Positions 1 to 64,000 of a stretch of 64,000 bases of DNA are shown piece after piece. Origin of the DNA: Aequorivita sp. (lineage in GTDB: Bacteria; Bacteroidota; Bacteroidia; Flavobacteriales; Flavobacteriaceae); assembly GCA_024637015.1 (NCBI GenBank), contig JAGXGE010000026.1, positions 1 through 64,000 on the forward strand, written 5' to 3'. The translations under genes were made by a program, and so were the position numbers. Numbering within the stretch: position 1 is the first letter of the stretch; each line of letters opens with the position of its first letter. The notes beneath the pieces were generated by a model that had not been told where the DNA came from, searched no databases, and saw only the letters and a program-made list of their open reading frames with translations.

Positions 1-270
1 CCCTAATCCCTAATCCCTAATCCCTAATCCCTAATCCCTAATCCCTAATCCCTAATCCCTAATCCCTAATCCCTAATCCCTAATCCCTAATCCCTAATCC
101 CAAATCCCAAATCCCAAATTCCAAATCACAAATCCCAAATCACAAATCCCACCCCGGTCTCGATACAAATTTGCGCTCGCCTGTCGCCTCCCTCAAATTC
201 ACTCGACCTGACAACCCACAACATTTCTGTCACACTGAGCTTGTCGAAGTGCCAAATCCCTAATCCCAAA
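1..270. repeat. Heptamer array (CCCTAAT) with degenerate flank
   Basis: Positions 1-98 are 14 perfect tandem copies of CCCTAAT, cut by the window edge, so the true array may be longer. From 99 to about 155 the same 7-nt period continues with variants such as CCCAAAT and CACAAAT. After a unique stretch (about 156-232) and a small palindrome (233-251), the 7-nt units return at 252-270. There are no spacers, so it is not a CRISPR. It lies upstream of the DUF4010 gene. The rest of the stretch to 342 holds no gene. Confidence 0.95.
233..251. repeat. Dispersed palindrome, CTGAGCTTGTCGAAG family
   Basis: CACTGAGCTTGTCGAAGTG is a short imperfect palindrome. Variants occur inside the GSCFA gene (44585-44601) and, on the other strand, inside the OsmC gene (61185-61199). 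This is one of several REP-like families in the window. Confidence 0.85.
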
Positions 271-342
271 TCTCTTGCCACACTAAATTCTAAAACCTAA
301 TATAAAATTTTGTGTTCAAATTTTTATTAACTTGGTACAGCT

Positions 343-1608
343 ATGAACTATCATGACATTTTTACTTTGGCAATCGCCTTTGGTTTAGGGATGCTCGTTG
401 GACTCCAACGACAAAAAAGCGACCACGAAATGGCCGGTGTGCGAACCTTCACACTTATCTCGATTATGGGAGTTGTTTCGGCTTTTTTAGCTCGGGACTA
501 TGGCAATCCCTTTATTCTCCCCGTGCTGGGAATATGTCTCACGGCTTTGTTGGTAACTGCGAATGTTATAAAACTCAAAAAAATTAACGAGACCGATGTG
601 GGTCAAACTACAGAAGTGGCCGCCTTACTTATGTTTGCTGTTGGAGCTTACTTGGTCATGGGCGATCGTGTAATTGCCGTTATAGTGGGTGGTTCTATGG
701 CTATTTTACTCTATTTGAAGGAACATCTCCATCATTTTATTGACAAACTACAAGAGAAAGATCTCGCTGCCATTATGACTTTTGCGGGAATATCATTGGT
801 AATATTACCGCTTTTGCCTAATAAAACCTATGGTCCGCTAGATGTGCTAAACCCCCAGAACATTTGGTTAATGGTGACCTTAATTGTGGGTATTAGTGTC
901 ATTGGTTATTTTATTTACAAATTTGTTGGAAAAAAAGTTGGTATAATTTCCAACGGAATCTTGGGCGGTCTTATTAGCAGTACTGCAACTACTGTGAGTT
1001 ATGCGCGAAAAACGAAGGACACTAAATCTATTAACAAGATGGCGGCATTCGTTATTACAACAGCTTCCGCCATTGCCTTGGTCCGGGTCTTGGTTGAAGT
1101 GGGTATAGTAATTCCTCAAAAGTTACCTGAACTGGTTTTGCCGCTTATTACAGTCTTTGTTCTAATGGTTCTGCTGTGTGTAGGGATGTTTTATCTTATC
1201 AGTAAAAATGGTGGAGATGAAGAAATGCCCGAACCCAAAAATCCCGCGCAATTTAAAAGTGCCTTGATATTTGGACTTTTGTATGGAGCTATTCTATTTG
1301 CAGTAGCTTTTACCAAGCAGGAGTTTGGAAATGACGCTCTTTACGTAATAGCCATCATTAGTGGACTCACCGATGTTGACGCAATAACACTTTCACTATC
1401 ACAACTGATGAAAGGCGGTGGGTTAAATACTTCCACTGGCTGGCGGCTTATACTGTTGGCCACCCTGTCCAATCTACTTTTTAAAGGAATTATGGCAGCT
1501 GTTATTGGTACACGTCAATTAGCGAAGTGGATAGGCGTATCCTTTGGAATTACAATCGTTTTTGGCTTGTTGCTTTTATGGCTATGGCCCGATGCTTGGC
1601 ATTTATAA
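343..1608 (+). CDS. MgtC/SapB-DUF4010 family integral membrane protein
   Basis: A 421-residue polytopic membrane protein. The N-terminal third resembles the MgtC/SapB membrane domain: a glycine-rich first helix followed by a GLQRQ and AGVRTFTL stretch near residues 18-40, where the family has G-x-ERQ and G-x-RT. The remaining part has about eight more hydrophobic segments and matches the DUF4010 layout. The family is linked to ion homeostasis or membrane-potential effects, but its transport activity is not established, so the substrate is unknown. It starts at an ATG 34 bp after a T-rich stretch, has no same-strand partner, and ends at a strong bidirectional terminator facing the lipocalin-like gene. 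Confidence 0.85.
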   Translation: MNYHDIFTLAIAFGLGMLVGLQRQKSDHEMAGVRTFTLISIMGVVSAFLARDYGNPFILPVLGICLTALLVTANVIKLKKINETDVGQTTEVAALLMFAVGAYLVMGDRVIAVIVGGSMAILLYLKEHLHHFIDKLQEKDLAAIMTFAGISLVILPLLPNKTYGPLDVLNPQNIWLMVTLIVGISVIGYFIYKFVGKKVGIISNGILGGLISSTATTVSYARKTKDTKSINKMAAFVITTASAIALVRVLVEVGIVIPQKLPELVLPLITVFVLMVLLCVGMFYLISKNGGDEEMPEPKNPAQFKSALIFGLLYGAILFAVAFTKQEFGNDALYVIAIISGLTDVDAITLSLSQLMKGGGLNTSTGWRLILLATLSNLLFKGIMAAVIGTRQLAKWIGVSFGITIVFGLLLLWLWPDAWHL

Positions 1609-1621
1609 TTGCGTATGATCA

Positions 1622-1656
1622 AAAAAGCCCCGTCAATAATTGACGGGGCTTTTTCT
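1622..1656. terminator. Bidirectional rho-independent terminator
   Basis: A perfect GC-rich stem (GCCCCGTCAA pairing with TTGACGGGGC around a 3-nt loop, 1627-1649) is flanked by A-run and T-run. It lies between the convergent DUF4010 and lipocalin-like genes and can serve both. Confidence 0.9.
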
Positions 1657-1672
1657 TAGCTTAAGATTTTGA

Positions 1673-2197
1673 TTATTGTTTTGTAAAACCTAAGATAACT
1701 TGAGTTGTTGAAGTTACTGTAAAGCCTCCTTGAGTCATTGTCTGAGTTTCCACTGCCTTCAATAGCATAGTAGTATCAGTCAATTCCATAATGGTTGCAT
1801 CGTCCGTTTCATTATCAACAGTAATTGACAATGTATCGCCATTTATATTCCAATCACCGCTTGAAAGAAACTCAAGTCCCTCAACGTTTTGAGTAGTTGA
1901 TTGTCCATTAATAGTGGTTGTTAGTTCAATGCTATAACTCCCGTCTGAAATAACTTTTTTAGGGTTTTCGGTAAATGTTAGGGTATAATCAACATCATAT
2001 GCTTCCCCAACATAATCTGCAGATATAGTTTGCCCTTGACCAGAAGTGGTTGTGCTTCCAGTATAATCTACTGTTGTTCCTTTCCAAACCCCAACAATAT
2101 TGACATTATTTGCAGTTGTTGGATTGTCATCATCTTTTGAACAAGAAATAGTTAATGCTAAAAATGCTGTAAAAAGAAATAGTTTAATAATTTTCAT
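1673..2197 (-). CDS. Lipocalin-like surface lipoprotein
   Basis: A 174-residue lipoprotein. A hydrophobic signal peptide ends in the lipobox TISC (Cys19), followed by SKDDD, the acidic stretch that directs Bacteroidota lipoproteins to the cell surface. The rest is about 140 residues rich in Thr and beta-strand patterns, with a GVWKG opening and repeated short strands, as in lipocalin-like domains of this phylum. No catalytic residues are evident and the ligand is unknown. It is monocistronic, transcribed toward the terminator shared with the DUF4010 gene. Confidence 0.75.
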   Translation of the reverse strand: MKIIKLFLFTAFLALTISCSKDDDNPTTANNVNIVGVWKGTTVDYTGSTTTSGQGQTISADYVGEAYDVDYTLTFTENPKKVISDGSYSIELTTTINGQSTTQNVEGLEFLSSGDWNINGDTLSITVDNETDDATIMELTDTTMLLKAVETQTMTQGGFTVTSTTQVILGFTKQ

Positions 2198-2293
2198 TTG
2201 TAGTTATTTACGTGTTAATAAAAAGTTAAAGCGCGCAATATATAAAATTTATTAAACGTAATAATAAAGGAATACTAAATTTTTTGAAGCCAT

Positions 2294-2908
2294 TTAAAAC
2301 AGTCCATGAATCTCTGCATCTATCTTGTTGATCACCTGCCCCAAATGTTCCGGATCATCCACAAAGTTTATATTGTCCACATCAAAAATAATGAGGTTGC
2401 CTTTGTCATAATCGTGAATCCACGCTTCGTAACGTTCGTTCAAACGGCTGAGGTAATCGATGCTAATGGAATTTTCATAATCGCGACCGCGTTTGTGTAT
2501 TTGATTCACTAAATTAGGTATGCTGCTTCGCAAATAGATAAGCAAATCTGGACCTTCGGTAACGCTTTCCATTAAATCAAAAAGAGAGCGGTAGTTTTCA
2601 AAATCGCGATTGGTCATCAAACCCATGGCGTGAAGGTTTGGTGCGAAAATATAGGCATCTTCGTAAATAGTTCTATCTTGGATTACATTCTTCCCCTTTT
2701 CACGAATTTCGAGAATTTGACGAAAACGACTGTTCAAAAAGTAGATCTGAAGATTGAAGGACCAACGTTCCATTTGGTTGTAAAAATCATCCAAATAGGG
2801 ATTGTCTTCCACATCTTCATAATGGGCCTGCCATTTGTAATGTTTTGCTAATAATCGGGTAAGGGTGGTTTTTCCGGAACCTATGTTTCCTGCAACTGCA
2901 ACATGCAT
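2294..2908 (-). CDS. Deoxynucleoside kinase
   Basis: A 204-residue cytosolic kinase of the dNK/dCK/dGK family that phosphorylates deoxynucleosides in the salvage pathway. The P-loop GNIGSGKTT is at residues 7-15, the DRTIYED motif (the family's DRS/ERS catalytic and substrate-binding motif) lies near residue 98, and an arginine-rich lid (HKRGRDYE) lies near residue 139. Length is typical of bacterial dNKs. Its ATG is 2 nt after the stop of the 266-residue exported protein gene, so the two are probably co-transcribed. Base specificity cannot be read from the sequence. Confidence 0.92.
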   Translation of the reverse strand: MHVAVAGNIGSGKTTLTRLLAKHYKWQAHYEDVEDNPYLDDFYNQMERWSFNLQIYFLNSRFRQILEIREKGKNVIQDRTIYEDAYIFAPNLHAMGLMTNRDFENYRSLFDLMESVTEGPDLLIYLRSSIPNLVNQIHKRGRDYENSISIDYLSRLNERYEAWIHDYDKGNLIIFDVDNINFVDDPEHLGQVINKIDAEIHGLF

Positions 2909-2910
2909 AG

Positions 2911-3711
2911 CTATTCTTTAATTGGGATGGTTAGTTTAAAAGTGTGCAAATTTTTGCCGTCATAAATATACAGGAAATCATTGGTAAGCTGCAAGTCTTT
3001 GATAGTTATTTCGGGCAAAGAAAGCTTTACCGTTTGGTGTGAAATGGCATCATTTCGCTTTACAAAATCTGGGATATAGTAAAGCGAATTTTCTTTTAAA
3101 GCAACCAGATTTTCATTCTGCTGAATTATTTTTTCATAACCTTCCGAAGCAGTTTCATTCAGAATACTTCCATAAATATTGAAGGCTCTCAACTTCTTTT
3201 CTGTTAAAGCGAAACAATAATTAAAATTACTCGCCTGTGAAAGCAACTTCCCCGGAAACGGTTGTGAAACCACGGTCTGCAACTTAGCACCATAATTGTA
3301 AAGTTCGAGTTGCTGAGTATCCACATTAAAAAGCCATAAACTGTTGCTTCCGGCATTTGTAGCGGTACTGACGTTCAAAAACTGCGGCAGGTTGTTGAAA
3401 TTGATACGTTCAATTTCATTCAGCTTATTGTCGAGCATTACAACGGTATTGGTATCCTGAAAAAACGCAACCACTTTCAGCGGATTTATAATATCTAAAG
3501 AAGTGATACGCCCCAATTGCAGATCATTGAAAATAAAATTGCCGTCGGGTCCCTGTTTGTTAATTACCCTGTCTTTTATAAAATAACTGTTTTTGTAATT
3601 GTCTAAACCTATAAACCTATCTGCAATAAGCGGAGCCTTGCTAAGGGGGGCGAGACTTTGCGCAATGCTTAATTGGCCAATAAGCAACAAAAGAAGAAAT
3701 AGCTGTTTCAT
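2911..3711 (-). CDS. Exported protein of unknown function, propeller-like
   Basis: A 266-residue protein with a clear signal peptide (hydrophobic residues 4-16, then SIAQS). The mature part is an alternation of short beta-strand blocks with repeated D-x-x-N/YNNG-like turns, suggestive of a small beta-propeller, but no named domain is recognisable. It is found in Bacteroidota immediately upstream of the deoxynucleoside kinase, with which it shares a transcription unit here. It is likely periplasmic or outer-membrane associated. No function is assigned. Confidence 0.7.
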   Translation of the reverse strand: MKQLFLLLLLIGQLSIAQSLAPLSKAPLIADRFIGLDNYKNSYFIKDRVINKQGPDGNFIFNDLQLGRITSLDIINPLKVVAFFQDTNTVVMLDNKLNEIERINFNNLPQFLNVSTATNAGSNSLWLFNVDTQQLELYNYGAKLQTVVSQPFPGKLLSQASNFNYCFALTEKKLRAFNIYGSILNETASEGYEKIIQQNENLVALKENSLYYIPDFVKRNDAISHQTVKLSLPEITIKDLQLTNDFLYIYDGKNLHTFKLTIPIKE

Positions 3712-3853
3712 AAAGTTGGCAAGTTACGAAATGAAGGTTTTATTTAAACGAAAAATAATGTAACAGATTATAACTTGGTTCGTCTTAGTGTTAGCATGCG
3801 ATTGTTTGTTCAAAGAATTTAAACTATTTTTAAACGTTTTGGTCAAAGTGCTT

Positions 3854-3861
3854 TAACTTTG
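3854..3861 (+). promoter_or_regulatory. Candidate -7 box TAACTTTG for the GLPGLI gene
   Basis: This matches the Flavobacteriia -7 consensus TAnnTTTG and lies 24 nt before the chosen ATG at 3886. No convincing TTG -33 element was found at the usual distance, so confidence is moderate. Confidence 0.45.
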
Positions 3862-3885
3862 GCATTCACCATCAATAAAATTTTT

Positions 3886-4761
3886 ATGAAAAAATATATC
3901 TTTATTTTTCTTTTGCTTTTTTCTTTAGGGATTAACGCCCAAAACATTAGTGGTCAAGCCTATTACGAATCCAAAACCACGGTAGATATGGAGGCGTTTG
4001 GAGGTGGCAACCGTGAAATGTCTGAGGAAATGAAAAAGGCAGTTGCCCAAATGATGAAAAGCGCACTGGAGAAAACTTATATCCTCACTTTCAATCAATA
4101 CGAATCTATCTATAAAGAACAGGAAACGCTGGATGCAGGCCCAGTAAATCCCGGTTTTAAAATGATGATGAGCAGCTATACACCTGGAGCCCAATACAAA
4201 AATTTGAAAACAGGACAAATTGTTGAGGAGAATGAATTCTTCGGAAAACAATTCTTGGTGACAGATACCATCCAAACCTTGGATTGGCAAACAACAAATG
4301 AGTCAAAGCAAATTGGACAATACATCGCTTTTAAAGCTACGGCGATAAAAAAGGTCGATCCGAATGATTACAGTATGGCGCGGCCCAAAAAGAAAGACGA
4401 AAAGGCAACCACTGAAGTGAAAAAAGATAGCGCTCAGCCCCAAGACCCTATGGATATGATTGAAATCCCTGAAGAAATTTTAGTTACAGCTTGGTTTACA
4501 CCACAAATTCCGGTAAGTAATGGCCCAGGCGAATTTGCTGGTCTTCCGGGACTTATTTTGGAGTTGAATGTCTACAGAACCACACTTTTATGTTCTAAAA
4601 TAGTAATGAATCCAAAAGATTCCGAAAAAATTGAACCTCCCAAAAAAGGCAAGGAAGTAACCCGCGCCGAATACGTAAAAATTGTAAAAGAGAAAACAGA
4701 CGAGATTCGTGAGAATTTTAGAGGTGGTGGCAATGGTCGTCGTGGCGGTTTTGGCGGATAA
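3886..4761 (+). CDS. GLPGLI family exported protein
   Basis: A GLPGLI-family protein of 291 residues from the chosen ATG at 3886, where the signal peptide KKYIFIFLLLFSLGINAQ begins. The upstream in-frame TTG at 3859 overlaps the predicted -7 box and is unlikely. The signature AGLPGLILEL lies in the second half. A low-complexity Glu/Lys stretch precedes it, and the C-terminus is Gly/Arg rich. The family is typical of Bacteroidota and usually lies next to a TonB-receptor-like barrel, as here (the next gene downstream). It is thought to be periplasmic or outer-membrane associated. Its biochemical role is unknown. Confidence 0.88.
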   Translation: MKKYIFIFLLLFSLGINAQNISGQAYYESKTTVDMEAFGGGNREMSEEMKKAVAQMMKSALEKTYILTFNQYESIYKEQETLDAGPVNPGFKMMMSSYTPGAQYKNLKTGQIVEENEFFGKQFLVTDTIQTLDWQTTNESKQIGQYIAFKATAIKKVDPNDYSMARPKKKDEKATTEVKKDSAQPQDPMDMIEIPEEILVTAWFTPQIPVSNGPGEFAGLPGLILELNVYRTTLLCSKIVMNPKDSEKIEPPKKGKEVTRAEYVKIVKEKTDEIRENFRGGGNGRRGGFGG

Positions 4762-4766
4762 AAATT

Positions 4767-4914
4767 AACCACAGAGGCACAAAGGACACAGAGAAATATA
4801 TGAGAGAAAACGAAATTTGGGCTTCTAATCAATTTCAACTCGGTAAAGGTAGTTGATGGAATAAAAAGAGTAATTAATGGCTATTTATAACCTCTATGCC
4901 CTCTGTGGTGAAAA
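4767..4914. repeat. MITE-like element with CCACAGAGG inverted ends
   Basis: The spacer begins with AACCACAGAGGCACAAAGG (4767-) and ends with an inverted version, CTCTATGCCCTCTGTGGT (4892-4909). The interior of about 95 bp has no gene. A compact relative with the same two arms occurs at 43872-43924. The right end lies 8 nt before the next start codon, so the element supplies that gene's 5' leader. Confidence 0.75.
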
Positions 4915-4922
4915 ACTTTTCA

Positions 4923-7682
4923 ATGAACAAAATTTTTACAATTCTATTATTTATTTTCTCTCTCACCCTCTCCGCCCAAAGCATCAAGGTAAAAGGTACA
5001 ATCAAGGACAGCATCGGCAATCCGCTGGAATTTGCCAATGTAATAGCGAGCATCAAAGCTACGGGTAAAACGGAATCTTATGGCATTACCAATTACCAAG
5101 GTCGCTATCAGCTTGACCTTCCAAAAGGAAATAACTACGTTTTAAGGGCAAGTTTTTTGGGGTATGAAACCAAAGAACAAACGGTAAACGTCCCCACAGA
5201 CGCTGAAAATATTGAATTGGATTTCATCCTAAACCCGCAGGAAAACCAGTTGGATGATGTGGAAATCGTTTACGAAATGCCCGTTACGGTTAAAGGCGAC
5301 ACCATTGTTTACAACGCAGACAGTTTTACAAATGGCGATGAGCGCAAACTGGGCGATGTAATGAAAAAACTCCCGGGCGTTGAAGTAAACGAAGAAGGTG
5401 AAATACAGGTGGAAGGCAAAACCGTTACCAAAGTAATGGTGGAAGGAAAAGATTTCTTTGATGGCGACAGCAAGCTCGCCACCAAAAACATTCCTGCCGA
5501 TGCAGTAGATAAAGTTGAGGTGCTCCGAAACTACAACGAAGTAGACCAAATGCGTGGCCTTGGAAACGACCGCGATAACGTGGCGATAAACATAAAACTA
5601 AAAGAAGGAAAGAAAAACTTTTGGTTTGGGGAAGTTACGGCTGGAGCAGGATTGGCTGATGAATATGATCAAGAAAACGGCCGTTATTTAGTCCATCCAA
5701 AACTGTTTTACTACAGCCCGAAATACAGCGTTAACGTAATCACCGATTTTAACAATATTGGGGAAGTTCCTTTTACGTTCAGGGATTATTTCAACTTTAC
5801 TGGTGGGTTTAAAAATTTCAATAAAGGCGGTGGAACCAATTTTAGAATTAGCGATAGCGACCTCGGGTTTGCTGTTTCGCAGAACGATCGCGCAAAAAGT
5901 ATTGACGCAAAATTTATTGCTGGAAACTTTAGTTATGCCGTAAATGACAAGCTGGATGTTAGTGGCTTCGGAATATTGAGCGACAACAAAACGAACATCG
6001 TAAACAACAGTATCCGCCAATATATTTTAACGGGAATTACAGAAAATACAAATACTGAAAATGACCAGCGCAACCAATTAGCAATGCTGAAATTGAGCAG
6101 TAATTATAAGCCGAATAAAGATTTTCAGTTGGATTATGATGCTTTAATTAAAACGTCAAAACAAAGCGAAGATGACGCCACAATCTCTATCGTGGGTGGC
6201 AACCAAAACAATATTTCCGAAGTAAAAGAAAACAAACCGTTCTCCATCAATCAAACAGCTAATGCCTATTACACGTTAAATGACAAGAATATTTTTGCCG
6301 CAGAAGTTCAGCATCTATATCAAAACGAAGATCCTTTTTATCAGGCGGTACAGGATTCTATTCCTTTCCGTGGCGTTTTCACGGTTATAAATCCGTTAGA
6401 CCCTTTCAATAGTGATTCTGACACGTTTGACCCCTTGGAGCAATCAGACCGTTATAGCGTTAATCAAAACAAAACAGTAAAAAGTAATAAGCTGGATGGA
6501 AAGGTTGATTATTACTACATTTTGAACAACGTCAGCAATCTTAATTTCACAGTGGGAACTACCTATAGTAATCAAAAATTCAACTCTAGTATTTTTCAGA
6601 TTTTGGATAATGGCAATCAAAATGATTTCACTGAAAATGATTTTAACAACGACGTAATCTATACATTCACGGATGCCTTTTTCGGTCTTCACTATAAATT
6701 GAAATCGGGAAAATTCATTTTTACTCCGGGCGTTACACTTCACAACTACAATTTGAAAAACGAACAGTTGGGAACAACTGCAACTCAAAATGATTGGATG
6801 GTTTTACCAGATGTAAATGTGGTTTTAGAATTGAAAAAAAGTGAAAACTTACGCTTCAACTATGCAATTACTTCTGAATATAGCGATGTAAATAATTATG
6901 CCCAAGCCTACGTTTTCAATAACTACAATCGTCTTTTCCGCGGAAATAGAGAGTTGGAAAATTCACTTTCGCACAGTTATAATTTAACTTATTTCAGTTT
7001 TAATCTCTTCAACTATACCAATATTGGTGGAAATTTGAGCTACACTCGAAGAATTGACGCTATCAAAACGAACACTGAATTGGCAGGTATTAACCAAGTG
7101 AGTAGTCCTTTGAATTTTGACAGCAATTTCCCCGATGAGACTTTTTCGGCAGTGGGAAGGTTCAGAAAAACCATAAAAAAAGTTCAGTTTAAGCTGGATG
7201 CTGCTGTGTTTTTAAGCAAAACAAACAATACTATAAATAATGAAATACAGGAAAGCCAAAGTCTTACGCAGAACTACAACGCCAGTGTTTTGAGTAACTT
7301 TAAGGATTTCCCAAATTTTGAAGTGGGTTATCGTTTTATGAAAAATGATTATGACAACGGTGGAATTAAGCAGACATTTTTTACAAACCGCCCGTATGCA
7401 AATGTGAATCTTCGGTTTTTAAAAGACTTCAATCTTTTTACAGAATGGGATTATTACAAATATACCAACGACGCCAAAACAGTGGATAACAGCTATTCCT
7501 TTTTCAACGCCAATCTGTATTACAAACACGGCGAAAGTCCTTGGGAATTTTCGGTTCAGGCTACGAATATTTTAGATACCAAATCTATAAACAACGATAG
7601 TTTTAACGACCAGTTCAACACTACATCGCAGTATTTTGTACTGCCACGCATTGTGATGTTTGTAATAAAATATGATCTTTAA
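4923..7682 (+). CDS. TonB-receptor-like outer membrane beta-barrel protein
   Basis: A 919-residue outer membrane protein from the ATG at 4923, which begins a signal peptide (MNKIFTILLFIFSLTLSAQ). A CarboxypepD_reg-like beta-sandwich follows (about residues 22-110: VKGTIKD, then a GYETKE-type strand). Next comes a plug-like domain (VKGDTIVYNAD, then KLPGVEVNEEGEI and VMVEGKDFF) and a barrel of roughly 600 residues ending in a C-terminal aromatic strand. This is the Bacteroidota barrel family that lacks a clear TonB box and usually pairs with a GLPGLI protein, as here. The transported substrate is unknown. Confidence 0.88.
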   Translation: MNKIFTILLFIFSLTLSAQSIKVKGTIKDSIGNPLEFANVIASIKATGKTESYGITNYQGRYQLDLPKGNNYVLRASFLGYETKEQTVNVPTDAENIELDFILNPQENQLDDVEIVYEMPVTVKGDTIVYNADSFTNGDERKLGDVMKKLPGVEVNEEGEIQVEGKTVTKVMVEGKDFFDGDSKLATKNIPADAVDKVEVLRNYNEVDQMRGLGNDRDNVAINIKLKEGKKNFWFGEVTAGAGLADEYDQENGRYLVHPKLFYYSPKYSVNVITDFNNIGEVPFTFRDYFNFTGGFKNFNKGGGTNFRISDSDLGFAVSQNDRAKSIDAKFIAGNFSYAVNDKLDVSGFGILSDNKTNIVNNSIRQYILTGITENTNTENDQRNQLAMLKLSSNYKPNKDFQLDYDALIKTSKQSEDDATISIVGGNQNNISEVKENKPFSINQTANAYYTLNDKNIFAAEVQHLYQNEDPFYQAVQDSIPFRGVFTVINPLDPFNSDSDTFDPLEQSDRYSVNQNKTVKSNKLDGKVDYYYILNNVSNLNFTVGTTYSNQKFNSSIFQILDNGNQNDFTENDFNNDVIYTFTDAFFGLHYKLKSGKFIFTPGVTLHNYNLKNEQLGTTATQNDWMVLPDVNVVLELKKSENLRFNYAITSEYSDVNNYAQAYVFNNYNRLFRGNRELENSLSHSYNLTYFSFNLFNYTNIGGNLSYTRRIDAIKTNTELAGINQVSSPLNFDSNFPDETFSAVGRFRKTIKKVQFKLDAAVFLSKTNNTINNEIQESQSLTQNYNASVLSNFKDFPNFEVGYRFMKNDYDNGGIKQTFFTNRPYANVNLRFLKDFNLFTEWDYYKYTNDAKTVDNSYSFFNANLYYKHGESPWEFSVQATNILDTKSINNDSFNDQFNTTSQYFVLPRIVMFVIKYDL

Positions 7683-7683
7683 C

Positions 7684-7711
7684 CGTCATTGCGAGCGTAG
7701 CGAAGCAATCT
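7684..7711. repeat. Dispersed repeat, GTCATTGCGAG family
   Basis: CGTCATTGCGAGCGTAGCGA and the following AGCAATCTC make an imperfect palindrome that starts right after the stop codon of the barrel gene. It resembles the widespread GTCATTGCGAGnnnCGAAGCAATC family. It occurs once in this window and is identified from general knowledge of the family. Confidence 0.7.
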
Positions 7712-7748
7712 CATGAAATTTCATTAAATTCCCATAAAAATTGCCACC

Positions 7749-8363
7749 ATGCGAAACATCTTTCTCGGAATTGTAATTGCCTTTGTCATTGTTTTCGGTC
7801 TGCGCTATTGTGAAAACCGAAAAGATAATCGCGAGCAATTGGAAGCCAACACAGCTCTGATTCAAAAGGAATTGAAAAACGTGGGCAAACTGATTGTAAC
7901 CGAAGGTAGCTATGCACAGGTTTTTAGTTATAACGATAGCAAGGATTTAATGTATGGCCTTTTTGACGCCCGAAAAAAAGCATTAATTGTTGTGAATGCA
8001 AAAGCAAGTATAGCCTACGATTTGAGCGAAGTAAGCACCACCGTTGACGAAGCCACAAAAACTGTAACCATTACAAACATCCCAGAACCCGAGCTTTCCA
8101 TAAATCCAAATATTGAGTATTACGACGTCACCCAAGATTATTTAAATCAGTTTACAGCTGCCGATTACAACAAAATAAAACAGCGTGTTGAAAAATCACT
8201 TCGAAAAAAAATAGAGGCGTCTGAACTTCGAACAAATGCAGAAAACCGCCTCATTTCCGAACTTCAGAAAATTTATATATTAACGAATTCTATGGGTTGG
8301 ACCTTGAAATATAATGGAAAACCTATAGAAGAAGAAAAAGATCTTCAGAAGCTCAAATTATAG
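7749..8363 (+). CDS. DUF4230 domain-containing protein
   Basis: A 204-residue protein with one N-terminal transmembrane segment or uncleaved signal (residues 3-20) followed by a soluble DUF4230-like domain: KELKNVGKLIVTEGSY, then paired strands and a C-terminal helical part. It is probably anchored in the inner membrane with the domain outside. The function of the family is unknown. The gene overlaps the convergent rhodanese gene by 6 bp at their 3' ends. Confidence 0.8.
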   Translation: MRNIFLGIVIAFVIVFGLRYCENRKDNREQLEANTALIQKELKNVGKLIVTEGSYAQVFSYNDSKDLMYGLFDARKKALIVVNAKASIAYDLSEVSTTVDEATKTVTITNIPEPELSINPNIEYYDVTQDYLNQFTAADYNKIKQRVEKSLRKKIEASELRTNAENRLISELQKIYILTNSMGWTLKYNGKPIEEEKDLQKLKL

Positions 8364-8663
8364 CTTATTGCTCAAACTGAACCAACCACCGCCGTTCATT
8401 GCTTCCACACCGTTGCTTTTCAAAATCCCTGCAGCACTTCCACTGCGCATTCCGCTAGCGCAGCATGTAATTACTGGTTTGTTCCATTTTTTTATTTCAT
8501 TCATTTTTGAAGAAATATTTTGTAACGGAATGTTTTTAGAGCCTGGAATTGCTCCTCCGCTATATTCGCCTTTGGTGCGCACATCAACAATGATAGCGCC
8601 ACGGCTTTTAAAATCCTCAATTTTCTTTGATTTGTTTCCTAATAAAAAATCTAATAGTCCCAT
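8358..8663 (-). CDS. Rhodanese-like domain protein
   Basis: A 101-residue single-domain rhodanese. The domain starts at AIIVDVRTKGEYSGG, and the active-site loop CCASGMRS supplies the catalytic Cys (near residue 68) and the arginine of the CxxxxR-type loop. It is a cytosolic protein that probably handles sulfane sulfur or persulfides. The physiological acceptor is not evident. A small palindromic repeat (8676-8700) lies directly upstream, between this gene and the hydroxylase gene on the same strand. Confidence 0.9.
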   Translation of the reverse strand: MGLLDFLLGNKSKKIEDFKSRGAIIVDVRTKGEYSGGAIPGSKNIPLQNISSKMNEIKKWNKPVITCCASGMRSGSAAGILKSNGVEAMNGGGWFSLSNKL

Positions 8664-8672
8664 ATATAATGT

Positions 8673-8700
8673 ATGTCTCCTCGAGCGCAGTCGAGAGGTC
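8673..8700. repeat. Dispersed palindrome, CGAGCGCAGTCGAG family
   Basis: A 28-bp stretch with core CTCGAGCGCAGTCGAGAG is identical to 17312-17339 inside paaH. A shorter relative (TTCGAGCGCAGTCGAGAA) abuts the metK stop codon at 53766-53783. Confidence 0.9.
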
Positions 8701-8704
8701 TTTT

Positions 8705-10468
8705 TTAATTAATAATTTTCTTTTTTTCCAAAAGTATCAACCCACCGTCAATCAAATGTGCCACTTTTGGTCTTTGTTGCTTCAAATGTAAAATATGTTT
8801 CAAGACTTCTTCGGAAAAATCTGATTCAGTTTTAGATATCAACTCATAAATTTCCAATGAAAGTAGCCAATCGGATTCGTGATTTTCTTTTAAATTTTCA
8901 AAAATCTTCTGAAGCTTTGTCGTATCTATTTCTTCAGAATTACGAATTTCTCTGACTTTTTTGTAAAGTGAATTAAGCTCTTTTTCCTTTTCTGAAGTAT
9001 GCGGACGGATGGTTTCGCTTAAAGAAGTGTGTGTTACTAAATCAAACGAATTGTAATCCGCCGCACCCGCAAAAGCCGAAACAATTTCCTTACCCACAGC
9101 CATGTCAAAATCGCCCATTTCTGGGGAAAATAACACTTCATCTTTATATTTCACCGTACAATCTGTAAATTGGATAAGCATTAATTCACCTCTTAAATTC
9201 CGTATTCCAGTTACGTTAAGTCCTTGAACAGTGATACCGCTTTCAAATTCAAAAGCAATGGGTTTTCCATCGTAAAAACTATACGCTTGAAGATCGCGCG
9301 GCCCCATATTTTCAATAGCGAGATTGATTCCCTTCAATTTCCCCAACGGGGAACAAAAACCATTTTTATGACGGCTTATTCCGTGACCAATTATTTCTTT
9401 TTCGCGGTAGCTTAGAGCGGTTTTGCCTTCGGTTTCAAAATAAACTACTTCGTTGTCCTCGTTTTTGATTATTCGCGAGAAATGGCCGCTAATTTGAAGA
9501 CCGGTACTTATTTCAATAGTTCCGAGCTGCTTTGATTTTATCAGTTTTTTCAATCCGCGCCAACCGCCTTTTCGAACGGCCATGGTGTTTGCAAATTCTT
9601 CCAAAACTTCCTGCAAATAAGCAAAATCTGGCGTTACATAAAGTTGCGGTTGTGGTTTTGTAATATCAAAATCTTGATAAGCCGCTTCAATGGAATAAGG
9701 GATTTTCTTCACTTCGTCCTTCATACACCAAACACTTTCACCAATGGATGAAAGCAACCCCGCGCCATAAATCTTTGGATTTTCAACCGTGCCAACCATA
9801 CCGTATTCCACAGTCCACCAATGCAGATTCCGAATCAACGAAATCTCGGAAGGCTTGACTTTTTTATTTTGAAGTTCTTCCACTCTCGCTTCGGCAGCAT
9901 TGATCAATTCTTGCGAAATGCCTTCGGCTTCTTTCAAAATAGAAAGCTCACGAACGGCTTCATACATATCAATATCGTGCGCGCTGGAAATAGCTTTTGC
10001 ACCAACTTCCCCAAAACGGCGTAAATACTCCGCATAATCAGGGCTCGCGATAATAGGAGCATGGCCCGCGCCTTCGTGAATAATATCAGGTGCTGGCGTG
10101 TATTCTATATTTTCAAGTTGACGGATGTCGCTCGCAATTACAAGCACTTTATAGGCCTGAAATTCCATAAACGCATTCGGTGGAATAAACCCGTCAACGG
10201 CCACTGCAGCCCAGCCAATTTCTTTCAAAATACGGTTCATCCCGTACATGGAAGGAATTTCATTGATGGAAATACCTGTTTTTTTAAGTCCTTCCAAATA
10301 GCTTTCGTGGGCAACCTTGGCCAGGTAATCTACATTTTTTCGCATCACATAACGCCAAACAGCTTGGTTTATGGACGTGTATTGCTCATAATTCTGCGGT
10401 TTTATGTATTGTTTCAAATGTGGTGGTAACCGGTCCAACAATTCGTTGGTTTCAATGTTTGTTTCCAT
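8705..10468 (-). CDS. Aromatic amino acid hydroxylase (phenylalanine 4-monooxygenase type)
   Basis: A pterin-dependent iron monooxygenase, probably converting phenylalanine to tyrosine. The ATG at 10468 gives 587 residues; an in-frame TTG three codons earlier is less likely because it falls inside the predicted -7 box. The iron-binding motif HEGAGHAP (two His, near residue 130) and the WWTVEYG segment with the third ligand Glu (near residue 212) are intact. The protein is about twice the length of proteobacterial PhhA: the catalytic domain occupies the first 300 residues or so, and the C-terminal half is an extension seen in Bacteroidota members that I cannot assign. It is divergent from the paa regulator, which fits joint phenylalanine catabolism. 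Tryptophan or tyrosine specificity is not excluded. Confidence 0.88.
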   Translation of the reverse strand: METNIETNELLDRLPPHLKQYIKPQNYEQYTSINQAVWRYVMRKNVDYLAKVAHESYLEGLKKTGISINEIPSMYGMNRILKEIGWAAVAVDGFIPPNAFMEFQAYKVLVIASDIRQLENIEYTPAPDIIHEGAGHAPIIASPDYAEYLRRFGEVGAKAISSAHDIDMYEAVRELSILKEAEGISQELINAAEARVEELQNKKVKPSEISLIRNLHWWTVEYGMVGTVENPKIYGAGLLSSIGESVWCMKDEVKKIPYSIEAAYQDFDITKPQPQLYVTPDFAYLQEVLEEFANTMAVRKGGWRGLKKLIKSKQLGTIEISTGLQISGHFSRIIKNEDNEVVYFETEGKTALSYREKEIIGHGISRHKNGFCSPLGKLKGINLAIENMGPRDLQAYSFYDGKPIAFEFESGITVQGLNVTGIRNLRGELMLIQFTDCTVKYKDEVLFSPEMGDFDMAVGKEIVSAFAGAADYNSFDLVTHTSLSETIRPHTSEKEKELNSLYKKVREIRNSEEIDTTKLQKIFENLKENHESDWLLSLEIYELISKTESDFSEEVLKHILHLKQQRPKVAHLIDGGLILLEKKKIIN

Positions 10469-10474
10469 GGTATT

Positions 10475-10505
10475 CAAAAGTAGGGGAGACCTATTAAGTT
10501 TCCAA
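10475..10505 (-). promoter_or_regulatory. Predicted promoter of the hydroxylase gene, nearly leaderless
   Basis: Read on the minus strand: TTG (10505-10503), 20 nt, then TACTTTTG (10482-10475), a full match to the Flavobacteriia TTG / TAnnTTTG pattern. The ATG begins 7 nt further on, so transcription would start at or beside the start codon. Confidence 0.65.
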
Positions 10506-10544
10506 AGCCTAACAGATCTTATTTTTTGTAAATTGCGGACAGCT

Positions 10545-11114
10545 ATGAAGCCAATTACAAGAAAACAAGAAATAATTACTGTTGCCTCCCGTCTTTTTAA
10601 CGAAAAAGGTTACAAAGCTGTTTCTATGCGCGACATCGCTACGGCTATGGATATAAAGGCTGCGAGCCTTTACAATCACATAAAAAGCAAGCAGGAAATA
10701 CTTTCGGAAATTATTTTGAAAGTTGCAGAAGAATTTACTGTTGGGATGGAAAATGTGTTGGCTGAAAATAGTTCGGCAATAAAAAAAGTAGAAAAAGTAA
10801 TTGAGCTTCATATAGATATTACCGTGAACCATTCCGAAGCGCTTGCCGCTTTGAATAACGATTGGATGCATTTGGAGGAAATAGATTTAAGGTCATTTGT
10901 GAAAATGAGGGAAGATTACGAAGAAAATTTCCGAAGCATTATAAAACAAGGCATAGAGTCAGGGGAAATAAAACCATATCACCCTGAAGTAATTCTATTT
11001 TCAATACTTTCTACACTGCGAACTCTTTATTTATGGTATCAAAAAAGGGGCAAACTAGATGTAAATGTGCTTAAAAAAGATATGGTTTCAGTATTGATAA
11101 AGGGTATTGTGTGA
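10545..11114 (+). CDS. TetR/AcrR family regulator, probable PaaR
   Basis: A 189-residue one-domain repressor. The N-terminal helix-turn-helix is clear: ITVASRLFNEKGYKAVSM, then RDIATAMDIKAASLYNHIKSK (residues about 11-50), followed by the TetR ligand-binding helices. The ATG at 10545 starts the HTH at the normal distance; upstream in-frame starts run into the hydroxylase promoter. The gene sits at the head of the paa cluster. A 17-bp palindrome on the paaE promoter 39 bp downstream of its stop is the likely operator, so it probably represses paaE onward until phenylacetyl-CoA binds, as for PaaR of other bacteria. The ligand is inferred. Confidence 0.88.
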   Translation: MKPITRKQEIITVASRLFNEKGYKAVSMRDIATAMDIKAASLYNHIKSKQEILSEIILKVAEEFTVGMENVLAENSSAIKKVEKVIELHIDITVNHSEALAALNNDWMHLEEIDLRSFVKMREDYEENFRSIIKQGIESGEIKPYHPEVILFSILSTLRTLYLWYQKRGKLDVNVLKKDMVSVLIKGIV

Positions 11115-11142
11115 GGGGCAGTTTATCACAAAGTTAATAATT

Positions 11143-11172
11143 TGCAATTCTAACTAACAAGCGTTAGTTTTG
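11143..11172 (+). promoter_or_regulatory. Promoter of the paa operon
   Basis: TTG at 11143-11145, 19-nt spacer, then TAGTTTTG at 11165-11172. It matches the Flavobacteriia promoter pattern and lies 25 nt before the GTG start of paaE. Confidence 0.7.
11153..11169. promoter_or_regulatory. Palindromic operator, probable TetR/PaaR site
   Basis: AACTAAC-AGC-GTTAGTT is a perfect 7+7 bp inverted repeat. It fills most of the spacer and overlaps the first five bases of the -7 box, a position expected for steric repression. The adjacent TetR gene is the obvious candidate binder. Not tested. Confidence 0.75.
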
Positions 11173-11197
11173 TTAACCTAATTCGACAAAAAATTAC

Positions 11198-12271
11198 GTG
11201 GCGAAATTTCATAAAGTAAAAGTAAAAGACGTTTACAAAGAGACCGACGATTGTTCGGTAGTAACTTTTGACGTACCCGAAAATTTGGTTGATGAGTTCA
11301 AGTTTCGCCAAGGCCAACATTTAACCTTGAAAGCCGATATAAATGGCGAAGATACACGCCGGTCCTATAGTTTGTGCTCCAGTCCTGTAGACAACGAATG
11401 GAAAGTTGCGGTTAAATTAATTCCGGGAGGGGCATTTTCAACCTATGTAAATTCAGAATTGAAAACTGGAGATACTCTAGAAATTATGGAACCGAGCGGA
11501 ATGTTTGGGGTTGAAATTGAACCAGACAAAGCAAAAAACTATCTTTTTTTTGCGGCCGGAAGCGGAATTACCCCAGTGCTTTCAATGATCAAAACACATT
11601 TGGCATTGGAGCCAAATGCAACTTGCAAACTGTTTTATGTGAATAGAACGGCGAAATCCATTATCTTTAAAGAGACTTTGGAGGAGTTGCGCAATGAATA
11701 CTTCGGAAGGCTGGAAATCTATTATTTTCTCACGAAGGAACGTCGCGATATTGAACTTCTAAATGGTCGTTTTGATGATGAAAAAATGCAGGTTTTGACT
11801 AAAACCTTCATCGATATTCCTGATACTAGCGAAGTGTTTCTATGCGGTCCTGAGGAAATGATAAACTATGTAAGCAGTTATCTTGTAAAAGCTGGCTTGC
11901 CAAAAGAACTGATTCATTTTGAATTGTTCGTAACAGGTTTAACCGAAGAAGATAAAAAACGTGCCGAGCGTTTGGCGAAGCAAAATGTGGAAGGTGTTGA
12001 GATAACCATTGTTGATGCTGGAAAGGAATTCCAGTTCACAATGACCAAGGATTTTGATAACATTTTGGACGCAGCCCTCGCCGCTGGTGCAGATTTGCCT
12101 TTCGCCTGTAAAGGAGGCGTTTGCAGCACTTGCAAGTGTCAGATTTTAGAAGGCAGTGTAGAAATGAAAATAAATTACGCTTTGGAAGAAAAGGAAGTAG
12201 CCCAAAACTTTGTGTTGAGTTGCCAAGCCGTTCCAACTTCAGAAAAAGTGAAAGTAGATTTTGATGTTTAA
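11198..12271 (+). CDS. paaE: Phenylacetyl-CoA epoxidase reductase subunit PaaE
   Basis: A 357-residue reductase of the ring 1,2-epoxidase complex, passing electrons from NAD(P)H to the di-iron subunit PaaA. Domains in order: FAD-binding (RRSYSLCSS near residue 50), NAD(P)-binding (AAGSGITPVLSM near 118) and a C-terminal plant-type 2Fe-2S ferredoxin (CKGGVCSTCKC, with the fourth Cys in LSCQ). Length equals that of the E. coli enzyme. It starts at a GTG and is the first structural gene after the regulator, unlike the paaABCDE order of enterobacteria. Confidence 0.95.
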   Translation: MAKFHKVKVKDVYKETDDCSVVTFDVPENLVDEFKFRQGQHLTLKADINGEDTRRSYSLCSSPVDNEWKVAVKLIPGGAFSTYVNSELKTGDTLEIMEPSGMFGVEIEPDKAKNYLFFAAGSGITPVLSMIKTHLALEPNATCKLFYVNRTAKSIIFKETLEELRNEYFGRLEIYYFLTKERRDIELLNGRFDDEKMQVLTKTFIDIPDTSEVFLCGPEEMINYVSSYLVKAGLPKELIHFELFVTGLTEEDKKRAERLAKQNVEGVEITIVDAGKEFQFTMTKDFDNILDAALAAGADLPFACKGGVCSTCKCQILEGSVEMKINYALEEKEVAQNFVLSCQAVPTSEKVKVDFDV

Positions 12272-12300
12272 TTCCCCCTTTGAAGGGGGCTAGGGGGATG
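12272..12300. repeat. Dispersed palindrome, CCCCCTTTGAAGGGGG family
   Basis: TCCCCCTTTGAAGGGGG followed by CTAGGGGGATG begins right after the paaE stop. A near copy lies at 26512-26541 between the E2 and E1 genes, and a degenerate one near 61780-61803 before metH. Confidence 0.85.
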
Positions 12301-12326
12301 TTCTCCTAAGCTTAAAGCATATTACG

Positions 12327-13283
12327 ATGAGCGAAAAAGAAATAAAAAACTTAGAAGAAATTTTCGAAGCCCGCATTGCGCGCGATGAAAAGATAGAGCC
12401 AAAAGATTGGATGCCGGAGAAATACCGTAAAACGCACATTCGGCAGATAAGTCAGCACGCCCATTCCGAAGTTGTTGGAATGCTTCCCGAAGGAAATTGG
12501 ATTACTAGAGCTCCTTCTCTGCGAAGAAAAGCTGCTTTGCTGGCAAAAGTTCAGGATGAAGCAGGACACGGATTATATTTGTATTCCGCCTGTGAAACTT
12601 TAGGTATTTCTAGAGATGAGCTTTACGAACAACTGCACAGCGGAAAGGCAAAATACTCTTCAATTTTCAACTATCCAACAATCACTTGGGCCGATATGGG
12701 AGCCATTGGTTGGTTGGTTGATGGCGCGGCAATTATTAACCAAGTGCCACTGTGTAATACATCTTTCGGGCCTTATGCAAGAGCAATGGTTCGTGTATGC
12801 AAGGAAGAAAGTTTTCACCAACGCCAAGGATTTGAAATTATGCTAACCCTTTGCCGTGGTTCTGAAGAACAAAAAGCAATGGCACAAGATGCGCTAAACC
12901 GCTGGTGGTGGCCTAGTTTGATGATGTTGGGACCAACTGATGCTGAGTCTATTCATACAGAACAATCCATGAAATGGAAATTGAAACGAAAAAGTAATGA
13001 TGAATTGCGCCAACAATTTATAGATCAAACGGTGCCGCAAGCAGATTTGCTTGGACTTACAATTCCAGATCCCGATTTGAAGTTCAACAAAGAAACTGAT
13101 AGTTATGATTTTGGTGAAATTGATTGGGATGAATTTTGGCAAGTGGTAAAAGGTCATGGGCCTTGTAACAAAGAGCGAATGAGTGCCAGAGTAAACGCTT
13201 GGAATAATGGAGAATGGGTGCGTGATGCCGCGATGGCCCATGCCGAAAAGAAAGAAAAAAGAAAAGTAGCAAAAGCAAGTTAA
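12327..13283 (+). CDS. paaA: Phenylacetyl-CoA epoxidase catalytic subunit PaaA
   Basis: A 318-residue catalytic di-iron subunit that epoxidises the ring of phenylacetyl-CoA. Family hallmarks are [27 protein letters not shown] near residues 36-60, [12 protein letters not shown] near 77 and [12 protein letters not shown] near 164, which supply the carboxylate and His iron ligands. It is close in length to E. coli PaaA. It lies downstream of paaE and is separated from paaB by an intruding four-helix-bundle gene. It acts in the cytosol with PaaC, PaaB and PaaE. Confidence 0.96.
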
Positions 13284-13328
13284 GTAAGTATTGAGTATTG
13301 AGAAATTAGTAATGAGAATCTTACCATT
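13284..13328 (+). repeat. Heptad-repeat arm, left of the first four-helix-bundle gene
   Basis: The spacer reads as consecutive 7-nt units (GTATTGA twice, then GAAATTA, GTAATGA, GAATCTT). The complementary arm (units such as CAATACA, AAATACT, AACTACT) follows the gene at 13683-13725, so the gene sits in the loop of an imperfect inverted repeat. Confidence 0.75.
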
Positions 13329-13682
13329 ATGAATGTATTGAATGATTTAAAGGTTTGGAATAAAGCAATGGACATTGCAGTTGAAACCTATAAATTGTCT
13401 TCAAAATTTCCAAAAGAAGAAAAATACGGATTGACTAGCCAAATACGAAGAAGTGCCGTTTCTGTTCCGTCAAATATTGCTGAAGGCACAGGAAGAAATA
13501 CAAAAGGTGAATTTAAAAATTTCATTAGCATTGCAAATGGTTCAGCGTATGAGCTTTTTACTCAATTAATACTTTCACACAAGCTAAATTTAGTCTCAGA
13601 AAATTTGGTTGAACCTATTCTTAAAGAAGTAATAGAAGTACAAAAAATGAATTACGCATTAATTAAATCTTTAGAGAAATAA
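13329..13682 (+). CDS. Four-helix-bundle protein, 23S rRNA IVP-like
   Basis: A 117-residue protein of the family named after proteins encoded by 23S rRNA intervening sequences (PF05635 type). The family core is present: LKVWNKAMDIAVETY, FPKEEKYGLTSQIRRSAVSV and PSNIAEGTGR, followed by two more helices. It is not part of the phenylacetate pathway, yet it lies between paaA and paaB in the same orientation, flanked by inverted heptad arms, which suggests insertion of a cassette. Molecular function is unknown. Relatives include the nucleic-acid-binding Avd proteins of diversity-generating retroelements, but no reverse transcriptase is present here. Confidence 0.9.
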   Translation: MNVLNDLKVWNKAMDIAVETYKLSSKFPKEEKYGLTSQIRRSAVSVPSNIAEGTGRNTKGEFKNFISIANGSAYELFTQLILSHKLNLVSENLVEPILKEVIEVQKMNYALIKSLEK

Positions 13683-13725
13683 TGAATAACTCAATACAAA
13701 ATACTAACTACTCAAGACTTTATTT
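13683..13725 (+). repeat. Heptad-repeat arm, right of the first four-helix-bundle gene
   Basis: 7-nt units (AATAACT, CAATACA, AAATACT, AACTACT, CAAGACT) fill the whole spacer up to the paaB start. Their reverse complement resembles the arm at 13284-13328. Confidence 0.7.
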
Positions 13726-14010
13726 ATGAAAAAAAATTGGCCACTTTGGGAAATATTTGTCCGCAGTAAAAACGGATTGGAACACCGTCATTTTGGAAGT
13801 CTTCACGCTGCAGATGCGGAAATGGCTCTGGAAAATGCCCGTGATGTTTATACCCGAAGAAATGAAGGCGTGAGCATTTGGGTTGTTGAAAGTAAAAACA
13901 TTACTGCTTCAAATCCTGCAGATAATGGTGAAATGTTTGAACCTGCACAGGACAAAGTGTATCGTCATCCAACGTTTTATGATTTGCCGGATGAGGTGAA
14001 ACATATGTAA
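13726..14010 (+). CDS. paaB: Phenylacetyl-CoA epoxidase subunit PaaB
   Basis: A 94-residue small subunit of the epoxidase, which bridges the PaaAC catalytic units in the E. coli complex. The sequence opens with WPLWEIFVRSKNGLEHRHFG and has the HAADAEMALENARDVYTRRNEG block typical of PaaB. Length is normal. It is the first gene after the inserted four-helix-bundle cassette; its own leader is the right heptad arm. Confidence 0.95.
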   Translation: MKKNWPLWEIFVRSKNGLEHRHFGSLHAADAEMALENARDVYTRRNEGVSIWVVESKNITASNPADNGEMFEPAQDKVYRHPTFYDLPDEVKHM

Positions 14011-14121
14011 AAGGAAATTAAAAATGTAAAAATTAAAACCGAAGAATGTAAAAGTGCATAGAAGCCAATTAGAAACTTTATCATTTTACATTTATAATTT
14101 TAAATTTTTCAGTTTAAAAAT
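14011..14121. repeat. Heptad inverted-repeat spacer (ATGTAAA type)
   Basis: The spacer between paaB and paaC has a left arm of A-rich 7-nt units (such as AAAAATG and TAAAACC), a short non-repeated centre and a right arm of T-rich units (such as TACATTT and TAAATTT) that is roughly complementary. No gene is present. Confidence 0.7.
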
Positions 14122-14874
14122 ATGGACAAGAATCTCTATAATTACATCCTCACAATTGCTGACAATTCCCTGATTTTAGCGCAGCGATTGGGTGAACTCT
14201 GCGGTCATGGTCCAAGCTTGGAAACCGATATTGCATTGACCAATATTTCCTTGGATTTGCTAGGCCAAACCCGAAGTTATTACCAATATGCGGCAAAAAT
14301 TTCCGGAGAAGGTAAAAGTGAAGACGATATCGCTTTCCTAAGAATCGAGAGGGAATACAAAAATTGTTTATTAGTTGAACAACCAAATACACATTTTGGG
14401 TATACAATAGGACGTCAGTTTTTGTTTGATGTCTATCATTTAATGTTGATGGAAAAATTGCAGAACAGTCCCGATGAAACTTTAGCTGCAATTGCCAAAA
14501 AAGGAATTAAGGAAGTGAGTTATCACAAACGTTTTTCAAGCGATTGGGTAAAACGTTTGGGTGATGGCACTGAAGAAAGTAACACTAAAATGCAGGAAGC
14601 AATCGATGATCTTTGGCGATACACCGATGAACTTTTCTTCATGACTGATGCTGAAAATGCTATGGTGAAAGAAGGCATCGGAATCGATGTTTCATCTTTT
14701 AAAGTGAAGTATTACAAAGAGGTTTCCGAAGTTTTAAAAGAAGCCGCCCTTACAGTCCCCGAAAACAAATATTTTGCCAAAGGTGGAAAAGAAGGAGTTC
14801 ACACAGAACATATGGGCTATATTTTGGCTGATTTGCAATATATGCAGCGCACCTATCCGAATATGTCTTGGTAA
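14122..14874 (+). CDS. paaC: Phenylacetyl-CoA epoxidase structural subunit PaaC
   Basis: A 250-residue ferritin-like subunit that pairs with PaaA and stabilises it. Recognisable segments are LGHGPSLE-like LCGHGPSLETDIALTNISLD near residue 27, LGQTRSYYQYAA near 46, and KEVSYHKRFSSDWVKRLGDG near 131. Length matches the E. coli protein. It is flanked on both sides by heptad inverted-repeat spacers. Confidence 0.95.
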   Translation: MDKNLYNYILTIADNSLILAQRLGELCGHGPSLETDIALTNISLDLLGQTRSYYQYAAKISGEGKSEDDIAFLRIEREYKNCLLVEQPNTHFGYTIGRQFLFDVYHLMLMEKLQNSPDETLAAIAKKGIKEVSYHKRFSSDWVKRLGDGTEESNTKMQEAIDDLWRYTDELFFMTDAENAMVKEGIGIDVSSFKVKYYKEVSEVLKEAALTVPENKYFAKGGKEGVHTEHMGYILADLQYMQRTYPNMSW

Positions 14875-14987
14875 AAAGATTAACGATTGCTGATTTTTGA
14901 TTGCAGATTTCAGAACTAAAGAGCAATTGACTTAATATTTTAAACTTCAACAATCAAAAATCGTTAATCTGCAATCGTTAATAAATT
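14875..14987. repeat. Heptad inverted-repeat spacer (GATTGCA type)
   Basis: The left arm starts at the paaC stop with 7-nt units all beginning GATT (such as GATTAAC, GATTGCT and GATTGCA). The right arm (about 14948-14980) carries complementary units (AATCGTT, AATCTGC). It can fold into a long imperfect hairpin in the mRNA. Confidence 0.8.
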
Positions 14988-15491
14988 ATGACACTTACAG
15001 AAAAAGCAAACATACAAGAGAATTTAATCCCGGTTTTGAAAACAGTTTCAGATCCAGAAATTCCTGTGCTTTCTGTTTTGGATCTGGGTGTAATTCGCGA
15101 AGCAATAGAAGAAAATGGAATTGTTCACATAAAACTCACTCCAACCTATTCCGGTTGTCCCGCAATGGATGTAATAGGTGATGATTTAAAAAAAGCTTTT
15201 TCAGAAATAGGAAAGAAAGCAGAAGTTGAATTGATTCTTTCGCCAGCCTGGTCGACAGATTGGATAAGCGAAGAAGGACTTCAAAAAATGGAGGAATACG
15301 GCATAGCCCGTCCACTTTCAGAAACTGCCGACAAAGATGTTTTGCTCGGCGAAAAAAAACTGGTAAAATGTCCGCAATGCGGAAGCACAAATACCCATCT
15401 AGTTAGTCAATTTGGTTCCACGGCTTGCAAAGCACTTTTTAAATGCGACGATTGCCAAGAACCGTTTGATTATTTTAAATGTTTAAAATAG
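14988..15491 (+). CDS. paaD: PaaD, Fe-S/maturation factor of the epoxidase
   Basis: A 167-residue protein with an N-terminal DUF59/MIP18 domain (DPEIPVLSVLDLGVIRE; TPTYSGCPAMDVI with its conserved Cys) and a C-terminal zinc-ribbon-like part with CPQCGS and CDDCQEPFDYFKC. PaaD is needed for epoxidase activity in E. coli and is presumed to act in metal-centre assembly. Length and domain order are normal. Confidence 0.94.
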   Translation: MTLTEKANIQENLIPVLKTVSDPEIPVLSVLDLGVIREAIEENGIVHIKLTPTYSGCPAMDVIGDDLKKAFSEIGKKAEVELILSPAWSTDWISEEGLQKMEEYGIARPLSETADKDVLLGEKKLVKCPQCGSTNTHLVSQFGSTACKALFKCDDCQEPFDYFKCLK

Positions 15492-15586
15492 CGAAAATAA
15501 AAAACCGAAAAATGTAAAATTTCAAAGTCAAAAGTAAATTCTTTATTATTGAGACTTTTGCGGTTTTACATTTTAAATTTATATAA
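15492..15586. repeat. Heptad inverted-repeat spacer (ATGTAAA type)
   Basis: A left arm with ACCGAAAAATGTAAAA and a right arm with GTTTTACATTTTAAATTT, both in 7-nt steps. It resembles the spacers at 16367-16452, 19508-19591 and 24509-24601. Confidence 0.75.
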
Positions 15587-16366
15587 ATGAAAAGTATACT
15601 AACCAATATAGATAACAAAATAGTAACCTTAACACTAAACCGTCCAGAGGTTTTCAATAGCTTCAATCGAGAAATGGCATTATTGCTTCAAAATGAATTG
15701 GACGCTGCGGAAAAAAATCCTGAAGTACGGGCAATTGTAATCACTGGAAGTGGAAAAGCGTTCTGTGCCGGACAGGATCTAAAGGAAGTGACTTCACCTG
15801 AGTTAAATCCCGGCTTCAAAAAAATTCTTGAAGAACATTACAACCCAATTATATCTCGAATTAGAAACATTGAAAAACCAATAATTGGTGCCATTAACGG
15901 TGTAGCCGCCGGGGCGGGAGCCAATATAGCTTTGGCCTGCGATGTTGTTATTGCTTCAGAAAACGCAAATTTTATTCAGGCATTCAGTAAAATAGGATTG
16001 ATTCCTGACAGTGCTGGAACGTTCTTTTTGCCAAGATTGATAGGTTTTCAAAAAGCATCGGCCTTGATGATGCTGGGCGATAAAGTCTCTGCCCAAGAAG
16101 CAGAAAAACTTGGAATGGTTTATAAAGTGGTTGCTACAGAAAGTTTTTCGGAAGAAGTAAATAATATTGTAAGCACATTGGCAAATATGCCTACTAAAGC
16201 GTTAGGGTTAACCAAGCGTTTGCTCAACCAATCAATGCAAAACTCTTTGGAAGAACAATTAAATTTGGAAAGCAAACTGCAAATTGAAGCTGCACAAAGT
16301 GAAGATTATGCAGAAGGGGTTGATGCATTTGTAAATAAAAGAAAACCTGAATTTAAAGGGAAGTAA
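15587..16366 (+). CDS. paaG: 1,2-epoxyphenylacetyl-CoA isomerase PaaG
   Basis: A 259-residue crotonase-fold enzyme that converts ring-epoxide CoA to oxepin-CoA. Crotonase hallmarks are the CoA-binding GKAFCAGQDLKE segment (near residue 54), the oxyanion-hole GAINGVAAGAGANIALACD (near 103) and IGLIPDSAGTFFLPRLIG, typical of PaaG. It follows paaD, as in many paa clusters. Confidence 0.9.
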   Translation: MKSILTNIDNKIVTLTLNRPEVFNSFNREMALLLQNELDAAEKNPEVRAIVITGSGKAFCAGQDLKEVTSPELNPGFKKILEEHYNPIISRIRNIEKPIIGAINGVAAGAGANIALACDVVIASENANFIQAFSKIGLIPDSAGTFFLPRLIGFQKASALMMLGDKVSAQEAEKLGMVYKVVATESFSEEVNNIVSTLANMPTKALGLTKRLLNQSMQNSLEEQLNLESKLQIEAAQSEDYAEGVDAFVNKRKPEFKGK

Positions 16367-16452
16367 AATTAAAAATGTAAAACCGAAAAATGTAAAAGTT
16401 AAAAGTGTTTTTTAAAAGAATTTTTAACTTTTACATTTATCATTTAAAATTT
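16367..16452. repeat. Heptad inverted-repeat spacer (ATGTAAA type)
   Basis: The left arm has units such as AAATGTA, AAACCGA and AAAATGT; the right arm has TTTACAT, TTATCAT and TTAAAAT. Arms of roughly 40 and 30 nt can pair. The right arm ends directly at the paaH start codon. Confidence 0.8.
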
Positions 16453-17628
16453 ATGATTAAAAACGTTGGAATTATAGGAAGCGGAACAATGGGTGCCGGC
16501 ATCGCACAAGTAGCCGCGACAGCCGGTTGCTCAGTAAAATTATACGATACAAAAACCGAAGCCTTGGATAAAGCCAAAGCTGATTTGGAAAAAATAATGG
16601 ATCGTTTGGTGGAGAAAGGAAAAATCGATTCCACGGAAAAAGAACGTATCCAAAACAACATAAAATATGTCAGTTCACTTAAAGAATTGAAAGATTCCGA
16701 TTTGACAATTGAAGCAATTGTCGAAAATTTGGACATAAAGAAAAATGTGTTTTCAACCCTTGAAAAGTTTGTAAGTGAAGATTGTATTATTGCGTCTAAT
16801 ACTTCTTCTCTTTCCATAGCTTCTATAGCTTCTTCATTGCAAAAACCGGAACGCTGCATTGGAATTCACTTTTTCAATCCAGCGCCATTGATGAAATTGG
16901 TTGAGGTAATTCCCGCAATCCAAACTTCCGAGGAAACTTTAAATATTTCAGTAAAAACAATTAAGGATTGGGGAAAAACGGTTGCGGTTGCAAAAGATAC
17001 TCCCGGATTTATTGTAAACCGCGTTGCACGCCCTTTTTACGGCGAAGCACTTCGCATTTATGAAGAAGGAACTGCAACTTTTTCTGAAATAGATTCCGCG
17101 ATGAAAGAAATTGGAGGTTTCAGAATGGGGCCTTTCGAGTTGATGGATTTTATTGGGAACGATGTAAATTATACAGTAACAGAAACCGTTTTTGAAGCAT
17201 TTTATTTCGACCCACGTTACAAACCCTCCTTCACTCAAAAACGTTTTTCGGAGGCTGGATATCTTGGAAGAAAAAGCGGAAAGGGATATTATGATTATTC
17301 AAGCGAAATGAATGTCTCCTCGAGCGCAGTCGAGAGGTCAATTGATAAAGAAAAATCTGAATCAATATTTAACCGTATTCTCGTAATGCTCATCAACGAA
17401 GCTGCCGACGCCTTATTTTGGAATATCGCTTCTGCTGAAGATATAGACACTGCAATGACCAAAGGTGTAAATTACCCAAAAGGTTTATTGGCATGGGCAG
17501 ATGAAAAAGGAATAGATTGGTGTGTCAAGAAAATGGACGAACTTTATGAAGAATACCACGAAGATCGTTATCGTTGTTCACCATTATTACGAAAAATGAA
17601 TAGGGAAGGTATGAGGTTTTTTGATTAA
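16453..17628 (+). CDS. paaH: 3-hydroxyacyl-CoA dehydrogenase PaaH
   Basis: A 391-residue NAD-dependent dehydrogenase for the 3-hydroxyadipyl-CoA step. The chosen ATG at 16453 places GIIGSGTMGAGIAQVAA at the N-terminus as a normal Rossmann fold; the 16 upstream in-frame residues come from the repeat spacer. The catalytic region IGIHFFNPAPLMKLVEV and the C-terminal helical domain (GRKSGKGYYDYS) are present. A 28-bp dispersed palindrome (17312-17339) is inserted in frame and encodes about nine residues (SSSAVERS region) in a surface-type linker. The protein otherwise seems intact. Confidence 0.92.
   Translation: MIKNVGIIGSGTMGAGIAQVAATAGCSVKLYDTKTEALDKAKADLEKIMDRLVEKGKIDSTEKERIQNNIKYVSSLKELKDSDLTIEAIVENLDIKKNVFSTLEKFVSEDCIIASNTSSLSIASIASSLQKPERCIGIHFFNPAPLMKLVEVIPAIQTSEETLNISVKTIKDWGKTVAVAKDTPGFIVNRVARPFYGEALRIYEEGTATFSEIDSAMKEIGGFRMGPFELMDFIGNDVNYTVTETVFEAFYFDPRYKPSFTQKRFSEAGYLGRKSGKGYYDYSSEMNVSSSAVERSIDKEKSESIFNRILVMLINEAADALFWNIASAEDIDTAMTKGVNYPKGLLAWADEKGIDWCVKKMDELYEEYHEDRYRCSPLLRKMNREGMRFFD
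17312..17339. repeat. Palindrome inserted in frame inside paaH
   Basis: Identical over 28 bp to 8673-8700. It lies after the KGYYDYS segment and keeps the reading frame. Confidence 0.9.
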
Positions 17629-17714
17629 CGATTGCAGAATGCTGATTGCAGATTGCTGAAGTGAGAAAACTTCAAAAATCAACAATCGTTGTTCTTCAAT
17701 CTTCAATTTTTTAA
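17629..17714. repeat. Heptad inverted-repeat spacer (GATTGCA type)
   Basis: From the paaH stop the left arm runs in 7-nt steps (GATTAAC, GATTGCA, GAATGCT, GATTGCT). The right arm contains AACAATCGTTG and CAATCTTCAAT, partly complementary. Same family as 14875-14987. Confidence 0.75.
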
Positions 17715-18119
17715 ATGGAAGGAAAGAAAATACCACATAAAATGCTCAGTCAAGATGCTTTTAGTTCTTGGCTTGGTATTGAAATATTGGAAGTTGAAAA
17801 GGGTAGATGCAAAGTTGCGATGACGGTTCGCAAAGAAATGCTAAACAGTATGAACAAAGCTCACGGCGGCATCAGTTATTCTTTGGCTGATACAGCTTTC
17901 GGATTTGCAGCAAACACTCACGGTAAGTATGCCGTTTCCATTGAAACTTCAATAAACCACATTGAAGCATTAAACGAAGGTGATTTTTTAATAGCAGAAT
18001 CCGTAATCGAAAAAGTAAATAACAAACTAGGTTTTAATATTGTGGAAGTAAAGCGCGGTGATGAATTGGTGGCACTTTTTAAAGGCGTTGTTTATAGGAC
18101 CAGCAAGGATTGGGAATAG
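17715..18119 (+). CDS. paaI: Hotdog-fold acyl-CoA thioesterase PaaI
   Basis: A 134-residue hotdog thioesterase. The active-site helix region NKAHGGISYSLADTAFGFAAN (near residue 51) carries the HGG and the Asp typical of PaaI. PaaI hydrolyses phenylacetyl-CoA-derived dead-end thioesters and so frees CoA. Length fits the family. It lies between paaH and a metallopeptidase gene. Confidence 0.92.
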   Translation: MEGKKIPHKMLSQDAFSSWLGIEILEVEKGRCKVAMTVRKEMLNSMNKAHGGISYSLADTAFGFAANTHGKYAVSIETSINHIEALNEGDFLIAESVIEKVNNKLGFNIVEVKRGDELVALFKGVVYRTSKDWE

Positions 18120-18239
18120 TAAAATTAACGATATCTGATTTTTGATTGCAGATTCTTGAAGTGATAATATTCAAATTGTAAGCTTAATTTTAAGTCAACA
18201 ATATTAAATGAACCCTTAACAAATATAAATGTTCAAATT
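18120..18239. repeat. Heptad left arm, degenerate spacer
   Basis: The first half has the same GATT-type 7-nt units as 14875-14987. The second half has no clear complementary arm. No gene is present. Confidence 0.6.
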
Positions 18240-19097
18240 ATGAAATGGCAAGGCAGAAGACAAAGTGATAACGTTGATGACCGTCGCGGAATGAGCAAAG
18301 GTAAGTTGGCCGCAGGTGGCGGTATTGTGGTTACATTAATTGTGCTGGCACTAAATTTCTTTGGAGGTGAAACTGGACAACAACTTGCACCAATCGTAGA
18401 GCAAATTGGAAACAGCCAGACCATTCAGCAAACTGAGCAAAGAGAACTTACTGCTCAGGAAAAAGAAATGGGAAACTTTATGGCTACCGTTTTAGCTGAT
18501 ACTGAAGATATTTGGAGCCAAATTTTTAAACAAAATAATATTGGGGAATACGAAGACCCAACCATGGTTTTATTTACTGATGCAGTAAGCACTGGCTGTG
18601 GAAATGCGAGTTCAGCTTCGGGGCCTTTTTACTGTCCGGCGGATCATAAACTGTATATGGATTTGGCATTTTTTGATGAATTGAAAACTCGTTTTGGTGC
18701 AGAGGGGGGTGATTTCGCCATTGCCTATGTAACAGCTCACGAAATAGGTCATCACGTACAGACATTACTCGGAACTTCCCAAAAAGTAACACAACTGCAA
18801 CGCCAAAATAGAAATGAAGCCAACAGACTTTCAGTAGCATTGGAACTTCAGGCAGATTTTTATGCGGGACTTTGGGCACACTACAATCAAGAATATTTGG
18901 AAGAGGGCGATATACAGGAAGCGTTGAGCGCAGCAAATGCAGTAGGTGATGACGCTATTCAAAAAAGAACACAGGGCAATGTTGTTCCCGATAGTTTTAC
19001 CCACGGAAGCTCCGAACAGCGTATGAAGTGGTTTATGAAAGGCTATAAAACTGGTGATATAAAACAGGGTGATACCTTTTCGGAAATATTGAATTAA
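18240..19097 (+). CDS. Neutral zinc metallopeptidase, YpfJ family
   Basis: A 285-residue membrane-anchored peptidase of the YpfJ/KPN_02809 family. The N-terminus has the family pattern MKWQGRRQSDNVDDRRG, then one transmembrane helix (about residues 30-42), then an extracytoplasmic domain with the zinc motif HEIGHH (near residue 166) and a downstream ELQADFYAG segment. It has a paired Cys motif (STGCGNASSASGPFYC). Its substrate is unknown, and its position inside the paa cluster is unexplained; co-transcription may be incidental. Confidence 0.9.
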   Translation: MKWQGRRQSDNVDDRRGMSKGKLAAGGGIVVTLIVLALNFFGGETGQQLAPIVEQIGNSQTIQQTEQRELTAQEKEMGNFMATVLADTEDIWSQIFKQNNIGEYEDPTMVLFTDAVSTGCGNASSASGPFYCPADHKLYMDLAFFDELKTRFGAEGGDFAIAYVTAHEIGHHVQTLLGTSQKVTQLQRQNRNEANRLSVALELQADFYAGLWAHYNQEYLEEGDIQEALSAANAVGDDAIQKRTQGNVVPDSFTHGSSEQRMKWFMKGYKTGDIKQGDTFSEILN

Positions 19098-19141
19098 AAG
19101 GATGAAAGCCAGTAAGAAACCGAAAAATGTAAAATAATAAA
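19098..19141 (+). repeat. Heptad left arm before the second four-helix-bundle gene
   Basis: Contains AACCGAAAAATGTAAAA, repeated directly after the gene at 19508-19524. This leaves the four-helix-bundle gene between two direct copies of a left arm. Confidence 0.65.
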
Positions 19142-19507
19142 GTGAAAAGTCAAAATAAATACGATTTACAGGAACGATTGGTAAAGTTTTCTGCAAAAAT
19201 AATTTTGAGTGTTGGACTATTAAAAAGAAATTTTGCTACAGAACATTTAACGAAACAACTTATACGCTCAGTAACATCAGCTGCACTGAATTATGGTGAG
19301 GCGCAAGGCGCAGAATCAAAAAAAGATTTTGCTCATAAAATGAAATTGGTCTTAAAAGAATTGCGGGAATCACAAGTTAATTTGCAGATTTTAAAAGAAG
19401 CAGATTTAATAAACCAAAGAGAAGAATTTACTTTTATCGAAAACGAATGCAAAGAACTTGTTGCAATATTTACCGCAAGTATTAATACCACAAAACAAAA
19501 AATGTAA
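19142..19507 (+). CDS. Four-helix-bundle protein (second copy, divergent)
   Basis: A 121-residue all-helical protein related to the 23S rRNA IVP-like family, but without the FPKEE-YGLTxQIRR core. It has the variant LIRSVTSAALNYGEAQGAES and a conserved KMKLVLKELRESQVNLQIL helix. It starts at GTG. It stands between the metallopeptidase and paaJ genes in the operon direction and is bordered by the heptad sequence ACCGAAAAATGTAAAA on both sides. It is likely a member of the same inserted cassette type as 13329-13682. Function unknown. Confidence 0.8.
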   Translation: MKSQNKYDLQERLVKFSAKIILSVGLLKRNFATEHLTKQLIRSVTSAALNYGEAQGAESKKDFAHKMKLVLKELRESQVNLQILKEADLINQREEFTFIENECKELVAIFTASINTTKQKM

Positions 19508-19591
19508 AACCGAAAAATGTAAAATTTTAAATTTAAAAGTGAATCTTAATAGCACTTTTACATTTTACATTTATCATTTAAAATTTAACTT
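19508..19591. repeat. Heptad inverted-repeat spacer (ATGTAAA type)
   Basis: Left arm ACCGAAAAATGTAAAATTT; right arm in 7-nt units TTTACAT, TTTACAT, TTATCAT, TTAAAAT. Nearly the same as 16367-16452. Confidence 0.8.
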
Positions 19592-20803
19592 TTGAAAAAC
19601 GCATATATAATAGACGGGATACGAACTCCAATAGGAAGTTATCAAGGGGCATTAAGCACTGTGCGAACAGATGATTTGGCAGCATTGGTAATTGCTGAAA
19701 TAGTAAAAAGAAACCCAAACATTCCCAAAGAAGCCTATGATGATGTAATTCTGGGTTGTGCCAATCAAGCGGGCGAAGACAATAGAAATGTTGCTCGAAT
19801 GGCTTCATTGTTAGCTGGCTTGCCTTTTACAGTGCCGGGAGAAACAATAAACAGACTTTGCAGCAGTGGACTTTCAGCAATCATTCACGCCAATAGAGCT
19901 ATAAAAGCTGGCGATGGCGATCTGTTTATTTCTGGTGGAGTTGAAAATATGACACGCGGACCTTATGTAATTGCAAAACCTTCAAAAGCTTTCGGAACAG
20001 ATTCTAAAATGTACGATTCCAGTTTTGGATGGCGATTCGTAAATCCAAAAATGGCCGAAATGTATGGCACTGACGGAATGGGAAACACAGCTGAAAATTT
20101 GGTTGAAAAACACAACATTTCCCGTGAAGACCAAGATGCATTTGCATATCATTCACAAATGAAAGCTACAAAAGCTCAGGAAAATGGAAGGTTGGCTAAA
20201 GAAATAGTTTCTGTGGAAATTCCACAGCGAAAAAAAGACCCAATTATTTTTAAAGATGATGAATTCATTCGTCCCGAAACCACCAAAGAAGTTTTAGCGA
20301 AATTGCGTCCAGCCTTCAAAAAAGATGGAAGTGTAACCGCAGGAAATTCTTCAGGATTAAATGACGGTGCTGCTGCTACAATTATTGCTTCGGAAGATGC
20401 AGTTAAAAAATATAATTTGAAACCCATTGCTAGAATAGTAAGTTCTGCAGTAGTTGGAGTTGAACCTCGAATTATGGGAATCGGTCCCGTTGAAGCTTCA
20501 AACAAAGCTCTGAAAAAAGCTGGCTTGAAAATGGAAGATATGGATATAATAGAGTTAAACGAAGCATTTGCTTCACAAGCCTTAGCTTGCATTCGCGAAT
20601 GGGGACTTAAAGATGACGACCAACGTATTAACCCAAACGGTGGTTCCATTGCAATTGGCCATCCGCTTGGTGTTACTGGAGCTCGGCTTGCTTATTCAGC
20701 GGCTATAGAACTTCAAGAGCAAAACAAAAGATATGCCTTAATCACCATGTGTGTAGGTGTGGGGCAAGGATATGCGGCTATAATAGAAAATGTGAATTAT
20801 TAG
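19592..20803 (+). CDS. paaJ: 3-oxoadipyl-CoA / acetyl-CoA acyltransferase PaaJ
   Basis: A 403-residue thiolase that cleaves 3-oxoadipyl-CoA and 3-oxo-5,6-dehydrosuberyl-CoA. The nucleophilic Cys lies in INRLCSSGLSAI (near residue 90), the second His/Cys motifs in ELNEAFASQALA and NPNGGSIAIGHPLGVTGAR, and CVGVGQGYA is the C-terminal catalytic Cys loop. It starts at a TTG directly after a heptad arm. Two nucleotides separate its stop from the paaZ start. Confidence 0.92.
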   Translation: MKNAYIIDGIRTPIGSYQGALSTVRTDDLAALVIAEIVKRNPNIPKEAYDDVILGCANQAGEDNRNVARMASLLAGLPFTVPGETINRLCSSGLSAIIHANRAIKAGDGDLFISGGVENMTRGPYVIAKPSKAFGTDSKMYDSSFGWRFVNPKMAEMYGTDGMGNTAENLVEKHNISREDQDAFAYHSQMKATKAQENGRLAKEIVSVEIPQRKKDPIIFKDDEFIRPETTKEVLAKLRPAFKKDGSVTAGNSSGLNDGAAATIIASEDAVKKYNLKPIARIVSSAVVGVEPRIMGIGPVEASNKALKKAGLKMEDMDIIELNEAFASQALACIREWGLKDDDQRINPNGGSIAIGHPLGVTGARLAYSAAIELQEQNKRYALITMCVGVGQGYAAIIENVNY

Positions 20804-20805
20804 TT

Positions 20806-23316
20806 ATGACAAAAACACAACATTATATACTAGGAAATTGGGCCGAAGGTAAAGGCGAGGGGAGTCCGATACTCGATTCCATAACCGGAGAACATTTTAC
20901 AAGCGTAACAACAGAAGGTCTGGATATTCCTTCAATTCTGCAATATGGAAGAGAAAAAGGAGATGTGCTTCGGAAAATGACCTTTCAGGAACGTGGCTTA
21001 ATGCTGAAAAAATTGGCAATGTACCTGACCAAAAAAAAGGAACATTTTTACGAAATAAGCTTTAGAACCGGTGCTACAAAAATTGACAGTTGGATTGATA
21101 TAGAAGGCGGATTTGGCAATCTGTTTGCCAATGCTTCTCTTAGGAAATTATTTCCAAACCAACCTTTTGATGTGGAAGGCGACCCGATTGATCTTTCCAG
21201 AGGCGGACGTTTTATGGCGCACCACATTATGGTGCCTCGCGAAGGTGTTGCGATACATATAAACGCCTTCAACTTCCCTGTTTGGGGAATGTTGGAGAAA
21301 TGTGCCGTAAACTGGATGGCTGGAATGCCAGCTGTGGTTTTGCCAGCTCCGCAAACTGCTTATTTAACGGAAGCAGTTGTAAAAGAAATTATCGCCTCAG
21401 GAATTTTACCGGAAGGTGCATTACAACTTATTAGCGGAACGGCTAAAAATATTCTCGATACAGTAGAATCACAAGATGTAGTAACGTTTACCGGTTCGGC
21501 AAGTACCGGGAAAATCCTCAAACAACATCCGCGATTGATTGAGGAATCGGTTCCCTTTACTATGGAAGCCGATAGTTTGAACGCTTCTATTTTAGGAGAA
21601 GATGCGGTTCCTGGAACTTCAGAATTTGACATTTTCATTAAGGAAGTTCGAAATGAAATGACAGTAAAATGCGGTCAAAAATGTACAGCAATACGTAGAA
21701 TTATCGTTCCAGAAAAATTGATGGAAGATGTTCAAATCGCCCTTGGAAAACAACTCGATAAAGTTACCATTGGCGATCCGCGTTTAAAAGAGGTTCGAAT
21801 GGGATCGTTGGTAAACGACGCACAACGAAATTCAGTAAAAGAACAAATTACAAAAATTACAAAAACCGCAAAAATAGTTTACGGCGATTTTGATGATTTT
21901 AAAGTCACTGGCGCAGATTCAAAAAAAGGATCTTTTATGAAACCTATTTTGCTTCGCGAAGACAATCCGTTACAAAATGAGGCGGCACACATAACCGAAG
22001 CTTTCGGTCCCGTGAGTACTTTAATGCCTTATAAAAATTTAGAAGAAGCCATTAAACTTTCCAAAATGGGAAGAGGTTCTTTAGTAAGCTCTATTATAAC
22101 CAATGATAACAAAATTGCAAAAGAATACACCGTTTCCGCAGCAACGCATCACGGTAGAATTTTAATTCTGAATAGGGAAAGTGCCAAAGAAAGTACAGGT
22201 CACGGTTCGCCGTTGCCAAATCTTATCCACGGGGGGCCCGGTCGTGCTGGCGGAGGCGAAGAAATGGGAGGCGTTCGCGGCGTGAAGCATTATATGCAGC
22301 GCTGTGCCATTCAAGGTTCACCTTCAACACTTACCGAAGTTACTGGAATCTATCAGCCAAAAGCTGATTATAAAGAAACTGAAAAACATCCATTTGCCTA
22401 TCACTGGGAAGATATTGAAGCGGGAATGTCCATCAAAACCCATAACCGGACTATTACTGATACCGACATTATAAACTTCGGAAATGTTACTTGGGACCAT
22501 TTTTATGCCCACACAGATATCACTTCATTGGAAGGTAGTATTTTCGAAAAACGCACCGCCCACGGCTATTTTATTCTTGCCGCAGCTGCGGGATTGTTTG
22601 TTTACCCTAATAAAGGTCCAGTTGCTGCCAATTATGGATTGGAGGAATGTAGGTTTCTTCGCCCAATTTATCACAACGACACAGTTTATGTGCGATTGAC
22701 CTGCAAACAAAAAATTGACCGTGAGCAGAAAGGAACCGAATTGCCTTCCGGAATCGTGAAATGGTATGTTGAGGTGTTTGATGTAGAACCGGAAGAAGAT
22801 CAGGAACCGTTGGTTGCCGTCGCTACCATTCTCACAATGGTCCAAAAAAAGCAGACAGTTTTTGCAGAAATGACTTCGGAGGCCATTCAAAATTATTTGA
22901 ATAAACTTTCAGAAGATACAAAACCCAAATGGGGTACAATGACGCCGCAACAAATGGTGGAACATCTTGAATATACCTACCGAATTGCTTCTGGGGAAAT
23001 TCAGGATTTTGAAATTGCAACCCCTGAAGAATATTTAGAAAAAGTACATTCCACTTTATACAATTATCGTAAAATGCCAAGGGAGTACGAATTTCCCCTG
23101 GCAGAACAATCAAAAATAAAAGAAACCAAACATCCAGACTTGGATTCGGCAAAGGCCAAATTAGTAGAGTCACGGGAAAATTATTTGAAATATTTTAAAG
23201 AAAATCCCGAAGTACAAACTAAAAATGTAGTGTTCGGAGAATTGAACAAATTTGAATGGTATCTGATTGAACGCAAGCATTTGAACCACCATTTTGAACA
23301 GTTTGGATTACTCTAA
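20806..23316 (+). CDS. paaZ: PaaZ: oxepin-CoA hydrolase / semialdehyde dehydrogenase with extra C-terminal domain
   Basis: An 836-residue ring-opening enzyme. Residues about 1-530 are the aldehyde dehydrogenase (catalytic Cys in KCGQKCTAIRR). Residues about 545-686 are the MaoC-like hydratase with the Asp/His pair of DHFYAH that hydrolyses oxepin-CoA. E. coli PaaZ ends about there (681 residues). Here 150 more residues follow (EMTSEAIQNYLNKL, WGTMTPQQMVEHLEYTYR, LNHHFEQFG), resembling the DinB-like DUF1569 domain with its spaced His residues. The ATG at 20806 is 2 nt after paaJ. The extra domain's role is unknown. Confidence 0.93.
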   Translation: MTKTQHYILGNWAEGKGEGSPILDSITGEHFTSVTTEGLDIPSILQYGREKGDVLRKMTFQERGLMLKKLAMYLTKKKEHFYEISFRTGATKIDSWIDIEGGFGNLFANASLRKLFPNQPFDVEGDPIDLSRGGRFMAHHIMVPREGVAIHINAFNFPVWGMLEKCAVNWMAGMPAVVLPAPQTAYLTEAVVKEIIASGILPEGALQLISGTAKNILDTVESQDVVTFTGSASTGKILKQHPRLIEESVPFTMEADSLNASILGEDAVPGTSEFDIFIKEVRNEMTVKCGQKCTAIRRIIVPEKLMEDVQIALGKQLDKVTIGDPRLKEVRMGSLVNDAQRNSVKEQITKITKTAKIVYGDFDDFKVTGADSKKGSFMKPILLREDNPLQNEAAHITEAFGPVSTLMPYKNLEEAIKLSKMGRGSLVSSIITNDNKIAKEYTVSAATHHGRILILNRESAKESTGHGSPLPNLIHGGPGRAGGGEEMGGVRGVKHYMQRCAIQGSPSTLTEVTGIYQPKADYKETEKHPFAYHWEDIEAGMSIKTHNRTITDTDIINFGNVTWDHFYAHTDITSLEGSIFEKRTAHGYFILAAAAGLFVYPNKGPVAANYGLEECRFLRPIYHNDTVYVRLTCKQKIDREQKGTELPSGIVKWYVEVFDVEPEEDQEPLVAVATILTMVQKKQTVFAEMTSEAIQNYLNKLSEDTKPKWGTMTPQQMVEHLEYTYRIASGEIQDFEIATPEEYLEKVHSTLYNYRKMPREYEFPLAEQSKIKETKHPDLDSAKAKLVESRENYLKYFKENPEVQTKNVVFGELNKFEWYLIERKHLNHHFEQFGLL

Positions 23317-23323
23317 GATTGTC

Positions 23324-23344
23324 AAAGCGCACTCGTTGCGCTTT
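23324..23344. repeat. Hairpin before the GIY-YIG gene
   Basis: AAAGCGCA pairs perfectly with TGCGCTTT around a 5-nt loop, starting 7 nt after the paaZ stop. There is no T-run after it, so it is not a typical terminator. Confidence 0.7.
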
Positions 23345-23368
23345 CGCATTCATTAACCTAAATTATGA

Positions 23369-23701
23369 TTGCAACCCGTGTCAAAAGCGCATAAATATTA
23401 TACTTATATTCTATCGCACGAAAGGAACCATATTTTTTACGTAGGTGTAACCAATAATATTGAAAGAAGAATTTTTGAACATAAAAGCGCAACTTATAAA
23501 ACACACGCTGGTTATTACAATATCAAAAAATTGATTTATTTTGAAGAACATCAATGGATTCAAGAAGCCATTCGGAGAGAAAAGACAATAAAAAAGTGGA
23601 AACGGGAGTGGAAGATAAACATCATCACAGAAAATAATCCGGAATGGGTAGATTTGAGTGAGAGGTGGAATTTTTCTAAGTTTGAGAAGAATAAAGAATA
23701 A
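23369..23701 (+). CDS. GIY-YIG nuclease domain protein
   Basis: A 110-residue stand-alone GIY-YIG protein of the UvrC-like/YhbQ group. YYTYILSHER supplies the GIY-type strand, FYVGVTNNIERRIFEHK the YIG strand and catalytic Arg, and YFEEHQWIQEAIRREKTIKKW the Glu-containing helix. It starts at TTG 23369 or GTG 23378; no ATG is in frame. It stands between paaZ and the enoyl-CoA hydratase in the same direction and has a perfect hairpin on each side, so it looks like an insertion into the operon. Biological role unknown. Confidence 0.88.
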   Translation: MQPVSKAHKYYTYILSHERNHIFYVGVTNNIERRIFEHKSATYKTHAGYYNIKKLIYFEEHQWIQEAIRREKTIKKWKREWKINIITENNPEWVDLSERWNFSKFEKNKE

Positions 23702-23705
23702 AACG

Positions 23706-23726
23706 AATGCGGAATAAATCCGCATT
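23706..23726. repeat. Hairpin after the GIY-YIG gene
   Basis: AATGCGGA pairs perfectly with TCCGCATT around a 5-nt loop, 5 nt after the stop codon. It may protect or separate the mRNA. No T-run follows. Confidence 0.7.
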
Positions 23727-23755
23727 GACATATTAAGAAACATTGTACTAAAAGA

Positions 23756-24508
23756 ATGGATTTACCTTACGTAAAAATAAAAACGGAAAACGCAATCGCA
23801 ACCATTGAATTCTTCCATCCGGCACATAACAGCCTGCCGGGAGATTTGCTGGCACAACTTGCGAATACAATCACCGAAGCCGGAAATAATGACGATGTAA
23901 AAGTTATTATTCTTAAAAGTGGCGGCGACAGAACTTTCTGCGCTGGCGCTAGTTTCAATGAACTCATAAACATCAACGATGCCGAAACTGGAAAAGTCTT
24001 TTTCAGCGGTTTTGCAAATGTTATAAATGCAATGCGCAAATGCCCAAAATTCATCATCGGAAGAATTCAAGGGAAAACCGTTGGTGGTGGCGTAGGCGTT
24101 GCTTCGGCGACGGATTACTGTATGGCAACAAAATTTGCTTCCATTAAATTAAGTGAATTAAATATTGGGATTGGCCCGTTTGTAGTGGGTCCCGCAGTTG
24201 AAAGAAAACTTGGATTAAGCGGAATGAGTCAAATAGCAATTGACGCAAATTCCTTTTATGATGCCGAATGGGCACGCCAAAAAGGCTTGTACAATCAGGT
24301 TTTTGAAACTACGGAAGCTTTGGATGAAAATATTCAAAAATTTGCTAATCATCTTTGTACCTACAACCCCGAAGCAATGAAAGAAATGAAAAAAGTTTTC
24401 TGGCGCGGAACAGATGATTGGGATGAATTATTGGCTGAAAGAGCTGTTATTTCGGGCAGATTGGTGCTTTCAGAATTCACAAAAGAAACATTAAAAAAGT
24501 TTAAATAG
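23756..24508 (+). CDS. Enoyl-CoA hydratase/isomerase family protein, PaaF-like
   Basis: A 250-residue crotonase-fold enzyme. The CoA-binding segment is DRTFCAGASFNELI (near residue 60) and the oxyanion-hole glycines are in GRIQGKTVGGGVGVASATD (near 102). A Glu is present in KLSELNIGIGPF, where hydratases carry an acid/base. By position it could provide the 2,3-dehydroadipyl-CoA hydratase step (PaaF), the one pathway enzyme not otherwise represented. Sequence alone does not separate it from methylglutaconyl-CoA-type hydratases, so no symbol is given. Confidence 0.82.
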   Translation: MDLPYVKIKTENAIATIEFFHPAHNSLPGDLLAQLANTITEAGNNDDVKVIILKSGGDRTFCAGASFNELININDAETGKVFFSGFANVINAMRKCPKFIIGRIQGKTVGGGVGVASATDYCMATKFASIKLSELNIGIGPFVVGPAVERKLGLSGMSQIAIDANSFYDAEWARQKGLYNQVFETTEALDENIQKFANHLCTYNPEAMKEMKKVFWRGTDDWDELLAERAVISGRLVLSEFTKETLKKFK

Positions 24509-24601
24509 TAAACCGCAAAATGTAAAAGTCTAAACTCTGTCAAATTTACTTTTACATTTTACATTTTACATTTTTCATTTTACATTTTTCATTTAAAATT
24601 T
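24509..24601. repeat. Heptad inverted-repeat spacer (TTTACAT type)
   Basis: The left arm has AACCGCAAAATGTAAAAGT. The right arm is a clear tandem of TTTACAT units, mixed with TTTTCAT and ending in TTAAAAT directly before the paaY start. Confidence 0.85.
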
Positions 24602-25207
24602 ATGATTTATAGCTTTAAAGGACATATACCGATTATACACAAATCCAGTTTCGTCCACCCTTTAGCGGCCGTTACTGGGAATGTGATTATTGGTAAAAAC
24701 TGTTATATCGGTCCTGGTGCTGCCATTCGTGGCGATTGGGGAGAGATTATTTTGGAAGATGGTGTAAACGTGCAAGAAAATTGTACCATTCATATGTTTC
24801 CGGGGAAAAGTATTGTTTTGAAGGAAAGCGCGCATGTAGGTCACGGCGCAATTATTCACGGAGCAAATTTAGGCAGAAATTGCTTGATTGGAATGAACAG
24901 CGTGATTATGGATGATGCTGAAATCGGAGATGAATGTATTGTTGGCGCAATGAGTTTTGTGAAGGCAGAGGAAAAATTTCCAAAGCGAAAATTGATTGTC
25001 GGCAATCCCGCAAAAGCAATTAAAGATATTTCAGATAAAATGATTGCTTGGAAAACGGCTGGAACTCGATTATATCAACAATTGCCCAAAGACTGTCACG
25101 AAAGTTTGAAAGAAGTAGAACCTTTACGGGAAATTCCGAATAACAGACCAATTCAGGGGGATTTTTATAAAACTATTTCTGAATTTAGAAAAGAGAAAAA
25201 AGAATAA
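24602..25207 (+). CDS. paaY: PaaY-like hexapeptide thioesterase / gamma-carbonic-anhydrase fold
   Basis: A 201-residue left-handed beta-helix protein built of hexapeptide turns (VIIGKNCYIGPGAAIRGDWG, HVGHGAIIHGANLG). The His residues of a trimeric metal site are visible in TIHMFPG, HVGHG and IIHG. The C-terminal helical tail is typical of PaaY, which acts as a thioesterase on ring-derived CoA esters. It lies between the hydratase and the 2-oxo acid dehydrogenase genes, 8 nt ahead of the E2 gene. A generic gamma-carbonic-anhydrase-like function is the alternative. Confidence 0.85.
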   Translation: MIYSFKGHIPIIHKSSFVHPLAAVTGNVIIGKNCYIGPGAAIRGDWGEIILEDGVNVQENCTIHMFPGKSIVLKESAHVGHGAIIHGANLGRNCLIGMNSVIMDDAEIGDECIVGAMSFVKAEEKFPKRKLIVGNPAKAIKDISDKMIAWKTAGTRLYQQLPKDCHESLKEVEPLREIPNNRPIQGDFYKTISEFRKEKKE

Positions 25208-25215
25208 AGACAACT

Positions 25216-26502
25216 ATGTCGAAAACAGAATTCAAAATGCCCAAAATGGGTGAAAGCATTACAGAAGGAACGATTATCAATTGGATGATAAACGAAGGCG
25301 ATTCTTTTGAAGAAGGCGATATATTGCTGGAAGTTGCTACTGATAAAGTGGACAATGAAGTGCCCGCGCCTGCTTCTGGAAAAATGCTTGAATATAAATT
25401 TAAAGCAAAGGACGTTGTTCCCGTTGGGGAAGTGATAGCGGTTTTAGAGCTTTCTGGAGAAAAAGGAGTTGCAAAATCTTCAAGAAATGCTCCTGAAAAA
25501 ATTATAGCTAAAAGCCAAACTTCCGAAAAACCAAAAGCACAAAAACAAGTTTCAAAACCGGCTTCATTTAAAGTAAACGAAAACGTTTTCATTTCCCCTT
25601 TGGTTGATGCCATTGCCCGTGAAAATCATATAAGTTATGAGGAGCTCGCTCGAATTTCCGGAACGGGAAAAGACGGCCGTCTGCGAAAAAGCGATGTTTC
25701 AAATTATTTAGAAAACGGACGTCCGTTTCAGTTTGCACAGCCTGTTCCTGAGGTTTCTGGTTTTCAAATCCCTGATTTAAAATTTGATAAAGGGAAGGGG
25801 AAAATAGTAGAAATGGACCGTATGCGACAGATGATTTCTGACCATATGGTTTTCAGTAAACACACGTCACCACACGTCACCGCATATGTAGAAGCAGACT
25901 TAACTGAAATGGTAAATTGGCGCAACAAGAACAAAGCTGCTTTTCAGAAAAAATACAACGAAAAACTCACATTTACTCCTTTGTTTATTGAATGTGTTGC
26001 AATGGCAATCACAGATTTTCCAATGATTAATTCCACGCTAGATGGGACAAATATTATTGTGAAAGAGGAAATAAATATTGGAATGGCCACGGCGCTCCCT
26101 TCTGGAAATTTAATTGTTCCCGTCGTGAAAAATGCTGATAAGAAAGATTTAAAAGAACTGGCCAAAACCACCAACGAATTAGTTGGAAAATCCCGAGATA
26201 ACAAGTTGAAAGCCGATGATACCAAAGGAGGTACTTTTACAATTAGTAATGTAGGAACCTTTGGAAGTTTGATGGGAACACCAATTATAAACCAACCCGA
26301 AGCCGCCATTTTGGCAACCGGAATCATAAAAAAACGAGCTGAAGTGATTGAGCGCAAAGAGGGCGATACTATTGAAATACGTCAAATGATGTATCTTTCA
26401 CTTTCTTTTGACCATAGAATTGTAGATGGATATTTGGCAGGTTCTTTCTTAAGAAGAATTGCCGATTATATGGAAAAATTCGATTCCAAAAGAAAAATTT
26501 AA
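25216..26502 (+). CDS. 2-oxo acid dehydrogenase E2 (dihydrolipoamide acyltransferase)
   Basis: A 428-residue E2 with one N-terminal lipoyl domain (lipoyl Lys44 in VATDKVDNE), a peripheral subunit-binding domain (FISPLVDAIARENHISYEELARISGTG near residue 125) and the catalytic domain ending in SFDHRIVDG (His400, Asp404). This domain order and the linked fused E1 are typical of the branched-chain type complex of Bacteroidota. Because it closes the paa cluster, phenylpyruvate is a plausible substrate as well as branched-chain 2-oxo acids. No E3 gene is nearby. Confidence 0.9.
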   Translation: MSKTEFKMPKMGESITEGTIINWMINEGDSFEEGDILLEVATDKVDNEVPAPASGKMLEYKFKAKDVVPVGEVIAVLELSGEKGVAKSSRNAPEKIIAKSQTSEKPKAQKQVSKPASFKVNENVFISPLVDAIARENHISYEELARISGTGKDGRLRKSDVSNYLENGRPFQFAQPVPEVSGFQIPDLKFDKGKGKIVEMDRMRQMISDHMVFSKHTSPHVTAYVEADLTEMVNWRNKNKAAFQKKYNEKLTFTPLFIECVAMAITDFPMINSTLDGTNIIVKEEINIGMATALPSGNLIVPVVKNADKKDLKELAKTTNELVGKSRDNKLKADDTKGGTFTISNVGTFGSLMGTPIINQPEAAILATGIIKKRAEVIERKEGDTIEIRQMMYLSLSFDHRIVDGYLAGSFLRRIADYMEKFDSKRKI

Positions 26503-26511
26503 ACTAATCAA

Positions 26512-26541
26512 TTCCCCCTTTGAAGGGGGTAAGGGGGGATG
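26512..26541. repeat. Dispersed palindrome, CCCCCTTTGAAGGGGG family
   Basis: Second copy of the family at 12272-12300. It lies between the E2 and E1 genes and runs into an unused in-frame ATG at 26520, which argues for the later E1 start. Confidence 0.85.
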
Positions 26542-26567
26542 TTTTCGCATTTACCATAATGATCATT

Positions 26568-28634
26568 ATGAAAAATAACATTTCAAAAGATATATTAAAA
26601 AAAGCCTTTAAAAATCTCGTCACCGCAAAAGCGATGACAGAGATTTATGAAGAAAATTTTAAAACAGTTTCAAAATATGTGCACGCCACTTCGCGAGGAC
26701 ACGAAGTAATACAAACGGCATTGGGATTGCAGCTTTTGCCTCAGGATTACGCTTTTCCATATTACCGTGATGATTCTATTTTGTTGGCTATTGGAATGAA
26801 GCCCTACGAGCTGATGCTCCAAGTTTTAGCAAAAAAAGACGATCCTTTTTCCGCCGGAAGAACGTATTACAGTCACCCAAGTTTACGGGATGACGATAAA
26901 CCAAAAATCCCACATCAAAGTTCCGCTACGGGAATGCAAGCTATTCCAGCAACTGGTGTGGCAATGGGATTTTGGTACAAAGAATCTTTTAAATCAGAAT
27001 TTAAAAATGAAACTTCAGAACTTCCTATTGTAGTTTGCAGTTTAGGGGACGCATCTGTTACCGAAGGCGAAATTGCCGAAGCCTTTCAAATGGCTGCTCT
27101 AAAGCAGTTACCAATATTGTATTTGGTGCAGGATAATGGCTGGGATATTTCAGCAAATGCAGCAGAAACTCGCGCGCAGGATGCTTTTGAATATGCCAAA
27201 GGTTTTCACGGTTTGGAAGCTGTTTCAATTGATGGGACTGATTTTGAAGAGAGTTATAATACTATTCAAGATGTAATTTCAAAAATCAGAAAAGAAAGAA
27301 GACCATTTTTGGTTCACGCTAAAGTTCCACTTTTGAATCATCACACTTCTGGAGTACGCATGGAGTTTTATCGTGATGATTTGGACGAAGCCCGAAGTCG
27401 TGATCCATATCCGAAGTTGAAAAAGCTTTTGTCGAATAATGGTTTTTCTAAAAAAGAGCTTTCAGAAATTGAAAATTCTGCCAAAAAAGAAGTTGCCGAA
27501 AGTTTAGCAAAAGCGTTAAAGGCTGAAGATCCAAAACCAGAAGATTTATTCACCCACGATTTTGCACCTACTGAAATTACTGAAGAAGTAGGCGAGCGTT
27601 CCCCAAAAGGTGGCGAAAAAGTAGTGATGGTTGATTGTGCGCTTTTTGCTATTGAAGAATTAATGGCAAAACATCCCGAATGTTTGTTATACGGTCAGGA
27701 TGTGGGTGGAAGATTAGGTGGCGTTTTCCGTGAAGCGGCGACTTTGGCTCAGAAATTTGGTGATAACCGTGTTTTTAATACGCCCATTCAGGAGGCATTT
27801 ATAGTTGGAAGCACTGTGGGGATGAGCGCTGTTGGTTTAAAACCAATTGTTGAAGTTCAGTTTGCCGATTATATATGGCCGGGACTCAATCAGCTTTTTA
27901 CTGAAGTAAGCCGAAGCTGTTACCTTTCAAACGGAAAATGGCCTGTTTCAATGGTTTTGCGTGTGCCTATTGGTGCTTATGGAAGCGGTGGGCCTTACCA
28001 TTCTTCTTCCGTGGAAAGTGTGGTTACAAATATTCGGGGATTAAAAATCGCCTATCCAAGCAACGGAGCGGATTTAAAAGGATTGCTGAAAGCTGCGTAT
28101 TACGATCCAAATCCTGTTGTGATTTTTGAACACAAAGGACTGTATTGGAGCAAAGTTAAAGGCACAAAAGGGGCGACTTCTTTAATGCCCGATGAAGATT
28201 ATATTTTACCTTTTGGAAAAGCTTGGGTTTTACAGGAAATCTGGAAACAGGAAGAGGAGGAAACGCTTTCAATAATCACTTACGGAATGGGTGTGCATTG
28301 GGCAATGAACGCTTCCGAAGAACTTGGAATGCAGGATAAAATAGAAGTCGTAGATTTACGAACACTTCATCCATTGGATTATGAGACGGTTTTTAAAAGC
28401 GTGAAGAAATGCGGAAAATGTCTTGTAGTTACAGAGGAGCCTTCTGAAAATGGTTTCAGTAGAGGTTTGCAGGGTAGAATTCAGGAGGAATGTTTTCAGC
28501 AATTGGATGCGCCGGTGATGTTGATTGGCTCTGAAAATATGCCCGCGATTCCTTTGAATTCAACATTGGAAGAAACCATGATTCCTTCCACCGAAAAAGT
28601 GAAAGTGAAAATACTTGAAATACTCAATTATTGA
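26568..28634 (+). CDS. 2-oxo acid dehydrogenase E1, fused alpha and beta
   Basis: A 688-residue ThDP-dependent E1 in which alpha and beta chains are one polypeptide. The alpha half has the ThDP motif GDASVTEGEIAEAF followed by LVQDNGWDIS. The beta half starts near residue 350 (KVVMVDCALFAIEELM) and has GLNQLFTEVSR, GGPYHSSS and the C-terminal VTEEPSENGFSRGL. The ATG at 26568 (KNNISKDIL) is preferred because the earlier in-frame ATGs at 26520 and 26559 lie in or just after a palindromic repeat. It decarboxylates a 2-oxo acid and loads E2. It is probably the last gene of the paa transcription unit. Confidence 0.9.
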   Translation: MKNNISKDILKKAFKNLVTAKAMTEIYEENFKTVSKYVHATSRGHEVIQTALGLQLLPQDYAFPYYRDDSILLAIGMKPYELMLQVLAKKDDPFSAGRTYYSHPSLRDDDKPKIPHQSSATGMQAIPATGVAMGFWYKESFKSEFKNETSELPIVVCSLGDASVTEGEIAEAFQMAALKQLPILYLVQDNGWDISANAAETRAQDAFEYAKGFHGLEAVSIDGTDFEESYNTIQDVISKIRKERRPFLVHAKVPLLNHHTSGVRMEFYRDDLDEARSRDPYPKLKKLLSNNGFSKKELSEIENSAKKEVAESLAKALKAEDPKPEDLFTHDFAPTEITEEVGERSPKGGEKVVMVDCALFAIEELMAKHPECLLYGQDVGGRLGGVFREAATLAQKFGDNRVFNTPIQEAFIVGSTVGMSAVGLKPIVEVQFADYIWPGLNQLFTEVSRSCYLSNGKWPVSMVLRVPIGAYGSGGPYHSSSVESVVTNIRGLKIAYPSNGADLKGLLKAAYYDPNPVVIFEHKGLYWSKVKGTKGATSLMPDEDYILPFGKAWVLQEIWKQEEEETLSIITYGMGVHWAMNASEELGMQDKIEVVDLRTLHPLDYETVFKSVKKCGKCLVVTEEPSENGFSRGLQGRIQEECFQQLDAPVMLIGSENMPAIPLNSTLEETMIPSTEKVKVKILEILNY

Positions 28635-28737
28635 ATACTGAAAAGATAAGCTGCTTTTAAAACATGTAATTTTAATTGAAAAGGTGATACTCTTTTACAT
28701 TAGTCAATTGTTATAAAAATTAATTTAAACACAATTT

Positions 28738-30348
28738 ATGAAATCAATAATTACTCTTTTCGCATTATTTAGTGTAGTCTTATTACACGCACAATGGACC
28801 ACAAATACTGATTTAAATACGCTAGTAGCAGAATCAGGAGAGCTCGATATGCAGGCTAAAGGAACTAACGATGGGCAAACCTATGTTGTATTCTGGAAAA
28901 ATGTTGGAGCACCTATTAATATTGAACTTCGTATGCAAGTTATGGACGCTGATGGCAACCAAAAATTTGGAAGTGACGGAATGCTTGTAAGTGACCAAAT
29001 ACCAATGAGTACCTCTACCGTAATTATGACTACAGTGGTTGATGCTGATAACAATCTTTATATAGGAGCAACAGGAACTGGTGGAGGAGACCCCGCTTAT
29101 GTTTTTAAAATGGACACTAACGGAAGCCATTTATGGGGTGCAAATGGAGTAAACGTTGGCAGCGGAAATGTAGTTACCGTGCTGCCTCTATCTGCAGGTG
29201 GGGCAATCGTTAGTTGGTTGTCCAATTCGGGTGCTGTTATGCAAAAATACGATTCAACTGGTGCCTCAGTATGGCCAACTACCCAGTCCATTACAACAGG
29301 TTCCGGTAGCGCGGCTCCCGGTAATTTCTTTGAGGTTTCTGGGGGTGAATATATTGCTGTTTTTCATAAGCTTCTTACGGGGATTAGCTCATTTTTATAT
29401 GCCCAACGCTATGATACAGATGGAAACCCAGTATGGGTCAATGCGATACAAATTGCAGACAGAGCTACGGCTTTTATCCGCTCCTATCCAGGTGTGCAGG
29501 AGGGTGATGTAGTTTATATGGGCTATTTTGCTTCAGCTGGAAACCGTTTTGATTCGTATTTACAAAGAATAAATCCTGATGGAACATTGCCTTGGGGCAT
29601 CAACGGTTCAGATTTCGATACCAATGAAGCCGATTATGAAATGGAAACTGAAATCGCATTCCAGTCTGGATCCCAATATATATGGTCAGTTTCAACATAT
29701 AGAAATACCAGCCAAAGTGAGCGCGGCGAATATGTTCAAAAATTTGATAAAGTTTCCGGAGCACGTGAATTGACGGATAATGCTAAAGTTGTGTTTCCTA
29801 TTGGGGATGATAAATCACATGTTGGATCACTCCAATTAAGAAGCGACAGCCCTCTATTTCTTATGGAAGAAGGTTTAAACAATGGAGTTTCTCCAACCAC
29901 TTTGAATGTTGTTTACCTTGATGTAAATGGTGACTTTGCTTGGCCAGAAGAAACACGTCCTATTGCTACTTTTGCAGCAAACAAAAGCAGAGTGGAGTTC
30001 ACGAAACCAGCAAATCTGCAAAACGTTGCAGTCTTTATTGAAGACAAAGGAACCGGTATGAAGATATATGCACAAAATGTTGTTGATGAAACTGCAGGAA
30101 TAGAAGAATTTTCAAACGCAACTGTGTTTTTTGCAAATCCTGTAGGTGATGAAATGGTTATAAACAGTAATTCACCAATTGAAGTAATTTCAATATTTAA
30201 TGTTTTGGGGCAAAAATTATTTAGCTCTGAATACAATGGAGAAACTCAAATAAACATCAATACTCAAAGCTGGAATACTGGAATTTATTTTATGAACGTT
30301 TCAACAAGCGAAGGAATGGAAAAAGGAATAAAACTAGTTAAACAGTAA
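28738..30348 (+). CDS. Secreted protein with type IX sorting domain
   Basis: A 536-residue secreted protein. It has a signal peptide (residues 1-18, ending LLHAQ), a long central part of repeated short strands with many D-x-D/N-x-DG turns, suggesting a propeller, and a C-terminal Por secretion (T9SS type A) sorting domain of about 70 residues: FFANPVGDEM, VISIFNVLGQKLF, WNTGIYFMNV and a final KGIKLVKQ. It is exported through the outer membrane by the type IX system and anchored or released. Ligand or activity is unknown. It is monocistronic. Confidence 0.88.
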   Translation: MKSIITLFALFSVVLLHAQWTTNTDLNTLVAESGELDMQAKGTNDGQTYVVFWKNVGAPINIELRMQVMDADGNQKFGSDGMLVSDQIPMSTSTVIMTTVVDADNNLYIGATGTGGGDPAYVFKMDTNGSHLWGANGVNVGSGNVVTVLPLSAGGAIVSWLSNSGAVMQKYDSTGASVWPTTQSITTGSGSAAPGNFFEVSGGEYIAVFHKLLTGISSFLYAQRYDTDGNPVWVNAIQIADRATAFIRSYPGVQEGDVVYMGYFASAGNRFDSYLQRINPDGTLPWGINGSDFDTNEADYEMETEIAFQSGSQYIWSVSTYRNTSQSERGEYVQKFDKVSGARELTDNAKVVFPIGDDKSHVGSLQLRSDSPLFLMEEGLNNGVSPTTLNVVYLDVNGDFAWPEETRPIATFAANKSRVEFTKPANLQNVAVFIEDKGTGMKIYAQNVVDETAGIEEFSNATVFFANPVGDEMVINSNSPIEVISIFNVLGQKLFSSEYNGETQININTQSWNTGIYFMNVSTSEGMEKGIKLVKQ

Positions 30349-30421
30349 GTGTTTACTTATACTCGATATTGAGGAACTTTTCATTTTTCTGGAAGGGCTT
30401 TTATGATAAAGACAAGTTTTT

Positions 30422-31339
30422 TTAAAAATATAAATAAAGGCCTGCATTTATATAATGTGTATCAATAATCAGGGGGACTATTTCATCTTCTGTTTGGAAA
30501 GTAAGGTCATTCTCATATTCAGGGATGTAGCTTAAAATTACACCAAGTGATTTTTTTTCATCCAATGAAAACAAAATACCAACTCTAGGAATTACGAAAG
30601 CGCTGCCTTCTCTTTCATTTAAATCGTAACCATTATAACTTCCTTTGTAATGGTCACTTGCAAGGCCCACTCCAATTCCAGCTAGCGGTCTGATTTTGCC
30701 TTTTTTATTGAAATGGTATTCCAATCCTAGATTCGCTTTTTGTGAATCTTTTTTAAAATTTGTTTGGAACGGAGAATTTCCAAAATCCTTATCTCCAGAA
30801 AACGCTGCGTTAACTTCCAAAGTAACGTATAAATTACCTTGTAAAGAACCTAAAAATCCTGGAGTTGCAGCCAAACCAAAACTTAATTGACCTTGTGCTA
30901 AATTTTCGTAATCATCAAAATTGAAAAAACTGATGCGGTTCAAGGATCCACCGATACTTGCAAATAATTTATATTCATCCACTTGAAAATTGGCAGCTTG
31001 TTCAATTTCTTTTTCTGTCGGCTCAAAGGGAGTGTAGTTGCATTTGTTGTAATTTTTTACAGTTTTCACTAAATCTTCTTCGGTAATAATTTTCAGATCA
31101 AAAACTGACTGTCTAGTTTCTTCACATTCTTTGAAAAGTACCGCAAGTGTACCATGAATATGTTCTTCAGCATTCGGCCGAATGTCTATCTTTTTTACGG
31201 TTCCATCCTCTTTTTTGACTTCGTAAATCCCTCCTTTTAATTTGGTTAAGGTGGCTTTACCACTAACAAGTTCTTGTGCTTGCATTCCAAAACTTACAAG
31301 TAAAACAAGCAATAATAATTTAAATGATTTCATCTGCAT
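30422..31339 (-). CDS. Outer membrane beta-barrel family protein
   Basis: A 305-residue protein with a signal peptide (MKSFKLLLLVLLVSFGMQAQ; the second Met at 31333 may be the real start). A soluble N-terminal part of about 100 residues follows, including a CEETRQ segment and a paired Cys (KCNYTPF). The C-terminal part has alternating amphipathic strands ending in an aromatic YINAGLYLYF, typical of a small outer-membrane barrel. Function unknown. It is convergent with the T9SS-secreted protein gene. Confidence 0.78.
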   Translation of the reverse strand: MQMKSFKLLLLVLLVSFGMQAQELVSGKATLTKLKGGIYEVKKEDGTVKKIDIRPNAEEHIHGTLAVLFKECEETRQSVFDLKIITEEDLVKTVKNYNKCNYTPFEPTEKEIEQAANFQVDEYKLFASIGGSLNRISFFNFDDYENLAQGQLSFGLAATPGFLGSLQGNLYVTLEVNAAFSGDKDFGNSPFQTNFKKDSQKANLGLEYHFNKKGKIRPLAGIGVGLASDHYKGSYNGYDLNEREGSAFVIPRVGILFSLDEKKSLGVILSYIPEYENDLTFQTEDEIVPLIIDTHYINAGLYLYF

Positions 31340-31536
31340 TAAATGTTTTTTTTAAAGGAAGATAGAATGCTTAAACTGTTATAGATAGAATATTTGCAAT
31401 TCGTGATTGTGCATTGAATACCTTTTCTTATTTTTTTATCGAATGAGGTCGATATTACCATTCGTCTAAGAAATTATTTCCTGAATACGAAAAGTTTTTC
31501 AGAATAAGGTTTTGCTAGTAGCGGATTTTTTCGAGC

Positions 31537-32076
31537 TTACTTCTTCAGTACTCCCGGTGGATATTCTGCTAAAATTTTCGTTACTATTTCACGAATGCGT
31601 TCTTCCTTTTTTTCCATATCATATGTTACCAAATCTGCACTTCCCATACCTTGCCAGACAAGATTGTTGGTTTTTGCATCAATCAAATCTATGTAAAGCG
31701 TGCCTTCAGTTGAATGGGAAACATTGCTGCCGCCATAAAATCCGCCGTAATACCAAGGATTCCAACCCCAGCCGTAACCGAAATTGTTATTATAAACATC
31801 AACGCGCTGGCGCTCTTTGGTGAAAATGCTAACAAGCAAATCTGGTTTTTCTGATTTGGACATTCCTTTCATTGTAAGATTTGCTTCAATTGAGCGAAGA
31901 ATGCGTTTTTTGTCAAGGTCACTGATTTCTGCTTTGTCAATTCCCGGTCTAAAGAAAGCGAAGGAATTGTATTGATTAAAATTTGCTTCTTTATCGAAAT
32001 CTGTTGCCACACGAACGGTGGAGCAGGAGGTTAAAATAAAAAGAAACAACAGCGGTAAAAATTTAAGTGCTTTCAT
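31537..32076 (-). CDS. DUF4136 lipoprotein
   Basis: A 179-residue lipoprotein. The signal peptide ends in LTSC (Cys18), and the mature part begins VRVATDFDKEANFNQYNSFAF, the opening of DUF4136 domains. A central aromatic-rich glycine stretch (YGWGWNPWYYGG) and a final strand EILAEYPP follow. It is periplasmic or outer-membrane anchored and its function is unknown. Its ATG is 11 nt after the urocanase stop, so it may be read through from that gene. Confidence 0.85.
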   Translation of the reverse strand: MKALKFLPLLFLFILTSCSTVRVATDFDKEANFNQYNSFAFFRPGIDKAEISDLDKKRILRSIEANLTMKGMSKSEKPDLLVSIFTKERQRVDVYNNNFGYGWGWNPWYYGGFYGGSNVSHSTEGTLYIDLIDAKTNNLVWQGMGSADLVTYDMEKKEERIREIVTKILAEYPPGVLKK

Positions 32077-32087
32077 AGGAGTTATCT

Positions 32088-34070
32088 TTATTTGAATAAA
32101 TTATCATCAACGAAATTTGGAAGTGTAACTTTTAACTGTGGATTTTTTTCCATTGCTCTTTTAATAGCAAAAACAGCTTCGTCATTCCGTGCCCAACTTC
32201 GTCTTGCAATTCCGTTATTCACATCCCAGAAAAGCATGTTTTCCAAACGTCGTTGGGCGTCACTACTACCATCAAGAACCATACCGAATCCACCATTTAT
32301 AACCTCACCCCAACCCACGCCACCACCGTTGTGTATGCTCACCCAAGTAGCGCCACGGAAGCTATCGCCAATAACGTTTTGTATGGCCATATCAGCAGTA
32401 AATCTACTGCCGTCATATATATTTGAAGTTTCGCGATATGGCGAATCCGTTCCAGAAACATCGTGATGGTCGCGCCCCAAAATTACGGTGCCAATTTTTC
32501 CATCGGAAATAGCTTTGTTGAAAGCAGATGCAATCTGAATACGTCCATCGGCATCTGCATAAAGTATCCGCGCCTGTGAGCCTACAACCAATTTATTTTC
32601 CTGTGCACCCTTTATCCAAGTAATGTTATCCTGCATTTGTTGCTGAATTTCTTTTGGTGAATTTTCCATCAATGCTTCCAAAACTTCACAGGCTATTTTA
32701 TCAGTTTTTTGAAGGTCTTCAGCTTTGCCAGAAGCGCAAACCCATCGGAAAGGTCCAAAACCATAATCAAAACACATTGGCCCCATGATATCTTGAACAT
32801 AGGAAGGATATCTGAATTCTTTATTTTTTTCTTTGGAAAGCACATCAGCGCCAGCGCGGGAAGACTCCAAAAGGAAAGCATTTCCATAGTCAAAAAAGTA
32901 TGTCCCTTTCGCAGTGTGCTTGTTGATTGCCTCTACTTGGCGACGCAAACTTTTCTGGACTTCTTTTTTGAATTGTTCAGGATTGTTGGCCATCATTTCA
33001 TTGGCTTCCTCATACGTCAACCCAACAGGATAATAACCGCCAGCCCACGGATTGTGAAGTGAGGTTTGATCGCTACCCAAATCGATTTTGATATTTTCTT
33101 TAGCAAATTTTTCCCAAACTTCAACCACATTGCCATCGTATGCTATAGAAACGGTTTCTTTATTCTCCATTGCTTCTTTAACACGTTTTGAAAGCGCGTC
33201 TAAATCTGAAATCACTTCATCAACCCAGCCTTGGCTATGTCTGGTTTGGGTTGCTTTTTTGTTTACTTCGGCACAGACCGTTACGCAACCCGCAATATTT
33301 CCAGCTTTTGGTTGTGCGCCACTCATTCCGCCAAGACCGGAGGTTAAAAACAAACCACCATTGGGTTCTTTTTTAATTTTTCTGAAACCGTTCAAAACTG
33401 TAATCGTAGTTCCATGAACAATACCTTGTGGGCCGATATACATATAGCTACCTGCCGTCATCTGGCCGTATTGGGTCACTCCCAGCGCATTGAATTTTTC
33501 CCAATCATCAGGTTTTGAATAATTAGGGATCATCATTCCGTTCGTTACAACCACTCTCGGTGCGTCTTTATGTGAAGGGAATAAACCCATTGGATGCCCA
33601 GAATACACTGCCAAAGTCTGCTCCTCAGTCATTTCCGAAAGATATTTCATCATTAGAAGATACTGCGCCCAGTTTTGAAAAACAGCGCCATTTCCACCAT
33701 ATGTAATCAATTCGTGTGGATGTTGTGCTACAGCATAATCCAAGTTGTTTTGGATCATCAGCATTATTGCTTTTGCCTGCTGAGATTTCCCAGGATATTC
33801 ATCAACGGGCCTTGCATAAATCCTGTAATCGGGACGAAAACGGTACATATAAATTCGACCGTACTTTTCAAGTTCATCACGAAACTCGGGTAGGAGTGTG
33901 GCATGGTGTTTGGGTTCAAAATAACGAAGTGCATTGCGAAGTGCCAGTTCCTTTTCTTCTTTTGAAAGAATTTCTTTCCGTTTTGGTGCGTGATTTATGG
34001 ATGGGTCGTAAGGTTTCTTTTCTGGCAAAATTGAAGGAATACCTTGTTGTATTTGTTCTTTAAAAGTCAT
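32088..34070 (-). CDS. hutU: Urocanate hydratase
   Basis: A 660-residue urocanase, which converts urocanate to imidazolonepropionate in histidine degradation using tightly bound NAD+. Diagnostic segments are YGGNGAVFQNWAQYLLMMKYL, SGHPMGLFPSH, TSGLGGMSGAQPKAG, GYYPVGL, FDYGFGPFRWVC (active-site Cys region) and RDHHDVSGTDSPYRET. It is about 100 residues longer than the E. coli-type enzymes, as usual for the Bacteroidota form. Other hut genes are not in the window. It lies 15 nt downstream of the DUF5522 gene. Confidence 0.95.
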   Translation of the reverse strand: MTFKEQIQQGIPSILPEKKPYDPSINHAPKRKEILSKEEKELALRNALRYFEPKHHATLLPEFRDELEKYGRIYMYRFRPDYRIYARPVDEYPGKSQQAKAIMLMIQNNLDYAVAQHPHELITYGGNGAVFQNWAQYLLMMKYLSEMTEEQTLAVYSGHPMGLFPSHKDAPRVVVTNGMMIPNYSKPDDWEKFNALGVTQYGQMTAGSYMYIGPQGIVHGTTITVLNGFRKIKKEPNGGLFLTSGLGGMSGAQPKAGNIAGCVTVCAEVNKKATQTRHSQGWVDEVISDLDALSKRVKEAMENKETVSIAYDGNVVEVWEKFAKENIKIDLGSDQTSLHNPWAGGYYPVGLTYEEANEMMANNPEQFKKEVQKSLRRQVEAINKHTAKGTYFFDYGNAFLLESSRAGADVLSKEKNKEFRYPSYVQDIMGPMCFDYGFGPFRWVCASGKAEDLQKTDKIACEVLEALMENSPKEIQQQMQDNITWIKGAQENKLVVGSQARILYADADGRIQIASAFNKAISDGKIGTVILGRDHHDVSGTDSPYRETSNIYDGSRFTADMAIQNVIGDSFRGATWVSIHNGGGVGWGEVINGGFGMVLDGSSDAQRRLENMLFWDVNNGIARRSWARNDEAVFAIKRAMEKNPQLKVTLPNFVDDNLFK

Positions 34071-34085
34071 TTTCCGAATATATTT

Positions 34086-34256
34086 TTATTGATGCTTTCC
34101 AGTTTTTTTGTCAAATCCATATGGACAATGACGGCAACCACTTTCACAGCAATAGCCGCGTTTTAAATGATATTGCTCCGTGAAGCATTTGTATCCTTCA
34201 GGGGTAAGGTAATAATCACCTTCTTCGAGCTCTATTTTTTTCTTTGGGAAAAGCAT
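34086..34256 (-). CDS. DUF5522 small cysteine-rich protein
   Basis: A 56-residue protein read directly from the sequence (ATG at 34256, TAA at 34086). It contains LEEGDYYLTPEGYKCFTEQY, then HLKRGYCCESGCRHCPYG with four closely spaced Cys, plus one earlier Cys, which suggests a metal site. This matches the short DUF5522 family of Bacteroidota. The gene runs into hutU with a 15-nt gap, so the two may be co-transcribed. Function unknown. Confidence 0.85.
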   Translation of the reverse strand: MLFPKKKIELEEGDYYLTPEGYKCFTEQYHLKRGYCCESGCRHCPYGFDKKTGKHQ

Positions 34257-34329
34257 CTTACAAAAGTAAGGATTTCAATGCTGAAAGTTTTAAAATTGAA
34301 CCAAATCCAATGTTTCGGGATTTAAGCTT

Positions 34330-34337
34330 TAAATTTG
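34330..34337 (+). promoter_or_regulatory. Candidate -7 box TAAATTTG of era
   Basis: Matches TAnnTTTG and lies 19 nt before the era ATG. No well-placed TTG -33 element was found. Confidence 0.45.
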
Positions 34338-34356
34338 CAAAATCAATAATACAGAA

Positions 34357-35244
34357 ATGACAAAACACAAAGCCGGATTCGTAAACATTATAGGTAACCC
34401 GAACGTAGGCAAAAGCACGCTGATGAATTCTTTTGTGGGCGAGCGACTTTCCATAATCACTTCCAAAGCACAAACTACACGCCACCGTATTCTGGGAATT
34501 GTAAACGGCGATGATTTTCAGGTGCTTTTGAGCGATACTCCAGGAATTATAAAACCTGCATATCAGCTTCAGGAAAGTATGATGGATTTTGTGAAATCTG
34601 CTTTTGAGGATGCCGATATTCTGCTTTATTTAGTTGAACTGGGCGAAAAGGAACTGAAAGACGAAGCGTTTTTCAACAAAATAACAAATGCTAAAATTCC
34701 AGTTTTACTTCTTATAAATAAAATAGACATCGGCAATGAGGAATTGCTTGCCGAAGCTCTCAAACTTTGGCAGGAAAAAGTTCCGAATGCTGAAATTTTC
34801 GCTATTTCGGCCCTTCAAAATTTTGGAGTTCCCGAAGTATTCAATCGAATTATAGAATTACTGCCCGAGTCGCCAGCGTTTTATCCAAAAGACCAACTAA
34901 CGGACAAACCCGAACGGTTTTTCGTAAACGAAGCTATTCGTGAAAAAATATTGATCCACTACAAAAAGGAAATTCCATATTCCGTCGAAATTGATACCGA
35001 GGAGTTTTTTGAAGACGAAACCATTATACGCATTCGCAGCGTGATAATGGTGGAACGTGAAACACAAAAAGGAATTATTATCGGTCACAAAGGCTCAGCG
35101 TTAAAGCGAGTAGGAACAGAAGCCAGGAAGGATTTGGAAAAGTTCTTCGGGAAACAAATCCATTTAGAGCTTTACGTGAAAGTGAACAAAAACTGGCGTA
35201 GTGATGAACGGCAGTTGCGCAGGTTCGGGTACAATAATAAATAA
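34357..35244 (+). CDS. era: GTPase Era
   Basis: A 295-residue ribosome-biogenesis GTPase that binds 16S rRNA during 30S maturation. The G domain has GNPNVGKST (residues 11-19), DTPG and NKID, and the C-terminal KH domain has IIIGHKGSALKRVG. Length is normal. It is convergent with the small membrane-protein gene downstream; the spacer is a repeat element. Confidence 0.97.
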   Translation: MTKHKAGFVNIIGNPNVGKSTLMNSFVGERLSIITSKAQTTRHRILGIVNGDDFQVLLSDTPGIIKPAYQLQESMMDFVKSAFEDADILLYLVELGEKELKDEAFFNKITNAKIPVLLLINKIDIGNEELLAEALKLWQEKVPNAEIFAISALQNFGVPEVFNRIIELLPESPAFYPKDQLTDKPERFFVNEAIREKILIHYKKEIPYSVEIDTEEFFEDETIIRIRSVIMVERETQKGIIIGHKGSALKRVGTEARKDLEKFFGKQIHLELYVKVNKNWRSDERQLRRFGYNNK

Positions 35245-35413
35245 AATTAAAAAAACAAATTCCAAATTCCAATGTTCAAATTCCCATCCCAGCTCTCCCA
35301 AAGGGAGGGATCGGTTCCGATTTTGAAGATTTTGTTTCGAACTTGAGTAAGCTTGTATTTTGAGATTTGAATTTTTGGAATTTATTTGTAATTTGGTTTT
35401 TGTAATTTGGAAT
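35245..35413. repeat. Heptad inverted-repeat element in a convergent spacer
   Basis: The left arm (about 35257-35286) has 7-nt units AAATTCC, AATGTTC. The right arm (about 35360-35412) has TTTGTAA, TTTGGTT, TTTGGAA. The centre holds a palindrome (CTCCCAAAGGGAG). It separates era from the convergent membrane-protein gene, so these elements are not confined to operons. Confidence 0.75.
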
Positions 35414-35902
35414 TTACTGAATAGTTTCCATCATAAAATTATATAGCTCCCACATTCCAGGTTTTCCTTTTTTCTTTCCCATTGCTCCTGCAAAATAGAG
35501 CAGAATCCAAGCTAAAACCAAAAAAACAGCTATGCCAACTTGAAGATCTATTGGGTTTCCCAAATTGTAATTGGAGTATAGCCAAGTAGCATTTACCATA
35601 AAAAGTATTCCCACGGCTACGTGCAGAAACATAAACATAGTCCAGACTGTGGGATTCGGTCCAAAAAAACCTTGTAGAGAGCAGGAGTTTTCATCTTTTT
35701 CAATTATTTCCAAATGCAATTGCGGTGACCAAAAATGCTGTTGGTTATTTGGAAGTTTTATAAAAAGATGATCATCTACACAGGAAACCACAAATTTGTT
35801 TTGAGACTTTTTTGCGTCCGAGAATCTCGCAAGCAATTGGGAACAAGGTTGTTCAATTTCCATTTGGAAACGTGGGCGCAATACTATTTCATTCGAAAGC
35901 AT
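35414..35902 (-). CDS. Conserved two-transmembrane protein
   Basis: A 162-residue protein. An N-terminal cytosolic part of about 85 residues (SNEIVLRPRFQMEIEQPC, then paired strands) is followed by two transmembrane helices (WTMFMFLHVAVGILFMV and VGIAVFLVLAWILLYFAG) and a short Lys-rich C-terminus. I recognise it only as a Bacteroidota conserved membrane protein of unknown function. It lies between era and der but on the opposite strand. Confidence 0.75.
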   Translation of the reverse strand: MLSNEIVLRPRFQMEIEQPCSQLLARFSDAKKSQNKFVVSCVDDHLFIKLPNNQQHFWSPQLHLEIIEKDENSCSLQGFFGPNPTVWTMFMFLHVAVGILFMVNATWLYSNYNLGNPIDLQVGIAVFLVLAWILLYFAGAMGKKKGKPGMWELYNFMMETIQ

Positions 35903-35959
35903 TCTTTAATTATTTATTTTAAAGCAGTTAAAATAGTATTTTTTCTGACAACTAAAAGC

Positions 35960-35967
35960 TATTTTTG
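35960..35967 (+). promoter_or_regulatory. Candidate -7 box TATTTTTG of der
   Basis: Full match to TAnnTTTG, 18 nt before the chosen der ATG at 35986. The -33 region is not clear. Confidence 0.5.
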
Positions 35968-35985
35968 CACCCTAAAATTAAGATT

Positions 35986-37290
35986 ATGAGCATTGTTGCC
36001 GTCGTAGGAAGACCGAATGTGGGTAAATCCACTTTTTTCAATAGATTGATTCAGCGTAGGGAAGCCATTGTTGATGCAGTGAGCGGAGTTACGCGTGACC
36101 GCCATTATGGAAAAAGCGATTGGAACGGAAAGGAATTTTCTTTAATTGACACGGGAGGTTATGTAAAAGGTAGCGATGACATTTTTGAAGCTGAAATAGA
36201 CAAACAAGTAGAGCTTGCTATTGGCGAAGCAGATGCTATAATCTTTATGGTTGATGTGGAAAGTGGTGTTACCGGAATGGATCAAGAGGTTGCAAAACTA
36301 CTTCGTCGTTCAAAGAAACCGATTTTTTTAGCAATCAATAAAGTTGATGGAGCTTCTCGAATGAACGCCGCATTGGAGTTTTATTCATTGGGTTTTGAGC
36401 ATCAATACAACCTTTCAAGTATAAATGGTAGTGGTACGGGAGAGTTATTGGATGATTTGGTAAAAGCATTACCAGATAGAGAAGAAGAGGATAATAGCGA
36501 ACTGCCTCGTTTTGCAGTTGTTGGTCGTCCAAATGCAGGAAAATCTTCTTTCATTAATGCCTTAATTGGTAAGGATAGATACATTGTTACTGACATTGCC
36601 GGAACCACGCGCGACAGTATTGATACCAAATACGACCGTTTCGGTTTTGAATTCAATTTGGTTGATACTGCTGGAATTCGTAAAAAAAGTAAAGTAAAAG
36701 AAGACTTAGAATTCTATTCCGTAATGCGAAGCGTTCGCGCCATTGAACATTGCGATGTTATTATCTTAGTTTTTGATGCCACCCGTGGTTTTGACGGACA
36801 GGTTGAAAATATTTTTTGGTTGGCCCAGCGCAACAATAAAGGGATTGTGATTCTAGCCAACAAGTGGGATTTGGTAGAAGACAAAGATACCAGCAGCGTG
36901 AAGGATTATGAAAAATACATCCGCCAGCAATGCGAACCTTTTGTGGATGTGCCGATTGTTTTTGTTTCAGTATTAACAAAACAACGTATTTATAAAGCTA
37001 TTGAAACTGCTGTAGAAGTTTACCAAAACCGAAGTAAAAAGGTTAAAACAAGTGAGCTTAACGAAGTAATGCTTCCTATAATTCAAGCATATCCACCACC
37101 AGCATATAAAGCGAAATATGTGAAAATAAAGTTCTGCACACAGTTGCCAACACCGTATCCAAGTTTTGCATTTTTCTGCAATCTGCCGCAATATGTGAAA
37201 GATCCGTACAAGCGTTTTATTGAGAATAAATTACGTGAAAATTTCGATTTTTCAGGAGTCCCGATTACTGTTTATTTTAGGAAGAAGTAG
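35986..37290 (+). CDS. der: GTPase Der (EngA)
   Basis: A 434-residue double-GTPase acting in 50S ribosome assembly. The two G domains are evident: GRPNVGKST (residues 9-17) with DTGG and NKVD, and GRPNAGKSS (near 182) with DTAG and NKWD. The C-terminal KH-like domain ends in [10 protein letters not shown]. The ATG at 35986 starts [11 protein letters not shown], as in orthologues; the in-frame start 21 nt earlier lies just behind the -7 box. Confidence 0.97.
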
Positions 37291-37310
37291 GCTTGAATTA
37301 TAATAATTTT

Positions 37311-37868
37311 TTAGGATATTTTTCTTAAACTTTTTGACGCCATTCTAGTTGCTATGACTTTTGGGACATTGCTACTGTCCCATATTTTTATTATTGCGTC
37401 AACGCCCATATCGATTCCTTCATAATATTTATCTTCTTTAAATTTTGGAATCATAACACTATCGATTATTTGTTTACAAATAGAATCTGTGAGAACCTTT
37501 TCTGTTCCATATCCAGTGCTTATGGCGACTTTTCTTAGTGGCTTCGAAAAAACAATTAAAAGGCCATTATCAAGGTCTTTTTGTCCTACGCCCCAATAAT
37601 TCCCTAAATCACTAGCGTATTTTTGAATGTCATTATAAGGGAAAATGGAGTCTACAGTTACTACTGCTATTTGTCGGGTAGTTTTATCTCCGTATTGACC
37701 TAGTTTGGTGGCAAGTTCGTTATTTTCTGAAATTGAAAATATATACGAATAATCAACTACCGCTAAAGAATTGGGGTTCTCTTGAAAAACTGTTGAATTT
37801 TCTTTATCCTGACTTTTACAGGAAAGAACAGTTATCAAAAGTAAAAATGATAATAATGACAGTTTCAT
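37311..37868 (-). CDS. TPM-domain lipoprotein
   Basis: A TPM (YgcG-type) domain protein of 185 residues from the ATG at 37868. The signal peptide KLSLLSFLLLITVLSC ends at a lipobox Cys17. The TPM fold is seen in TTRQIAVVTVDSIFPYND, YWGVGQKDLDNGLLIVFSKPLRK and ISTGYGTEKVLTDS. The in-frame upstream start at 37898 would disrupt the signal peptide. It is the last of three consecutive TPM genes in the LemA operon. The TPM family is linked to membrane-protein turnover or photosystem repair elsewhere; the role here is unknown. Confidence 0.85.
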   Translation of the reverse strand: MKLSLLSFLLLITVLSCKSQDKENSTVFQENPNSLAVVDYSYIFSISENNELATKLGQYGDKTTRQIAVVTVDSIFPYNDIQKYASDLGNYWGVGQKDLDNGLLIVFSKPLRKVAISTGYGTEKVLTDSICKQIIDSVMIPKFKEDKYYEGIDMGVDAIIKIWDSSNVPKVIATRMASKSLRKIS

Positions 37869-37891
37869 GCTTATGACATAAATATTAAAAT

Positions 37892-38671
37892 CTACCACCC
37901 ACCACTAGCCCCGCCGCCGCCAAAACCACCGCCGCCGAAACCGCCGCCAAAGCCACCTCCGCCGCCTCCGAAGCTGCCTCCGCCGCCGCCAAAACCACCT
38001 CGGCCTAGGCTACTGAGCACGATAATGTCTAGCAAACTTCCGCCACCACCTTTACCGCCTTTGCCCCCTTTACGGATTAAAGCGAGAATAATGATGATAA
38101 ATACGAAAATGATAAAAAACGGAATGTGTCCGCTGTCCTTTTTCCCGAAATCACGGTCTTCCTTGAATTCTCCTTTTAAAGCTAAAAAAATGGCGTCACT
38201 TCCTTTGTCTAAGCCAGCGTAGAAATTCCCAGTTTTAAATTCAGGAATCATTATACGGTTGATGATGCGTTCAGACATTAAATCTGTTATGCGGTATTCA
38301 ATTCCGTAGCCTGTATTTATGTCAACTTTCCGATCGTCTTTGGCAAGGGTGATAACAATCCCGTTGCCTTCGTCTTTTTGACCGATACCCCATTTTTGTC
38401 CCCATTCCGCACCGAGCATTGATATGTCTTCACCGTTAGTGGAACCAATAATGATACAAACTATTTGTGTGGAAGTTGAATCTGCATAGCGGATCAACTT
38501 GCTTTCCAATGCTGTTTTCTGTGAAGGGGTAAGCAGGTTTATATAATCATAAACTGAAGTTTGTTTTTCAGGTTTTGGAGGAATTTCATACTGGGCCGAA
38601 ACATTTTCAGATAGAAATGCAGTGGCAATTAATACAAACAGTATTTTATATTTCTGAAGAAAATATTTCAT
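37892..38671 (-). CDS. TPM-domain membrane protein, YgcG family
   Basis: A 259-residue protein. A signal peptide (ending ENVSAQ) and a TPM domain (TSVYDYINLLTPSQKTALES, then KWGIGQKDEGNGIVITLAKDDRK, NTGYGIEYRITD) are followed by one transmembrane helix (FFIIFVFIIIILALIRK) and a Gly/Phe-rich tail with repeated GGGFGG units ending in GGW. The tail is typical of YgcG proteins. It is probably an inner-membrane protein with the TPM domain outside, encoded with LemA. Confidence 0.92.
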   Translation of the reverse strand: MKYFLQKYKILFVLIATAFLSENVSAQYEIPPKPEKQTSVYDYINLLTPSQKTALESKLIRYADSTSTQIVCIIIGSTNGEDISMLGAEWGQKWGIGQKDEGNGIVITLAKDDRKVDINTGYGIEYRITDLMSERIINRIMIPEFKTGNFYAGLDKGSDAIFLALKGEFKEDRDFGKKDSGHIPFFIIFVFIIIILALIRKGGKGGKGGGGSLLDIIVLSSLGRGGFGGGGGSFGGGGGGFGGGFGGGGFGGGGASGGW

Positions 38672-38717
38672 TGAAGTTGTTTACTGCCAACAGATTCGCT
38701 GACTGAATATTAAAAAA

Positions 38718-39179
38718 TCACCCTACCGAAATATCATCTGGCAGTTCATTTTTGTCGTCTTTTTTGTGTGGAAAGTGCTTTTTCAACTGTTCGCCAGCTT
38801 TTAAGATTCCTTCCACCAAGCCTTGTTTCATATCACCATTTTTAAAATGGTTTATGATAATGTCCTTGGTGCTTTCCCAAAAATTCTGGCCAACGATATC
38901 GTTGATGCCTTTGTCACCCATTATTACAAGAGTTCGGTCTTGAACAGCAACATAAATAAGCACACCGTTGCTTTCTTTGGTGTTGTGCATGTTTAGCATA
39001 TCAAAAACTTCTGCAGCACGATCAAAGGCGTCAATTTGTTCGTTGGGTTCTTCTGCAGAAATGGAAGTGGGTTCCAAATGCACGCGTATCTCGCCCGAAG
39101 TATTTTTTTCAGCAATACGAATTGCTTCAACAATAGCGGCTTCGTCTTCCGAAGTAAGAAAATCTTCTACTTTTGACAT
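38718..39179 (-). CDS. TPM-domain protein without signal peptide
   Basis: A 153-residue TPM domain protein. KNTSGEIRVHLEPTS and a NGVLIYVAVQDRTLVIMGDKGIND block carry the domain; a Lys-rich tail follows. No signal peptide or transmembrane helix is visible, so it is probably cytosolic, unlike its two neighbours. Its start is 1 nt after the LemA stop, which indicates tight translational coupling. Confidence 0.88.
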   Translation of the reverse strand: MSKVEDFLTSEDEAAIVEAIRIAEKNTSGEIRVHLEPTSISAEEPNEQIDAFDRAAEVFDMLNMHNTKESNGVLIYVAVQDRTLVIMGDKGINDIVGQNFWESTKDIIINHFKNGDMKQGLVEGILKAGEQLKKHFPHKKDDKNELPDDISVG

Positions 39180-39180
39180 T

Positions 39181-39789
39181 TTAATTATCTTTTCCTAAGT
39201 CATCAAAATTCACTTTTGGCGCATTTTCGCTTCCTGCATCGGCTTTGAAATATGCTTTTTCGTGAAAGCCTAAAATTCCTGCAAAGAGCTTCGTCGGAAA
39301 TTGATTTACTTTAGTGTTAAACTCACGAGCTGTGTCATTAAATCTATTACGTTCAACATTGATGCGGTTTTCGGTGCGCTCCAATTCGTTTATCAATTCC
39401 TTGAAATTTTCATTCGCCTTTAAATCTGGATATCTTTCAAAAACAGCCAACAAACGCGAAAGGGCAGAGGTGACACCAGCCTGTGCTTGCTGGTATTGCG
39501 CAAGTTGTTCGGGTGTAATATTTGAAGGATCAATGTTGACAGACGTTGCTTTGCTTCTTGCTTCGGTTACAGCAACTAAAGTTGACTGTTCAAATTCTGC
39601 ATAGCCTTTTGCAGTGCTCACAATATTTGGGATAAGATCTGCACGACGTTGGTAGGAACTTTCTACATTTGCCCACTGTGCTGTGGCATTTTGATCCAAT
39701 ACGACCAGTTTATTGTTTAGGCTTGCCATATGGGCGCCGATAAGGAGAATAATGCCAAGAATAATAATAATGGGTAACCATTTTTTCAT
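39181..39789 (-). CDS. LemA family protein
   Basis: A 202-residue LemA protein: one N-terminal transmembrane helix (LPIIIILGIILLIGAHMA) and a long helical domain with the hallmarks WANVESSYQRRADLIPNIV and FERYPDLKANENFKELINELERTENRI, ending in the conserved NQFPTKLFAGILGF. It is membrane anchored and its function is unclear. Its neighbours are three TPM genes downstream and MerR and M23 genes upstream, a set repeated in many Bacteroidota genomes. Confidence 0.95.
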   Translation of the reverse strand: MKKWLPIIIILGIILLIGAHMASLNNKLVVLDQNATAQWANVESSYQRRADLIPNIVSTAKGYAEFEQSTLVAVTEARSKATSVNIDPSNITPEQLAQYQQAQAGVTSALSRLLAVFERYPDLKANENFKELINELERTENRINVERNRFNDTAREFNTKVNQFPTKLFAGILGFHEKAYFKADAGSENAPKVNFDDLGKDN

Positions 39790-39802
39790 GATGAGGTTGT
39801 TT

Positions 39803-40132
39803 TTAGAGTTGTTCTTTTATTTTTAAAAGTTCTGCTTTTACAGTTTCAAGTTTGCGTATAATTTCAAACTGGTCAAGTGTTTTTTGTTTATTTTCCTTTA
39901 AATGAATTTTTGCGCCTTCCAGTGTAAACCCACGTTCTTTCACTAAATGGTAGATAAGTTCTAGATTTTTTATGTCTTGGGGCGTAAACTTTCTGTTGCC
40001 TTTAGCATTTTTTTTGGGTTTCAATGCATCAAATTCTTTTTCCCAAAAACGTATCAGCGAGGTATTCACGCCGAAAGCCTCGGCCACTTCGCCAATGCTG
40101 TAATATAATCTTTCGGGTAGGTCTATGTGCAT
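39803..40132 (-). CDS. MerR-family transcriptional regulator
   Basis: A 109-residue MerR-type protein with the winged HTH at the N-terminus (YYSIGEVAEAFGVNTSLIRFWEKEFDALKPKKNAKGNRKFT) and a short coiled dimerisation helix (IKLxKENKQKT-like, then LETVKAELLKIKEQL). No effector-binding domain is present, so it is a minimal MerR. It is encoded between the M23 peptidase and LemA genes and may control this unit. Confidence 0.9.
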   Translation of the reverse strand: MHIDLPERLYYSIGEVAEAFGVNTSLIRFWEKEFDALKPKKNAKGNRKFTPQDIKNLELIYHLVKERGFTLEGAKIHLKENKQKTLDQFEIIRKLETVKAELLKIKEQL

Positions 40133-40157
40133 TTTTTCAGTTGTGAGTTTTGAAAGG

Positions 40158-41135
40158 TTAGTCTAAAGACTGATTTTCCTGTTGTGCCTTTGTAAGTATC
40201 TCTGCAAATTCTTCAGCAGTTAAGCTTCCGTAGTAAAAATTTATCGGATTGATTCGATCGCCATCCTTAAACACCTCATAATGGCAATGCGGAGCCTCAC
40301 TTCTTCCGGTACTTCCCACAAAACCAATTATGTCCCCTCGCTGCACCTTTTTTCCAGCGCGTACATTGTATTTGTAAAGATGAGCATAAAGACTTTCATA
40401 ACCATAACCATGATCTACAACAATGTGATTTCCATAACCAGTTGCTGTATTATCTGCGCGCGTAATAACACCATCACCGGTAGCATAAACAGGTGTTCCG
40501 CGTGGAGCGGTAAAATCCATTCCATAGTGAAATTTTCGAGCTTTTGTAAATGGGTCGGTTCTGTAGCCATATCCTGAAGCCATACGCGTTAAATCTTCAT
40601 TCTTTACTGGTTGAATTGCCGGAATGGCGGCCAAAAGCTTCTCTTTATTCAATGCAAGTTTAGCTATTTCTTCAAGTGATTTTGACTGCACTACGATTTG
40701 CTTAGTCAAAATATCCAAATTTCGGGTTGTATTTACTATCAATTTTGAATTGTCAAAACCCTCCAGATCTTTGTAACGGTTTATCCCTCCAAATCCTGCC
40801 TTTCGCTGTTCTTCGGGAATGGGGTTTGATTCAAAATAAACACGATACAGATTGTTGTCGCGATCTTCCACTTCCGCTAGAACTGCCTGTGCTTGATTCA
40901 TTTTTTTATTTAAAAGCTCAAACTGAAGCTGCATATTGTTCAACTCCCTTTGGAGAGACATTTCCTTTGGGGTTTGGACTGAGGGAAGATTTATATAAAT
41001 TAAAAGCAATAAAAAACCGCTCAAAAACATTCCCAAAAGACTTAGGACGAAAATCTTCAGTTTTCTTCCTTTCTTCTTTTCTATTTTTCGGTACGAAAGC
41101 GTTTCACTATCGTAATAATATTTAACCTTAGACAT
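40158..41135 (-). CDS. M23 family metallopeptidase
   Basis: A 325-residue periplasmic-facing peptidoglycan peptidase or regulator. An N-terminal cytosolic tail (20-25 basic residues) precedes a transmembrane helix (LKIFVLSLLGMFLSGFLLLLIYI). A coiled-coil stretch (residues about 60-100) and the C-terminal LytM/M23 domain follow. The zinc ligands are in FHYGMDFTAPRGTPVY (His and Asp) and HCHYEVF, and GNHIVVDHGYGYESLYAHL is intact. All metal ligands appear present, so it may be active. It is divergent from alaS. Confidence 0.93.
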   Translation of the reverse strand: MSKVKYYYDSETLSYRKIEKKKGRKLKIFVLSLLGMFLSGFLLLLIYINLPSVQTPKEMSLQRELNNMQLQFELLNKKMNQAQAVLAEVEDRDNNLYRVYFESNPIPEEQRKAGFGGINRYKDLEGFDNSKLIVNTTRNLDILTKQIVVQSKSLEEIAKLALNKEKLLAAIPAIQPVKNEDLTRMASGYGYRTDPFTKARKFHYGMDFTAPRGTPVYATGDGVITRADNTATGYGNHIVVDHGYGYESLYAHLYKYNVRAGKKVQRGDIIGFVGSTGRSEAPHCHYEVFKDGDRINPINFYYGSLTAEEFAEILTKAQQENQSLD

Positions 41136-41150
41136 GCGTTAAAAAATTGC

Positions 41151-41158
41151 TATTTTTG
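41151..41158 (+). promoter_or_regulatory. Candidate -7 box TATTTTTG upstream of alaS
   Basis: Full match to TAnnTTTG in the 123-bp divergent spacer; about 100 nt upstream of the alaS ATG. It would imply a long leader, so another promoter may be used. Confidence 0.35.
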
Positions 41159-41258
41159 CGCGTTACTTGTTGGCGCGAATTAAAGGTAACGTTTTTACAA
41201 ATATAGAAATTGTTTACTAGTGTGCCCAACTCTTAATTTTAGCATAATTTTATAGGAA

Positions 41259-43871
41259 ATGAAGTCCAAGGAAATACGTTCACAGTTTTTAAAATTTTTC
41301 GAGTCAAAACAACACCTTATTGTTTCGTCAGCGCCCATGGTCGTGAAAAATGATCCAACTCTAATGTTTATAAACAGTGGGATGGCTCCGTTTAAGGAAT
41401 ATTTCTTGGGAAATGGAAAGCCGAAAAGCAACCGAATTGCCGATACGCAGAAATGTCTTCGCGTTAGCGGAAAACATAACGATTTGGAGGAAGTTGGCAT
41501 GGACACCTACCACCACACCATGTTCGAGATGCTCGGAAACTGGAGTTTTGGCGATTATTTTAAAAAAGAAGCAATAGAATGGGCATGGGAACTTTTGACC
41601 GAAGTTTTAAAAATTGACAAAGAAATTCTCTATGTCACTATTTTTGAAGGAGACGATAGTGAAGGTTTGGAACGCGATACCGAAGCCTACAATCTTTGGA
41701 AACAATTTGTGCCCGAAGACCGAATTTTAAACGGAAATAAAAAAGATAACTTTTGGGAAATGGGCGATCAAGGTCCTTGTGGACCTTGTAGTGAAATACA
41801 TGTTGATATTCGTTCTTCGGAAGAAAAAGCTAAAATTCCAGGAAAAGATTTAGTGAACAACGACCATCCGCAAGTGGTTGAAATCTGGAATTTGGTTTTT
41901 ATGCAATTCAATCGAAAAGCCAGCGGTAGCCTTGAAAAACTGCCTTCACAGCACGTTGATACGGGGATGGGCTTTGAGCGTTTGTGCATGGTTTTGCAAA
42001 ATAAACAGAGCAATTATGACACCGATGTTTTCTCACCTTTGATTCGTGAAATTGGTGCAATAACAAATTCAAAATACGGAAAAGACGAAAAGAAAGACAT
42101 CGCCACCCGCGTAATTGCCGATCACATTCGTGCCGTTGCATTTTCAATTGCAGATGGCCAGCTTCCGAGCAATACTGGTGCTGGTTATGTGATTCGTAGA
42201 ATTTTAAGAAGAGCAATTCGATACGGATTTACGTTTTTGGATAAAAAAGAGCCTTTCATTTATAAATTGATAGAAACACTGAGTGCGCAAATGGGAGATG
42301 CTTTTCCCGAGCTTATTACTGAAAAGAACTTAATCACAAACGTTATCCGCGAAGAGGAACAATCCTTTTTGAGAACGTTAGATCAAGGTTTGGTTTTGCT
42401 TGAAAATGTCATTGAAACCGCAGATTCAAAAGAAATTTCTGGAAAAAAAGCCTTTGAATTGTACGATACCTTTGGCTTCCCGATAGATTTAACGGCTTTA
42501 ATTCTTCGCGAGCGCGGTTATTCTTTAAATGAAAAAGAGTTTGATGCTGAACTTCAGCAACAAAAAGAACGTTCCCGAGCAGCAACAAAGGTTGAAACTG
42601 GCGATTGGGTTGTTTTAGAAAAAGACGATGTAGAGGAATTTGTGGGCTACGATACTTTGGAAACCCAAGTAAAAATTACCCGTTACAGAAAAGTGGAAAG
42701 TAAAAAAGAAGGCGAAATGTACCAACTCGTTTTCAACTTAACCCCTTTTTATCCAGAAGGTGGAGGCCAAGTAGGCGACAAAGGGTATTTGGAAGCTACT
42801 GATGGTGGCGTAACTTATATCGTAGATACCAAAAAGGAGAACAATTTAATAATTCACTTCACAAAAGCGCTTCCGCGAAATCCCGAAACTACTTTTAAAG
42901 CTGTAGTTGATCATAAACAAAGAAGTCGAACCGCTTCAAACCATACAGCAACGCATCTGCTACACCAAGGATTGCGAAATATTTTGGGCGAACATGTGGC
43001 GCAAAAGGGAAGTATGGTTCACAGTAGAAATTTGCGTTTCGATTTTTCACACTTTGCTAAAATGACTGATGAAGAATTAAAGCAAGTTGAGAATTTTGTA
43101 AATGCAAGAATCCGCGAAGGAATCGCTTTGGAAGAACGAAGAAATATTCCCTACCAGCAAGCACTTGACGAAGGTGCAATTGCACTTTTTGGCGAAAAAT
43201 ATGGCGATAGCGTTCGAGCAATAAAATTTGGAAAATCGATGGAATTATGCGGTGGAACGCACGTACCCAATACAAATGATATTTGGCATTTTATAATCAC
43301 TTCGGAGGGGGCGGTTGCTTCTGGAATTAGAAGGATTGAAGCCATTACTGGAGATGCCGCAAAGCAATACTTTATTGATAGAAGTGAATCGTTCTCATCA
43401 CTTCAAAAAGCGATGAACAATACCCAAGATCCAGTAAAAGCAGTTGAAAACTTACAGGAAGAAAATAGCAATTTGCAGAAACAGATTCAACAATTGTTGA
43501 AGGACAAAGCGAAAAATATAAAAGGCGATTTGAAGTCTGAAATACAGCAAATTAGCGGCGTAAATTTCCTTGCCAAAAAAATCGATTTGGATGCCGGCGG
43601 AATGAAAGATTTAGCTTTTGAAATGGGTGGAGAAACTGAAAATCTATTTTTGGTTTTTGGAGCCGAAAACGATGGCAAAGCTATACTGGCTTGCTACATT
43701 TCAAAAGAATTGGCTACTGAAAAAGGACTTGATGCTGGAAAAATTATCCGTGAACTTGGAAAATACATCCAAGGCGGCGGCGGCGGACAACCATTCTTCG
43801 CAACAGCAGGCGGTAAAAATCCTGCGGGAATAGATGAGGCTTTGGAAAAAGCAAAAAGCTTTTTGGATTAA
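41259..43871 (+). CDS. alaS: Alanyl-tRNA synthetase
   Basis: An 870-residue class II synthetase. The catalytic domain shows [18 protein letters not shown], the class II motifs and [17 protein letters not shown]. The editing domain has HTATHLLHQ and CGGTH, the zinc-binding motifs that clear mischarged Ser/Gly-tRNA. The C-terminal domain ends with [13 protein letters not shown]. All family parts are present in order and length is normal. It is followed by a repeat element and the GSCFA gene. Confidence 0.97.
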
Positions 43872-43924
43872 CTCTTTGCCTCTGTGGTAAACATTACAAC
43901 GCAGAGGCATATAGGACACAGAGA
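43872..43924. repeat. CCACAGAGG-family inverted repeat, compact copy
   Basis: CTCTTTGCCTCTGTGGT is followed 11 nt later by GCAGAGGCATATAGGACACA and GAG. The arms match those of the element at 4767-4914 but lie in the opposite order and close together, forming a hairpin directly after alaS. Confidence 0.7.
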
Positions 43925-43939
43925 TTTTGTAGAAAAAAA

Positions 43940-44923
43940 ATGAAACTTCAAACCCAAATACCACTAAAGCCCGAAGAAAATCAAATAGATTATTCCTCAA
44001 AAATACTTTTGTTGGGAAGTTGTTTTTCGGAAAATATTGGAGGGAAGTTTGATTATTATAAGTTTCAGAATCTTCAGAATCCGTTTGGGGTTATTTTCAA
44101 TCCGCTTTCCATTGAAAGATTGATTGTTCGTGCTATTGAAAACGTTTCTTTTTCTGAGAAAGACATTTTTCAACACAACGAAATTTGGAAATGTTTTGAT
44201 GCACATTCAGAACTTGCAGCTTTGGATAAAACCGAATTTTTAAACAATCTGAATTCGGCTTTAAAAAATCTTCGGGAAGCACTTTTTTCTTCAACACATA
44301 TCATTTTCACTTTCGGAACTTCGTGGGTATATAGAAATATTGAAAGCAATGAAACTGTAGCTAATTGCCATAAGCTTCCACAGAAAAATTTCAAGAAAGA
44401 GTTGTTGTCAATCGAAGAGATTTCAAAAAGTATACAAAATATCTCCAATAAAATTTCAGAAGTAAATCCAAATGCAACTATTATAAATACGGTTTCACCA
44501 GTTCGACATATTAAAGATGGTTTTGCAGAAAATACCTTGAGTAAAGCACACCTCATTTCCGCAATTCACCAAACAATTTGTCATCCTGAGCTTGTCGAAG
44601 GGCAACAACTAACAACCATCAACCATCAACTATTTTACTTTCCTTCTTTTGAAATAATGATGGATGAACTTCGCGATTACCGTTTTTATTCAGAAGATAT
44701 GCTTCACCCCAACAAAACGGCAATCGAAATCATTTGGCAAAAATTTTCCACAGTGTGGATTTCTTCTGAAACGGAATCTCTTCAAAAGGAAATTGCATCC
44801 ATTCAAAATGGTTTGCTTCATAGGCCTTTCAACCCAACAAGTGCAGAACATCATCATTTTTTTGAAAAATTGGAACAGAAAATATCTTCAATTACAAAAC
44901 AGTTTCCGCACATTCAATTTTAA
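43940..44923 (+). CDS. GSCFA domain-containing protein
   Basis: A 327-residue protein whose motif LGSCFSENIG (residues 31-40) gives the GSCFA family its name. The family is a probable SGNH-like hydrolase: HIIFTFGTSWVYRN and VSPVRHIKDG carry conserved blocks, and the latter includes the His. An extra segment near residues 214-233 (HPELVEGQQLTTINHQLF) is encoded by an inserted palindrome and heptamer units, in frame. Substrate is unknown. The protein otherwise reads as complete. Confidence 0.88.
   Translation: MKLQTQIPLKPEENQIDYSSKILLLGSCFSENIGGKFDYYKFQNLQNPFGVIFNPLSIERLIVRAIENVSFSEKDIFQHNEIWKCFDAHSELAALDKTEFLNNLNSALKNLREALFSSTHIIFTFGTSWVYRNIESNETVANCHKLPQKNFKKELLSIEEISKSIQNISNKISEVNPNATIINTVSPVRHIKDGFAENTLSKAHLISAIHQTICHPELVEGQQLTTINHQLFYFPSFEIMMDELRDYRFYSEDMLHPNKTAIEIIWQKFSTVWISSETESLQKEIASIQNGLLHRPFNPTSAEHHHFFEKLEQKISSITKQFPHIQF
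44585..44631. repeat. Palindrome plus heptamer units inside the GSCFA gene
   Basis: CCTGAGCTTGTCGAAGG (44585-44601) is followed by ACCATCA-type 7-nt units. The 23 bases at 44609-44631 are exactly the reverse complement of 63768-63790, the arm in front of the third four-helix-bundle gene. Confidence 0.9.
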
Positions 44924-44960
44924 GGACTACCCACTGCATCCAAATACTGCTTTCTAAAGA

Positions 44961-45008
44961 ATACGTCAATTGCCCTATTGTGAAGCTTTTGCTTTTGGGG
45001 CAATTTTG
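44961..45008 (+). promoter_or_regulatory. TCS box a and -7-like box, upstream of the lipoprotein gene
   Basis: ATACGTCAATTGCCCTAT (44961-44978) is an 18-bp imperfect palindrome of the form ATAGGGCA-nn-TGCCCTAT. It is followed after 22 nt by CAATTTTG (45001-45008), a [TC]AnnTTT[GA] -7-like box. The same arrangement occurs at three more places within 6 kb. Confidence 0.65.
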
Positions 45009-45060
45009 CTTCAACTAATAATCACGTATCCGCTAGGGCGGAGAGTTAAAACCAAATAAA

Positions 45061-45579
45061 ATGAAAACATTCAACAAAACAATTTTAGTATTATTGGCTG
45101 TAGTAGCGATAAGCTTCACTTCATGTAAAAAAGATGACGATGGGGGAGGTGGAGGAAGCGCTAGCTCGGGAACAATTGCTGCCAAAGTGAACGGCTCTAA
45201 TTTCACCTCTATGGAAGTTGCGTCAAGAGCTACACAATCAACAGGTGGTGGACCCACTACAATTATCCTTCAAGGTTCTGATGCTTCCGGAAAGGGCATA
45301 TTTATTACAATGAATAATTTTGATGGTGTGGGCACTTATGAATTTTCGGATTCAAATGTGTTTTTGGTGGCTACTTATGTTGAAACCAATATAAATAACC
45401 CGCAGAATTCCCAAACTTGGACAGCTCCTTATGAAGGCAGCGGCGTAATAGGCCAGGTTAAAATTTCTGAAAAAACAGAGACAAGCATCAAAGGAACGTT
45501 CAATTTTACTGGTAAGAACGTAAATGGAGACAATTCTTTGAAGAATATTACTGACGGTTCTTTTAACCTTAATTTCTAA
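45061..45579 (+). CDS. Surface lipoprotein of unknown function (DUF6252-like)
   Basis: A 172-residue lipoprotein. The signal peptide ends in FTSC (Cys22), followed by KKDDDGGGGG, an acidic tether that predicts surface exposure. The mature domain of about 130 residues is all beta (IAAKVNGSNFTS, GTYEFSD, SIKGTFNFTGKN), as in DUF6252-type proteins. No enzymatic residues are apparent. It has its own TCS box upstream, so it may be a target of the nearby LuxR-type regulator. Confidence 0.8.
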   Translation: MKTFNKTILVLLAVVAISFTSCKKDDDGGGGGSASSGTIAAKVNGSNFTSMEVASRATQSTGGGPTTIILQGSDASGKGIFITMNNFDGVGTYEFSDSNVFLVATYVETNINNPQNSQTWTAPYEGSGVIGQVKISEKTETSIKGTFNFTGKNVNGDNSLKNITDGSFNLNF

Positions 45580-45694
45580 AAAAATAAACCGCATTTAAGA
45601 AAATCTCCATTTTGAGGTTTTTACGTGGGCCGGGGGATAAACGCAAGTTTTTCCTCCGGTTTTTTTATTGAAAAAGTTGATGAGCTTAAATATT

Positions 45695-45795
45695 TTAAAC
45701 CAACAACCAACAACCAACAACCAACAACCAACAACCAACAACCAACAACCGACAACCAACAACCGACAACCAACAACCGACAACCGACAACCGAG
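45695..45795. repeat. Heptamer tandem array (AACCAAC)
   Basis: About 13-14 tandem 7-nt units, mostly AACCAAC and with AACCGAC variants toward the right end. The array stops right before TCS box b at 45797. The apparent reading frames through it on both strands are repeats, not genes. Confidence 0.9.
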
Positions 45796-45796
45796 A

Positions 45797-45844
45797 ATAC
45801 GTCAACTGCCCTATTGATTTCATCTTTTTAATGAAACATCTTTG
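45797..45844 (+). promoter_or_regulatory. TCS box b and -7-like box, upstream of the propeller gene
   Basis: ATACGTCAACTGCCCTAT (45797-45814) differs at one base from box a. A 22-nt gap leads to CATCTTTG (45837-45844). The ATG of the propeller protein follows at 45872. Confidence 0.65.
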
Positions 45845-45871
45845 AATCATCAACATATAAAAACCACAATT

Positions 45872-47740
45872 ATGAAAACTTCAATACTTTTTTATACTTT
45901 AATCTGCTTTGCATTTATAAACCAAAATTCAATGTTGGCGCAAAAAGCAGAGCAACCAGATTTTCGATATGATACTGGGGCGAAAATAAATGAAATGTCA
46001 CTTACGCAAGGAGGAACAATGGTGGTTGCTACCAACGATGGTCTTGTGGGGATAAAACCAGGTAGCAACCAACTGTTGTTTAATTTTACTGAATACGGAA
46101 GGGTAAAACCAGAGGAGCTTACTTTTATTCCCAACGCGCCCTATGTAATCGTTGCACAAGGAGGGTTTGCCAATTTAACGGCAAAAAAATCTGTGATTGA
46201 TTATATCTCTGGACAGGTTTTATTCAACACCGAAAGCAATGGTTGGAAAATAGCCTATAGCTGTGATGTGAAAATGCCACAAAACAAATTGGTTGTAACT
46301 GGACAACGTCGATCAGAAGAAAAATTCGCCACTGCGGTTGCTGTTTACGATCTGAATACTGGAAAAGAAGATTACAGATTCAATCTGGGTGATCCCGGAA
46401 AAGTTACAATGGGTGCCGGTATGCAACCAAGTGGATCTGTTTTGCTTCTAAAAGATTATTTAATTGTTCCGACAACCAAAGGATTATTGGCCAAAAAAGC
46501 ACAAACTGGTGAAACACTTTGGGAAAATGATATGAAAAATATCAGCTGGATGGTGGCAGATGCTTCTGAAAAAGAAATCTATGCTTTCGAAAGCGTAAAC
46601 CAAGGGAAAAACACCCGGATTCACAAAGTTGGTGTAAATGGTGCCGAGCTTTGGAAAGATGACCATAAAGTGAAAGGCCAGGTTGTTAATTTCCAAATTT
46701 TGCCCAATGGAATAGCCGTAGTGAGCAACCAAAGCGATGGTGGTAGCGATAGCGTTTTTGCTGCAAAGAACGAATCCAACATCGCATTTTTGAGTGCGTC
46801 AAACGGAGAGGATCTTTGGGAAAAAGCTCCTAAAACAAAAGGCTATGTGCAGCATTTTTATGTAATGGAAGATGGTATTCTCTTCGGAATTTATCAAGGA
46901 GGTATCAACAAAATTTCGTTTGACGGACAGACGCTTTTCAAAAAACCGTTAAAAACAGGAGAGAATATTTTAACAATGGCGGAAACGCCTCAAGGATTAA
47001 TTTACATAACTTCTGAAGATGCTAATATTGTAAACCTTAAAACGGGGGATCAGGTTTGGGACAAACCTTTAAAATATAAAAGAGCTGGTGCTGTGAGTTC
47101 AACTTTAGACAGTAAGAATAACCGCTATCTTATAAGTGCGGACGAAAATTTATTTGCTGTAGATGCTACTTCTGGCGATGTGACCACTTTGGCAGAATCA
47201 AAATTTGATGGCAAGGAAGCCCCGTCACACGTTGAAATTAGAGATGGTGGAATTCTATTGACCAGCGATCAAAATATGCTTTTAATGGACTGGAATGGCG
47301 GTAAACAATGGCAGGAATATTATCGCGCGCCAGGTAAAAGCGCTATGGGTGCTATTTTAGCTGGAGTTTCTGCTGTGGCTTCTGCCGCTGCTGCTACTGC
47401 CGCCGCAAACTCTTCTATGCAAAACAAATTGGCAGGATATAACAGTCAATCTGAACGTGATGCAGATTTAGCTGGAGGAATGGCAGCCGCAACTGGTGCT
47501 TCAATCTCTGAAATGCTCAAACGTTTTAAAGCAACAGCAGCCACTAAAGATGACCAGTTTATACTTACCAAACTTGAGGATGGTGTAGGCCTCGTGAAAT
47601 TGAGTAAGGATACTGGTGAAAAGGGAAAGGAAATTGTTCTTAAAGACAAACAACCTGAATATATTGTTGATGAGATTGGCGGAATCCTTTATTATAAAGC
47701 AGATAACAACTCAATTTTTGCTTACGATCTTAAAAAGTAA
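45872..47740 (+). CDS. PQQ-like beta-propeller protein
   Basis: An exported propeller of 622 residues from the ATG at 45872, which begins the signal peptide (KTSILFYTLICFAFINQNSMLAQ). PQQ-like blades recur as G-x-x-LW-E/D patterns (TGETLWENDMK, NGAELWKDDHK, NGEDLWEKAPK, TGDQVWDKPLK). An Ala/Gly-rich hydrophobic stretch (MGAILAGVSAVASAAAATAAA, near residues 500-520) interrupts the propeller close to the C-terminus and may insert in a membrane or mediate oligomerisation. No cofactor ligands can be claimed. It ends at a strong terminator. Confidence 0.82.
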   Translation: MKTSILFYTLICFAFINQNSMLAQKAEQPDFRYDTGAKINEMSLTQGGTMVVATNDGLVGIKPGSNQLLFNFTEYGRVKPEELTFIPNAPYVIVAQGGFANLTAKKSVIDYISGQVLFNTESNGWKIAYSCDVKMPQNKLVVTGQRRSEEKFATAVAVYDLNTGKEDYRFNLGDPGKVTMGAGMQPSGSVLLLKDYLIVPTTKGLLAKKAQTGETLWENDMKNISWMVADASEKEIYAFESVNQGKNTRIHKVGVNGAELWKDDHKVKGQVVNFQILPNGIAVVSNQSDGGSDSVFAAKNESNIAFLSASNGEDLWEKAPKTKGYVQHFYVMEDGILFGIYQGGINKISFDGQTLFKKPLKTGENILTMAETPQGLIYITSEDANIVNLKTGDQVWDKPLKYKRAGAVSSTLDSKNNRYLISADENLFAVDATSGDVTTLAESKFDGKEAPSHVEIRDGGILLTSDQNMLLMDWNGGKQWQEYYRAPGKSAMGAILAGVSAVASAAAATAAANSSMQNKLAGYNSQSERDADLAGGMAAATGASISEMLKRFKATAATKDDQFILTKLEDGVGLVKLSKDTGEKGKEIVLKDKQPEYIVDEIGGILYYKADNNSIFAYDLKK

Positions 47741-47798
47741 TCTACTAACCAGATTATTTTTCAAACGGAGGGCGAATTGAGGAACGCCCAAAGTTCTA

Positions 47799-47833
47799 AA
47801 ACCCCATGTTCAACTATGGGGTTTATTTTTTTT
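47799..47833 (+). terminator. Rho-independent terminator after the propeller gene
   Basis: A 9-bp perfect stem (AAACCCCAT / ATGGGGTTT, 47799-47807 and 47816-47824) followed by a T-rich tract. It overlaps upstream in-frame starts of the next reading frame and so supports the later start at 47846. Confidence 0.88.
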
Positions 47834-47845
47834 AATTTATCTTCC

Positions 47846-48571
47846 ATGCTCAAAGATATTTTACTTCCGAATACTAAAAATTTCTATGTCTGGGGCAATA
47901 GCGTTTTTCTGCTTTTGTTGCTTGCAGTCAATTTTGTGGAACCAGTTACCGTTGTTTTCGCATACTTTTTTGAAACAATTATTATAGGTGTTTTTCATAT
48001 TTTAAAACTTTGGTTGATTATTGCCATGGGAAATGCGAACAAAGAAAATGGCAATACGGCCAAAGGTTTTAGCTTAATCCCTTTTTTTATATTCCACTAT
48101 GGAATGTTCGTGGTAGTGCAGTCTATTTTTGCGTTTACTTTTTTTGAAATAGCTGTTCCAGGAATTAGCAGTGGTTTTAACTTGATTCATAACTATGGAG
48201 TTCTTTTGAATGAAAAAGGGATGGGTATTGTTCTTGCTTCCATCTTTTTTACAAACCTCACCTACTTTTATAATAATTTTTTAGCAAATAAAAAGTTTCG
48301 GGAATATTCCGCAAACGAAATTTTCTTTAAACCCTACATCCGTATATTTATACAACAGTTTGCAGTACTATTTTCAGGATTCTTCTTTGTGATTTTTGCG
48401 GCCCATTATGTTGCTGCTATATTATTAATTTTGCTTCGTTTACCTGTGGATCTCATTATGGTTGCAATAGAGAAAAATTCTCCTGTTTTTGATGAAGCGA
48501 TGAAGAAATACTCAAATAGCCATGACCATTATTTGGAGATGAGAAAAAAATACCAACAGTTTTCGGAGTAG
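47846..48571 (+). CDS. DUF6498-type integral membrane protein
   Basis: A 241-residue polytopic membrane protein from the ATG at 47846 (MLKDILLPNTKNFYVWGNSV). At least six hydrophobic helices are visible, among them VFLLLLLAVNFVEPVTVVFAYFF and FFFVIFAAHYVAAILLILLRLP. It resembles the DUF6498 family. No transport motif is recognised. Earlier in-frame starts lie within a terminator hairpin and are rejected. Confidence 0.75.
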   Translation: MLKDILLPNTKNFYVWGNSVFLLLLLAVNFVEPVTVVFAYFFETIIIGVFHILKLWLIIAMGNANKENGNTAKGFSLIPFFIFHYGMFVVVQSIFAFTFFEIAVPGISSGFNLIHNYGVLLNEKGMGIVLASIFFTNLTYFYNNFLANKKFREYSANEIFFKPYIRIFIQQFAVLFSGFFFVIFAAHYVAAILLILLRLPVDLIMVAIEKNSPVFDEAMKKYSNSHDHYLEMRKKYQQFSE

Positions 48572-48582
48572 TTATAACAAAA

Positions 48583-48630
48583 ATAGGGCAAATGCCCTAT
48601 GTAATAAATTAGAAAAGAAATATATCTTTA
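48583..48630 (+). promoter_or_regulatory. TCS box c and -7-like box, upstream of the kinase unit
   Basis: ATAGGGCAAATGCCCTAT (48583-48600) is a perfect 8+8 palindrome, followed after 22 nt by TATCTTTA (48623-48630). It precedes the small membrane protein and histidine kinase genes, suggesting autoregulation. Confidence 0.7.
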
Positions 48631-48654
48631 ATGCTTAAAATTAACCTCAAGGAT

Positions 48655-48897
48655 ATGTATTTACAAGTTGTCATCATCTTGATTTTGCTGGTCTCAATTA
48701 TTGGGTCAGTGATTTGGTTTTTTAACGAAAAAAGAACGATGAACCTCGTACATAATGAAAATATTTCAGCTTTGGAAAGAGCTATTTCCGATAACCGAGG
48801 TCAAATTGATTTTAGAAAATATAATTTTAATAAATATGACCTATTAAAATATAACTTGAAAGACGCTTTGGTAGTACAACCGGAAATAGAATTATAA
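48655..48897 (+). CDS. Small single-pass membrane protein
   Basis: An 80-residue protein from the ATG at 48655 (MYLQVVIILILLVSIIGSVIWFF): one transmembrane helix and a charged, probably cytosolic or periplasmic tail (RAISDNRGQIDFRKYNFNKYDLLKYNL). An in-frame ATG at 48631 abuts the predicted -7 box and would need a leaderless message. The stop is 3 nt before the histidine kinase start, so it may assist or modulate that kinase. Not recognised as a named family. Confidence 0.6.
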   Translation: MYLQVVIILILLVSIIGSVIWFFNEKRTMNLVHNENISALERAISDNRGQIDFRKYNFNKYDLLKYNLKDALVVQPEIEL

Positions 48898-48900
48898 ACT

Positions 48901-50670
48901 ATGATTAAATATCTACTTTTATTTTCGATTCTGGTCAGTTCCACCAACTTTTATTCACAGGACAAGGCAAGGATTGATTCCATCAATAAACTTTATGTTC
49001 AAGGGCTAAACATTCCCCAAGACTCTATTGTTTCATTATTTCAGAATAATTTAAAAGATGCCGAAAAAATCTCATACGAACTGGGTGTCGCAGATGCATA
49101 CTCCCAATTAGGATTGGTTTATAGCTATCAAGGAAAATACGAAAAAAGCACCAAAAGTACTATTGAGGCTATATCTATTTATGAAAAGCTAAATCAAAAG
49201 GACAAAATCGCGGGTTACTATGCTGGATTGGGTTATAGTATGAAATATCGCGACTTGAAAAACGCGCTTTACTATATGCAAAAAGGAAAAGCAATAGCAG
49301 AAGCTAACCAAATGGAAGTTGTGCTTAAAGACATTTACAACAATTATGGCGTTTTAAAAGAAATAAATAAGGAACTGGACAGTGCTCTTTTTTACTATAA
49401 CCGCAGTTTCCAAATTAAACAAAAACTAAATGATACAATAGGTATTCCATATAGCTGGAGCAACATGGCTGGCGTATATGGATTGCAGGAAAACTTTTCA
49501 AAGTCACGAGAATATTTCAATAAATCACTTCAGCAGAGACTTCAATGGGCAGATTCTTTAGGTATTGCAGAAAACTACACTCAGCTAGGAGAGGTTTTTA
49601 TGGCTGAAAAAAAATGGAACGATGCAATTCCACTAATGCACAAGTCATTGCCCATTTCGCTGAAAAAAAGATATCAAAACCTTACCCAGTACAATTACAA
49701 AATGCTTTCAGATATCTACAAAAAATTGAACAACACAGATTCGGCTTTGTATTATTTTGAGCAATATTCCACGGTAAAAGATAGTGTTCACAGTATAAAG
49801 GTTCAAGAAAGCATTGCGGCACTAAACATTGAATTTGAAACCGAAAAGAAACAAAACGAAATCCTTAAACAGCGTGCCCAGCTGGCCGAAAAAGATTTGG
49901 AAGTGCGAAGGAAGAACACGCTTCTTTACGGCAGTTTGGGTTTGGCTTTAATTCTTGGTTTGTTGGGCTATCTATTTTACAACCAGCAAAAATTAAAAAA
50001 CCGTCAACTTCAAAAGGAGGGAGAATTGAAAGCGGCTTTGTCACAAATTGAAACCCAAAACAGACTGCAGGAACAACGCTTGCGAATCTCCCGAGACCTT
50101 CACGATAACATTGGCGCACAGCTTACCTTTATCATTTCTAGTATCGATAATTTAAAATATGGCTTTACGGATATCAGTGAAAAATTGGGCAATAAACTAA
50201 CCAGCATCAGTAATTTCACATCGCAAACCATTTATGAGCTTCGCGATACCATTTGGGCGATGAACAAAGGAAACATCACTTTTGAAGACCTTCAGGCTCG
50301 CATTGCAAACTTTATAGAACACGCCAAAAATGCTTCGGAAACAACCGAGTTTTCTTTTCAAATTGACAAAGATGTTGATGAAACCCATGTATTTTCATCC
50401 GTGGAAGGAATGAACATTTATAGGATCATTCAAGAGGCAGTAAACAACGCATTGAAATATGCTTCTGCAGACGAAATTGAAGTTAATATTTCAAAAGAAG
50501 AAAACCAATATCATATTAATGTTACCGATAACGGTAAAGGTTTCGATACTAATACAATAGAAATGGGAAATGGCCTCAACAATATGAAAAAGCGAGCTCG
50601 AGAGATTGGGGGAACAATTAAAATAAAGTCATCCAAAAAGGGAACCGTTATTTTATTAGTAACCGCCTAA
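48901..50670 (+). CDS. TPR-containing sensor histidine kinase (NarL-type partner)
   Basis: A 589-residue kinase. A signal peptide (ending STNFYSQ) precedes a periplasmic stretch of about six tetratricopeptide repeats (for example ADAYSQLGLVYSYQGKYEKS). One transmembrane helix (LLYGSLGLALILGLLGYLFY, near residue 345) leads to a HisKA_3 dimerisation domain with the phospho-His in RISRDLHDNIGAQL, then an ATPase domain (IIQEAVNNALKYA; NVTDNGKGFD; GNGLNNMKKRA). The ligand is unknown. The LuxR-type regulator follows 76 nt downstream. Confidence 0.93.
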   Translation: MIKYLLLFSILVSSTNFYSQDKARIDSINKLYVQGLNIPQDSIVSLFQNNLKDAEKISYELGVADAYSQLGLVYSYQGKYEKSTKSTIEAISIYEKLNQKDKIAGYYAGLGYSMKYRDLKNALYYMQKGKAIAEANQMEVVLKDIYNNYGVLKEINKELDSALFYYNRSFQIKQKLNDTIGIPYSWSNMAGVYGLQENFSKSREYFNKSLQQRLQWADSLGIAENYTQLGEVFMAEKKWNDAIPLMHKSLPISLKKRYQNLTQYNYKMLSDIYKKLNNTDSALYYFEQYSTVKDSVHSIKVQESIAALNIEFETEKKQNEILKQRAQLAEKDLEVRRKNTLLYGSLGLALILGLLGYLFYNQQKLKNRQLQKEGELKAALSQIETQNRLQEQRLRISRDLHDNIGAQLTFIISSIDNLKYGFTDISEKLGNKLTSISNFTSQTIYELRDTIWAMNKGNITFEDLQARIANFIEHAKNASETTEFSFQIDKDVDETHVFSSVEGMNIYRIIQEAVNNALKYASADEIEVNISKEENQYHINVTDNGKGFDTNTIEMGNGLNNMKKRAREIGGTIKIKSSKKGTVILLVTA

Positions 50671-50716
50671 TAAGGCAATTGCCCTATTTTCTTATGTTCT
50701 TAAAACCGTATTTTTA
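50670..50716 (+). promoter_or_regulatory. TCS box d and -7-like box, upstream of the response regulator
   Basis: ATAAGGCAATTGCCCTAT (50670-50687) has one mismatch to a perfect palindrome. After 21 nt comes TATTTTTA (50709-50716). The first base overlaps the kinase stop codon. Confidence 0.65.
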
Positions 50717-50746
50717 AGTATCTTTAAATTACTAACTAACACTAAG

Positions 50747-51394
50747 ATGCTGAAGATTGCAATAGTTGACGATAATTCTTTCCTTATCCACGCCATAAAG
50801 GAAAAACTTTCCTTTTTTGATGATGTTGCCGTGAAGCACACTTCTGTAAATGGCAGCGAACTTCTCACAAAACTCCAAGAAAATCATAATCTCGATTTAA
50901 TTTTGATGGATATTGAAATGCCCGTACTCAACGGTATTGAAACTACCCAAGTAGTAAAGCAGAAGTATCCACACATCAAAATAATCATGCTCACCGCTTT
51001 TGACAATGACGAGCATATTTTTAACGCTATAAAAGCTGGGGCAGACGGTTATTTGCTGAAAGAAATTAATCCGAAAGATTTATACGATGGAATCTGTGAA
51101 ACCTTAAATGGCGGTGCGGCGATGAACCCTTCCATAGCAGTGAAAACATTGAAACTGCTCCGCAATCCAATCGATATTCAAAATTCAAGAGACCAAGAAG
51201 AAATATCACTTTCTAACCGCGAGGTGGAAGTTTTGGAACAGCTGAGTAAAGGTTTGAGCTATACAGTGATTGCAGAGCATCTTTTCCTTTCGCCGAGTAC
51301 CGTTAGAAAACATATTGAAAATATCTACAAAAAACTTCAAGTGCACAGTAAGATTGAAGCGGTCCAAAAAGCGCGTAATCACAATATTATTTAA
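50747..51394 (+). CDS. LuxR/NarL-family response regulator
   Basis: A 215-residue regulator: receiver domain (IVDDNSFLIHAI; phospho-Asp in LILMDIEMPVLNGIE near residue 52; TAFDNDEHIF; LLKE) and a LuxR HTH (LSNREVEVLEQLSKGLSYTVIAEHLFLSPSTVRKHIENIYKKL). It is the clear partner of the upstream kinase. It is preceded by the same 18-bp palindrome as three other units, the most likely DNA target of this protein. Confidence 0.95.
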   Translation: MLKIAIVDDNSFLIHAIKEKLSFFDDVAVKHTSVNGSELLTKLQENHNLDLILMDIEMPVLNGIETTQVVKQKYPHIKIIMLTAFDNDEHIFNAIKAGADGYLLKEINPKDLYDGICETLNGGAAMNPSIAVKTLKLLRNPIDIQNSRDQEEISLSNREVEVLEQLSKGLSYTVIAEHLFLSPSTVRKHIENIYKKLQVHSKIEAVQKARNHNII

Positions 51395-51472
51395 AAAATA
51401 TCCTTTCTAAAAATAGTTGTAGTTTTATGTTTCATTTCTGAAAAAAAATACTTGGAATATTAATCTATTACT

Positions 51473-53023
51473 ATGAAAAAACTATTCTTCTTTACAATTT
51501 CCTTTCTTTTATTTTCAACGCTTTTAATGTTTTCACAGGAAAAAAATCCTGTTGTGGAAAACATAGTTAAAGAAGCTTATAATAATTCACAACTTGAAAT
51601 TCTTGGACATGAATTGCTTGATGATATTGGTCCTAGACTCGTAGGAACTCCACAAATGCAACAGGCACACGATTGGGCCGTTGCAAAATATAAAACTTGG
51701 GGAATTGCCGCAGAAAACCAACAATGGGGCGAGTGGAAAGGCTGGGAGCGTGGCATTACTCATATTGATATGGTTTCGCCCAGAGTGCAGACTTTAGACG
51801 GAACCCAATTGGCTTGGAATCCCGGAACTTCTTCAAAAGGTGTAACTGCGGAATTAGTCGTGCTTCCGGAAATAAAAGACTCAATTTCATTTCAGAAATG
51901 GTTGCCGAATGTAAAAGGAAAACTTGTGATGATTGCGATGAAACAACCCACAGGAAGACCTGATGATAATTGGAAAGAATTCGCTACACCCGAATCTTTT
52001 GAAAAGATGAAGAAAGAACGAGATGCCATGACCAAAGATTGGAATGAGAACATAAAACGAAGCGGTTACGACAGAAGAAGTATAATTCCCACCTTGGAAG
52101 AAGCTGGTGCGGTTGGAATCGTTGATTCCTATTGGTCCAAGGGTTTTGGCGTGAATAAAATCTTCGGTGCCCGCACCAAAAAAATTCCTTCAGTTGATAT
52201 TGAATTGGAAGATTATACCATGCTTTACCGAATGGTTCAGCACGGCGATAAACCGAAAATCCACGTAGTAGCCGAATCAAAAGATTTAGGAATTGTACCA
52301 ACTTTCAATACAATTGCAGAAATAAAAGGAACCGAAAAACCAGATGAATACGTGATCCTTTCCGCACATTTCGACTCTTGGGATGGCGGCACGGGTGCAA
52401 CCGACAATGGAACCGGAACCTTGGTAATGATGGAAGCCATGCGAATTCTGAAAAAAGTATATCCTAATCCAAAACGCACTATTATAGTAGGCCATTGGGG
52501 AAGCGAAGAGCAAGGTTTGAACGGATCATCTTCGTTTGTTGCAGACCATCCCGAAATTGTCAGCAATATTCAAGCAGTTTTCAATCAAGATAATGGAACA
52601 GGAAGAGTTACTAGCATCAACGGTGCGGGCTTTCTGCAATCGTATGATTATATGTCACGATGGTTAAGAGCAGTGCCAGATACAATCCGAAAAAATATTG
52701 AAACCACTTTTCCGGGTGGACCAGCGCGTGGTGGCTCGGACAATGCTTCATTTGTAGCGGCTGGGGCTCCTGCTTTCAGTTTAAGTTCTTTAAGCTGGAA
52801 TTATTGGAATTATACTTGGCACACCAATCGTGACACCTATGATAAAATTGTTTTTGACGATTTGCAAAGCAATGTAATCCTCACAGCAATTTTAGCGTAT
52901 ATGGCTTCGGAAGATGATGCCAAGACTTCGCGTGAGCAAGTTATTTTGCCAATGGATGAAAAAACTGGAGAACCCCAAACTTGGCCAACACCAAGGGTTC
53001 CTGAACGTAAAGGTGGAATGTAA
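51473..53023 (+). CDS. Exported M28-family peptidase with PA domain
   Basis: A 516-residue zinc aminopeptidase-like protein. A signal peptide (ending LMFSQ) precedes the first part of the M28 fold with an inserted protease-associated domain (residues about 130-240). The metal motifs follow: SAHFDSWDGGTGATDNGTG (His and bridging Asp), GSEEQGLNGS (catalytic Glu and ligand Glu), FNQDNGTG and the late WHTNRDT His. All ligands appear present. It is periplasmic or secreted, probably releasing N-terminal amino acids. It ends at a terminator. Confidence 0.92.
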   Translation: MKKLFFFTISFLLFSTLLMFSQEKNPVVENIVKEAYNNSQLEILGHELLDDIGPRLVGTPQMQQAHDWAVAKYKTWGIAAENQQWGEWKGWERGITHIDMVSPRVQTLDGTQLAWNPGTSSKGVTAELVVLPEIKDSISFQKWLPNVKGKLVMIAMKQPTGRPDDNWKEFATPESFEKMKKERDAMTKDWNENIKRSGYDRRSIIPTLEEAGAVGIVDSYWSKGFGVNKIFGARTKKIPSVDIELEDYTMLYRMVQHGDKPKIHVVAESKDLGIVPTFNTIAEIKGTEKPDEYVILSAHFDSWDGGTGATDNGTGTLVMMEAMRILKKVYPNPKRTIIVGHWGSEEQGLNGSSSFVADHPEIVSNIQAVFNQDNGTGRVTSINGAGFLQSYDYMSRWLRAVPDTIRKNIETTFPGGPARGGSDNASFVAAGAPAFSLSSLSWNYWNYTWHTNRDTYDKIVFDDLQSNVILTAILAYMASEDDAKTSREQVILPMDEKTGEPQTWPTPRVPERKGGM

Positions 53024-53045
53024 AAGTTAATTAAAGCGCCAAAAA

Positions 53046-53092
53046 ATAATCCCCAAATTCCAAATGCACTCTAGGAATTTGGGGATTTTCAA
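53046..53092 (+). terminator. Rho-independent terminator after the M28 gene
   Basis: AATCCCCAAATTCC pairs perfectly with GGAATTTGGGGATT around a 12-nt loop, followed by TTTTCAATTTT. Confidence 0.85.
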
Positions 53093-53700
53093 TTTTGTCT
53101 GCTCATACTGTTTTGCCCTACACAAGTAACCATAGTTTAGAGAAGATACTGAGTGTTTACCCAAATAATAGTGTCTATTTTAGTTTAGAGTATAGCTTCC
53201 AATACAAGAATAAAGTACCATATTCACTCTCTTCTTCATATTCAACTTATAATTATTCCTTTTACGAATTCAAGGCGCGAAATTAGTGCTTTGGCGTAAT
53301 ATAAACATTCAATTAGATTAAGTAAGTCAACCACTTGTCAAAAAGAATAATAAGCGTAAGAATAATTATATATACAGTATATATATAGTAAGTTTATAGT
53401 ATAAGTATAGCGTGTTTATAGCGTATTTATAGTATATCATATATAAGAATCATTTTATAAACATGCTGCTTTTAGTTACTTTGGCATTAAGGGAAGGCCT
53501 ATTGTGAAACTGACTATTTAAATGGCAACTATTGTTAGGCAATACTCAGCTTTAACATATATGCCTAAATAAGATTATTTCGAAACTTCTAGGGAACAAA
53601 TAACTTTCAATGACTAAAAAGCCAATAAACCTCAATCCATACTAACACCAAACCTTCTAAAGAGAAAAGACGGAGTTTAATTTCCGTAATGTGCCAAATA
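53093..53700. other. AT-rich stretch without a recognisable gene
   Basis: About 600 bp with no credible coding region. A TTG-started frame at 53095-53286 lacks any family resemblance. Around 53366-53450 there are imperfect direct copies of TTTATAG and runs of TATATA. It may be a decayed gene or intergenic spacer; nothing else is seen. Confidence 0.7.
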
Positions 53701-53704
53701 AAAA

Positions 53705-53745
53705 ACCCCAAAATCCAAAAGTTATAATTGGAATTTGGGATTTGT
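53705..53745 (-). terminator. Terminator of metK
   Basis: Read on the minus strand, CCCAAATTCCAA pairs with TTGGATTTTGGG (one mismatch, 53707-53738) and is followed by a T-run (53704-53699). Confidence 0.7.
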
Positions 53746-53765
53746 TATTTATTTGATTTTGTCAG

Positions 53766-53783
53766 TTCGAGCGCAGTCGAGAA
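53766..53783. repeat. Palindrome adjoining the metK stop codon
   Basis: TTCGAGCGCAGTCGAGAA belongs to the CGAGCGCAGTCGAG family also found at 8673-8700 and inside paaH. Confidence 0.85.
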
Positions 53784-55040
53784 CTATTTAAGTTGGAAAG
53801 CTTCCTTCACTTTATCCACATAATCCAATTTTTCCCAAGTGAAAAGCTCAACTTCTTTTTCTATTCTTCCGTTGTAAGGACTTTCAAAAATTTTGGTTAC
53901 TGTTTTCGGTTCCCGTCCCATATGTCCGTATGAAGCGGTTTCGGAATAGATAGGATTTCTTAGTTTCAATCTTTTTTCAATAGCTGCTGGGCGCATATTA
54001 AAAATTTCTGAAACCTTTTTTGCGATGTCACCATCGGAAAGATTTAGGTTGGAAGAGTTGTAAGTGTTTACTAAAATTGAAGTTGGTTCCACAACGCCAA
54101 TTGCATAGGAAACCTGCACCAAAACTTCATCGGCAACACCTGCCGCAACAAGATTTTTAGCTATATGCCGCGAAGCATATGCGGCGCTTCTATCTACTTT
54201 GCTTGGATCTTTTCCGCTAAAAGCACCACCTCCATGGGCGCCTTTTCCACCGTAAGTGTCAACGATTATTTTTCTCCCTGTAAGTCCAGTGTCGCCGTGT
54301 GGTCCACCGATTACGAATTTACCCGTTGGATTTATATGATAAGTAATATCCTCATTAAACAATTGCTGCACATATTCCGGAAGTTGTTTCTTCACACGTG
54401 GGATTAAAATCTCAACAATGTCTTTTTTGATTTTTTTCAGCATTGGTTCATCCGCATCAAACTCATCGTGCTGGGTAGATACTACAATTGCAACAATTTT
54501 CTGCGGAATATTGTCGTCGCTATATTCAATCGTAACCTGGCTTTTTGAATCTGGACGCAAATATTTTATTTCATCTTCCTCCCTTCGTAAAGCGGCTAAT
54601 TCGATCAATATTTTATGCGAAATATCCAACGCCAACGGCATATAGTTTTCGGTTTCATTGGTAGCATAACCGAACATCATCCCTTGGTCTCCAGCTCCCT
54701 GTTCCTCTTTGTTTTCACGATCAACACCTTGATTAATATCTTGTGACTGTTCGTGAATCAAGGAAATAACTCCACATGAATCACCACTGAATTTGTATTC
54801 GCCTTTTGTATAACCAATTTTGTTGATCACATCACGGGCAATATTTTGAACATCAAGGTACGTATTGCTCTTCACTTCTCCAGCCAAAACAACCTGTCCG
54901 GTGGTAACTAAAGTTTCACAAGCAACTTTCGATTCTGGGTCAAAAGCTAAAAAGTTATCCAAAAGCGCATCGCTTATTTGATCTGCTACTTTGTCTGGGT
55001 GTCCTTCAGAAACACTTTCCGAAGTAAATAAATAGGCCAT
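53784..55040 (-). CDS. metK: S-adenosylmethionine synthetase
   Basis: A 418-residue enzyme forming S-adenosylmethionine from ATP and methionine. The signatures [12 protein letters not shown] (ATP loop) and [20 protein letters not shown] are intact, with [14 protein letters not shown] at the N-terminus. A moderately longer form than the E. coli enzyme is usual in this phylum. The leader contains a SAM-II-like riboswitch, so expression is probably switched off when SAM is abundant. Confidence 0.97.
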
Positions 55041-55097
55041 AAAATGGTTTTAAAATTTATAATTACAGATGATTTGACGAAAGTGCGGAAGGGAAGT

Positions 55098-55200
55098 TTT
55101 CACTGCCTTTAGCATTTTTAATCCCGCGCTTGTTGCGGGATCTCATCCTCGGTTTAACCGATTCTGAAGAGGTTGCAATCAGTCAAATCTTTCCTCTTAA
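55098..55200 (-). promoter_or_regulatory. SAM-II-like riboswitch of metK with extended loop
   Basis: On the minus strand: AAGAGG (55198-55193), then AAAGATTTGACTGATTGCAA, then CCTCTT (55172-55167) forms the P1 hairpin with the SAM-II loop pattern (GATTTGAnT...TTGCAA). The 3' pseudoknot strand TGCTAAAGGC is at 55114-55105. Between them lie two extra hairpins, a TCGGTTTAACCGA palindrome (55149-55161 region) and ATCCCGC...GCGGGAT (55121-55141), that the SAM-II core does not need. Assigned by motif reading only. Confidence 0.72.
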
Positions 55201-55211
55201 TTTGTCTTGGG

Positions 55212-55240
55212 CAAAAGTAAAAAAATTAAATGAACCACAA
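55212..55240 (-). promoter_or_regulatory. Promoter of metK
   Basis: Minus strand: TTG (55240-55238), 18-nt spacer, TACTTTTG (55219-55212). Transcription would start a few bases before the riboswitch. Confidence 0.7.
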
Positions 55241-55326
55241 TTTTATTTAAAGTCTTTTGGGGAAAAATTTAGGTATTTGGAATAAAGGTAACAAGAATCA
55301 GTTTACTATAATGTGGGGAATGAGGA

Positions 55327-55701
55327 TCATTGAAGTGACTCATCTTTGTGTAAAAGATGTTCAATCTTTGAAATGAGATCGCTCATATCAAAAGGTTTGG
55401 AGATAAAATCTGATGCGCCCGCCTTCATGCAGATTTCACGGGCGTTATTAAGTGCAGACATCATCAGCACGGGGGTTCTGGAAATGGATTCTTGCCTCCT
55501 GATCTTAGCGCACACATCGGTACCGTCCACCCCGAAAATCAGTTTGTCCAACAATACCAATTTTATGTCGTGTTCAATGATATTTTCATTAGTATCATTA
55601 GGTTTTCTTGAGAGCATTACGTCATAACCACTGAACCCGAGCATATCTTTGATCATGATGCCTAGATTGTGGTCGTCCTCTACTATCAGTATTTTGTTCA
55701 T
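55327..55701 (-). CDS. Single-domain response regulator (receiver only)
   Basis: A 124-residue receiver protein without output domain. The acidic pair is in VEDDHN, the phospho-Asp in VLLDKLIFGVDG (near residue 51) and the Lys in SKPFD. It is transcribed downstream of another receiver gene and the large CheB/CheR/kinase gene and probably accepts phosphate from that kinase. Target unknown. Confidence 0.9.
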   Translation of the reverse strand: MNKILIVEDDHNLGIMIKDMLGFSGYDVMLSRKPNDTNENIIEHDIKLVLLDKLIFGVDGTDVCAKIRRQESISRTPVLMMSALNNAREICMKAGASDFISKPFDMSDLISKIEHLLHKDESLQ

Positions 55702-55737
55702 CTTGGTTAAGAATGGTTAATTCGTTTTTTTGATATT

Positions 55738-56103
55738 TTAAATTTTTTTGCACAAAAGCATTTCAATCTTTTCAAGCAACGTATTCATTTCAAATGGCTT
55801 TGCTATAAATGCAGATGCCCCTGCTCGCAAACATTCCGTTCTTATCTCAGGGATTGCAGACATCATAATTATCGGGACGTGCGCAGTATGCTTATTTGTT
55901 GTTAATGTGTTGCAAAGTGCCATGCCATCCAGCCCGGCCAGGAACTTGTCCAAAATTATCAAATCTATCTTGTGTTTGAGGATGGCATTGTATGCATCGC
56001 CAGCTTGTGTGGTTACAAATACCTCATAGCCACTAAAGTTAAACATATATTTCAACATTTCGCCTATCATGCGGTCATCATCAACTATCAATATCTTTTT
56101 CAT
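55738..56103 (-). CDS. Single-domain response regulator (receiver only)
   Basis: A 121-residue receiver protein. The acidic cluster VDDDR, phospho-Asp in IILDKFLAGLDG (near residue 52), Ser of MMSA and Lys of AKPFE are all present; there is no output domain. Its ATG overlaps the TGA of the large kinase gene (ATGA at 56100-56103), so it is the primary partner of that kinase by translational coupling. It closely resembles its downstream neighbour, suggesting duplication. Confidence 0.92.
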   Translation of the reverse strand: MKKILIVDDDRMIGEMLKYMFNFSGYEVFVTTQAGDAYNAILKHKIDLIILDKFLAGLDGMALCNTLTTNKHTAHVPIIMMSAIPEIRTECLRAGASAFIAKPFEMNTLLEKIEMLLCKKI

Positions 56104-59100
56104 TTCTTTTTTTTCTGATTAATTTCTGGGACCAGGGGAAGGGTAAAAATAAATTCGGATCCTTTTCCCTTTTTGCTCTTTACCGCTACATTTCCATTGT
56201 GCCGTTCCATGATTTCCTTAGCCAAATAGAGGCCGATCCCAAAACCGGTAAAGGTACTCTCTTCCTTGCCACTCACACGGTAGAACCTTTTAAAGAGATG
56301 CTCGTGGTCTTTTTCATCAATCCCGATTCCTTTGTCCTTTACGCTAACCGCACCATTTCCCCCATCTTCTTTAAAAATACGAACCGTTATGTTTTTATCA
56401 TCCGGGGAATACTTGATGGCATTGGTGATGAAATTGATCAAGACCTGGTTGATCCTGTCCTTGTCGCCATCTACGCTGAATGTAGCATCGTGGGTTATCT
56501 TTATTTTGTACTCTTCGTTGGTGTATTTTAAATCCTGGACACTATTGTCAACAAGTTCGTTCATGCTGAATGTTTCCAGTTGCAGCTCAAGTTTGCTTTC
56601 TTCCATGCGCGAAAGATCCAGCATTTCAGAGATTAGCCTCGTTAACCGTGACACTTGATTGTCGATCCTTTCCAGGCCGGGTATTAAAGGGATGGTGTCG
56701 AATTTTTGTTGATCTCCATTTTTAAGCATGCTCAACATTAATTGAGTATATCCCTTAATAGAGGTAACAGGGGTTTTGAGTTCGTGGCTCGCCATTTTCA
56801 GGAAATCTTCCTTTCGTTTTTCCTCTTCCTTTATTTTCTGAATTTCGGTGGTAGTGCCCAACCACATAAAGATTTTTCCGGATTCATTTTTCACGGGCAC
56901 CGCGCGATTTAAGTGCCACTTATAATCGCCATTTTTGTCGAGTATGCGCAATTCCATTTCAAACTCTGTCCCAGTTTTCACCGCATGTTGCCATTTGCTT
57001 TTAATGGTTGGGAGTTCATCGGGATGCATCAGCTTTTCCCAACCTTGTTTCTTTATCCGCTCTATGTCCCACCCCGTAAAATCAGCCCAACGCTCATTAT
57101 AATAAAATATTTCGCCGTTGACAGTTGCATTGGTTATCATATCGGGTATCAGTTCGGCCATTTGGTGGTATCGACTTTCGCTTTCCTTTATTTTTTTATG
57201 AAATTCGGCTACCTCCGTTACTTCTGTTGCAATAATGGCTACGCCTTCAATATTTCCGTAAATGTCCCGTTGAGCTTGGTAAACAAAATTGTAATAAATG
57301 AGTTCACTTTTGCCATTGCGTAAAACGGTTGCGGGCATTTCATGGGCGTGGTAAGCTTCTCCCGTTTTCAGGACCCCGAGCAAAATTTCGTCAAAACCTT
57401 GGCCCTTAAGCTCGGGTAGGGCCTCCATCATGGGTTTGCCAATTGCGTCTTTATCTTTGCCCCAAGATTCTAAAATGGCATCGTTGGCCGTGGATATTAT
57501 AAGGTCTTTTCCTTCCAATATGGCAATCAGCGATGGGGAGGAGTGAATCATTTCATTGTACCTATGTGCACTTTCCTCTACTTTTTTTCTGGCAAGCACC
57601 TGCTCAGTTACCTCGGTGGCGATTACCATGATCCCGTTAACCGTGCTGTCCTTATCGTACATGGGTTGGTACACAAAGTTGTAAAATCCTTGTTCGGCTT
57701 TTTGGTTTCTGTTTATATTCAGTTCCACCTCCTTGCCGTAATAAGGTTTCCCGCTTTGCAAAACGGTGTCCAAAAGTTTTTTGATGCCTTGGTCTTTAAG
57801 TTCGGGTAACGATTCAAGAAGTGGCTTGCCCACAAAGTCTTTTCCTTTTTCAACCAACTGCAAATAAAAATCGTTGGCCAGATCCACTTTGTGGTTTTTC
57901 CCTTTCAAAAACACGATGGGCACGGGCGCCTGCATGACCAGGTTTTTGAATTTTACCAGAAGTTCCTTTTCCTGAACCCTACGTTTTTTTTGTTCGGTAA
58001 TATCCTCTATGGCAAGCAAGATTAAATTCTTGGACTTGTCCTCCCGCTGGATTACCTTGGCGTTTAGGAGCATACTGCGTTCCCCGATGGTTTCAAAGGT
58101 ATGGTTAACCTCAAAACCGGATTTGCTCTCTTTTCCATCCAAGATTGTGTCCAGCAACTTTTTTAATTTGGGAATCTCCCACTGTTTGTTGCCAAGGTCA
58201 TAGATTAACTTGCCTACAGTTTCCGGTTCCTTAACTTGAAAGGTTTTATAAAATGAATTGTTGGCAGCTGTTATTTTTAATTTTTTATCCAGCACCAGCA
58301 GCGGCTCATGGATGGTTTCCACGATGGCTTCGGCATAGTCGCGTTCTTCGGTTACCAACTCGTTCAAGCCGACGAGCTCGTGGTTCATAACCGTGATTTC
58401 CTCATTAGTGCTTTGCAATTCTTCCTTGCTGGATTCCAGTTCCTCGTTTAGGCTTTGCAGTTCCTCACTGCCGCTAAGGAGTTCCTCGTTGGCGCTTTGC
58501 AATTCTTCATTGGCAGCCTCTTGATCTTCGGTGATGCCGCGCATATCTTCCAGGGTCTGTTCGAGTTCTTTTTCCAACTGCTTGATGCGAAGATCCTTTT
58601 CATCTTTCTTTGAGCCCTTTATATCTTTTGGGTAAAGATCTTCCCGGGCTGCCAACTGCCGGCGAAAGAGTATCAGATAATGTGGTTCCACCACATTTGG
58701 CAAGGGTACGGCTTCCAGGCAAATCATTTCCCGGAGGTCATTTACCACAAAAGGGATATGTTCCTTGGTTACTGAAATACCCGCCTTCTTTGCTTTGCGG
58801 ATGAGGTTTCGCAATTCAAACGCCAAGCTGCCTTTTGCCATCTTCATCAGGTTATGGCTGGGTTTGCCGCTTTGCTGTCCTAAATAACTGTTTGTATCGC
58901 CGTTAAAGAGTACAATGTCCATAGCCTCGTTCACCACGACGCTGGCAGGGGTGTAGTGGCTTAATAATAATTCGCCCGCTATTTTTTGAAAATCGGTGCG
59001 CTTTTTTTCGGCATCTGGTGCTGTATCATTAGGGGTATGTACCACTTGCGCGTTATACCTAGTAGGGGATTTCAAAAGGGATGTTGCTGTGGTTTTTCGC

Positions 59101-60560
59101 ATAAATAGTTTATCGCCCTTGTTTACGGGGCTAAAATGATCTGGAAAACTGCTGTTTGTTTCCGATTTTCCCAGTAAAAGATACCCGCTTTCATTTAAAG
59201 AATAATGAAACGTAGCAAGGGCCTTTTTTTGCAGATAGGGCTGTAAATAGATAAGCACGTTTCTACAGCTTATAATGTCCATATTCCCGAAAGGCGGATC
59301 GTTTAAGAAATTATGCACGGCAAATACGCACATTTCCCTGATCTCTTTGTTCAGTTGGTACCCGCTTTTATTTTTTGTGAAGAATTCCTTCAGCCGTTCC
59401 GGGCTTAAGTTTTCAACCTCGCTTTTGGTGTATATGCCTTTTCGGGCCTTCGCTATGGCAGGCTCACTGATGTCGGTAGCGAAAATCTGTATTTTACTGC
59501 CGGCATTTGTTCTTGGGTCACTATTAAGTAAAGGAGTCGCATTTAAATATTCTTTCAGGCACATAGCAAGGGAGTATGCTTCTTGCCCGGTACTGCAACC
59601 TGCCGACCAAAGGCGTATGGACGCACCTTGTTTTGTGTTCTGCGCCAGTAACGGCAGCACGCGCTCACAGAGATTATCAAAAACAATATCATCCCTAAAA
59701 AATGAAGTTACGGGTATCAACAAATCTTGGTAAAGCAAGTCCCGCTCGGTTATGTTTTCCCTTAAATAAGTAAGATAGGTTGTGGGCTTTTTGTTTTTAT
59801 TGATGGCCATCCTGCGGAGTATCCTTCGGCGGATGGTGGTCTGCTTGTAATAGGTGAAATCGGTTCCCTTGTGGATGCGCAACAACGAAAGGATTTTCCT
59901 GAAAACCTCTTCTTCCTGATGCGAAATATCCTCTTTCTCAAACCCATTTCTATCCAAGGTGCTTAACAGTTCCAAAATTTTGGCTGGTATTTCCTCGGGC
60001 TTGAGTATAAAATCGACCTCGCCAGAATCTACTGCGTTCCTTGGCATATCGTCCCACTCGGCCGATTGTTGGTCTTGCGCAAAGGTAATGCCGCCCTCTT
60101 CTTTAATTGCCTTTAGCCCCGCAGTCCCGTCAGCACCCGTACCGGAAAGTACCACGCCCAGGGAATGGCTTTGGTGCACTGCTGCCAGCGAACTGAAAAA
60201 AAGGTCTATGGGCAGGTTTCGCTTGTTTTTTTCAGGGCCAGGGCGGGGGCTAAGCTTCAGAACCCCATCATTGGCCAGCAGCATTTTGTTGCTGGGGATG
60301 ATGTATATGTGATCGGGTTCTACTTTAATATCATCTGCGATTTCCAGCACCGGGACTTTTGTAACCTTTTGCAACAGATCGGCCAATACACTTTCGTGAT
60401 TGGGATCCAAATGTTGCACAAGTACGTAGGCCATACCCGAATATTCAGGGATGGCTCCCACTAATTTCTTAAATGCGGCCAAGCCACCTGCTGAGGCGCC
60501 TATGCCCACTACTGGGAAATTGTTGGCAGATTTTATTAGTTTTTCTTTTGGTTTGCCCAA
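56100..60560 (-). CDS. Hybrid CheB/CheR/PAS sensor histidine kinase
   Basis: A 1486-residue multidomain protein. Order: CheB methylesterase (GIGASAGG, residues 17-24; LSGTGADGTAG), CheR methyltransferase (about 210-480; RLWSAGCSTGQEAYSLA; NVLIYL), then a strikingly regular coiled coil of repeated EEL and SxNEE units (about 655-735). Several PAS domains follow, then a His kinase (phospho-His near 1259 in MASHELKTPVTSIKG; N-box NFITNAIKYS; GFGIGLYLAKEI). No transmembrane helix is seen, so it is cytosolic. The start is a TTG (no in-frame ATG or GTG nearby). It probably senses an intracellular signal and phosphorylates the two following receivers. Confidence 0.93.
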   Translation of the reverse strand: MGKPKEKLIKSANNFPVVGIGASAGGLAAFKKLVGAIPEYSGMAYVLVQHLDPNHESVLADLLQKVTKVPVLEIADDIKVEPDHIYIIPSNKMLLANDGVLKLSPRPGPEKNKRNLPIDLFFSSLAAVHQSHSLGVVLSGTGADGTAGLKAIKEEGGITFAQDQQSAEWDDMPRNAVDSGEVDFILKPEEIPAKILELLSTLDRNGFEKEDISHQEEEVFRKILSLLRIHKGTDFTYYKQTTIRRRILRRMAINKNKKPTTYLTYLRENITERDLLYQDLLIPVTSFFRDDIVFDNLCERVLPLLAQNTKQGASIRLWSAGCSTGQEAYSLAMCLKEYLNATPLLNSDPRTNAGSKIQIFATDISEPAIAKARKGIYTKSEVENLSPERLKEFFTKNKSGYQLNKEIREMCVFAVHNFLNDPPFGNMDIISCRNVLIYLQPYLQKKALATFHYSLNESGYLLLGKSETNSSFPDHFSPVNKGDKLFMRKTTATSLLKSPTRYNAQVVHTPNDTAPDAEKKRTDFQKIAGELLLSHYTPASVVVNEAMDIVLFNGDTNSYLGQQSGKPSHNLMKMAKGSLAFELRNLIRKAKKAGISVTKEHIPFVVNDLREMICLEAVPLPNVVEPHYLILFRRQLAAREDLYPKDIKGSKKDEKDLRIKQLEKELEQTLEDMRGITEDQEAANEELQSANEELLSGSEELQSLNEELESSKEELQSTNEEITVMNHELVGLNELVTEERDYAEAIVETIHEPLLVLDKKLKITAANNSFYKTFQVKEPETVGKLIYDLGNKQWEIPKLKKLLDTILDGKESKSGFEVNHTFETIGERSMLLNAKVIQREDKSKNLILLAIEDITEQKKRRVQEKELLVKFKNLVMQAPVPIVFLKGKNHKVDLANDFYLQLVEKGKDFVGKPLLESLPELKDQGIKKLLDTVLQSGKPYYGKEVELNINRNQKAEQGFYNFVYQPMYDKDSTVNGIMVIATEVTEQVLARKKVEESAHRYNEMIHSSPSLIAILEGKDLIISTANDAILESWGKDKDAIGKPMMEALPELKGQGFDEILLGVLKTGEAYHAHEMPATVLRNGKSELIYYNFVYQAQRDIYGNIEGVAIIATEVTEVAEFHKKIKESESRYHQMAELIPDMITNATVNGEIFYYNERWADFTGWDIERIKKQGWEKLMHPDELPTIKSKWQHAVKTGTEFEMELRILDKNGDYKWHLNRAVPVKNESGKIFMWLGTTTEIQKIKEEEKRKEDFLKMASHELKTPVTSIKGYTQLMLSMLKNGDQQKFDTIPLIPGLERIDNQVSRLTRLISEMLDLSRMEESKLELQLETFSMNELVDNSVQDLKYTNEEYKIKITHDATFSVDGDKDRINQVLINFITNAIKYSPDDKNITVRIFKEDGGNGAVSVKDKGIGIDEKDHEHLFKRFYRVSGKEESTFTGFGIGLYLAKEIMERHNGNVAVKSKKGKGSEFIFTLPLVPEINQKKKK

Positions 60561-60781
60561 GGTGTTGTTTTTGATGGTTCAATTGCTGATGTCAATTCTT
60601 TTGATAGGATGGAAGGGGGCTAAATAACTTTTAAAAATAATAATTTATAATTTTGTTTTTCCTAATATTATGGTAATTGTTCCTTGGGTGCAATTAAATT
60701 TTTTGAGTTTTGGCAACCCATAGCATTTGATTGGGACCGTTTGATATGGGATGGCCAATAATGTATTTTTCTGAAAAAAAT
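60561..60781. other. Divergent spacer between the kinase and OsmC units
   Basis: AT-rich, with no gene or clear repeat. It carries the promoter regions of the two divergent units; only the one for the OsmC side was recognised. Confidence 0.6.
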
Positions 60782-60813
60782 TTGGTTATTAAATTTTTCT
60801 GACGTTATATTTG
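60782..60813 (+). promoter_or_regulatory. Promoter upstream of the first SAM-I riboswitch
   Basis: TTG at 60782-60784, a 21-nt spacer and TATATTTG at 60806-60813, a full match to the Flavobacteriia pattern. The riboswitch begins about 30 nt downstream. Confidence 0.65.
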
Positions 60814-60840
60814 CGCTCACAAAGTTCAAACCTTTATTGA

Positions 60841-60952
60841 AATGTTATCAAGAAAGGCCGAGGGATTAGACCCTATGACGCCTTAGCAACCCTTTCGCCA
60901 GAATGAAGGTGCTAAATTCTAAACAATTTTAATAATTGATGATAGATAACGA
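60841..60952 (+). promoter_or_regulatory. SAM-I (S-box) riboswitch before the OsmC gene
   Basis: The core has AAAGGCCGAGGGATTAGACC, GACGCCTTAGCAACC and GAAGGTGCTA in the order and spacing of Bacteroidota S-boxes. The P1 stem GTTATC (60844-60849) pairs with GATAAC (60945-60950). About 130 nt separate it from the OsmC start; no clear terminator was seen, so the regulatory mechanism is open. Confidence 0.9.
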
Positions 60953-61084
60953 AACGACAATTTTAAAAATTTGTCTTCCCTTTCTTAATAACATATTTTA
61001 ATATTAATTTATCTATCAGGATAAGTTCTTTTGAACTTACTCAAAAGAAAATCTTGTTTGTTGAATTGATGAAATAAAATTATT

Positions 61085-61528
61085 ATGAAAGTAACACTTA
61101 ACAGGTTAAATAACGCCTATCATTTTGAAGCTAAAGGAGCTTCAGGAATTTCCGTTTTCATAGACAGTAAAACTGACGAACCTACTTCGACAGGCTCAGC
61201 ACAGCGCTCAAAAGGAGCAAGTCCAATGGAGCTATTGTTGATGGGTGTTGGTGGCTGTAGCGCCATAGATGTTGTTATGATTTTGAAAAAACAAAGGCAG
61301 GAAATCACTTCCTATAAAATGGAAGTGGAGGGGCAGCGAAAGGAAGTACGCGATGCTAAACCTTTTGAGGCAATCCACGTGACACTATACTTGGAAGGTA
61401 AAATTGATGAAGCAAAGGCAATTCGAGCCGCTGAATTAAGTTTTGAAAAATATTGTTCCGTTTCCATCACCTTGGAAGCTTCGGTAAAAATCACATACAG
61501 TATTGTTCTCAATGGAAAAACGCTGTAA
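61085..61528 (+). CDS. OsmC family protein
   Basis: A 147-residue OsmC/Ohr-fold protein. The family blocks SPMELLLMGVGGCSAIDVVMIL (first Cys) and ELSFEKYCSVSITLE (second Cys) are present, giving the redox Cys pair. Control by a SAM riboswitch and the metH neighbour suggest a role in sulfur or methionine metabolism rather than peroxide defence; that is inference. A dispersed palindrome (61185-61199) adds residues PTSTGSAQR in a loop without breaking the frame. Confidence 0.9.
   Translation: MKVTLNRLNNAYHFEAKGASGISVFIDSKTDEPTSTGSAQRSKGASPMELLLMGVGGCSAIDVVMILKKQRQEITSYKMEVEGQRKEVRDAKPFEAIHVTLYLEGKIDEAKAIRAAELSFEKYCSVSITLEASVKITYSIVLNGKTL
61185..61199. repeat. Palindrome inserted in frame inside the OsmC gene
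   Basis: CTTCGACAGGCTCAG is the inverted form of the family at 233-251 and 44585-44601 (one base different in the core). Confidence 0.8.
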
Positions 61529-61587
61529 ATTTTTGAAGTACCAATTTTATAGTGTTTCTTTGTACTAGTTCATATTCATAATTAAAA

Positions 61588-61689
61588 GTTATCAAGAAAG
61601 GCCGAGGGATTAGACCCTTTGACGCCTTAGCAACCCTTTCGCCAGAATGAAGGTGCTACATTCTATCCGCCGTAGGCGGAATAGATAAC
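61588..61689 (+). promoter_or_regulatory. SAM-I riboswitch before metH, with a palindromic P4
   Basis: The core is nearly identical to the switch at 60841-60952 (P1 GTTATC 61588-61593 with GATAAC 61684-61689). The last hairpin is replaced by a perfect TCCGCC-GTA-GGCGGA palindrome (61666-61680), which the first switch lacks at this point. Confidence 0.92.
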
Positions 61690-61779
61690 AACAAACAGGT
61701 TTTTCCTTCACCTTTTCTTGATATAATTTTAATTTCCATTGTTCATGGGAGTATCGAATTATATATTATAATTCCGCTC

Positions 61780-61803
61780 CCACCCTTTGAAGGGAGGGAT
61801 GTT
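61780..61803. repeat. Degenerate CCCTTTGAAGGG palindrome before metH
   Basis: CCCACCCTTTGAAGGGAGGG resembles the copies at 12272 and 26512 and lies 14 nt before the metH start. Confidence 0.6.
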
Positions 61804-61817
61804 TTTAAAATCAAGAA

Positions 61818-62831
61818 ATGAATACAATTCAAAAATCATTAAAAGAAAGAATCCTAATTTTGGACGGTGCAATGGGCACGATGCTGCAGCGTTATAAATT
61901 TTCGGAAGAAGATTTTCGTGGCGAGCGGTTTAAGGATTTTCATAAATCGGTAAAAGGCAACAACGACTTGCTTTCAATTACACAACCACAAGCAATTGCA
62001 GAAATTCATTCTAAATATTTCGCGGCAGGAGCGGATATTGTTGAAACCAATACCTTTTCCAGTACCACCATTGCAATGGCAGATTACGATATGCAAGATT
62101 TGGTTTATGAATTGAATTTCGAATCAGCCAAAATCGCGAAAAAGGTTGCTGAAGAATTCACAAAAAAAGAACCAAGCAAACCACGATTTGTTGCTGGAGC
62201 AATGGGCCCAACCAATAAAACAGCGAGTATGAGTCCCGATGTGAACGACCCCGGTTTTCGCGCCATTTCTTTTGAAGAATTGCGAGTTGCATACAGGCAA
62301 CAAGCTGAAGCCTTGATTGACGGTGGTGTGGATCTTCTTTTGGTCGAAACTATTTTTGACACTTTGAATGCCAAAGCAGCTCTTTTCGCAATTGATGAAA
62401 TTAAGGAAGAACGAAATCTCGATATTCCAATAATGATTAGCGGGACAATTACCGATGCTTCAGGCAGAACACTTTCAGGCCAAACGGCAGAAGCTTTTTT
62501 GATTTCAATTTCGCATATTCCACTGTTGAGTGTTGGTTTCAATTGCGCTTTGGGCGCCAAACAACTCACGCCTCATTTGGAAGTGATTGCAAACCGCACC
62601 AATCTTGCCGTGAGTGCCTATCCAAATGCAGGTTTACCAAACGCCTTTGGCGAATATGATGAAAGTCCGGAGCAAATGGCTTCACAGATTCGTGAATATT
62701 TGGACAAGCAGCTGGTAAATATAATCGGTGGCTGTTGTGGAACTACACCTGAACACATAAAAGCCATTGCCAAAATCGCTTCTCAATATAAACCCCGACC
62801 TTTTTTTCAAACTGAAAATATTTCAATATGA
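61818..62831 (+). CDS. metH: Homocysteine S-methyltransferase domain (N-terminal half of split MetH)
   Basis: A 337-residue homocysteine-binding module. Hallmarks are [15 protein letters not shown] at the N-terminus, GAMGPTNKT, and the zinc Cys pair in [13 protein letters not shown]; a further Cys is in VGFNCALGA. In many Bacteroidota MetH is split, and the pterin, cobalamin and activation modules would be a separate gene, expected downstream but not seen before the window ends. It is under a SAM-I riboswitch. Its TGA overlaps the ATG of the next gene. Confidence 0.92.
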
Positions 62832-63769
62832 TTCCCACAAAACAAGAAGTTGAAGAAGCTTGCGAACGTGTAAAACCATTTGTTCACAACACGCCGGTGC
62901 TGAAATCTTCCTATTTAAACGAACTTTCTGGCGCCGAAGTTTTCTTCAAATGCGAGAATTTTCAAAAGATGGGGGCTTTCAAAATGCGAGGCGCTACCAA
63001 CGCAATTCTTCAACTTTCCGAAGCACAGAAACAAGCTGGTGTTGTAACACATTCTTCTGGAAATTTTGCCCAAGCCCTTTCATTGGCAGCTAAAAATCTT
63101 GGAGTGAAAGCATTTATAGTGATGCCCGAAAATGCTCCACAAGTAAAAAAAGAAGCAGTAAAAGGCTACGGTGGAATCATTACAGAGTCAGAGTCAACGC
63201 CAATTGCCCGTGAAACCGAAGCGAGCAGAATTCAAAAAGAAATAGGTGCCACGTTTATCCATCCTTCAAACGATAAAAATGTGATTCTTGGGAACGCAAC
63301 GGCAGCTGCGGAATTGCTTCAATCGCACCCCGATTTGGATTATATTTTCGCACCAGTTGGCGGTGGCGGATTGATTGCTGGGACTTCGCTTTCGGTAAAA
63401 TATTTCGGTATTGATTGCAAAACAATCGGTGGCGAACCTTTTGAGGTTGATGATGCTTATAGAAGTCTTCAATCTGGAAAAATTGAGTTCAATAAAACCA
63501 CAAACACCATTGCTGACGGATTGAAAACGTTTCTTGGGGATGTCAATTTTCCAATCATAAAGGAATTGGTTTCAGAAATTATAATAGTTGAAGAAACCGA
63601 AATCATTTCAGCAATGAAACTGATTTGGGAGCGGATGAAAATAATTGTAGAGCCTAGCAGTGCGGTTGCACTTGCAGCTTTACTTCGCGAAAAAGAACGA
63701 TTTAAAAATAAAAAAATTGGAATCATCATTTCCGGCGGAAATGTGGATTTAAGGAATTTACCTTTTTAG
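62828..63769 (+). CDS. PLP-dependent threonine/serine ammonia-lyase or racemase
   Basis: A 313-residue fold-type II PLP enzyme. The PLP Lys is in GAFKMRGATNAI (near residue 52), the phosphate-binding loop is VGGGGLIAG (near 178), and SSGNFAQALSLAA (near 76) is the Asn-containing loop. Without a C-terminal ACT regulatory domain it is like catabolic threonine dehydratases or serine racemases. The ATGA overlap with metH suggests coupled translation and SAM-dependent control, an unusual pairing. The exact substrate is unclear. Confidence 0.88.
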   Translation: MIPTKQEVEEACERVKPFVHNTPVLKSSYLNELSGAEVFFKCENFQKMGAFKMRGATNAILQLSEAQKQAGVVTHSSGNFAQALSLAAKNLGVKAFIVMPENAPQVKKEAVKGYGGIITESESTPIARETEASRIQKEIGATFIHPSNDKNVILGNATAAAELLQSHPDLDYIFAPVGGGGLIAGTSLSVKYFGIDCKTIGGEPFEVDDAYRSLQSGKIEFNKTTNTIADGLKTFLGDVNFPIIKELVSEIIIVEETEIISAMKLIWERMKIIVEPSSAVALAALLREKERFKNKKIGIIISGGNVDLRNLPF

Positions 63770-63804
63770 TTGATGGTTGATGGTTGTTAGAATTTTAATG
63801 AATT
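63768..63804 (+). repeat. Heptad arm before the third four-helix-bundle gene
   Basis: 7-nt units (AGTTGAT, GGTTGAT, GGTTGTT) begin inside the stop codon of the PLP enzyme and run almost to the next ATG. Positions 63768-63790 are the exact reverse complement of 44609-44631 in the GSCFA gene. Confidence 0.85.
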
Positions 63805-64000
63805 ATGGAATATAGAGATTTGGATGTTTGGAAGTTTTCTAGAGAACTTGTTAATTCTGTTTATAAGTTGACAAAAAGTTTTCCAAAAGAAGAATTATAT
63901 GGATTGACCAATCAAATAAGAAGATGCGCGGTTTCAATTCCTTCAAATATTGCGGAAGGTTGCGGAAGAAGAACGTCAAAAGATACAATCCAATTTTTAT
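63805..64000 (+). CDS. Four-helix-bundle protein, 23S rRNA IVP-like (partial)
   Basis: The first 65 residues are in the window and the gene runs off the end. It has the same core as the protein at 13329-13682: YRDLDVWKFSRELVNSVY, FPKEELYGLTNQIRRCAVSI and PSNIAEGCGRR. It begins at an ATG directly after a heptad arm, in the same direction as the metH unit. Function unknown; it is the third such gene in 64 kb and the second with the full core. Confidence 0.9.
   Translation, partial: MEYRDLDVWKFSRELVNSVYKLTKSFPKEELYGLTNQIRRCAVSIPSNIAEGCGRRTSKDTIQFL

What the first reader, a model, noticed from the sequence alone, without database searches (positions are those of the whole stretch)
13284..13725. 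Four-helix-bundle gene carried in the loop of a heptad inverted repeat, between paaA and paaB
The gene at 13329-13682 fills the centre between a left arm (GTATTGA units) and a complementary right arm (CAATACA, AACTACT units). 23S rRNA intervening sequences of other bacteria have the same plan: a stem with an S23/IVP-type reading frame in the loop. Here the host is a protein operon. The neighbouring spacers would be the empty form of the same element. This points to an IVS-like, non-autonomous element family that inserts in intergenic DNA, with the four-helix-bundle protein as its only gene product.
Basis: partly seen in the sequence, partly recalled or inferred. Interest (0 to 1): 0.85.

Follow-up and report, generated by a model that had tools for sequence, protein, structure and literature searches.

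The report
Small gene inside repeat-armed hairpin element
A small protein gene sits in an operon spacer between two mirror-image arms made of short repeated units, and the same plan recurs around this gene family in many bacteria, which suggests a widespread, little-described kind of selfish or semi-selfish element related to ribosomal-RNA intervening sequences.

Summary
Gene 13329-13682 is a PF05635/TIGR02436 (IVP/S23) gene between two complementary arms of about five heptads each (arm z 3.8, period z 4.1).

The plan recurs. In the genus (Aequorivita) 43 of 60 usable IVP loci have inverted arms (0 of 30 control genes) and 49 of 60 periodic flanks (2 of 30), lag 7 or 8; outside Bacteroidota, 16 of 20 usable loci for each sign.

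Units differ by site; one site can carry different elements in different species. At paaA-paaB 8 of 28 genus genomes have the gene; the rest have gene-less spacers (16), a 1-bp gap (3) or another insert (1). IVP dS is below that of both flanking genes in 21 of 21 pairs, which fits lateral arrival at a fixed site. Genomes with a given IVP hold more arrays of its own unit (three units, p 8e-5 to 8e-4), though counts include its own arms.

Best reading: an IVS-type element outside rRNA whose protein is tied to its own repeat unit, a REP/RAYT-like relation without a known catalytic domain. Mobility, processing and recognition are inferred, not shown.

The parts
13288..13322 (+). Left arm, five heptads read by eye, unit GTATTGA
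   Evidence: Read; inverted pairing; z 3.8 (arms) and 4.1 (lag 7)
13329..13682 (+). IVP/S23 four-helix-bundle gene, 117 aa
   Evidence: PF05635 136.3 bits; TIGR02436 130 bits, NF008911 147 bits; PDB relatives 2gsc and 2rld; dN/dS 0.034 among 7 intact orthologues
13690..13724 (+). Right arm, five heptads read by eye, complementary to the left arm
12327..13283 (+). paaA, upstream host gene
   Evidence: TIGR02156 532 bits
13726..14010 (+). paaB, downstream host gene
   Evidence: TIGR02157 150 bits
14011..14121 (+). Gene-less hairpin spacer paaB-paaC, unit near TTTTACA (unit read by eye)
   Evidence: arm z 4.5, period z 2.1; the same junction holds IVP genes or other spacers in other genomes of the genus
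14875..14987 (+). Gene-less hairpin spacer after paaC, unit near GATTNNN (unit read by eye)
   Evidence: arm z 5.5, period z 3.3
19184..19468 (+). Second, divergent PF05635 match (50 bits); start codon not settled; TTTTACA-type flanks
   Evidence: (L008), flanks; arm score 17, period score 18 at lag 7
63805..64000 (+). Third IVP gene (142 bits), runs past the window end; arms GTTGATG/CATCAAC

Best explanation
This is an IVS-type element outside rRNA. It consists of one IVP gene between inverted arms of about five 7-nt units, sitting in sense orientation in a spacer of the paa gene cluster. Shown by sequence: the architecture, its generality, differing units at different sites, changes of arm length by whole units, purifying selection on the protein, lower IVP dS than in both flanking genes, and more arrays of the same unit in genomes that carry the matching IVP. 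Inferred: in the paa transcript the arms form a stem (likely an RNase III site, as reported for Coxiella), the pentameric IVP binds its own unit, and this binding helps arm-bearing sequence to be copied or inserted at new or homologous spacers, using a host enzyme not yet known. Gene-less hairpins would be its non-autonomous derivatives, as REPs are to RAYT genes.
For: Arms around IVP genes, usable loci only: genus 43/60 inverted and 49/60 periodic vs 0/30 and 2/30 control ORFs, or 19 and 24 of 26 sites taking one locus per site; both z > 3 in 35/60 vs 0/30 ORFs and 1/145 spacers; phylum sample 14/21 and 15/21; named GTDB loci 21/32 and 28/32 in Bacteroidota, 16/20 and 16/20 in other groups; plasmids of cyanobacteria 10/10 periodic at z > 3.5, 5/10 inverted at z 3.8 or more. 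Sense orientation in the genus: both neighbours co-directional in 72 of 73 loci and 27 of 28 sites vs 51 of 82 control small ORFs. Presence/absence at one site, and other IVP types with other units at the same site in other species. Lateral spread: IVP dS below paaA and paaB dS in 21/21 pairs; over all sites below both neighbours in 42 of 61 pairs, above both in 8. Whole-unit length changes of 7 and 14 bp. Matching arrays: three units, MWU p 8e-5, 8e-4, 4e-4; count above that of the nearest non-carrier in 8/8, 5/5, 4/4. Four IVP-lacking genomes have no lag 7-8 array in 29.7 kb of spacer.
Against: No compensatory change in 23 predicted pairs of 5 gene-less spacers. No target-site duplication or clean boundary found. 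Whole-element RNA fold is unremarkable. Coupling of protein identity and arm unit across sites is weak (Spearman 0.10, 7 of 500 permutations as high), with counter-examples: L046/L049/L051 vs L002 are about 72% identical with other units. Some loci have direct, not inverted, arms (L081, L203 and L209, L364). Outside Bacteroidota both neighbours are co-directional in only 17 of the 31 named loci with both known. Array counts include overlapping matches and the IVP's own arms; phylogenetically independent pairs on well-supported branches are few (2+2+3; on average 1.7+1.6+2.9 agree, 0.0 oppose). Non-carriers with arrays exist (G006 18 for GTATTGA; G017 17, G013 11, G018 10 for CATCAAC). IVP-bearing G122 showed no array in 4.5 kb of spacer, and IVP-bearing genomes also have more arrays of other lags (18 in nine genomes vs 3 in four), so the contrast is not confined to lags 7-8. 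No RVT_1 match in 19 of 28 genus genomes and no Y1_Tnp match in 9 of 28, so no mobilising enzyme is identified.
Confidence: 0.58

Rival explanations
1. A regulator with its operators: IVP is a ring-shaped RNA-binding protein (TRAP-like in logic, recalled) that binds tandem units; arms around its own gene give autoregulation, and the gene-free arrays are its regulon. The element is then host equipment, not a mobile element.
For: Purifying selection (dN/dS 0.03-0.11 in seven orthologue groups); matching arrays in IVP-carrying genomes; paired arm length near five units, median 4.8, longer for 8-nt than 7-nt units (p 0.005), and the Xanthomonas homologue is reported as a homopentamer (PMC4990558 passage).
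Against: Patchy presence at one site (8 of 28), other IVP types at the same site, low IVP dS against both neighbours, internal stops in several copies, mostly different units at different sites of one genome.
Confidence: 0.2
2. Arrays first: heptad and octad arrays grow by polymerase slippage in spacers, and IVP genes merely settle in such spacers. The protein has nothing to do with the repeats.
For: Heptamer arrays are reported without mention of IVP in Xanthomonas, Nostoc and Beggiatoaceae (PMC4692102, PMC4679880, passages); slippage-like unit gains occur; direction of cause in the unit association is open; a genome rich in a unit could simply offer more landing sites.
Against: Arms are inverted about the gene (43/60), which slippage alone does not give; matching of unit and IVP across genomes for three units; no lag 7-8 arrays in four IVP-lacking genomes. 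In Luteimonas the IVP gene itself has GGGAATC-type flanks, the unit reported as a genome-wide repeat in Xanthomonas.
Confidence: 0.19
3. Ordinary operon gene with chance AT-rich flanks.
For: AT-rich spacers give short inverted repeats easily (22 pairs reported in 701 bp).
Against: Controls; similar flanks seen by eye in GC-rich genomes such as Geobacter and Nitrosomonadales.
Confidence: 0.02

Closest known systems
S23p-encoding intervening sequence (IVS) of 23S rRNA, e.g. Coxiella burnetii (PMC4990558)
   Same: Size (428-444 nt reported; 442 here), one S23/IVP ORF, complementary ends, tandem heptamers next to the ORF with copy number that varies (passages read)
   Different: Host is a spacer between protein genes, not rRNA; unit is different; gene-free arrays of the same unit elsewhere in the genome; RNase III processing untested here
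REP sequences and RAYT (Y1) transposases (recalled)
   Same: A gene flanked by inverted repeat units, with many non-coding copies of the matching unit in the same genome
   Different: The protein has only PF05635, no Y1 nuclease; units are 7-8 nt tandems, not palindromic REPs
Intergenic heptamer repeats: TAACTGA (PMC4679880), GGGAATC with 70 and 75 inverted pairs in two Xanthomonas genomes (PMC4692102), cyanobacterial STRR (recalled)
   Same: Intergenic heptad arrays, some as inverted pairs; Aequorivita sublithincola is named in PMC4679880; a Luteimonas IVP has GGGAATC-type flanks
   Different: Those two papers gave no hit for S23 or helix-bundle terms
Avd of diversity-generating retroelements
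   Same: Distant protein relative (NF033474, 26 bits, below its cut-off of 80)
   Different: No reverse transcriptase match in the window's genome

Membership tests
23S rRNA IVS with S23p ORF | Encodes an S23/IVP protein | tested here: met
23S rRNA IVS with S23p ORF | Ends complementary, closing a stem around the ORF | tested here: met
23S rRNA IVS with S23p ORF | Lies inside a 23S rRNA gene | tested here: not met
   Between paaA and paaB; no Rfam match in window 12000-20500. So it may work like an IVS but is not an rRNA IVS
23S rRNA IVS with S23p ORF | Cut out of the transcript by RNase III | not testable with these tools
   Needs RNA ends
REP/RAYT system | Gene flanked by inverted units with dispersed matching copies | tested here: met
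   (three units tested)
REP/RAYT system | Y1 (HUH) transposase domain in the gene | tested here: not met
   Only PF05635
Diversity-generating retroelement | Reverse transcriptase nearby | tested here: not met
   No RVT_1 match in G000 at E <= 0.001
MITE / insertion sequence derivative | Fixed terminal inverted repeats and a target-site duplication | tested here: inconclusive
   Arms differ in sequence between sites; no duplication recognised when comparing filled and empty paaA-paaB junctions by eye
Intergenic heptamer repeat (SSR) | Tandem 7-nt units in intergenic DNA | tested here: met

The most novel reading that the evidence does not exclude
IVP genes are the trans-acting part of a pan-bacterial repeat-spreading system: a non-catalytic pentamer that recognises a private, fast-changing 7-8-nt unit, about one unit per subunit along each five-unit arm, and promotes the copying of unit arrays and hairpins into operon spacers. 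rRNA intervening sequences and several published 'orphan' heptamer repeats would be outcrops of the same system.
Probability: 0.33. Interest if true: 0.95.

Novelty: new variant of a known kind. Interest (0 to 1): 0.8.

Why it matters
It would give S23/IVP proteins, a very common family of unknown function (match in 116 of 148 genomes drawn from the phylum), a genetic context and a testable partner: their own repeat arms. It would join three separate puzzles, namely rRNA intervening sequences, intergenic heptamer repeats and scattered four-helix-bundle genes, into one element class, and raise the question how a protein without a nuclease or polymerase domain spreads repeats.

Tried and rejected
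Rfam on the window region 12000-20500: no match. Rfam on 20 of the 80 named loci to find rRNA-hosted copies: tmRNA, SAH riboswitch and two Acido-Lenti-1 matches, no rRNA. Resident reverse transcriptase as mobiliser: no match in 19 of 28 genus genomes, each with 5-21 PF05635 matches. Y1 transposase: no match in 9 of 28. Covariation in gene-less paaAB spacers: 0 of 23 pairs compensatory, 5 of the 16 spacers given. Phage records: no relative. Plasmids: 40 records match; the 20 listed are cyanobacterial; 10 of these were read. Literature: ten searches of an open-licence library listed no paper that I recognised as tying IVP genes to heptad arms outside rRNA; I saw listings, and passages of five papers only: PMC5524665, PMC4679880, PMC4692102, PMC4990558, PMC11270868. 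A first motif scan used a wrong pattern and found nothing, corrected and replaced by match coordinates.

What was sampled and dropped: one search counted 317 PF05635 matches in the genus and listed about half, best scores first; 77 loci were read (one or two best per genome, the rest picked by me from the list), so weak matches are under-sampled. L007 was left out, then L063, L004 and L006 (cut by a contig end or truncated), leaving 74; 14 of these lack a 30-bp flank on both sides; 52 of 82 control ORFs were dropped by the same rule. 8 of 29 phylum loci and 28 of 80 named loci (25-bp rule) were dropped. L004 and L007 share an exact 141-nt overlap at two contig ends, so the 9 matches of the own genome may be 8 genes. 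L013 was left out of dN/dS because its IVP frame is broken. Structure prediction was not run.

Full report
WHAT IS THERE. The window is from the genus Aequorivita: the A. aurantiaca record L221 is identical over 3318 nt to locus L041 of G006, a genome of the same genus as the window's. Gene 13329-13682 belongs to PF05635/TIGR02436, with solved relatives 2gsc and 2rld. It lies between paaA and paaB and is bounded by five heptads on each side (13288-13322, 13690-13724; read by eye). The arms are 77% complementary over 31 nt, z 3.8 as an inverted pair and z 4.1 as a lag-7 repeat. The RNA fold pairs the arms, though the whole stretch is not unusually stable.

IT IS A PATTERN. The own genome has 9 PF05635 matches (perhaps 8 genes, since L004 and L007 overlap exactly by 141 nt at contig ends). 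Most have short-unit flanks, with mostly different units at different places. All 28 genus genomes have 5-21 matches, 317 in all. I read 77 loci and kept 74, of which 60 (26 sites) have a 30-bp intergenic flank on both sides. 43 of 60 exceed the 95th percentile of swapped flank pairs and 49 of 60 exceed shuffles for period, against 0 and 2 of 30 control small ORFs from 400 kb of the same genus; the best lag is 7 (29), 8 (18) or 6 (2). Loci at one site are not independent; taking one locus per site gives 19 and 24 of 26. With z > 3 for both signs the counts are 35 of 60, 0 of 30, and 1 of 145 control spacers. Shuffles were mononucleotide and genes were called by a simple ORF rule.

IT IS WIDESPREAD. 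PF05635 has a match in 116 of 148 genomes drawn from the phylum; of 29 high-scoring loci, 21 were usable, 14 with inverted and 15 with periodic flanks. Of 80 named loci from a capped scan of 84,980 species genomes, 32 of 42 Bacteroidota loci were usable (21 inverted, 28 periodic), and 20 of 38 from other groups (16 and 16), among them Clostridia, Planctomycetes and Cloacimonadota. Similar flanks are seen by eye in Geobacter and Nitrosomonadales. Ten IVP loci on cyanobacterial plasmids all have period-7 or period-8 flanks (z > 3.5 in each); five of ten have an inverted-arm z of 3.8 or more.

ONE SITE, MANY STATES. At paaA-paaB, 28 genus genomes show: gene with GTATTGA-type arms (8, one of them, L013, with a broken frame); gene-less 79-123 bp spacers, many with GACGTGA or GACGTAA units (16, of which 6 pass both z > 3 tests); a 1-bp gap (3); another insert (1). 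Two same-family genomes have a 1-bp gap. The next junction, paaB-paaC, is also variable: in many of these genomes it carries inserts of about 420-610 bp, several with short-unit ends (units of 6 or 7 nt by eye); tblastn with the paaAB protein hit an IVP-like frame there in four (L015, L023, L024, L032). At another site (site 0) three IVP types with three units occur in different species. On a tree of paaA+paaB the IVP state needs five changes, at least two of them forced by well-supported branches; sister species L014 and L018 differ in having the spacer hairpin. The tree has many weak branches.

LATERAL SPREAD. Among seven intact paaAB copies IVP dS is below both paaA and paaB dS in 21 of 21 pairs (means 0.55, 1.20, 0.98), with dN/dS 0.034. 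Over all sites, of 61 pairs with both neighbours measured, IVP dS is below both in 42 and above both in 8; these pairs were preselected for 75% protein identity, which leans the test this way. Of seven pairs aligned across the element, L057/L058 is the clearest: 92-100% in most segments from 120 bp before the gene to 120 bp after it (85% in two 20-bp segments), 79% further upstream and 84-86% further downstream. L061/L072 is similar; in L065/L105 and L044/L056 much of the flank is as alike as the element, and L047/L060 and L073/L088 have arms that differ greatly in length. Arms change by whole units: 7 bp between L044 and L056, 14 bp between L061 and L072. This fits arrival or conversion at a fixed place; short-tract recombination is not excluded.

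ORIENTATION. In the genus both neighbours are co-directional with the IVP gene in 72 of 73 loci (27 of 28 sites), against 51 of 82 control small ORFs (p 2.5e-4 by site). In the named set it is 37 of 40 Bacteroidota loci with both neighbours known, but only 17 of 31 in other groups. Three cyanobacterial plasmid copies sit among cas genes. An RNA-level role, or selection for read-through expression, would both give the bias.

MATCHING ARRAYS. A DNA search with the element found its left arm alone at other places, some as gene-less hairpins of the same unit in co-directional spacers (L160-L162). Three units were then counted across 28 genomes with up to one mismatch. GTATTGA: carriers of the paaAB IVP 8-32, others 0-18, p 8e-5; with two further genomes that have such arms on a related IVP counted as carriers, p 9e-5; the reversed control pattern is not higher in carriers. 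CATCAAC: carriers (91% identity or more) 7-85, others 0-17, p 8e-4. AGTTGAGG: carriers (79% identity or more) 3-130, others 0-6, p 4e-4; three genomes with relatives at 71-75% identity, whose arms show other units (L054, L079, L085), were counted as non-carriers, and the reversed control is nearly the same repeat, so it says nothing. Each carrier exceeds its nearest non-carrier (17 of 17 comparisons). On well-supported branches only seven independent pairs exist; on average 6.2 agree and 0.0 oppose. Counts include overlapping matches and the IVP's own arms: nearly all of G025's 22 matches are arrays beside its own gene. Four IVP-lacking genomes show no lag 7-8 array in 29.7 kb of spacer; eight of nine IVP-bearing ones do (24 arrays in 73 kb), but arrays of other lags are also commoner there (18 vs 3). 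The evidence is correlational and the direction is open. Within the genus, protein similarity and unit similarity across sites correlate weakly.

FIVE UNITS. In 43 genus loci with good arms the paired length has a median of 4.8 units, and is longer for 8-nt than for 7-nt units (p 0.005; 0.03 in the named set). The Xanthomonas homologue is described as a homopentameric torus (passage in PMC4990558). One unit per subunit is a guess from this coincidence; the score cut-off also sets a minimum length.

PRIOR WORK. The Coxiella 23S rRNA IVS is reported as 428-444 nt with an S23p ORF, a 28-bp stem, tandem GACAGAT heptamers before the ORF with strain-dependent number, and RNase III cleavage there (PMC4990558, passages). 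IVP ORFs occur in rRNA insertions of CPR bacteria (PMC11270868, passages). Heptamer repeats are described in Beggiatoaceae, cyanobacteria and some Bacteroidetes incl. Aequorivita (PMC4679880) and in Xanthomonas with many inverted pairs (PMC4692102); neither gave a hit for S23 or helix-bundle terms. A Luteimonas IVP gene is bracketed by GGGAATC-type heptads (L267), which may bear on the Xanthomonas repeats; the second Luteimonas locus, L250, shows no such array in the stretch printed. Ten searches of an open-licence library listed no paper that I recognised as making the general link.

VERDICT. I file the element as probably working like an IVS but not as an rRNA IVS, and not as RAYT, DGR or MITE. 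Mobility, processing and protein-arm recognition remain inference.

Noticed in passing
window 14011-14121, 15492-15586, 16367-16450 and the flanks of 19184-19468: Several spacers of this region share a TTTTACA/TGTAAAA-type unit (by eye) with the flanks of the weak IVP match at 19184-19468.
   Followed up: partly
L363, L364, L366: On cyanobacterial plasmids IVP genes sit among CRISPR genes (cas6-IVP-cas4 twice, cas10-IVP-Cmr3 family once).
   Followed up: partly
L267: Luteimonas IVP gene with GGGAATC-type flanks, the unit published as a genome-wide repeat of Xanthomonas.
   Followed up: partly
G002:C1:3135100-3137581 (around L316) and 609041-610093: Clusters of AGTTGAGG arrays at intervals over 1-2.5 kb, one of them around an IVP gene.
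   Followed up: no
L037 (G002) paaA-paaB: A 599-bp insert, with what look like other small reading frames, occupies the same junction.
   Followed up: no
L004, L007 (ends of contigs C23 and C26 of G000): Two contigs of the window's genome end inside IVP genes and share an exact 141-nt overlap; either one gene across an assembly break or two copies with identical ends.
   Followed up: partly
window 12272-12326; L163: A C-rich/G-rich repeat (ccccctttgaagggggctaggggga) before paaA recurs in a similar form in another genome's spacer.
   Followed up: no
L019, L026, L027, L032, L034, L036 paaA-paaB spacers: Gene-less spacers with GACGTAA-type units share an AGCGAAGCGG-like piece in the right half.
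   Followed up: no
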